This document shows positions 1-21,228 of a stretch of 21,228 nucleotides of DNA, in pieces. The DNA is from a virus: the IMG/VR virus record IMGVR_UViG_3300033145_001112, positions 1 through 21,228 of that record; one strand, 5' to 3'. Positions within the stretch are counted from its first letter, which is position 1; each line of letters starts with the position of its first letter. The position numbers and the translations under genes were made by a program. The notes under the pieces are model-generated. The model did no database searches. It was not told the DNA's origin and saw only the letters and a program-made list of their open reading frames with translations.

Positions 1-5
1 CTTAG

Positions 6-1433
6 TCATATGGCATCAGCCAGCCTTCGCTTTGCCATAGCAACAGCATTTGCGTCAATATCGCATCCAATAAAACGTCGTCCTAATTTCTTGGCCGCCA
101 ATGCCGTAGTTCCCGCGCCCAAAAACGGATCTACGACAAGTTGGCCCGGTAGCGTGATTCGTTCAATAAAATACATTGCGGGCCCTAAAGATTGCTGCCA
201 TTCATGCAGTTCTTTTTGCCGCGATTCACTAAAAAACGCATCCTCAAACCAATTTCTCGGTACGTAGTTCCCTTTGCTCAAAAACAAAAGCGGCTTTGAC
301 ACCGCTCTTATGTGGTACGGATGTACTAAGTTGTGCGCTCCTGGCTGGTAGAGGGCACCTATCCAGACGTATTGCAGATATTTTTTTAGTTGTTCTAGGA
401 TTTCCGGCAACCAATACTGCGGGGTATACGTTACTAACAACGCCCCCGGCTTGAGCACGTCCGCCGCAAATTTACCCAGCTCGCTCCACAAATGCAGGTA
501 TTCTTTGGGGTAAGGAGGATCGGTAAAAATGAGATTAACAGTTTCTGCTTCAACCTTTAATTCGTGGAAGTCGCAATGATAAAGCTGAATGTTAGTATCT
601 ACACCAGCGTCCGTTTCTTCAATAGCAAGCCTTTTCGCTTCCCTAGCAATTCTCTCTAACCGTTTTAATTCAACTCTTTTTGCCGGGATAGCCTTCCCTG
701 CTATACCGACTGCCTTTATTACTCGTTCAATGTCCCTGGGTTTGTCTACCACAACATACGGCTTTGGCTCCGGTTTTTCAATCAGCATATCGTCTTCTTT
801 GTCATAGCTCTCTTCTAAATCAAATGCACTCTTGTCATAAGTAAATTCCTCGTGACAGTTGTTACACTCTATCTTCTTTGGCCAACCCATATCGTCTAGC
901 CACTTTTTGCTCCATTTTGCGTGGCCGCAGTAAGGACATTCCAACGCAGGAATAGTTAAAAACCAATTCACTTCAGCCTTCTTGTGTCTCCTGGCCGGAT
1001 ACTGCTTGCCGTCAGCGCCGGTGATGGTAGAAGGGTTATTCACGTGTCCGACTTCGGACACCTCATCTCCTAGCCAATCGCACAAAGTGCTTTTAGGCAT
1101 TCCCAGCACCTTCGCTATTCTTCGGTAACTCCACCCCTGCCGGCGCAGCTCCTCGGCTTTCTGCTGCCTCCACTCCTTCGGCAAATGTCGCCGGTGGACG
1201 TTCAGCTTCAACACATGCTCGGCTTTTTCGTCCTCGCTTAATCCAATACGGACAATGCTCGGCCATTCTTTTATTCCTAATTCCTGACACGCTCTTACTC
1301 TATGGTGGCCATCCAAAATATTGCCGTCTTCGTCATATTCAATGGGCACCAAAACGCCCCGCTCTGCTATGTCTGCCTTCAGTGCTTCATATTCTTCTTG
1401 CATAAGTGGAGGTAATAATTGATATTTTTGCAC
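6..1433 (-). CDS. ParB-domain / DNA methyltransferase fusion protein
   Basis: Predicted DNA-modifying enzyme with an N-terminal ParB/sulfiredoxin-like domain. Residues about 1-80 carry the ParB signature DGHHR (41-45). A helix-turn-helix follows at about 100-121 (GWSYRRIAKVLGMPKSTL), then a zinc ribbon with CPYC (166-169) and CNNC (190-193). The C-terminal methyltransferase has catalytic DPPY (305-308) before the SAM-binding DPFLGAGTT (435-443). Motif IV before motif I is the beta-class order, so N6-adenine or N4-cytosine is the likely target. I chose GTG at 1433 because AAAGGAGAG lies 9 bases upstream; the frame stays open to a TTG at 1496, but that lies inside a terminator stem. The gene follows the head gene across that terminator. 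Such fusions occur in phages as anti-restriction or packaging-linked methylases; the role here is inference. Confidence 0.88.
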   Translation of the reverse strand: MQKYQLLPPLMQEEYEALKADIAERGVLVPIEYDEDGNILDGHHRVRACQELGIKEWPSIVRIGLSEDEKAEHVLKLNVHRRHLPKEWRQQKAEELRRQGWSYRRIAKVLGMPKSTLCDWLGDEVSEVGHVNNPSTITGADGKQYPARRHKKAEVNWFLTIPALECPYCGHAKWSKKWLDDMGWPKKIECNNCHEEFTYDKSAFDLEESYDKEDDMLIEKPEPKPYVVVDKPRDIERVIKAVGIAGKAIPAKRVELKRLERIAREAKRLAIEETDAGVDTNIQLYHCDFHELKVEAETVNLIFTDPPYPKEYLHLWSELGKFAADVLKPGALLVTYTPQYWLPEILEQLKKYLQYVWIGALYQPGAHNLVHPYHIRAVSKPLLFLSKGNYVPRNWFEDAFFSESRQKELHEWQQSLGPAMYFIERITLPGQLVVDPFLGAGTTALAAKKLGRRFIGCDIDANAVAMAKRRLADAI

Positions 1434-1477
1434 TTCTTCACTCTCTCCTTTACTGTTTTTCTCTCCCTTTTGACCAA

Positions 1478-1550
1478 TAAAAAACCGCCCTGGCAAGGAG
1501 GCGGAGAGTACTCCTCCTTTTTTCGCCCGTACGCAGCTAGCCAGAGCGGT
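1478..1550 (-). terminator. Nested hairpin terminator between head gene and ParB-methyltransferase
   Basis: Read on the minus strand, an 11-base arm (1550-1540, ACCGCTCTGGC) pairs with 1494-1484 (GCCAGGGCGGT, one G-U pair) and runs straight into six T. Inside the loop a second stem (AAGGAGG at 1519-1513 with CCTCCTT at 1501-1495) is followed by a T-run when read on the plus strand. The structure could therefore stop transcription in both directions. Confidence 0.7.
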
Positions 1551-1587
1551 AATATTCAGTTATCCAAATGTCTATGGCTACTTAAAA

Positions 1588-2439
1588 CTAATAACTCTTA
1601 ACTTCCACCAATCCTGCACAGCAACGACAAGCCACATGGATGGGCGGATACATCTTCGGCCCGAAAGGTGTGTCGAAAGGCACGTCAATCGGCTTCCGCT
1701 GCCCATCGATTTCCAGACACTGGGGGCATCTTCTGTCGTCTGGAGTTGTGACGTATTCTTTCATGAAGTTGGCTGGTAACAGACCCTTGTCTTTTGCGTC
1801 CAACCAGGCCAGGTGCTGACCAGCATTGCTAGCGGTCAATGTCTCAGTGCGCGCAATGTTTTCCGCCCTATCCCGTAACAGCCTCTTAGCATACGCTTCC
1901 GCCCTCTTATCCGCTTCTGCCTTTGACACCCTTGCTTCCAACTGTCTTCTGCGGAAGTTCTCCACCGCCCTGCTCTGGCGTTCAGTAAGCCCTATGTGCT
2001 GGATTATCTTCTTCGCCTGCTCGTAAGGGTGGCCGCCTTCTTCAAAAGCCTGCCGGATGATGCTCCGGATGGCTTTCCTGCTCTCTTCTGTGATCTGCGT
2101 GATCAACTCGCCCGTATGCTGGTTTATAAACTCAACCGCCCTGGGGTTGAGCAGGTCAAATCGAAGCTCCGCTTTCAGTTTTTCGCCCAGCCTCCGGGCG
2201 GTGGCTTTTCCCACTTCATCTACTATTTCCTTTTCCACGGCGGCTAAATCGTTATTCTCCAACGCCTCCGCCATCCTAGAAACAACAACCTCCGCTTGGG
2301 TCGCCGCTACCGCCATCAAGAAAGCCTTTTTTGTTTTGTTTAGCTTGCTATCAGCCACCCTATGCAGCAGCTTCCATTCGGGGTCTTTCGGGTTGACAGC
2401 TTTCAGGATGCGCTGCTTTGGTAGCCTTGAAATGAACAT
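1588..2439 (-). CDS. Phage head morphogenesis protein, Mu gpF / SPP1 gp7 family
   Basis: 283-residue minor head protein, expected to sit inside the prohead near the portal. The N-terminal two thirds are helical and charged. The C-terminal Mu-F-like domain (from about residue 195) has the typical order: RTETLTASNAGQ, then a CPQC pair, then PPIHVACRC near the end. The last two suggest a metal site. Length fits the family. ATG at 2439 overlaps the portal stop as TAATG, which implies translational coupling. Order small terminase, large terminase, portal, Mu-F protein is the standard head-gene order, so the assignment is firm. Confidence 0.92.
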   Translation of the reverse strand: MFISRLPKQRILKAVNPKDPEWKLLHRVADSKLNKTKKAFLMAVAATQAEVVVSRMAEALENNDLAAVEKEIVDEVGKATARRLGEKLKAELRFDLLNPRAVEFINQHTGELITQITEESRKAIRSIIRQAFEEGGHPYEQAKKIIQHIGLTERQSRAVENFRRRQLEARVSKAEADKRAEAYAKRLLRDRAENIARTETLTASNAGQHLAWLDAKDKGLLPANFMKEYVTTPDDRRCPQCLEIDGQRKPIDVPFDTPFGPKMYPPIHVACRCCAGLVEVKSY

Positions 2440-3713
2440 TATTCCTCATCCACTCCCCCGCTTGGCAAGTTCGCAACTTCGAGTAGATATTTCTCAAGTT
2501 CCTTATTCGGGAACAAAGGCATGCCCGCCCCGCTGAGCCGTTGTATAAATTCCCCAAGTTCGCTTAATTCTACGGATTCGATATCCCCGTGGCGAAGCTC
2601 AGGGTAATTCTCGACCTTGAAGTCGTTAAGCTTGAACAGTCTCGGTACGGCATGGGTATTGAGCACGTCTTCGATTTCGTCAAGGAAAGCGCCAATGGCT
2701 ACGGCAAACAGGTTGGTCTTTGAGGACGCCAGTGCATAGCTCCCGACCTTCTGCGTTCCCAGCATAATGAAATCTGCCAGCACCGTCTGGGCGATCTGAG
2801 TATTATAACGCTGGATAATTTCGCCGGTATCAAACTGTCTCCGCCCGCCGGTAGAAAGCAACTGAATATCATACAGCTTATTCCCTTTCTCGTCATAGGA
2901 CAGCGGCATAACTATACCTTCCTGCTGGTCGCGACGGATCTTGGTCACCAGATCTTTAAACTTCTGTAAAGCCGTCCTCTCTGTATCAGTTTGAGGATTG
3001 GCAACATTTGGAGGTACCCACACCACCGGGAGACCAGCCAGGTCACGTTCTATCCCGATCCCTTCAATGGTTTCAATGTTCTTTTTGAACCACCAAGGTT
3101 TGTAAGCATTGCGCAAAATACTGCGACCTTCCGGCGACCCCTTTGTCGCTTCCGTCCTGAAAAGCAGCGACTTTTCTATCGGGATTTCCCTGAGCTTATA
3201 ATCAGGCGGTGCAGATTGTTTCATCGCCTGGATTCCGCCTTCATCATCAAAAACCCATTCAACCAAGGTCTCCTGGGCACGAATAGGTAGCTTACGCCAG
3301 CCGATTCTACCATCATTGAACCTACTGCGCTTGGCAGGATCACGGCTGTCTCCCATGCGACGTTTCAGAACTATCTCATGGTAGCTCCACCCAAACACCA
3401 GCATAGACAGAATTTCGCTAATAGTGTCCTGCCAGGACATAGACATATCGTAAAGACAGGATTCAAGAAACGCCACCGCCTCTCTGTCGGCATTGCTTGC
3501 GCCCGCTGCCTCTACTCGCCAGGTAACCTGGCGACAGAGCATTTTTATTGCGAAGAGAATAGCACCGATGATCGGGTCATTATCACGCATTTCTTTGTAA
3601 ACCCGAATAGCCTTGGTGCCCTGAAGCTCTGGCAACCATTCTTCCTGGATGTAGCCTCCCCAGCATGACAAACCAGTGCTGCCTAACTCAAGAAAAACGT
3701 TTGTTTCTGCCAA
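2439..3713 (-). CDS. Phage portal protein (DUF935 / Mu gp29-like)
   Basis: 424-residue portal, the dodecameric ring at the head vertex that DNA passes through and where terminase docks. It has the features I associate with DUF935/Mu gp29-type portals: an early segment PIIGAILFAIKMLCRQVTW (about 47-65), WSYHEIVLKRR near 110, SLLFRTEATKGSPEGRSILR in the middle, and a Gln/Asn-rich stem region near TQIAQTVLADFIMLG. The start is TTG at 3713 with GGAGG 9 bases upstream, located at the end of the large terminase gene (stop at 3717). Its position between terminase and the Mu-F protein supports the call strongly. Confidence 0.9.
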   Translation of the reverse strand: MAETNVFLELGSTGLSCWGGYIQEEWLPELQGTKAIRVYKEMRDNDPIIGAILFAIKMLCRQVTWRVEAAGASNADREAVAFLESCLYDMSMSWQDTISEILSMLVFGWSYHEIVLKRRMGDSRDPAKRSRFNDGRIGWRKLPIRAQETLVEWVFDDEGGIQAMKQSAPPDYKLREIPIEKSLLFRTEATKGSPEGRSILRNAYKPWWFKKNIETIEGIGIERDLAGLPVVWVPPNVANPQTDTERTALQKFKDLVTKIRRDQQEGIVMPLSYDEKGNKLYDIQLLSTGGRRQFDTGEIIQRYNTQIAQTVLADFIMLGTQKVGSYALASSKTNLFAVAIGAFLDEIEDVLNTHAVPRLFKLNDFKVENYPELRHGDIESVELSELGEFIQRLSGAGMPLFPNKELEKYLLEVANLPSGGVDEE

Positions 3714-3716
3714 AAC

Positions 3717-5162
3717 TTATCGCCTCCAAAGGCTCTCGCCATCTACGCCTATAGGCATTAAAATCACCTTCTGGCTTTGCCCCAGTCTCACAAGCGCCTG
3801 CGTCATGGCATCAACCTGGTCATCATTCGCCCCGTTTGGAAACGCTGCACACTCTTCGATAAAATCATGTATCCAAGGAGCAATACTCGGGTCTGGTAAA
3901 AAAACATTGCCCGCTTCTACCAACGGACTTATTGCCTGTGCTCTGACTAATTTACCGCCTTCTGGATTAACAGCAATAAGTCCAGAAATTTCTCTTTGTA
4001 ACATAGCAATAACAGCAGGTCCGTTGGCTTTATCTTCAACCAGCTTTGCTCTGGCTTGCGGCCACTTGGCCGACAGTTGCCTGACAGCCTGTACCGTCGT
4101 TGGGAAGTCCATGCGCTCCCGCACCTGGTCCAGCAGATATTTATCAGCACCTATGCGCCCCCATACCTGGCCGACGACGTAGCTACCGCTGGAGGTTTCC
4201 TTGAAAGCCATGTCCCAGGATTGAATTATTTCGTCAAACCTGTCCGGCGGCTGACGATAAAACTTCCACCAGGAGCGCTTGAATACTCCGCCTTCCATCG
4301 GTGAAGGCCGCTGTTGGTAAAGCGCATTCCACCAGTAAGAGCCTAACCGAGTCCTTGTCTCTTCCAACGTCTTTTTAGTAAAAAGTTCTGGACAAAGAGG
4401 TTCTCCCGGCTGTCTGCCAAGTGCATCGTTATCTTCGCCCAGAGCTGGCAGGTTAATTACTTCCCATTTATCCCCGCCTTCTTCTTGGGCCTTTAATAGC
4501 CGCCCGGCTAGGTCGTCCTCATGCCAGCGCGTCATCACCAAGACGATGCCCCCGTCTCCCTGTATGCGGGTCGAAAAGGTCGCCCGGTACCAGTCCCACG
4601 TCGCCTCTCGGTAGGTCTGGCTCATAGCTTCCTGGTCATTCTTGACTGGATCGTCAATTATCGCAACATTGGCACCCTTGCCGGTGATTGGCCCCCGGAC
4701 GCCAGCGGTGGTCATCCCGCCTTCGTGCCCCTCTATATCCCACCTGCTTGCTGCTGAGGATTCGGGAGAGACTTTCACCCCAAATAGAGAAGGCCCGAAT
4801 TCTTCCAAAAGGTTTCGGGCCTTTCTACCCCACGTAGCTGCGAAGTCGGCCTCATAACTGGCGAGGATTATGCGCCTGTCCGGAAACATTCCTAGATACC
4901 AGGCCGGAAAATACCGACTGGTCAGCTCACTCTTGCCAAATCTAGGGGGCATAAAGACCATGAGCCGTTTAATCCGTCCGGCCGCCACGTCAACCAGTTT
5001 TCGGTTGAGGAGTAAAAGATGCTCATACGGTATCCACCGGCCCTCGCTCACCGTATACGCAAAGTGCGCTGGCGTCACGGCCCGCAGCGCGGCGTAGGAG
5101 TGCTTCTGCAAGGTCGAGGGCCTGGGGATCAGCGATGATACGCTGGGTAATGTCGTATTCAT
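3717..5162 (-). CDS. Phage terminase large subunit
   Basis: 481-residue DNA-packaging motor. The ATPase half has Walker A MPPRFGKSE (71-79), Walker B VAIIDD (166-171) and a coupling-type motif VMTRWHEDD (209-217). The nuclease half (RNase H-like) shows acidic residues D317 in SWDMAF, E376/D377 in VEDKANG and D447/D448/D451 in NDDQVDAM. All expected catalytic positions are present, so it looks intact. ATG at 5162 lies well inside the small-subunit gene, giving a 140-base overlap. There is no later ATG before the conserved block YEHLLLLNRKLVDVAAGRIKR, which argues for this start. Confidence 0.95.
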   Translation of the reverse strand: MNTTLPSVSSLIPRPSTLQKHSYAALRAVTPAHFAYTVSEGRWIPYEHLLLLNRKLVDVAAGRIKRLMVFMPPRFGKSELTSRYFPAWYLGMFPDRRIILASYEADFAATWGRKARNLLEEFGPSLFGVKVSPESSAASRWDIEGHEGGMTTAGVRGPITGKGANVAIIDDPVKNDQEAMSQTYREATWDWYRATFSTRIQGDGGIVLVMTRWHEDDLAGRLLKAQEEGGDKWEVINLPALGEDNDALGRQPGEPLCPELFTKKTLEETRTRLGSYWWNALYQQRPSPMEGGVFKRSWWKFYRQPPDRFDEIIQSWDMAFKETSSGSYVVGQVWGRIGADKYLLDQVRERMDFPTTVQAVRQLSAKWPQARAKLVEDKANGPAVIAMLQREISGLIAVNPEGGKLVRAQAISPLVEAGNVFLPDPSIAPWIHDFIEECAAFPNGANDDQVDAMTQALVRLGQSQKVILMPIGVDGESLWRR

Positions 5163-5607
5163 GTTTATTCACCGCCTCTGGCCTGGCTGTAGGCTTGCCG
5201 GAAAGAAGCTGCGCGTCCTGAATACCGTAGTGCATAGCGCCTACTACTGCGCGGAGCCAGGCAGCAGTGTCTCGGTCTTTTTTTTGGGTATTGGCCATAA
5301 ATGACCGAGTTTCTTTCACGCCATCTTCCGCCAATCCATAGAGTTCATCTGCCAGGGATTTAAGGCGGTCAACTATATAATTCTTAACTTCGGCTACTGC
5401 AGCTTTGGCGGCCTGCTCAGCCATAGCTTCTAACTTTTTGGGCGTCCCGTCCCGTCCCAGGTGTCCCGTCCCATTTTGTTCTGCAAGCCATCGCCCGATA
5501 GTGGCCCTAGGAATGCCGGTAGCCTTAGCAGCTTCGCGCACAGAAGTTTGTTGAGCCAAAGCAATAGCCTTTTGTTTCTCTTCGTCTGACCATTTGCTCC
5601 TAGCCAT
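5023..5607 (-). CDS. Phage terminase small subunit
   Basis: 194-residue DNA-recognition subunit of terminase. The N-terminus is a helix-turn-helix (about residues 5-41: SVREAAKATGIPRATIGRWL) like other phage small terminases. The middle is helical. The C-terminus has the block EYDITQRIIADPQALDLAEALLRRAA that I recognise from Firmicutes small terminases. The frame also has an ATG two codons upstream (5613); I prefer 5607 because GGCGGTG then sits at a normal distance. The 3' 140 bases also encode the large-subunit N-terminus in another frame. It is the first gene of the late block. Confidence 0.85.
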   Translation of the reverse strand: MARSKWSDEEKQKAIALAQQTSVREAAKATGIPRATIGRWLAEQNGTGHLGRDGTPKKLEAMAEQAAKAAVAEVKNYIVDRLKSLADELYGLAEDGVKETRSFMANTQKKDRDTAAWLRAVVGAMHYGIQDAQLLSGKPTARPEAVNKHEYDITQRIIADPQALDLAEALLRRAAGRDASALCVYGERGPVDTV

Positions 5608-5628
5608 AAACATTCACCGCCAAATCAC

Positions 5629-5651
5629 AAAAAAGCCGTCTCGCGGACGGC
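5629..5651 (-). terminator. Rho-independent terminator just upstream of small terminase
   Basis: Minus-strand GCCGTC (5651-5646), loop CGCGA, GACGGC (5640-5635), then TTTTTT (5634-5629). Stem is perfect. It lies only 21 bases before the small-terminase start, so it either ends the middle transcript or acts as an attenuator for the late operon. Confidence 0.85.
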
Positions 5652-6008
5652 CTCAAAATTTTCTCAACAACATGCTATACCGAAAAACCCTTATTTTTAT
5701 CTCCGAATTAAATAATTGCTGAGGAAAAATATTTTTTTCGGCGGTGACTGCTCCCCATGGCCAAAGCCAGAGGCTTCTAGGGCTTATTGCCCAAGCCTTG
5801 CAGCCCCAAGGCTAAAATGTTTAGTGCTGCGTTTTAAGAAAGATGCAAGCCGCCTTTTATTCCTGATTAAAATCAGGAATATTCACGCACCAGCAGGAAA
5901 ATTCGATCTTTCTGTCGAAGTATTCCTTTGCCGCCGGAGGCGGCATATTTATTTATTTGGCCTTTCTTTTAGTGGAAATATTTTCTTTTTCTTCCTGATA
6001 AAGATTTT
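5652..6008 (-). mobile_element. Structured gene-free spacer, possible IS200/IS605 right-end remnant
   Basis: 357 bases without a convincing gene. On the minus strand it holds a palindromic hairpin (5880-5859, 10-bp arms), GCCGCC/GGCGGC (5944-5930), AGCCTTG/CAAGGCT (5813-5794) and an imperfect hairpin CCTCTGGC-TTTG-GCCATGGG (5773-5753). The last is followed directly by GAGCAGTCA. The latter arrangement resembles, from memory, the right-end hairpin and TnpB guide-RNA 3' end of IS200/IS605 elements. No transposase is present. A late-operon promoter should also lie here, but I see no clear -35/-10 pair. The open plus-strand frame across the area looks spurious. Confidence 0.35.
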
Positions 6009-6224
6009 TCAATCCATGCAGCTAAACTGACACTCCATTCCTAAAACATACCTGCCATCATCGAGTTTTATTATTGTTACACCAGGACTTTCTCTATCGT
6101 CTCTAACAAGCGTACCCCCAATCATTTTATCGACATTATAATTAAAACACACCCAACACCTTCTACCCAAAAACCTACCTTGCGCTGGAAACTTGTTGTA
6201 GTCTATGTTCTCGTGTACCCCCAT
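6009..6224 (-). CDS. Small conserved phage protein, unknown function
   Basis: 71 residues, no recognised domain. It contains two central cysteines (RRCWVCFNYN) and a well-formed C-terminal beta-rich stretch with GGTLVRDD and VTIIKLDDGRYVL, a style I have seen in small Firmicutes phage proteins. ATG at 6224 has AGGAGG about 7 bases upstream and overlaps the end of the preceding gene by 22 bases, so the two are probably coupled. It is the last gene before the late-operon spacer. Confidence 0.65.
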   Translation of the reverse strand: MGVHENIDYNKFPAQGRFLGRRCWVCFNYNVDKMIGGTLVRDDRESPGVTIIKLDDGRYVLGMECQFSCMD

Positions 6225-6436
6225 TTTCTATCCTCCTGCTTTTTTTCTAACTTTTTAATGTGGTCTTCCGCATACTTATACAAACATTCCCAACCACAAA
6301 AGTACAATTCCCACCAGGGTTTTTTGCCTATAGCGTCAACCGCTACTCCCTCCCTCTCTAGTCGTAGCCAATTGACTACAGGCACCCTTTCGCTTTTTCC
6401 GCATTGGTCACACTTAACCCATTCTTCCCTTGGCAT
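6203..6436 (-). CDS. Possible separately initiated zinc-finger protein (internal start)
   Basis: 77 residues from an internal ATG in the same frame as the upstream regulator-like protein. The site AAGGAGG sits 7 bases before the ATG, a better ribosome site than most in the window. The product begins MPREEWVKCDQCGKSE and has CxxC (CDQC) plus a later CGWEC, suggesting a small zinc-binding protein. It ends in a charged helix. Either it is made alone in addition to the fusion, or the stop codon that once separated the genes has been lost. Confidence 0.5.
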   Translation of the reverse strand: MPREEWVKCDQCGKSERVPVVNWLRLEREGVAVDAIGKKPWWELYFCGWECLYKYAEDHIKKLEKKQEDRKWGYTRT

Positions 6437-6985
6437 GATAGGACCTCCTTTTTCTTCTTGGCGAAGTAACCCCTTCTTCGCTGCAAGTCTTGCCGCATAA
6501 TCCAAAATCTTACCCCACCACTCCGAAAAGACTGACGGGCTTTCGATCCAAACGTCCTCCTGCTGCTTCTTCGCTCGTTTCGCCACTGCCTCACAATATT
6601 TATGCTGCACATACGGTATCCAAGCCGGTCTACCCCGGTAACGACCAGCACTGATGCGCCCACACCTTGCCGTCGCTTCGCGCCTGAATTGCAAGACAAG
6701 CCGCAACTTCCACGGCAACCGCCTTTCCACTTCCTCCACAAGCGCAAGCCATTCCTCCGTCTCCCGCAGGTCGGCAAGTTTTTGGCCTTTGCGCCCGGTC
6801 GGGTCGCTAATCTGGTTTCTGCCTCCGGACGGCGTATCAGGCAGTGCCGGCGGTGAAGAGTGCAGTATTTCCTCCCGCTTCCGCTCATACTCCTTTTTAC
6901 GTTCTTCGTAATACAGCAGCCAGCCGGCCACTATGCGGTTGTCCCTCGCCTTTTCCTCGTCCAGCGGAATTTCGCCCTTCGGCAC
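6203..6985 (-). CDS. Probable phage late-gene regulator with C-terminal zinc-finger extension
   Basis: 260 residues from GTG at 6985, chosen because GAGGAGG lies 8 bases upstream. The first two thirds are strongly helical and basic (EEWLALVEEVERRLPWKLRL, then a tryptophan-rich segment SEWWGKILDYAARLAAKKGLL). Gene position, right before the late spacer and terminase, is where RinA/ArpU-type late activators sit; the similarity is positional and compositional only. After LLRQEEKGGPI the same frame continues without a stop into a CDQCGK...CGWEC zinc-finger segment whose own ATG (6436) has a perfect AAGGAGG site. So this may be a read-through fusion of two proteins. Function uncertain. Confidence 0.6.
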   Translation of the reverse strand: MPKGEIPLDEEKARDNRIVAGWLLYYEERKKEYERKREEILHSSPPALPDTPSGGRNQISDPTGRKGQKLADLRETEEWLALVEEVERRLPWKLRLVLQFRREATARCGRISAGRYRGRPAWIPYVQHKYCEAVAKRAKKQQEDVWIESPSVFSEWWGKILDYAARLAAKKGLLRQEEKGGPIMPREEWVKCDQCGKSERVPVVNWLRLEREGVAVDAIGKKPWWELYFCGWECLYKYAEDHIKKLEKKQEDRKWGYTRT

Positions 6986-6998
6986 ACCACACACCTCC

Positions 6999-7172
6999 TC
7001 AGCCCGGAAACCATAACAACCCAGCCCTTCCGGGCTTCGGCCGTTCTTCCATAATCTTCTTCCAGCTCTCAAAAGGCATATCCTCAATTTGACTGCCGGC
7101 ACGCAAGTATTTTTCAACCAACCACCTGAGTTCGGGCTGCTTCCAGATTACATATTCCGCTACGGTTATCAT
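6999..7172 (-). CDS. Small hypothetical protein (57 aa)
   Basis: 57 residues starting MITVAEYVIWKQPELRWLVE and ending GLLWFPG. No family recognised. Tryptophan-rich and helical. ATG at 7172 overlaps the preceding stop as ATGA and has GGAGGAAGG in front. The following gene starts 14 bases downstream and its ribosome site begins at this stop codon, so the three genes form a coupled run. Confidence 0.6.
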   Translation of the reverse strand: MITVAEYVIWKQPELRWLVEKYLRAGSQIEDMPFESWKKIMEERPKPGRAGLLWFPG

Positions 7173-7447
7173 TTTCCTGCCTTCCTCCGGCCTTCCACTG
7201 CTCCAAGACGCCTGTCCAAGTCCTGGCTTACCTGGATGGCAAATTCGTGTGACTTCTGTAGATCTGCCAGCTTACGTTCCAATTCTGCGTACCTGGTGTT
7301 CAACTGCTCGACATTGCGCTCTACTTTCTTGTAATTTTCAGGCAGAACAGAGAAATCCCCCCGCCTAAAATCGACATACCAAGCTACCAAATATGCAACA
7401 AACAGTGCAATGACAACAACAAGCAACACCGGGTTAGTCCTGTTCAA
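7169..7447 (-). CDS. Small membrane-anchored coiled-coil protein
   Basis: 92 residues. Residues about 6-24 (NPVLLVVVIALFVAYLVAW) form one membrane segment. The rest is a charged heptad-like helix (ELERKLADLQKSHEF...) typical of coiled coils. A TTG start at 7447 follows AAGGAG at a somewhat long distance, so the exact start is uncertain. The topology recalls phage inner-membrane spanin- or holin-like accessory proteins, but the position among replication and middle genes does not support a lysis role. Function unknown. Confidence 0.6.
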   Translation of the reverse strand: MNRTNPVLLVVVIALFVAYLVAWYVDFRRGDFSVLPENYKKVERNVEQLNTRYAELERKLADLQKSHEFAIQVSQDLDRRLGAVEGRRKAGK

Positions 7448-7481
7448 AACCCACCCACGCTCCTTCTTTCGCCAGACATAG

Positions 7482-7892
7482 CTAAACTTCTTCCAGAATT
7501 ACCTCCACCCTTGGGCAGTTGCTATAATACTTTCCAGCTTCCACCTCAACCACCTGCGAATCGTCGCAATACGCCAGCCCGTTAAGCCCGTCCTCGATGA
7601 TTTTGATTATATTCGACATATCGGGCTTCTTTGTGGGCCTAATGTCGCCCCGCTCCATTGCTGCCGCCTTGACCTTTGAAGCTGACTTCGGAATCTGGAG
7701 ATAAGCTATTATTTTCATTTTCACCGGGTGCTTGAACGGCATCTCCTGGCCGTATTTTTGTATGTATAGCTGTTTGACTAGTGTTTCATAGTTTACCGTT
7801 TCTTTAGGTGTATACGGTACGCCGTTTTTCAGCACCCTAGGTCTCTGCTTGCCCATAGGCCTGCCGGGGATTGACAGCACCCTAATCGTCAT
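7482..7892 (-). CDS. RusA-family Holliday junction resolvase
   Basis: 136 residues, full length for RusA. It cleaves four-way junctions made during phage recombination and replication. N-terminal beta strand IRVLSIPGRPMGKQRPR is the family opening. The catalytic block KKPDMSNIIKIIEDGLNGL provides D91, N94, K97 and D101, and YCDDSQV gives D110/D111; the set of acidic residues expected for metal binding is complete. ATG at 7892 overlaps the upstream gene by 11 bases. A broken relative of the same family lies 0.5 kb upstream. Confidence 0.9.
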   Translation of the reverse strand: MTIRVLSIPGRPMGKQRPRVLKNGVPYTPKETVNYETLVKQLYIQKYGQEMPFKHPVKMKIIAYLQIPKSASKVKAAAMERGDIRPTKKPDMSNIIKIIEDGLNGLAYCDDSQVVEVEAGKYYSNCPRVEVILEEV

Positions 7893-8274
7893 CAACTACC
7901 TGTTCCTTTACCGCTCCAACAGCTTTCAAGGCGGCCAAACATATAGCCAAAGGCGCTGTTTTTTCCTGCACCTGAATTGGTTTGTCATTTGATGGTGTCC
8001 CGTCCGACAATACTTTCTGCAAATGCACATTTGCTCCGCTAGAGCAAGGAAACCTACAAACAGTCGCAAACCACCCGTATTCTGAAAATTTCTCAACTAC
8101 TCTCCAAGCTGACATGATATTCGTGCTGAAGTGCGGCACCTGGTGTATAGAACACTGCTGTGGAAAGTCCTTTGGCGGCTTGCCGAAGCAATTCCCATTT
8201 TTGTCAAAGTGAATATCTTCCCACCCCATCACTTTTTCCGCCACTAACACGTCCAATTTGCGTCCAGCTTGCAT
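7882..8274 (-). CDS. Phage_ABA_S (ABA-sandwich) domain protein
   Basis: 130 residues. Features I associate with the Phage_ABA_S family: start LDVLVAEKVMGW, middle PHFSTNIMSAWRVVEKF, a beta segment WFATVCRF and end APLAICLAALKAVG. Function unknown; these proteins are common among small early and middle genes of Firmicutes phages. ATG at 8274 follows AAGGAGGTAG, an excellent site. The 3' end overlaps the RusA start, so the two are likely co-translated. Confidence 0.8.
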   Translation of the reverse strand: MQAGRKLDVLVAEKVMGWEDIHFDKNGNCFGKPPKDFPQQCSIHQVPHFSTNIMSAWRVVEKFSEYGWFATVCRFPCSSGANVHLQKVLSDGTPSNDKPIQVQEKTAPLAICLAALKAVGAVKEQVVDDD

Positions 8275-8281
8275 CGTTATA

Positions 8282-8446
8282 CTACCTCCTTAAAAAAAAT
8301 CCAAAAAATTTACTCACTTTCAGATACAACCGTTTCCACCCACTTCTTTTCTTCGTTCCATACCAGACGGTTCCGTTTGGCAGGCGGACCGTCCTGGCCC
8401 GCGCCTTGGGGATGGGCTGGCCGTATACCGTGAACTTAATTTCCAT
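8282..8446 (-). pseudogene. Truncated RusA-like fragment
   Basis: 54-residue frame beginning MEIKFTVYGQPIPKARARTV, the characteristic first strand and loop of RusA resolvases. After about 30 residues it loses the family pattern and ends in a lysine/phenylalanine-rich tail with a stop. The aspartate-bearing catalytic block is absent. A complete RusA follows one gene downstream, so this looks like the remnant of an ancestral or replaced copy. It overlaps the upstream gene by 11 bases and has only a weak ribosome site. Confidence 0.6.
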
Positions 8447-8660
8447 TCGCCGCCCCGCCTTCGCTATCAACGTATCGCAGGTAGTTTCTATACAGGCGCA
8501 TGAACTCTCCTATATCCAAGCGCCGCTGGTATGCCTTCGCTATCACCAAACACCGAAAGAAATCAAGTATGACCTCGCACTGTTCGCGTGTCAACACCTT
8601 TCGCATGTGTACTGAAGGTTCAGGGCGACCGTATCTTACACGCGTTTTTTGTTCCAGCAT
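8436..8660 (-). CDS. Small hypothetical helical protein (74 aa)
   Basis: 74 residues, helical, with conserved-looking segment TREQCEVILDFFRCLVIAKAYQ followed by EFMRLYRNYLRYV. I recognise no family. ATG at 8660 overlaps the stop of the RAMP-like gene as TGATG, showing tight translational coupling with it. Confidence 0.65.
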   Translation of the reverse strand: MLEQKTRVRYGRPEPSVHMRKVLTREQCEVILDFFRCLVIAKAYQRRLDIGEFMRLYRNYLRYVDSEGGAANGN

Positions 8661-9265
8661 CAGCTAGCCTGCAACTCCTTCCACCTGAAAACCCCAAATC
8701 CGCCGTTGCGCCATTGCCCTAGGCCCTTCAGCCTGCCATAATCCAGAATTGCTTTTATGGTTTCTGGTGTGATCTCACCTTGCAATACTTCGATTGTTGC
8801 ATTCAAGGTAGCCGGAGCCTTTACGACTTCGCTGCCGACCAGCGAAACACGAGGCCCCTTGGCCGTCTGCCCGCGCAACGGGCGTTCCAATACGCCGTCC
8901 GGCTCGCGTATGTTGCTGCCGTCCTCCCGCAATAGATACAGCCTGCGCGGCTGGACAAACACGTAGTTGTCTATTTTCGCCCGCAGGTTCTTAACATTCA
9001 GCTGTCCCTTCAGAGCATTGCCGGCTTCCTTTAAAAATCCCTTAAACTGGTAATTCCATAAGAACAACCCTGTTTCGTCCTGCGGAAATACAGTGAACCC
9101 CCTGTCCTGCGTGTATTCCGGCACAGTGTCGCCTTCCTCAGCCTGCAGCCAAGGCGAAGGAGCCTTCGAACTAACGAACCTCGTCAGCACAGCCTCGTCC
9201 GCCGGCCAACTCCCAAGCAGGTCTTCTTCGAAAATTAGCCTAACGCGCAACTTCGTTATCTCCAC
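8660..9265 (-). CDS. Conserved phage protein with RAMP-like glycine loop
   Basis: 201 residues from GTG at 9265 (GGGAGG 7 bases upstream); the frame also allows a TTG 12 codons earlier. Conserved features: FEEDLLGSWPAD near the start, FTVFPQDETG, YQFKGFLKEAGNAL, the block LERPLRGQTAKGPRVSLVGSE, and GLGQWRNGGFG at 181-191. The last has the G-x-G-x4-G-G-x-G form typical of the glycine-rich loop of RAMP/Cas7/Cas6-type RNA-binding folds, and FKGFLKEA resembles the small-helix region of such folds. I recall similar stand-alone proteins in Clostridia phages, all without known function. No cas genes or CRISPR array are here. It lies immediately downstream of a long pentamer-repeat leader. Confidence 0.75.
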   Translation of the reverse strand: MEITKLRVRLIFEEDLLGSWPADEAVLTRFVSSKAPSPWLQAEEGDTVPEYTQDRGFTVFPQDETGLFLWNYQFKGFLKEAGNALKGQLNVKNLRAKIDNYVFVQPRRLYLLREDGSNIREPDGVLERPLRGQTAKGPRVSLVGSEVVKAPATLNATIEVLQGEITPETIKAILDYGRLKGLGQWRNGGFGVFRWKELQAS

Positions 9266-9301
9266 AGACTGCCCTCCCTTTTTAAATTCTTTTTTCTGCA
9301 A

Positions 9302-9884
9302 AGCCTTTGCCCTGTTTTGCTATGCCTCGCCTTTACCTTGCTTCGCCGTGCCCCGCCTTTGCATCGCTTCGCCACGCCGCTGCAATACGACGCACAACGT
9401 CGCCTTCGCTTTGCTTCACCGCGCAATGCCGCTGCTCAGCTTTGCTCTGCCATCGCAAGGCCTCGCCATGCATTGCCGCTGCCGCGCCGCGCTTCGCTGT
9501 ACCACGCAACGCAACGCTAAGCCGTTGCTGACCAGCGCCCTGCCCTGCCGTCGCAAAGCCCCGCAGCGCTACGCCTTCGCCACGCATTGCCGTGCTACGC
9601 CTTCGCACCACAGCGCTCCCGCCACGCCACTGCCATGCCTTACTAAACCATTGCCTCAGCACCACTGCTCTACGCCGCTACGCAACGCCCTTGCTTCGCT
9701 CCGCTATGCCTAAGCTATCCCTTCGCCCTGCTCTGCCGCGCTTTTTCCTCGCAGTGCGTTGCTATGCATTGCCCCCTGCCCTGTCGCGCCGCACAATGCC
9801 TCAGCTTTGCTACGCAAGACTTTGCCCACGCCTGCTTCGCAATGCTTCGCCGCCGCCGCTATTCCATGTCTCGCCTCCTCTCTC
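9302..9884 (-). repeat. Degenerate pentanucleotide repeat array, about 580 bases
   Basis: Gene-free stretch between the methyltransferase stop (9888) and the RAMP-like gene. On the plus strand GC recurs every five bases (TTTGC TATGC CTCGC, CATGC ATTGC, AACGC AACGC); on the transcribed minus strand the unit is about GCRNN (GCAAA, GCGAA, GCAAT). Individual units vary and phase slips by a base in places, so it is a decayed or diversified tandem array. Stop codons are rare in several frames on both strands, which creates long but low-complexity spurious frames. Purines dominate the variable positions on the minus strand. Confidence 0.85.
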
Positions 9885-10015
9885 AACTTAATAACCTGTT
9901 TTTACCTCCTTTTCAACAGCAACAATGGCAGCTAGGATAGGGTAAACCTGTTGTGGCACAACAGCATCACCTAATGCCCGCAATCTCTGCCTGCGATAAG
10001 GCACCTTTCCTTGAG

Positions 10016-10570
10016 CTAGTCTTGGTGGTTCCCAGTTATATTGCTCGCATCCGAAGGGAGCGAGCCAAGGCGTTCGTCCACTAACACGAAATGCGATCCA
10101 CATCTTATCTTTGTAAGGTAGGGACTGCCATATTTCTTGAAACGCTGGTAATGTTTCCCACACATGCCCAATTTCCTTGCAGGCTCTTCGCAAATTTTGC
10201 AGACCAATTGCTTCTTTAATTGCTTTTTCCCATTCTGCCAGTGCCATCGGGTGTGACAAGAGTCGCATAACGTCATCAGGTTCGAGGGATTGTTGTTGGC
10301 AGGGTTCCCGTCTATATGGTGGATATCCAAATTCTCTGTTGCTTTGCATATCTCGCAACTGTCGTTGCGTAAAACTGTTGCTCGTTTTAGTAACGCAGAC
10401 TTGGTTGGATGTTCCTTGCGATTGGCCATTCCGAAACACTTCATGTCGCAGTACTTCCTGCGAAGAAAGCAATTCATACTCTCCAGTACACCGTTGTATC
10501 TCTTGCGCTCCAGTTTTTTCCCGCAGAACTTGCAGTGCTTTTCTGGTCCCTGCTTTCTCGGATAAGCCAA
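10016..10570 (-). CDS. HNH endonuclease nested out of frame within the methyltransferase gene
   Basis: 184 residues from TTG at 10570 with GGAGG 8 bases upstream. It is cysteine-rich: C13/C16 (CKFC), C41/C45, C72/C75 (CEIC), the HNH core IHHIDGNPANNNPSNLMTLC with H84/H85, then CDSCH (102-106), and a final zinc knuckle CKIC...GMCGKHYQRFKKYGSP. All key residues are present. Such HNH genes are commonly found directly after phage methyltransferase genes. Here the gene lies completely inside the methyltransferase frame, which stays open behind it. The last 25 residues (after KIRCGSHFVLVDE) look less conserved and overlap conserved methyltransferase sequence. Confidence 0.85.
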   Translation of the reverse strand: MAYPRKQGPEKHCKFCGKKLERKRYNGVLESMNCFLRRKYCDMKCFGMANRKEHPTKSALLKRATVLRNDSCEICKATENLDIHHIDGNPANNNPSNLMTLCDSCHTRWHWQNGKKQLKKQLVCKICEEPARKLGMCGKHYQRFKKYGSPYLTKIRCGSHFVLVDERLGSLPSDASNITGNHQD

Positions 10571-11203
10571 CTATTCCACCTCCGTCCAGTGTGGTGGAAA
10601 TCCTTGCAACAGATTCACCCAGGCCGGATTGAGCCGACCGCCTAGGGTAGCTACATCGTTCAGATTGGGGGAGTGCCAATTCCCCGTCCGCTTCATTCTT
10701 GCGCGTCTTGATTCCGGTTTGTCGCCCATCCGATAATCCCTCGCTACCGGTGTTGGCCACATCCTTCCTGGGCTGTGCCTCGCTGCTTGATCCGCCGGCC
10801 ATACTCTGGCCTGTTCTTTCGCCTGATTGTATGCATTGATCGCTTCTTCCTCCAAGACAAATTTTCTTGTTTGCAACGATCCATACCCTATCCCTCCTAT
10901 GCGGGGCGCCGACGGCACAAGCCGGAATAACAACCGTCCCCGTTTCGTACCCGAGACTTTCCAACTCAGACAGCACATCGTCGAGGCCCATACTGATGAT
11001 TCCAACAGGATTTTCAAACAGGCACCAACGAGGCCTGAGTTCTTCAACAATGCGGATAGCTTCTCCCCAGAGCCAGCGGTCATCTGCCTTGCCTTTTCGC
11101 TTCCCGGCAAGGGAGACAGGCTGGCATGGTGGTCCACCGGAAATAAGAGTAATTGCTCCCACTCCTGCTTTTTTGACTGAATCCTTTGTAACACTCCGAA
11201 CAT
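10571..11203 (-). CDS. Methyltransferase-associated alternative reading frame (WPTP...GFP.HWTE type)
   Basis: A 210-residue frame overlapping the methyltransferase out of register. Its C-terminal half has blocks that I recognise from phage proteins annotated as methyltransferase C-termini: CLSWKVSGTKRGRLLFRL, MWPTPVARDYRMG, and RLNPAWVNLLQGFPPHWTEVE split as RLNPAWVNLL and QGFPPHWTE. The stop directly precedes the HNH start. No ribosome site is visible for the ATG at 11203, so its true start is unknown; it might be reached by frameshifting from the methyltransferase frame. Whether it is translated is open, but the pattern seems too specific for chance. Confidence 0.45.
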   Translation of the reverse strand: MFGVLQRIQSKKQEWEQLLLFPVDHHASLSPLPGSEKARQMTAGSGEKLSALLKNSGLVGACLKILLESSVWASTMCCLSWKVSGTKRGRLLFRLVPSAPRIGGIGYGSLQTRKFVLEEEAINAYNQAKEQARVWPADQAARHSPGRMWPTPVARDYRMGDKPESRRARMKRTGNWHSPNLNDVATLGGRLNPAWVNLLQGFPPHWTEVE

Positions 11204-11333
11204 CCCTCCACCTTGGCACGTTCGGCCAGTATTTTTCGAGTACCTTACAGCGGTAATCGTCTATTTCACACTGCCCGACCGTTTCAAAACCCGCCCATTC
11301 GGCAGCTAAATCTATTCCCCCGGTTAAATGCCG

Positions 11334-11365
11334 GAGAATAAGCTAAAATGTGTCAGCTTATTCTC
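11334..11365 (-). repeat. Perfect inverted repeat at methyltransferase start
   Basis: 11-base arms (GAGAATAAGCT / AGCTTATTCTC) around a 10-base loop. It lies 10 to 41 bases into the methyltransferase gene, so the mRNA would form a stable hairpin just past the start codon. It could be an operator or a translation-control hairpin; no T-run follows. Confidence 0.7.
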
Positions 11366-11411
11366 TCGCGACATTTAATCAACCCCTTTCTATTTAATTT
11401 GTTCGCCTCCG

Positions 11412-11618
11412 CTACATTACTGATATGTCCAAATAGCTCCCGCACCTGGGGCACGCCAGCGTGTCTGTCGGCCCTACAGTCCTGTACCCGCACCTGCCGC
11501 ACACCAACCGAACGCCGTCCGGCATAAAAGCTGCGTCTTCGCGGTCTTTCTTCGCCGCGTACCATGCCAACAACGCGATTATAACTACGGCGATTGCGGC
11601 GATTATCGTCTTAAACAT
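11412..11618 (-). CDS. Small membrane protein with C-terminal zinc ribbon
   Basis: 68 residues from ATG at 11618 (GGAGG 9 bases upstream). Residues 2-18 (FKTIIAAIAVVIIALLAWY) form one membrane segment, followed by a charged stretch and a zinc ribbon with CGRCG and CPRCG. So a membrane-anchored four-cysteine protein; function unknown. The frame extends upstream without a better start. Its start overlaps the end of a tiny upstream frame. Confidence 0.7.
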   Translation of the reverse strand: MFKTIIAAIAVVIIALLAWYAAKKDREDAAFMPDGVRLVCGRCGYRTVGPTDTLACPRCGSYLDISVM

Positions 11619-11692
11619 GTCAATCCGCCTCCCCCGCGCAATCTGCCACGGTGCGGGCATTCGGCATCTCGTTCTACTTTGGATTTACCCAT
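11603..11692 (-). CDS. Possible 29-residue peptide
   Basis: Very short frame starting MGKSKVERDAECPHRGR, with a strong ribosome site (AAGGAGGGACTTCTA before the ATG). Its 3' end overlaps the start of the membrane zinc-ribbon gene. It may act as a coupling leader peptide rather than a stable protein. Supported only by the ribosome site and the spacing. Confidence 0.35.
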   Translation of the reverse strand: MGKSKVERDAECPHRGRLRGGGGLTCLRR

Positions 11693-11718
11693 TAGAAGTC
11701 CCTCCTTCCTTTTGTCGG

Positions 11719-11895
11719 CTAGAACGTGTTATTATAGCTGCCTTTTGATTCAATTAGCCGCACCTTTACATTTTTCGGCATACTTTCCAAGAACTCTGTA
11801 AATCTCCCTAAAGGCAATTCATGCCACTCATCAAATTCAATTCCAAAGTATTTGCAAGCAGCATCCGACAAAATATAAATTAAAAATTGTCGCAA
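11719..11895 (-). CDS. Small hypothetical protein (58 aa)
   Basis: 58-residue frame from TTG at 11895; other starts are possible and no clear ribosome site is seen. Sequence is compositionally natural: SDAACKYFGIEFDEWHELPL, then RFTEFLESMPKNVKVRLIE. It is visibly more AT-rich than its neighbours, suggesting separate origin. It fills an otherwise empty 220-base gap in a tightly packed cluster, which supports it being real. Unknown function. Confidence 0.45.
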   Translation of the reverse strand: MRQFLIYILSDAACKYFGIEFDEWHELPLGRFTEFLESMPKNVKVRLIESKGSYNNTF

Positions 11896-11910
11896 CTTAT
11901 TTCGGTTTGG

Positions 11911-12159
11911 TTACTCACTGGATAGCGCACCCCCCTTCCTTGGTCTAAACCCTTCGCAATCCCAGACCATATCCGGGTCTCGCACCTGCTTGTCCATCCT
12001 AGCGCAGAGGTCTTCCTTCGGGTTCGTCGGCATAAACCAGCACTCCCGGCAACGCTTCTCGCGCAACCCCATACCGTTCCAGTAGTAATACTTCCTGAGA
12101 CGTGACCTTTCGGCTTTCTCGGCCTGCTCCATTTCGCGAATGGTCATGTTACTGCTCAA
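11911..12159 (-). CDS. Small cysteine-containing hypothetical protein (82 aa)
   Basis: 82 residues. N-terminal charged helix (MTIREMEQAEKAERSRLRKYYYW) followed by four cysteines: RCRECWF, DLCARM and WDCEGF. These may bind a metal. TTG at 12159 has GGGGGG about 7 bases upstream; the ATG at 12147 just after the preceding stop is the alternative. It overlaps the upstream gene by 11 bases. No family recognised, although the WFMP...C...D.DCEGF pattern looks like conserved phage proteins. Confidence 0.6.
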   Translation of the reverse strand: MSSNMTIREMEQAEKAERSRLRKYYYWNGMGLREKRCRECWFMPTNPKEDLCARMDKQVRDPDMVWDCEGFRPRKGGALSSE

Positions 12160-12367
12160 AGCTCATCCCCCCTTGCTTCTCATTTTCAACCGGCTCATAC
12201 GTTCGTTTGAAAATGTCATCCTTGCAGAAGTACTGTTCGCCCTTGACTCCAGTGATCAGCCAGTCGCCTGGTTGGCCCTGCATGACACCTTCAAGCATCT
12301 CGATTGTCATCGGCTTGGTAATTTGAATTGCTTCCACAACAACCGGCTTTTTCCTAAACTTAGGCAT
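12149..12367 (-). CDS. Conserved phage protein, PGDW/KGEQY type
   Basis: 72 residues beginning MPKFRKKPVVVEAIQIT and containing PGDWLITGVKGEQYFCKDDIFKRTYEPV split around GVKGEQY. This combination (opening VEAIQ, then PGDWLITG, then DIFKRTYEPV) is a very common small protein of Firmicutes and other phages; function unknown. ATG at 12367 has AAAGGAGGG in front. Complete. Confidence 0.85.
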   Translation of the reverse strand: MPKFRKKPVVVEAIQITKPMTIEMLEGVMQGQPGDWLITGVKGEQYFCKDDIFKRTYEPVENEKQGGMSFEQ

Positions 12368-12382
12368 TTCGCATCCCTCCTT

Positions 12383-13000
12383 TTACTCCTCCCTTTCAAA
12401 CCAATTGCAAGGGTTTTCCCCGTCCAGGTAATCCTGGTGATAACATCCAGATAGGTCTCCAGCCACTAAATTCTTACACCCAGGGCACGTTTTGAATATC
12501 GCCCACAGCCGGCGATTTTCTTCTTCCAACTCTCTCTCTAAGGAGACCGTCTCCGCGAAACGCTGTAGCAGCCTTACTGCCCCCTGGAACGCTTCTCCCG
12601 GCAGGCGCACGCCTACGATTAAGGCGACACTTCCAACATAACGTGCCAGCGCCACAGGGCGATCCCGGACAATGCTGACTTCGTAAGATGTCGTTTTCGG
12701 AAACAGGCGCAGGAATTTATAAAAGACGGCAACGTGTTTACTTTCGCCTGTAAGAAGGAACAGGTCCGTGTACCACGGATGTACCCTCAACATATCTGTC
12801 GCTGGTTCCGCGTTCTTTACCGCTTCTTCAAAACAATCACGTGGCAGACTACCTTCACACCACCTTTTCTCGGGTTCAAAGTCGCCCGCGTACGTGTCCA
12901 ATATGACTTCCCCCGTCCCTATCATCAGGCGGTCGTTTTCGCGCCAGAAATAGACGGTTTCTTCCTCCTTCAGATAACGTAGAAACTTAGGCGGTAGCAC
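12383..13000 (-). CDS. Hypothetical protein with C-terminal cysteine cluster (205 aa)
   Basis: 205 residues, family not recognised. The first 150 residues alternate beta strands and helices (ENDRLMIGTGEVILDTYAG; VSIVRDRPVALARYVGSVAL). A short coiled segment (SLERELEEENRRLWAIFKT) leads to a C-terminal cluster CPGCKNL...SGCYH...NPCNWF with four cysteines, probably zinc-binding. GTG at 13000 lies inside the short YopX-like frame upstream. GC-rich codon use like neighbours. Confidence 0.65.
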   Translation of the reverse strand: MLPPKFLRYLKEEETVYFWRENDRLMIGTGEVILDTYAGDFEPEKRWCEGSLPRDCFEEAVKNAEPATDMLRVHPWYTDLFLLTGESKHVAVFYKFLRLFPKTTSYEVSIVRDRPVALARYVGSVALIVGVRLPGEAFQGAVRLLQRFAETVSLERELEEENRRLWAIFKTCPGCKNLVAGDLSGCYHQDYLDGENPCNWFEREE

Positions 13001-13070
13001 TACAAATCACCATCCCCTCAAAACCTGGCGCACCCTCCTTATCCCATGCCCGGAACTCTATCTCGCGCAT
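12987..13070 (-). pseudogene. YopX-like N-terminal fragment (27 aa)
   Basis: Starts MREIEFRAWDKE with a strong GGGGGAGG site 7 bases before the ATG. That opening is the signature of YopX-family phage proteins, which normally run to about 120-150 residues. Here the frame ends after 27 residues inside the start of the next gene. So it is a truncated remnant, or its ribosome site has been captured to feed the downstream gene. Confidence 0.5.
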
Positions 13071-13156
13071 TTTTTATTCCTCCCCCAGCGCACTACAGAT
13101 TTATAGCCTTCAGGCAACCTTTCCCCGCACACAGGACAATACCTAACAGTATAAAC
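13058..13156 (-). pseudogene. Zinc-ribbon-like frame without a start codon
   Basis: A 32-codon open stretch with RYCPVCGERLPEGYKSVVRW, which looks like a real small zinc-ribbon protein. Upstream in frame there is only a GTT before a stop, so no usable start is present. It could be the tail of a gene broken by a small indel at about 13145-13155 or a gene whose start has mutated. Confidence 0.35.
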
Positions 13157-13328
13157 CTAGTTTCCCGCACTTCGACAACCGCAACTCTTTTGTGCCTTCA
13201 TATCTCGCAACTACAAAAGGTCTGATATATGCTTCTATGGCAAATCTAAGATTTACAAGAGCATTTCTGCCGTGTTTATGACTACCTTCTGACATTTGCT
13301 TTGCCAGCTTTTCTGCACGATCGCACAT
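13143..13328 (-). CDS. Small hypothetical helical protein (about 61 aa)
   Basis: Preferred start ATG 13328 (MCDRAEKLAKQMSEG), with GAGGAGG 9 bases upstream. The frame is open further to a TTG at 13376, which would overlap the preceding gene. The protein is basic and helical, ending LSKCGKLGLYC. No family recognised. The abrupt end next to a start-less zinc-ribbon frame raises the possibility of an indel joining two former genes. Confidence 0.5.
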   Translation of the reverse strand: MCDRAEKLAKQMSEGSHKHGRNALVNLRFAIEAYIRPFVVARYEGTKELRLSKCGKLGLYC

Positions 13329-13365
13329 GTACATAAACCTCCTCAGGTCCATTCGTACTTGCCAA

Positions 13366-13710
13366 CTACTGGCCAACCTTCAGCAAAACTTGGCGCACCT
13401 TCCTCTGGACGGGGTATATATCGCACCTTCGCCCCTCGCACAGCGAAAAAGGATAGTCGCTCCTACACTTGTGAGCAAAGTAATCGCTGACTTCCTTTAA
13501 AACTTCCAGCATTTCGGCGTTCTTCTGCCCTACCAGCCACCGAACCCTCCTCCTCTTAACAGGTACGTCCCCGTCCTTCAACTCGTATTCCACTTCGCTG
13601 TAGATATCCCCGCAGGCAATACACCGCACTCGGCGAACTTCATCGCCCACAAAAACCTCGAACATTTCCCGACCGCAGCGAGGACAGATGCAACAAATAT
13701 AGTTAAACAT
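13366..13710 (-). CDS. Zinc-ribbon hypothetical protein (114 aa)
   Basis: 114 residues from ATG 13710, with GGGAGG 9 bases upstream; longer starts in the same frame run into the next gene. The N-terminus is a zinc ribbon (CPRCG near residue 9, CIACG near 33). A basic middle (KRRRVRWLVG) leads to a second cysteine set (KCRSDYPFSLCEGRRC). Probably a nucleic-acid-binding accessory protein, by inference from the basic residues and zinc sites. Confidence 0.65.
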   Translation of the reverse strand: MFNYICCICPRCGREMFEVFVGDEVRRVRCIACGDIYSEVEYELKDGDVPVKRRRVRWLVGQKNAEMLEVLKEVSDYFAHKCRSDYPFSLCEGRRCDIYPVQRKVRQVLLKVGQ

Positions 13711-13732
13711 TACGGTTCTACCTCCCTGATCG

Positions 13733-13873
13733 CTACTTCCACTCTTGGCTGCCCTGATAATACGAATTTTCCACATCCGCCCCACAGTCCGGGCATTTAA
13801 CCGTCTTTTGGTCCGGCCTTTCCCAAGCGCTGTAAAATACATTTCCACACTCTGTGCACTTCCATGAAACCAT
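13733..13873 (-). CDS. Tiny zinc-ribbon protein (46 aa)
   Basis: 46 residues from ATG 13873: two CxxC pairs, C6/C9 (CTEC) and C27/C30 (CPDC), separated by 17 residues, the classical zinc-ribbon layout. Ends YYQGSQEWK. Ribosome site is weak (GAAGG directly before the ATG). It fits exactly between the stop of the upstream gene and the start of the downstream one, which supports it. Confidence 0.6.
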   Translation of the reverse strand: MVSWKCTECGNVFYSAWERPDQKTVKCPDCGADVENSYYQGSQEWK

Positions 13874-13890
13874 ACCTTCGATAGCTTCAG

Positions 13891-14190
13891 TTACCCCCGG
13901 CAGGCCGTCTCTTCTAGAAATTCGTACACTTTTTCAGCAACCTTCTCTATCGCCCTATCCTGCGCGTTACTCCTGCCTTCCAGGTATTTCCTTATCAGCC
14001 TCCTGTTCAGCCTGCGCGGTATTTCGCCGCGCATTGCAGCTGCGTAGTACCCCCAGGCATAGTAATAGTAATCAACCCCTTCAGGTGGGGGCAACTCCGC
14101 CGGCACTTCTTTCACCTCGGCTTGCCATTCCCACCAAGTTCTGCCTTCGTACGGCTGGACGGGCGCTTTGAACACTTTTATCTCGCCCAC
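13891..14190 (-). CDS. Hypothetical protein (99 aa)
   Basis: 99 residues from GTG 14190. It has an aromatic N-terminal half (RTWWEWQAEV, then VDYYYYAWGYYAAAMRG) and a basic helical C-terminal half (RRLNRRLIRKYLEG; EKVAEKVYEFLEETA). No family recognised. Start lies inside the end of the preceding 41-residue gene, with only a weak ribosome site, so translation is probably coupled. Confidence 0.6.
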   Translation of the reverse strand: MGEIKVFKAPVQPYEGRTWWEWQAEVKEVPAELPPPEGVDYYYYAWGYYAAAMRGEIPRRLNRRLIRKYLEGRSNAQDRAIEKVAEKVYEFLEETACRG

Positions 14191-14303
14191 GGGTCGACAG
14201 CCTTTCTTGTATATTTGCGCCCTGGCGTTTTGTTTCGCTTTTTCCAGGTATTTGCTATCGCCCGGCCCTGGAGGTAGAGTTTTTCTTTATCAGCGCTCGA
14301 CAT
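14178..14303 (-). CDS. Small basic hypothetical protein (41 aa)
   Basis: 41 residues starting MSSADKEKLYLQGRAIANTW and ending YTRKAVDPWAR; very basic. ATG at 14303 lies inside the end of the helicase-loader gene with AAGGAG about 10 bases upstream, and its 3' end overlaps the next GTG start. This chain of overlaps supports expression as part of the replication operon. Confidence 0.55.
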   Translation of the reverse strand: MSSADKEKLYLQGRAIANTWKKRNKTPGRKYTRKAVDPWAR

Positions 14304-15192
14304 GTTTCATCAACTCCTTCCTCCTTTTTCGCCTCCAGCTTCTGCCTTCGACTGGCACAATGTCACACATTTCAGCCAGCCTGTCTACCGCCGGACTGCC
14401 GATTCGTTCTTCGAGTTCCTGTATAGCACAGTTTGTGGTTACCACTATGGGCAGCATTTTCTCGTATCGTTCGTTAATTAGCCTGTAAATGTGTTCCCGC
14501 ACCCAATCCCGGAGTCTTTCAGCCCCCAGGTCGTCTATGATCACCAGCCGCTTTTCCAGCGCAGCAAGGTACGTCATAGACTCTTCGCCGGACTTAAAAC
14601 CCTGGATTAACTCGTTGACCAGGTTTGGCATGTTCACAAACACACTAGCGATACCCTTCGCCAACACAGCCCGGTGAATTGCTACCGCCAGGTGCGTCTT
14701 GCCGGTGCCGGGAGGACCGGTCAGCAGCAATCCTTTCGTAGTCATCCGGTGGAATTCTGTCGCGTATTCTTTGCACTTTTCAAACGCATTGCTATTCTCA
14801 TCCGTTACCTCAAAGGTGTCAAAGGTTCTTCTTTGGTAGCGCGGCTTTATTATTTCTTCGTTCTTCCTCTCGTGCCAGTACCGGCACTGACTGTACCGGA
14901 AACAGGGAAACTTATGCCCGTATGTTTTGCTGTCTGCTTCGTCGTAAAACACCTGCCAGCCTGGAGGTTCCATGATGCATCTGTCAATCCCGCTGCAGCC
15001 GCCACAAAACTTCGCCGTCTTAAGAGCCGCGTCAATTTCGCTGCTGGCAAGCTCAAGCTGGTCTTGCTGGTATACTCGCCCACCAAAAAGGACGATCAGG
15101 TCATCAGTCAGACCAGTAGAAGTCCTCTGGGATCGCGTACTTGGACTTTCTCTCGTCTGAAGGGTCTTGATTATCTGGTTTAGCTCCTCCAT
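14290..15192 (-). CDS. DnaC/DnaI-like helicase loader (AAA+ ATPase)
   Basis: 300 residues. Loads the host replicative helicase at the phage origin. The AAA+ core has Walker A GPPGTGKT (159-166), Walker B VIIDD (217-221), an N-linker FDTFEVTDENSNAFEKC and sensor segment VVTTN (250-254). The N-terminal region has five cysteines (C63, C66, C72, C97, C103), a probable zinc site of the kind used in DnaI-type loaders to contact helicase. ATG 15192 follows GGGGAG; a TTG two codons earlier is possible. It overlaps the replisome organizer by 89 bases, and the pair forms the replication module. Confidence 0.92.
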   Translation of the reverse strand: MEELNQIIKTLQTRESPSTRSQRTSTGLTDDLIVLFGGRVYQQDQLELASSEIDAALKTAKFCGGCSGIDRCIMEPPGWQVFYDEADSKTYGHKFPCFRYSQCRYWHERKNEEIIKPRYQRRTFDTFEVTDENSNAFEKCKEYATEFHRMTTKGLLLTGPPGTGKTHLAVAIHRAVLAKGIASVFVNMPNLVNELIQGFKSGEESMTYLAALEKRLVIIDDLGAERLRDWVREHIYRLINERYEKMLPIVVTTNCAIQELEERIGSPAVDRLAEMCDIVPVEGRSWRRKRRKELMKHVER

Positions 15193-16024
15193 TTGCAACT
15201 CCCCTTCTCAGCATTGCTTTGAGGTAAACAAGTGGGTTTTCCGGCACAAAACCGCTTTCTACCTGATAGCCCAATTCGTTTACGGCAAGCAATACGGCAC
15301 CATAGCCGTACTCGTTATAGAGCCGGCCTATGAAGGCGTGATCGCCTTTTTTATGTTTTTCTTCAGGAATTACCTGCCTGTAAGCGTCAACAAGCTCAGC
15401 GATAAGGCTGCTGTTAGTCAGCCGGTCAGAGGGGCGGCAATCGCGTTTCCTGGTTGTGTCTGCTACACCCGCAGAATAGGGGTGGCAATCGTGTCTTTTG
15501 CTCGTGTCTGCTACACCCGCACTGCCGACATCAGCCGGGGCCGAAGGCCCTTGTTCGTTAGAACAAGGTATATTTTTTAGTTTAGTTTTGTTTATGTTTA
15601 TATATAAGGGTGTATGATCTGGTGTACGATCTGGTGTACGATCTGGTGTACGATCTGGTGTATTTTTTCCACCAGTAGCTTGAACTGGTGTAATTTTTCT
15701 ACTAGCTGGTGTAATTTTTCCACCAGTTTTTACTTCCCCCAATTCAAAGCTTAGCAATTTATATTTTCCAGATTTTCTTTTCTTTACCCCAGATTTGTAT
15801 TCAAGCAGCCCGGCCTGTATCAATTTGTTCCTGTGCTTTATTAATGTTTTTTTTGTTATCTGGAGCTCAGCCATTAATCTAGAATTATCTATGGTAATCC
15901 ACCGCTCCCAATTGCTCGAGTTATGGTAATCCGCTATTACATACCATAGGGCTTGAGCAATTGCTTCGAGTGGATTGGTCCTAAGATAATTTCTAAAGGC
16001 ATTGATCTCCTTTAAATAATTCAT
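15104..16024 (-). CDS. DnaD-like phage replisome organizer
   Basis: 306 residues from ATG 16024 (AGAGGG upstream, rather weak). The N-terminal 95 residues form a winged helix (ITIDNSRLMAELQITKKTLI, HRNKLIQAGLLEY) for DNA binding. A low-complexity linker (100-200) includes TPDR repeats encoded by iteron-like DNA and, at about 169-198, an in-frame copy of the 85-bp repeat (GVADTSKRHDCHP, GVADTTRKRDCRP). The C-terminal domain (205-306) is helical, like the DnaD-type loader-contact domain. Followed by the DnaC-like loader, the standard pair in Firmicutes phages. It would bind the origin and recruit the loader. Confidence 0.85.
   Translation of the reverse strand: MNYLKEINAFRNYLRTNPLEAIAQALWYVIADYHNSSNWERWITIDNSRLMAELQITKKTLIKHRNKLIQAGLLEYKSGVKKRKSGKYKLLSFELGEVKTGGKITPASRKITPVQATGGKNTPDRTPDRTPDRTPDHTPLYININKTKLKNIPCSNEQGPSAPADVGSAGVADTSKRHDCHPYSAGVADTTRKRDCRPSDRLTNSSLIAELVDAYRQVIPEEKHKKGDHAFIGRLYNEYGYGAVLLAVNELGYQVESGFVPENPLVYLKAMLRRGVANGGAKPDNQDPSDERKSKYAIPEDFYWSD
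15436..15520. repeat. 85-bp perfect direct repeat, copy A
   Basis: Identical to 16059-16143. Each copy is two 37-base units separated by 11 bases. Both units share GGCAATCGYGT and GTGTCTGCTACACCCGC and differ in the 9 bases between. Copy A lies in frame inside the replisome organizer linker. Confidence 0.95.
15616..15726. repeat. Iteron-like repeats within replisome organizer gene, probable replication origin
   Basis: Four perfect tandem 12-base units (GATCTGGTGTAC, the last with T; 15616-15663), then two further CTGGTGTAATTTTT units 21 bases apart (15685 and 15706), and the inverse CCACCAG at 15669 and 15720. T-rich tracts alternate with the repeats. The 12-base period equals four codons, so the initiator frame is preserved (TPDR repeats). 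Lambda O and several Firmicutes phages likewise carry the origin inside the initiator gene. Confidence 0.7.
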
Positions 16025-16058
16025 TATTTTTTTCCCTCTAAAATTGTTTTCTTGGGGT

Positions 16059-16143
16059 GGCAATCGCGTTTCCTGGTTGTGTCTGCTACACCCGCAGAAT
16101 AGGGGTGGCAATCGTGTCTTTTGCTCGTGTCTGCTACACCCGC
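16059..16143. repeat. 85-bp perfect direct repeat, copy B
   Basis: Identical to 15436-15520. It lies just upstream of the replisome organizer start, and overlaps the end of a small frame to which it supplies the stop codon (16134-16136). Confidence 0.95.
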
Positions 16144-16301
16144 GTTACCGTCAGTTCTCTCAAACTCGCCAAGCGTTTCAGCATTTGCAGCTCCTGCAGC
16201 ACCGTGCCGGCGGTGACAACGCCCAGACTGTACTGGTACAGCGCGAATTCCAGCCGTTTTAGGTGGACGCGTTTCCATTTCCTTATCAGCTTTTTATCTA
16301 T
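16134..16301 (-). CDS. Small helical protein with apparent ATA start
   Basis: 55-codon frame reading IDKKLIRKWKRVHLKRLEF, then a leucine-rich helix ending LRELTVTRV. It looks natural, sits tightly between DUF6906 and the replisome organizer, and has a GGAGAAGGCGAGG stretch upstream, but its first codon at the expected place is ATA. A single G-to-A change would explain both the lost ATG and the DUF6906 stop that overlaps it. The stop lies in copy B of the 85-bp repeat. It may be silent or initiated inefficiently. Confidence 0.4.
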   Translation of the reverse strand: MDKKLIRKWKRVHLKRLEFALYQYSLGVVTAGTVLQELQMLKRLASLRELTVTRV

Positions 16302-16483
16302 TGCGCCGCCCTCGCCTTCTCCAGCAGCATTCCTTTCAGCACTCTCAGCTTTCCGGAATACTTGTTGACCAGGTGCATTTCTCCAGGCATGTTTTTGACC
16401 ACCAGCCAGTTGTCTGGGTTAAGCCTGCACCTGGCTATGAGCCTTTTCTGTGCCAGCGTCGGGCGTTTGCCGTGCTTCTTCAA
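16298..16483 (-). CDS. DUF6906 family small phage protein
   Basis: 61 residues starting MKKHGKRPTLAQKRLI. The block LNPDNWLVVKNMPGEMHLVN is the DUF6906 signature as I know it. Function unknown, very common in Firmicutes phages. I prefer TTG at 16483, since GGAG is 8 bases upstream and the family begins just there; GTG at 16489 is too close to the ribosome site. Overlaps the upstream gene by 65 bases. Confidence 0.85.
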   Translation of the reverse strand: MKKHGKRPTLAQKRLIARCRLNPDNWLVVKNMPGEMHLVNKYSGKLRVLKGMLLEKARAAQ

Positions 16484-16622
16484 GCGCACATCTCCTTTTC
16501 AGTTCTTTTTCCAGCCTGTATACTATGCGGAGTTGTTTGACTGTTCGCGGATTGCCCAGGCCATACTTCCACATAAAGTCGATAAGCCTTTTTTTCTCGC
16601 ACTGCAACCTTAGCTCAGGCAA
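16419..16622 (-). CDS. Small basic helical protein (67 aa)
   Basis: 67 residues from TTG 16622, with GGAGG 7 bases upstream. N-terminal MPELRLQCEKKRLIDFMWKY, then a helix RTVKQLRIVYRLEKELKRRC. No family recognised. It immediately follows the annealing-protein gene and overlaps DUF6906. Probably a real early gene. Confidence 0.6.
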   Translation of the reverse strand: MPELRLQCEKKRLIDFMWKYGLGNPRTVKQLRIVYRLEKELKRRCALEEARQTPDAGTEKAHSQVQA

Positions 16623-16647
16623 AAGAATCCCTCCTTCAGCCCTGCCG

Positions 16648-17541
16648 TCAAGCAGGGCTAGAGGCGCTGTCTTCTGTTTCCGGTTCCCACGCGTCGCCTG
16701 GAGTCCAGGTTTCTTCGCCGTTTTTAAGTTTGTTCAAGTATTCGATCAGGTCGCTCGCTTCGTCTTTTACTAAGTCCCTGCTGGTATTCTTTTTGTATCT
16801 TTCCTGCATGATCGCCGTCATTGTGTCTTTGTCTAAGTCGAGTTCTTTCGCCATTGCAAAGAGTTTTTTCAACTGCTTTTCGGTCGCTTGACCGCCGTTG
16901 CTTTTCTGTTTTGGCTGCGCCTGTTGCACTTGTAGCTGTATATCTTCGTAGTCCTCCAGGTCCTGCGTAAAGATTTCGGATAAGCTGGCAACGGTTAGAA
17001 CAGCGTCTACCTGCGCTCTTTTTTTGGCTACCTTTAGGACTGTGTTCACCAGGGTGTATGGGTCATCGTTTTCTATCTGATACTCTGTGTATTTTCCGTA
17101 TCTGCCTTCTTTTTCGCGCTTTAGCAGGCTGTTTTTATCTACCCCGTCAGGCAACTTCTTCTCCGTTACCCAACGACGGGCATACTTTGCTTCTTTAGTG
17201 TTTGCATGGCCTACGCCTTCAGTAATTTTCAAATCTTTCTTGTAAAGGGTGCATTTTACCGTAAAAGCGAAGAATCCCTTATCATAATCCTGAACTTTCT
17301 CGATTACGTCGTACTCGCTTGTCAAACCCATCAACATAAGGATTTTTTCCGCACCAGGTTTGAGCAGGGTGGGTTTATCTCCAGTGCCGGGGATGATACC
17401 GTAGTCATGGTCTTTTTTGAGAGTTCTTTGCACTACTGCCTGAAATTGAGCGATCTTTTGCATTGTAGCTGACACCTGCTGAAGATCCACGCTGTCAATA
17501 ATACTCAGGGCTTTTTGTGCTTCTTGGGCTGGCACTGGCAT
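16648..17541 (-). CDS. Putative phage single-strand annealing / recombination protein
   Basis: 297 residues from ATG 17541 (AAGGAGG 7 bases upstream, TAATG overlap with the nuclease gene). Conserved features: LKKDHDYGIIPGTGDKPTLLKPGAEKIL split at residues 41-67, then TVKCTLYKKDL, and NTVLKVAKKRAQVDAVLTV followed by IFTQDLED (166-197). The C-terminus has a separate small helical module (ATEKQLKKLFAMAKELDLD, 219-237), as seen at the end of phage RecT/Rad52-like proteins. The family is widespread in Firmicutes phages. A role in strand annealing is inferred from the adjacent nuclease; I see no direct catalytic signature. Confidence 0.7.
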   Translation of the reverse strand: MPVPAQEAQKALSIIDSVDLQQVSATMQKIAQFQAVVQRTLKKDHDYGIIPGTGDKPTLLKPGAEKILMLMGLTSEYDVIEKVQDYDKGFFAFTVKCTLYKKDLKITEGVGHANTKEAKYARRWVTEKKLPDGVDKNSLLKREKEGRYGKYTEYQIENDDPYTLVNTVLKVAKKRAQVDAVLTVASLSEIFTQDLEDYEDIQLQVQQAQPKQKSNGGQATEKQLKKLFAMAKELDLDKDTMTAIMQERYKKNTSRDLVKDEASDLIEYLNKLKNGEETWTPGDAWEPETEDSASSPA

Positions 17542-19460
17542 TACTCTACCTCCTTCACGTCCAGCACCTGGTAGGTGCTGACCTTGATTAGCTTTGCCAG
17601 CACGTCCGCCGGCAGCTCTTTTCGGGCAAGTTTTGTATCGAACCTCTCGCTCCTGCGCTCTTTCACCTGCACCAGCCACCGCCCGGCCTGCACCGGGCCA
17701 CTACCAGCTTCTTTCAGGAGTCTAGCTTTGACTTCGTTCCTAAATTCCTCCAAGACCTTAATTTCCTCGTTCAACTCCTGGAGCGTTTCTACGGTTGCAA
17801 TTAAGTCGCTGCAGTTTGTTACTTCAGCCTTAGCTTTACGGTAATCCGGGTGACAATGATAAGTGTAAGGGCACCAGGGTGGTCTACAATTTCCAAGGAC
17901 AACTACGGTTCCATTGTACCTTGTAAAAATTGTTCCATTTGGTACCGTTACACACCATACTTTGCCATCATAATCAAATACTTCCATATGATTTGACAGT
18001 TTAACTTTGCGTTCTTGGCGTTTAGTTAAAGTTAAAGTGTAGTAAGTTCCTCCGGTTGTTGAAATATATGGGCCGCTTTTTTTGCTACTATATCCATGCA
18101 GTGCACATAATACTTGCAATTCATCTAAAACCCAGTGGTCACGTTGACTAATTTTTGCACTCCACACTTGACCTTTGGGGACTTTGGTTCTTGATCGGTT
18201 GTTTATATGCCCATCACCTTTAAGTAGAGCATCTAACCATGTTTCAAACTGTCGGTCATTTAATTCCCATACGAAAGCCGGAATGGCTATAGCGGTTCTA
18301 CCGTGGTATTCCATGATATATTCACTTGATGATCTGTTTAAAGTGAAACGAAGTAAGGTGTTCCGTCCTTCTCTTTCGTGTCGTTCAATGTGATATTGCA
18401 ACCCAAGATTATCTAAATGCCGTCTTATTTCTTCCGCTTTTGCATTTTCATTTTGGCTAATTCTGATTAGCCCGTTTTCTATGGTACCTTCTGCAGTTAT
18501 CCATGCTGATAAAGCAATAAGACTGTCTGACAGTTGGCAAGTAGAATTTTGAGAATACTTCCCGGAAGTTGTGAAATAGTAGAAGGCATCAGGAGATAAT
18601 TTGTTAATCTCAACTAGTTTATAAGGGTGTTTTTTTGCAGGTAAGCCCGAACTTCGTACTAACAATTTATGGTCAGCGGTTATGCAAAAACTAATATTGC
18701 GCCCTGTCCGTTTGTACATTTTCCCGCTATAGTCTTTAACAAAAACCATACATGGTTTCTGCCATTCTGGTTTCCCTGTTTGAATATTAAAAGTAAGTAC
18801 TTCATCCACATCTGTAAACTTGTCCCATGTTTTCCATCCTGTTTTTGTTAGCACTTCTGTTTCTAGAGATAGGCATTGCCAGTTATCTTGCGGGTTGTAC
18901 GGAGAGTCAATGTCCTCGTGGGCTTCGATTTTTGCAATAAGCTTCTTCAAACGTGCAATTTCAGCCGTCACAAAAGCTGGGTCGTGGACTATTTCCTCGT
19001 AGTGCATGTCCCACATACGGTTTCTTGGCGTTTCCTTGTTTCGCGCTACCAGGTAAGCCCGGTTTAGTCCGATGGCAGCCAGGTAAAGCTGTACCTGGGT
19101 GTAATACTGCGGGTGAGCCTCCCGAACGCCTTTTTCTCGAAGTTCCTGGAAGCCTCTCGCGGCCAGGCACTTGGCTTCGACCAGAAAACTTGCAAACGAT
19201 TTATCTATCGGTCTGCCAAGGCCGTCAATATGGCCTACCAGGAAGTTATCAAGGTAAACCTCTTTTTGTCGTTCCTCTATGCTATATGGGCCGCCAGGAA
19301 GGTTCTGTTCTGCCCATTCGAGGATAGACGGTTCATGCAGGTTTCCCTCAGCAAATGCCCTTTCGCTCCCTTCCCAAAGAGGCAGGCCTTCTACTCCCCA
19401 GGCCTCCAGCTGGAGGCGGCGGGGACACGCCCCCGCCTGTGATATGCGGATATATGCCAC
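17541..19460 (-). CDS. Cas4/AddB-like Fe-S PD-(D/E)XK nuclease interrupted by an intein
   Basis: 639-codon frame encoding a 310-residue spliced nuclease. The extein has CPRR (C12), HIDG with D79, the catalytic pair E95-A-K97 (LVEAKC) and QYYTQVQLYL, the order of RecB/Cas4-type PD-(D/E)XK nucleases. Three cysteines follow the intein at C525, C530 and C536 and, with C12, match the four ligands of the Fe-S cluster in Cas4 and AddB. Start GTG 19460 with AGGAGG 10 bases upstream. Next to the annealing protein, it would resect double-strand ends for phage recombination. The host protein is probably inactive until the intein is removed. Confidence 0.88.
   Translation of the reverse strand: MAYIRISQAGACPRRLQLEAWGVEGLPLWEGSERAFAEGNLHEPSILEWAEQNLPGGPYSIEERQKEVYLDNFLVGHIDGLGRPIDKSFASFLVEAKCLAARGFQELREKGVREAHPQYYTQVQLYLAAIGLNRAYLVARNKETPRNRMWDMHYEEIVHDPAFVTAEIARLKKLIAKIEAHEDIDSPYNPQDNWQCLSLETEVLTKTGWKTWDKFTDVDEVLTFNIQTGKPEWQKPCMVFVKDYSGKMYKRTGRNISFCITADHKLLVRSSGLPAKKHPYKLVEINKLSPDAFYYFTTSGKYSQNSTCQLSDSLIALSAWITAEGTIENGLIRISQNENAKAEEIRRHLDNLGLQYHIERHEREGRNTLLRFTLNRSSSEYIMEYHGRTAIAIPAFVWELNDRQFETWLDALLKGDGHINNRSRTKVPKGQVWSAKISQRDHWVLDELQVLCALHGYSSKKSGPYISTTGGTYYTLTLTKRQERKVKLSNHMEVFDYDGKVWCVTVPNGTIFTRYNGTVVVLGNCRPPWCPYTYHCHPDYRKAKAEVTNCSDLIATVETLQELNEEIKVLEEFRNEVKARLLKEAGSGPVQAGRWLVQVKERRSERFDTKLARKELPADVLAKLIKVSTYQVLDVKEVE
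17889..18875 (-). mobile_element. Intein with LAGLIDADG-type homing endonuclease (329 aa)
   Basis: Residues 196-524 of the nuclease frame. Block A: C196 LSLETEVLTKTGW. Block B: ITADHKLLV with T261 and H264. Endonuclease motifs: ALSAWITAEGTI (E324) and WLDALLKGDGHI (D416), both with acidic residue before Gly. Blocks F/G: VWCVTVPNGTIFTRYNGTVV then VLGN, ending at N524 with Cys525 as +1 nucleophile. The penultimate residue is Gly rather than the usual His. DNA of this segment is noticeably more AT-rich than the flanking extein. It appears complete and probably splicing-competent; endonuclease activity is inferred. Confidence 0.93.
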
Positions 19461-19474
19461 TGTTCTTTCTCCTC

Positions 19475-19738
19475 CTAATCCCGCTTTAACTCTGGTTCCG
19501 GTGGAACCGGTTTAGGCGGTATCAAAGGCTCGCCGTCCAGCATTAAGGACGTGTCCACAGGCTTTAACTCGATGTAGACGTGTAGCAGCATGTGTTTGAA
19601 ATCTTCTTCCATGTCCTCCAAACTCAAGGCGCGCCGGAAAATGCTATCAAGGGTTTGGCCGTTCAGCGCGAACGTCCACTTGCTAACGTCCGCTTCGCAT
19701 AATCCTTCCAACACTACACGGTTGCTTTTTTCTGGCAT
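19475..19738 (-). CDS. Hypothetical early protein (87 aa)
   Basis: 87 residues, acidic. VVLEGLCEADVSKWTFALNG near the N-terminus, helix SLEDMEEDFKHMLLHVYIEL, and a proline-rich end (LIPPKPVPPEPELK). ATG 19738 has AAAGGAG 10 bases upstream. It precedes the intein-containing nuclease by 14 bases. No family recognised. Confidence 0.6.
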   Translation of the reverse strand: MPEKSNRVVLEGLCEADVSKWTFALNGQTLDSIFRRALSLEDMEEDFKHMLLHVYIELKPVDTSLMLDGEPLIPPKPVPPEPELKRD

Positions 19739-19780
19739 ATGTGATACACTCCTTTTTAGGTGGGTTTGTTCACCGGCTTT

Positions 19781-19805
19781 AAGGAGGAGGCAATTCCTCC
19801 TCCTT
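19781..19805 (+). terminator. Strong 10-bp hairpin, terminator-like on the plus strand
   Basis: AAGGAGGAGG-CAATT-CCTCCTCCTT followed by T's on the plus strand. For minus-strand transcripts no T-run follows, and the hairpin lies directly after the stop of a 46-residue gene; there it could protect the mRNA or mask the purine-rich sequence. Confidence 0.55.
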
Positions 19806-19807
19806 TT

Positions 19808-19948
19808 TTATGGTCTTGCGTTTTGAAAATAAAATCGCAACACTGCTGCAAAAACTTCCTTCACTTCTTCGAGTGTTACACCACGTTTTTGACATTCCTT
19901 ACAAATAAGTGTCACAAGTTCTGCCTTGTTATCGTCCATATTTTTCAT
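19808..19948 (-). CDS. Small hypothetical protein (46 aa)
   Basis: 46 residues starting MKNMDDNKAELVTLICKECQ and ending LRFYFQNARP, with CKEC and a helix GVTLEEVKEVFAAVL. ATG 19948 has AAAGGAG a few bases upstream. Short conserved-looking phage protein of the type found in early operons. More AT-rich than most neighbours. Confidence 0.65.
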   Translation of the reverse strand: MKNMDDNKAELVTLICKECQKRGVTLEEVKEVFAAVLRFYFQNARP

Positions 19949-19956
19949 CTCCTTTG

Positions 19957-20097
19957 TTACACCCCTTTTCGCCAAAGAGGATATAGATATTTAGCAATTA
20001 CCAGCACTGCACACTCTCCTTCTTGATCTAGCCACCATGCACACGGGCTGCTAATTAACTTAAAAGGGCATATTTCCCCATCTCCACCCTCCTTTCT
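19957..20097 (-). pseudogene. Small CPF...CAWW protein with a probable 1-base frameshift
   Basis: The open frame reads EICPFKLISSPCAWWLDQEG, then ECAVLVIAKYLYPL, which resembles a common small phage protein (two or three Cys, CAWW, ILVIA-like helix). No start codon lies in this frame. The well-placed ATG after AAAGGAGGG is one base out of register; adding one G to its GGGG run would give MGEICPFK. So a G was lost, in nature or in sequencing. Confidence 0.55.
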
Positions 20098-20280
20098 TCA
20101 GTGTGTTAAAATATGTGTTAGATACAGCCACGGCAGCGCCGCTAGAAGCACTCCCGCCAACAGCATCAGGACCACCAGCGGCACGCATTTGTACCAGCGC
20201 CATACCAGCCGGTGTTTTGGCAGCACGTCCTCGTGGCGGACGGTGAGTTTATAGCCGTTGGCTTCTGTTGTCCACCTCAT
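20098..20280 (-). CDS. Small single-span membrane protein (60 aa)
   Basis: 60 residues. N-terminal soluble part MRWTTEANGYKLTVRHEDVL, basic turn, then one membrane segment at about 33-55 (VPLVVLMLLAGVLLAALPWLY). ATG 20280 has AAAGGAGG 9 bases upstream and overlaps the upstream gene end by 4 bases. Positively charged residues before the segment suggest an N-in, C-out orientation. Function unknown. Confidence 0.65.
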   Translation of the reverse strand: MRWTTEANGYKLTVRHEDVLPKHRLVWRWYKCVPLVVLMLLAGVLLAALPWLYLTHILTH

Positions 20281-20465
20281 TTTGTTACACCTCCTTTCCT
20301 CTCCACCTCGACCATCTTTTTGCCCTCGTAACCGTCCAATATGTCTCCGCCCTCCAAAACCAGCCGGACGTAGCCGACGTAAGGCCGCTGCAGGACTTCT
20401 ACTACCTTTTTGCCGTTCATGCGGTCACCGACACGGACCTGTTCAATTTTAACGGTTTCTTTCAT
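20277..20465 (-). CDS. Small hypothetical protein (62 aa)
   Basis: 62 residues, beta-rich and lysine-rich: VKIEQVRVGDRMNGKKVVEV then VRLVLEGGDILDGYEG. Looks like a compact barrel-type protein. ATG 20465 follows GGGAGGAGGG at ideal distance. It overlaps the neighbouring genes at both ends, indicating an operon. Confidence 0.65.
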   Translation of the reverse strand: MKETVKIEQVRVGDRMNGKKVVEVLQRPYVGYVRLVLEGGDILDGYEGKKMVEVERKGGVTK

Positions 20466-20646
20466 GGGTTTCCCTCCTCCCTTCTCTATCCCAATCTATA
20501 CCTCTTGCCAGAATCCTTGCCAGCCGGCCAAATAATTCGTCCGAATTTTCCGGAAGGATGTCCAGAATTTCTTCTTTTTCAGTAACCAGGCTATTTGGCG
20601 TGCGCCTGGCTGTTGCTTTGAGGAGTGCTACCTTCATCGCCTCCAT
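20449..20646 (-). CDS. Small hypothetical protein (65 aa)
   Basis: 65 residues, helical and charged; middle VTEKEEILDILPENSDELFG. ATG 20646 has GGGAGG 11 bases upstream; a second ATG three codons on has its own GGAGG. First gene of the early run after the 330-base spacer. No family recognised. Confidence 0.55.
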   Translation of the reverse strand: MEAMKVALLKATARRTPNSLVTEKEEILDILPENSDELFGRLARILARGIDWDREGRRETHERNR

Positions 20647-20679
20647 TATTAAATCATCCTCCCTAAATGATTTATCTCC

Positions 20680-20904
20680 CTAGGCAATAACCATGCAGGT
20701 AGCGCTCGTGAATCCTCCTTCCACTAAAGTGGAGGGCATCCATTCATAGGCACGGGCGAAGCTTCGGCATTCGGCAGCGGGGCTGCCACCCAAGCTTGCC
20801 TGACCCCTTAGACTGGACGGGTTCCTGGATTCCCGGACACCGGCCGGAAGCGTCGTCCCGGCGGCGACCCCTCCCTTTCGGGAGTCGCAGGCTTTCGCGG
20901 AACA
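20680..20904 (-). mobile_element. Possible 3' remnant of an IS200/IS605 tnpB gene with right-end hairpin
   Basis: Gene-free spacer of 330 bases (20647-20976). One minus frame stays open for 75 codons with no start codon (…SLGGSPAAECRSFARAYEW…MPSTLVEGGF), so it would be a 5'-truncated C-terminus. It runs through the hairpin CCTCCAC-TTTA-GTGGAAGG (20736-20714) followed by AGGATTCAC, which resembles an IS200/IS605 right end. Other stems are present (GCGACTCCC/GGGAGGGGTCGC near 20865-20890; GGCAGC/GCTGCC near 20776-20790). No TnpB catalytic motif remains. Early promoter signals should also lie here, but none is clear. Confidence 0.4.
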
Positions 20905-20976
20905 TTATGCTGTGCTTTGCTGCAGTCTTTTGAATTGGAGAGGATGCGGCGGCTAATTTCTCAAAACAAAACCCCG

Positions 20977-21219
20977 CTAACCCACGTCCGAATGGGCATG
21001 GGTAGGGGGTTGTTGGTCAAAAAAGTCTTCTTGTTGCACAAAAACTGGCTTTATCCCCAACGCTTCACAAAATTTATCAATTGTATCTTCATTCCACCTT
21101 CTACGACCTCTTAGAAGGTCGATGCAGTACATATAGCTGTACCCTGTTTTATGAGCAATGTCAGTTATTTTGTAATTCTTTTCTTTTATTTTTTTTCTAA
21201 CAACTTCAGTAAAGTTCAT
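20977..21219 (-). CDS. XRE-family helix-turn-helix regulator
   Basis: 80 residues from ATG 21219; the frame is open to a GTG at the very edge of the window, and the ribosome site lies beyond it, so the start could be either. HTH_3-type fold: FTEVVRKKIKEKNYKITDIA, then helix-turn-helix HKTGYSYMYCIDLLRGRRRW and DTIDKFCEALGIKPV. The C-terminus (QPPTHAHSDVG) is short and lacks a peptidase domain. Likely a Cro-like or accessory repressor for the early genes to its left. Confidence 0.8.
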   Translation of the reverse strand: MNFTEVVRKKIKEKNYKITDIAHKTGYSYMYCIDLLRGRRRWNEDTIDKFCEALGIKPVFVQQEDFFDQQPPTHAHSDVG

Positions 21220-21228
21220 GTTTATCAC

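Follow-up and report, generated by a model that had tools for sequence, protein, structure and literature searches.

A recently copied 90-bp cassette of two 42-bp units, within and just ahead of a phage replication initiator gene

Results

The replication module and its putative intragenic origin

The window analysed here is the whole of virus record IMGVR_UViG_3300033145_001112 (21,228 bp, a linear and possibly incomplete record). Its replication module encodes a 306-residue initiator related to the DnaD-like and O-like phage replication proteins, followed by a helicase loader (Table 1); no phage with a related loader turned up in our search. A structural model of the initiator, built from seven sequences, shows a confident N-terminal domain, with pLDDT values below 50 for residues 96-202 and a mean pLDDT of 58.5. 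In the DNA coding for this linker, 12-bp iterons form an array beside an AT-rich tract, an arrangement typical of phage origins located within the initiator gene. Iterons and an AT-rich tract follow one another in the same order within the initiator gene of locus L041, and that of L042 contains repeats spaced 12 and 24 bp.

Table 1. Coordinates of the features in and around the replication initiator gene
Feature	Position	Strand	Remarks
DnaC-like helicase loader, downstream	14290..15198	-	
Replication initiator (DnaD/O-like)	15104..16024	-	ATG at 16024; PHROGs 19658, 186, 270, 678; relatives aligned; translation
Repeat cassette, intragenic copy	15431..15520	-	Initiator residues 169-198, AGVADTSKRHDCHP-YS-AGVADTTRKRDCRP
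42-bp unit 2, intragenic copy	15431..15472	-	H to R change at unit end
42-bp unit 1, intragenic copy	15479..15520	-	
AT-rich tract	15569..15608	.	12% GC; probable unwinding element; like layout in L041
Iteron array in initiator gene	15609..15727	+	CTGGTGTACGAT x3 and three CTGGTGTA repeats, then T/A runs
Repeat cassette, upstream copy	16054..16143	-	Directly upstream of initiator gene; 89/90 identical to intragenic copy
42-bp unit 2, upstream copy	16054..16095	-	
42-bp unit 1, upstream copy	16102..16143	-	
Small upstream gene frame	16134..16301	-	Ends TVTRV*, stop inside cassette; 1-nt deletion relative to L015

Anatomy of the cassette

The module carries two copies of a 90-bp cassette, and these two cassettes (four units) are the only ones in the 21-kb record. 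An initial sequence-only reading had reported that positions 15436-15520 and 16059-16143 are identical, and this 85-bp exact repeat is indeed present; it can be extended by 5 bp, across a single mismatch (C at 15435 versus T at 16058), to reach 15431 and 16054. It lies far beyond chance expectation, since the longest exact repeats in 20 shuffles of the window measure only 13-16 bp. The two 37-base units, 9-base core and 11-base spacer proposed in the same reading are replaced here by sizes of 42, 12 and 6 bp, while its general scheme, two units whose ends are conserved and whose core varies, is retained. On the minus strand, which is the coding strand, each copy consists of unit 1, the hexamer TATTCT and unit 2, giving a tandem period of 48 bp, and each unit has the structure GCGGGTGTAGCAGACAC-N12-CGATTGCCRCCCC.

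The units of the intragenic copy are the same at 35 of 42 positions; six of their seven differences fall in the 12-bp core and the seventh near one end of the copy. The terminal change is absent from unit 2 of the upstream copy, and the units there differ at six positions, all of them inside these 12 bp. Such clustering of the six differences has P ~0.003 under uniform placement, and five of the six are A/G changes. The corresponding amino acid changes are conservative, but only to the degree that the underlying nucleotide substitutions predict (P 0.43), and we do not invoke selection on the peptide encoded by the core. The unit ends (GCGGG on the left, CCCC on the right) are each constant across three different flank contexts, and the identity between the two copies stops exactly at the unit ends on both sides. 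The GC content of the cassette is 59%, compared to 44% for the whole initiator gene.

As the sequence-only reading had stated, the intragenic copy is translated in the frame of the initiator (GVADT...DCHP), which it occupies in phase 0. Because of the low pLDDT of the surrounding residues in the model, it probably sits in a disordered linker. It lies on the opposite side of the AT-rich tract from the iteron array. The upstream copy takes up most of the gap ahead of the initiator ATG. The start-to-start distance of the copies is 623 bp, and recombination between them would, as had been noted, remove this length together with the start codon (16024-16022), and the iterons as well.

The upstream copy and the sister phage L015

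The upstream copy also supplies the stop codon of a small gene frame, another observation of the first reading that holds (TAG at 16136-16134, inside the cassette). The frame ends there because, compared with its counterpart in the sister phage L015, it lacks 1 nt shortly before the cassette; the L015 version continues to EALGEFERNSPKKGG*. If the shift were undone, the upstream copy would be read in the GVADT...DCHP frame too. Nucleotide similarity to L015 stops at 16155, 12 bp ahead of the upstream copy, and picks up again at 14319; in the interval 14319-16155 L015 has a different replication module. Both copies of the cassette thus lie inside a module that the two phages do not share, and may have arrived together with it. 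The corresponding segment of L015 (5456-7307, against 14319-16155 of the window) encodes a protein of 438 aa, apparently an AAA-type helicase, and one of the breakpoints is near the cassette.

Searches for further copies

Nothing resembling the 90-bp cassette was seen in any of the nine related regions examined. When up to three mismatches were allowed, none of 6 related genomes or records contained the unit, the sister record with L015 among them, and its exact 21-base two-block pattern had 0 matches in the species-genome collection. The sequence-only reading had named confinement of the unit to this DNA and its absence from sister phages as the outcome that would speak against its proposal, and this is largely what we find; the absence from L015 is weak evidence, because its replication module is a different one. 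At the same tolerance of three mismatches, none of 113 genomes from the class to which the L010 host MAG belongs had a match (this may not be the class of this phage's host), and among 398 genomes from the same phylum (likewise possibly not that of the host) there was one, at chance level. This match, in L044, is within an apparent host gene and the rest of the unit is missing. The left half-site with up to two mismatches gave 31 matches in 28 of the 113 genomes, all with exactly two mismatches, and the reversed control also gave 31.

Three pattern scans of viral contigs returned 3, 2 and 0 matches, and all five (L001, L002, L003, L008, L009) were judged to be due to chance, being single half-sites or lying within unrelated sequence. 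Phage and plasmid records contributed two 19-base phage matches (E = 4) and nothing else relevant. A direct scan of 147 of the 154 fetched loci, the other 7 coming from the window itself, revealed nothing convincing. For the unit pattern, L044 scored 23/30 and L068 and L047 21/30 (loci preselected by the pattern), against 20/30 for the best reversed control; L010, which had not been preselected, reached 22/30 with a single site inside a small gene, again judged to be chance. With the junction pattern, two loci preselected by the half-site exceeded the best control (20/30), namely L001 at 24/30 and L064 at 21/30. At the peptide level, relatives appeared in 24 of the 113 genomes at E values up to 1 (best 0.029); in 20 of these loci (L019-L038) the cassette DNA scored 16-26, compared to 18-25 for 20 shuffles of L010, and they were rejected. 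Some of the searched collections may leave out records very near the window, and the negative results apply to the remaining records. Literature searches for iterons within genes and for small mobile elements of phages retrieved nothing, which is no proof of absence from print.

Tests for secondary structure and mobile-element hallmarks

The cassette DNA folds no better than its shuffled versions, and a hairpin of the REP type was rejected on this ground. At the RNA level no palindrome or stable hairpin is indicated for the two stretches that bear the cassette (z of -0.48 and -0.95), and an attenuator-like leader RNA is unsupported (z -0.48). Rfam has 0 matches in the window, and neither a known RNA nor a tRNA was found there. 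No convincing terminal inverted repeat was found, only GGGTG/CACCC and a bulged GCA/TGC identified by eye, and no convincing target duplication, the longest common words in the flanks being 4 and 3 bp long and offset. A non-systematic look at the window brought up no mobilising enzyme.

Discussion

Comparison with known systems

REP/BIME and MITE-type elements consist of short, paired units with recurrent ends. The cassette is similar in these respects, but it has no stable hairpin and no inverted pair, one of its copies is intragenic, and no family was found elsewhere. The closest analogue is provided by the Rickettsia palindromic elements (RPEs), short repeats that are placed in frame in unrelated genes (PMC10969869). 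Like them, the cassette is an in-frame insertion in a coding gene, in phase 0 of the initiator. However, RPEs measure about 150 bp, form several families and have 44 reported insertions in one genome, whereas the cassette comprises 2 x 42 bp, has no clear palindrome and is present in two copies in one phage, with none in the other collections (the genome of the phage's host may lie outside them). PARCEL repeats are DNA repeats in protein-coding sequence that have been proposed to move from genome to genome (PMC2996958); they encode 25-residue amphipathic tandem repeats, which sets them apart from the 14-residue units in a disordered linker considered here.

The iterons of lambda O and oriL in gene 38 of SPP1 are direct repeats that lie within an initiator gene and adjoin an AT-rich tract. 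The 12-bp array of this phage resembles them, while the cassette comes on top of this array and is much longer, positioned beyond the tract, only weakly similar to the iteron core, and also present outside the gene.

Possible origin and function

We tentatively favour, at somewhat less than even probability, the interpretation that the two 42-bp units form a discrete short cassette that was recently copied as a whole from one site to another within the replication module, in the manner of an in-frame insertion. Its observed basis comprises the near-identity of the copies, the positions at which the units end, the in-frame reading of the intragenic copy and a linker predicted to be disordered. 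The preference for a discrete element stems from the sharp, recurrent ends and from the fact that exactly one cassette was copied; the clustered differences between units fit conserved ends with a free core. According to this scenario, one copy would have settled in frame in the initiator's flexible linker, which presumably tolerates 30 added residues, and the other in the gap ahead of the gene. The cassette would then act as a tiny in-frame insertion element whose ends are defined. Machinery that recognises these ends, provided in trans by the host or the phage, would have moved it, and it would have no essential function of its own. Known mobile families are disfavoured, because neither a relative nor a hairpin nor a target duplication was found. 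The original suggestion of a recent duplication or an active element is thus borne out in its first part (89/90 identity), and its second part is possible but unproven. A mobile cassette would rank with the smallest elements that can spread through coding sequence, and would illustrate how the linkers of phage initiators gain new residues and DNA sites together; at present it is a well-defined recent duplication without an explanation. It is quite improbable, in our estimate, that it represents an undescribed family of ultra-small, coding-compatible mobile repeats with a 42-bp unit of conserved ends and variable core, moving as dimers and targeting phage replication modules, including the tolerant linkers of essential proteins.

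The main rival interpretation, which we consider plausible though rather unlikely, is that of auxiliary binding boxes. It regards each unit as two blocks of 17 bp and 13 bp, with spacers that vary, to which the initiator or some other protein of the phage would bind, so that the intragenic pair would extend the origin and the upstream pair would let the initiator repress its own synthesis. The copies do flank the origin with its iterons and AT-rich tract, the blocks are invariant between units, without even a synonymous change, whereas the core has changed, and the clustering of differences in the core fits binding boxes as well. SPP1 offers a precedent, as its oriL lies within gene 38 and has direct repeats bound by gp38 (PMC6316719). 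Moreover, every unit contains CGGGTGTA, which departs from the iteron core CTGGTGTA at one position, together with CCACC as an inverted half-site; this likeness to the iterons is weak and was noticed post hoc, with P of 0.027 for the half-site and 0.008 with its inverted partner among shuffles (0.036 and 0.013, respectively, among random 42-mers from the window). On the other hand, the spacers and the linker are as identical between the copies as the blocks, which argues that the second copy is a physical duplicate rather than a set of independently maintained sites, and the regions of six aligned relatives contain no comparable long repeat. If such boxes exist, they would tie an intragenic phage origin to the control of the initiator's own gene.

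The pair may also have arisen passively: 48 bp would have been duplicated in tandem in a linker that tolerates it, and phage recombination would then have copied the pair by accident to a non-tandem site, with neither function nor mobility; we regard this as unlikely. The tandem period of 48 bp agrees with it, the linker, predicted to be disordered, would tolerate repeats, the phage encodes recombination functions (an exonuclease and a RusA-like resolvase), and lambdoid phages with extra iterons in the O gene and a correspondingly lengthened protein are known (PMC7466680). However, it leaves unexplained why the copied segment ends exactly at the unit ends and why the differences between units are clustered. 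Finally, the repeat could be an artefact of metagenomic assembly, for which a linear contig that may be incomplete gives some room, but we consider this very improbable: the initiator frame crosses the intragenic copy into the C-terminus KYAIPEDFYWSD, matched by L010 (KYVIPDGFYWS), the upstream side is colinear with L015 up to 12 bp before the copy, and the copies differ by one mismatch.

Other features of the record

A Cas4/RecE-type exonuclease frame (17541-19460, minus strand) is broken by a LAGLIDADG-containing stretch, probably an intein. The frame of a C5 cytosine methyltransferase (PF00145; 9888-11219, minus strand) is overlapped in other frames by two ORFs on the same strand, one of 210 aa without a Pfam match (10571-11203) and one of 184 aa with an HNH motif (10016-10570). 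The adjacent segment 9303-9880 is of low complexity, with recurring short GC-rich words and a 26-bp x 2.9 tandem repeat at 9303-9378.

Follow-up and report, generated by a model that had tools for sequence, protein, structure and literature searches.

The nuclease locus

The window analysed here is the whole of its source virus record, 21,228 bases in length. Its minus strand carries a reading frame of 639 residues, opened by a GTG codon, in which a Cas4-like nuclease is interrupted by an intein of 329 amino acids (Table 1). The letters at the two junctions are NPQDNWQ / CLSLETEV and VVVLGN / CRPPWCPYTYHC, and the joined exteins make up a spliced protein of 310 amino acids. The first-pass annotation had placed the intein correctly to the base, and the four cysteines at positions 12, 525, 530, and 536 likewise lie where it had put them. 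The predicted structure of the whole precursor has a mean pLDDT of 56 and is uninformative at the junction.

Table 1. Features of the intein-bearing nuclease gene and its downstream neighbour (window coordinates; residues numbered in the precursor)
Feature	Position	Strand	Description and basis
Downstream gene, phrog_10048	16648..17541	-	ATG overlaps the nuclease stop codon
Intein-bearing nuclease ORF	17541-19460	-	639 residues; GTG start at 19460
N-extein	18876..19460	-	Residues 1-195 of the Cas4-like nuclease; homologue alignment, phrog_1990 on joined exteins
Intein	17889..18875	-	329 aa, residues 196-524, Cys1 ... Gly-Asn; exact gap versus all homologues
C-extein	17544..17888	-	Residues 525-639 (stop 17541-17543); homologue alignment
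C12 codon	19425..19427	-	Putative first metal ligand; in every homologue covering the N-terminus
C525 codon	17886..17888	-	Nucleophile at +1 of the intein, also a putative metal ligand; invariant
C530 codon	17871..17873	-	Putative metal ligand; invariant
C536 codon	17853..17855	-	Putative metal ligand; invariant
Block A	18837..18875	-	CLSLETEVLTKTG; aligned with 11 other inteins
Block B	18663..18704	-	TxxH (TADH); intein alignment
LAGLIDADG motif 1	18486..18521	-	LIALSAWITAEG, acidic residue E kept; PF14528 and intein alignment
LAGLIDADG motif 2	18210..18239	-	WLDALLKGDG, acidic residue D kept; PF14528 and intein alignment
Block F	17916..17963	-	KVWCVTVPNGTIFTRY, Cys (C503) at the usual Asp position; intein alignment
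Block G	17889..17912	-	GTVVVLGN, no penultimate His; intein alignment

The phrog_10048 gene adjoins the nuclease gene in 9 of 17 relatives, and its product is a candidate partner of the nuclease. The scanned neighbours encode phage functions (a helicase loader, a replication initiator, RusA, terminase, and portal), and no cas1/cas2 or addA partner adjoins the nuclease gene among them. Identification as a CRISPR Cas4 or as AddB proper was rejected in view of these neighbours; since they belong to phage replication, recombination, and packaging, the likeliest role of the nuclease is that of a phage recombination exonuclease.

Several other features were noted elsewhere in the window. A C5 DNA methyltransferase of 443 amino acids (9888-11219, minus strand) is overlapped in another frame by an ORF of 210 amino acids (10571-11203) and also by an HNH endonuclease ORF (10016-10570, PF13392). 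Homologues of the methyltransferase match its two ends only, much of the middle being unmatched, and Paenibacillus phage Diva has a comparable 'internal gene' within its methyltransferase. Short tandem repeats with units of 48 and 12 bp (15430-15521 and 15609-15662) lie near and inside the replication initiator gene, and an imperfect 26-bp repeat occurs at 9303-9378.

Identity and fold of the nuclease

The joined exteins match PHROG 1990 (Cas4-domain exonuclease, E=1.9e-28) and PHROG 434 (RecE-like exonuclease, E=2.3e-17). The homologue alignment revealed the active-site residues of a Cas4/RecB-type PD-(D/E)XK nuclease, with H42, D79, and E95-A-K97 invariant, followed by a QxxxY-like motif (QVQLY at 122-126) in which Y126 is invariant and Q122 nearly so. 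A search of PDB sequences with the nuclease profile returned repeat-protein noise only, and fold comparison was therefore needed, for which we used the predicted structure of an intein-free homologue, L002 (pLDDT 82). The nearest Foldseek match of this model is Sso0001, the Fe-S Cas4 of Sulfolobus (E=1.6e-7). VIA-align retrieved lambda-type exonucleases, Cas4, EXO5, 3L0A, RecE, Dna2, and AddB, with structural Z-scores of 12.8 to 4IC1 and 13.2 to the Cas4 structure 7MI4, both aligned as far as residues 214-216. The alignments with the Fe-S nucleases Cas4 and AddB reach residues 211-216 and thus pass the cysteine motif, whereas those with lambda-type enzymes end at 185, short of it. The modelled homologue places the protein in the Cas4/lambda-exo/RecE group, and the earlier description of the intein host as a Cas4-like phage nuclease holds on both profile and fold.

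Empty sites in relatives

Eight viral homologues are colinear with the joined exteins and align without gaps over the junction, with 49-78% identity in the best segment. A profile search added further intein-free relatives from viral contigs, and others were found in a Thermoanaerobacter genome (L020) and in two more genomes of the same phylum (L025 and L026), giving about 17 intein-free copies in all (the eight viral ones with L014-L020, L025, and L026). In every one of them W-(Q/N)-C-R is uninterrupted where the precursor has WQ, then the intein, then CRPPWCPYTYHC, and the alignment gap against the precursor falls exactly on residues 196-524. The alignment of the spliced protein with its relatives, which the first-pass annotation had proposed as a check, thus runs straight over the junction. 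One intein-free homologue, L003, comes from a contig with stretches of 85-99% DNA identity to the window nearby.

Searching viral and bacterial collections for family members with an intein at the same site yielded intein-free copies only. A search for the DNA pattern GN/CRxxWCP gave 14 viral matches, none in a plausible gene, and its HN version gave none at all. Since none of the other contigs searched carries an intein at this site, recent homing into it was not directly seen. A co-conversion signature was likewise absent: no step in DNA identity is centred on the insertion when the window is compared with L002, L003, and L004.

The composition of the intein is foreign to its surroundings. 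Its GC content is 0.382 compared to 0.532 and 0.523 in the exteins, making it the lowest-GC stretch of the contig, and its GC3 is 0.295; of 405 windows of equal size, a single one reaches so low a GC content, and it starts within the intein region. Low GC and GC3 are confined to the intein. The earlier description of the intein as AT-rich is accurate at 38% GC, whereas the recent arrival deduced from it does not follow, as low GC alone cannot date an insertion.

Class and relatives of the intein

The intein has the residues of class 1, namely C196 at position 1, TADH in block B, N524 at its end, and C525 at +1. The TIGR01445 model (intein_Nterm) begins exactly at residue 196, with a score too weak to pass the cut-off of the model (E=0.0026). 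PF14528 (LAGLIDADG_3) matches the intein in two stretches at E=3.7e-9. The two motifs already noticed in the first-pass annotation (ITAEG and LLKGDG) have intact acidic residues and are those of a LAGLIDADG homing endonuclease, which may be active. Taken with the empty sites and the low GC content, the agreement goes far beyond chance.

Two deviations bear on the class assignment. The penultimate His, usual in class 1 inteins and not obligatory there, is absent, with Gly in its place. In class 3, the nucleophile at position 1 is missing and a WCT triplet is formed by Trp at B:12, Cys at F:4, and Thr at G:5. A class 3 reading based on the block F cysteine was ruled out, as both B:12 and G:5 are Leu and Cys1 is present; with W and T of the triplet missing, the intein is assigned to class 1. 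Many phage class 1 inteins have another residue in place of the penultimate His (PMC5050341). In a reporter, splicing of an RDF intein with penultimate Gly goes to completion, and it is slowed when this Gly is changed to His (Kelley et al. 2016, PMC5050341); the homologous RDF intein of phage Turj99 has the block F cysteine too in our alignment. Given the replacements among phage inteins and the fast splicing of the RDF intein, penultimate Gly is a variant and not a defining feature. It is very improbable that the intein has degenerated or no longer splices, leaving a broken or decaying gene, as the lack of both the penultimate and the block F His and the weak, sub-threshold intein_Nterm score might suggest: the residues common to the subtype are all present, the reading frame is uninterrupted across 639 codons, both endonuclease motifs are preserved, the exteins are conserved on either side, and the relative with penultimate Gly splices (PMC5050341).

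A tblastn search with the intein found 310 phage records, 299 of them with at least 80% query coverage. Among the best matches listed, query positions 1-329 are covered exactly at 22-27% identity, and the exteins are portal, RDF/phosphoesterase, nucleotidyltransferase, ThyX, DNA methylase (DNMT), and TerL proteins. The ends of the intein coincide exactly with those of full-length relatives in phage portal, RDF, ThyX, DNMT, and TerL proteins. The 11 aligned inteins from other exteins show 23-34% identity to ours and agree with it in ends and splice blocks; Cys1 and TxxH are among the shared residues, the terminal Gly-Asn is present in 12/12 of the aligned set, and Cys at F:4 occurs in 11 of the 12. 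A direct search of viral contigs detected no close relative of the intein. Two portal-protein inteins (L010 and L013) have a mixed signature, combining the W-C-T triplet of class 3 with Cys at position 1.

The four-cysteine site

The nuclease has the cysteine pattern of the Fe-S nucleases, one N-terminal and three C-terminal residues. C12 is kept in all copies that include the N-terminus, and C525, C530, and C536 never vary among the copies covering them, that is, throughout the roughly 17 intein-free ones, as the first-pass annotation had expected of the three C-terminal cysteines. Its observation that the +1 residue of the intein, Cys525, is the first of these three, and thus a conserved member of a putative four-cysteine metal site, is borne out. 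The C-terminal cysteines are spaced C-x4-C-x5-C in our protein, whereas the homologues L009 and L019 have C-x2-C-x5-C.

By analogy, the metal bound at this site is likely to be an Fe-S cluster, which was demonstrated in Cas4 by Zhang et al. 2012 (PMC3466216) and is bound by Sso0001, Cas4, and AddB (PMC3466216). However, a fold relative, the DUF3799 protein 3L0A, holds zinc at the same four-cysteine site (PMC3466216). If the cysteines bound a structural zinc, the Fe-S and redox part of the interpretation would fall and the intein part would stand. This alternative, favoured by the Z-score of 10.0 over 178 residues between 3L0A and the L002 model and by the RecE-like phrog_434 match (E=2.3e-17), seems to us unlikely though worth considering, as the best Foldseek match, Sso0001, as well as Cas4 and AddB, are Fe-S binders and zinc may have entered 3L0A as an artefact of expression (PMC3466216).

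Explanation of the insertion site

A scarless intein requires Cys, Ser, or Thr at +1. The exteins contain 26 such residues, among them the four putative ligands; six are invariant (S7, C12, T144, C196, C201, and C207 in spliced numbering), and four of these six are the ligands. An insertion before an invariant nucleophile would thus hit a ligand with a chance of about 2/3. Phage inteins are known to home into conserved motifs (PMC5050341), and under that rule the present site is as expected. DNA conservation at the insertion site is only average (66th percentile within the family) and was rejected as a reason for the site.

We hold with considerable confidence that the insert is a full-length mobile class 1 intein with a LAGLIDADG endonuclease, inserted at a metal-motif cysteine of a Cas4-like/RecE-like nuclease, and that homing explains its position. 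The site is best explained by homing together with the chemistry of scarless splicing, rather than by selection for regulation, because a +1 Cys, Ser, or Thr is needed at a residue that the host protein cannot lose. The intein would have entered between W194-Q195 and the conserved cysteine opening the C-terminal metal motif. In splicing by the class 1 pathway, Cys1 would attack the Q195 carbonyl, Cys525 would take the N-extein over as a branched thioester, Asn524 would cyclise, and an S-to-N shift would restore the native Q-C bond. The freed C525 could then join C12, C530, and C536 in binding the metal.

Possible link between splicing and the metal site

As C525 cannot take part in the active site of the intein while it ligates the metal, activation of the nuclease by splicing is plausible, and the unspliced precursor may be inactive or devoid of metal. 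A further step would be gating of splicing itself, in which splicing competes with cluster or zinc loading and iron, zinc, or the redox state sets the level of active nuclease. Metals and oxidants stop inteins via catalytic cysteines (PMC7360933, PMC6195587, PMC10663303): zinc stops M. smegmatis DnaBi1 (PMC7360933), a disulfide likewise stops DnaBi1, and the SufB intein is oxidation-sensitive (PMC6195587). In the P. abyssi MoaA intein, a cysteine of the N-extein pairs with Cys1 to form a redox trap (PMC10663303). In our protein one thiol is both the +1 nucleophile and an invariant motif cysteine, and the block F cysteine and two other motif cysteines lie nearby. However, no cysteine occurs in SPYNPQDNWQ, the ten residues that precede the junction, so that a MoaA-type disulfide trap lacks its partner; the only tested member with penultimate Gly splices fast (PMC5050341); the homologue in a Thermoanaerobacter genome hints at an anaerobic host, for which oxygen would be a rare signal; and the insertion was seen only once, which gives no indication that the site was selected. 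Metal- or redox-gated splicing is accordingly improbable, and the narrower proposal of a metal-gated intein switch, in which splicing and cofactor loading exclude each other at one thiol and free iron or zinc controls nuclease maturation, is slightly more so. The redox link suggested in the first-pass annotation is not supported, and a scarless homing element would be expected to choose this site in any case. In the literature searched, no paper joins an intein, an Fe-S cluster, and Cas4.

Comparison with known systems

Inteins in Cas4/RecB-like exonucleases have been described in 40 cases from cluster C1 mycobacteriophages, at the PD-(D/E)XK motif (PMC5050341). As in those phages, a full-length intein occupies a conserved motif of a phage nuclease of the Cas4/RecB superfamily. 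However, the cluster C1 intein belongs to class 3 and lies at the catalytic E-x-K (in ET08 gp202 it follows ELKS, ELKS...TQN), whereas the present one starts with Cys1 and lies at the first C-terminal metal cysteine. New is the insertion site, with a single occurrence in the collections searched, and the intein class differs from the mycobacteriophage cases as well. Phage Cas4/RecB-like nucleases thus have a second site of intein insertion, at which the +1 nucleophile doubles as a cysteine of the putative metal site. Should the metal cofactor and the intein indeed compete for this thiol, the protein would provide a simple system for testing conditional splicing, in which Fe-S absorbance (colour), nuclease activity, and splicing are all followed in a single tube.

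The cluster A1 RDF/metallophosphoesterase inteins, such as that of Turj99, resemble ours in Cys1, the block F cysteine, penultimate Gly, and a LAGLIDADG-type domain; they show about 25% identity over the full length and differ in extein, site, and the +1 residue, which is Ser. Among the aligned inteins, the mini-intein in the anaerobic ribonucleotide reductase of Thermoanaerobacter sp. A7A (L023) has the highest identity to ours (34% over 151 splicing-domain positions), in agreement with the occurrence of a nuclease homologue in Thermoanaerobacter. This mini-intein has the same F and G blocks, but lacks the endonuclease domain, has Ser at +1, and sits in a different extein; the reductase gene carrying it (435-3065, minus strand) has an intein of the same subtype as here.

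Finally, inteins in Fe-S-related exteins are known from MoaA and SufB, where splicing is conditional and oxidation-sensitive (PMC10663303, PMC6195587); MoaA uses a disulfide to an N-extein cysteine (PMC10663303) that has no counterpart here. The intein in an archaeal plasmid radical-SAM protein (LC711081, L012, 562-2598) shares the subtype and lies three residues before a CxxxCxxC Fe-S motif, which fits the rule of homing into conserved motifs; its +1 residue is Thr, whereas in the phage nuclease the +1 residue is the putative ligand cysteine itself.
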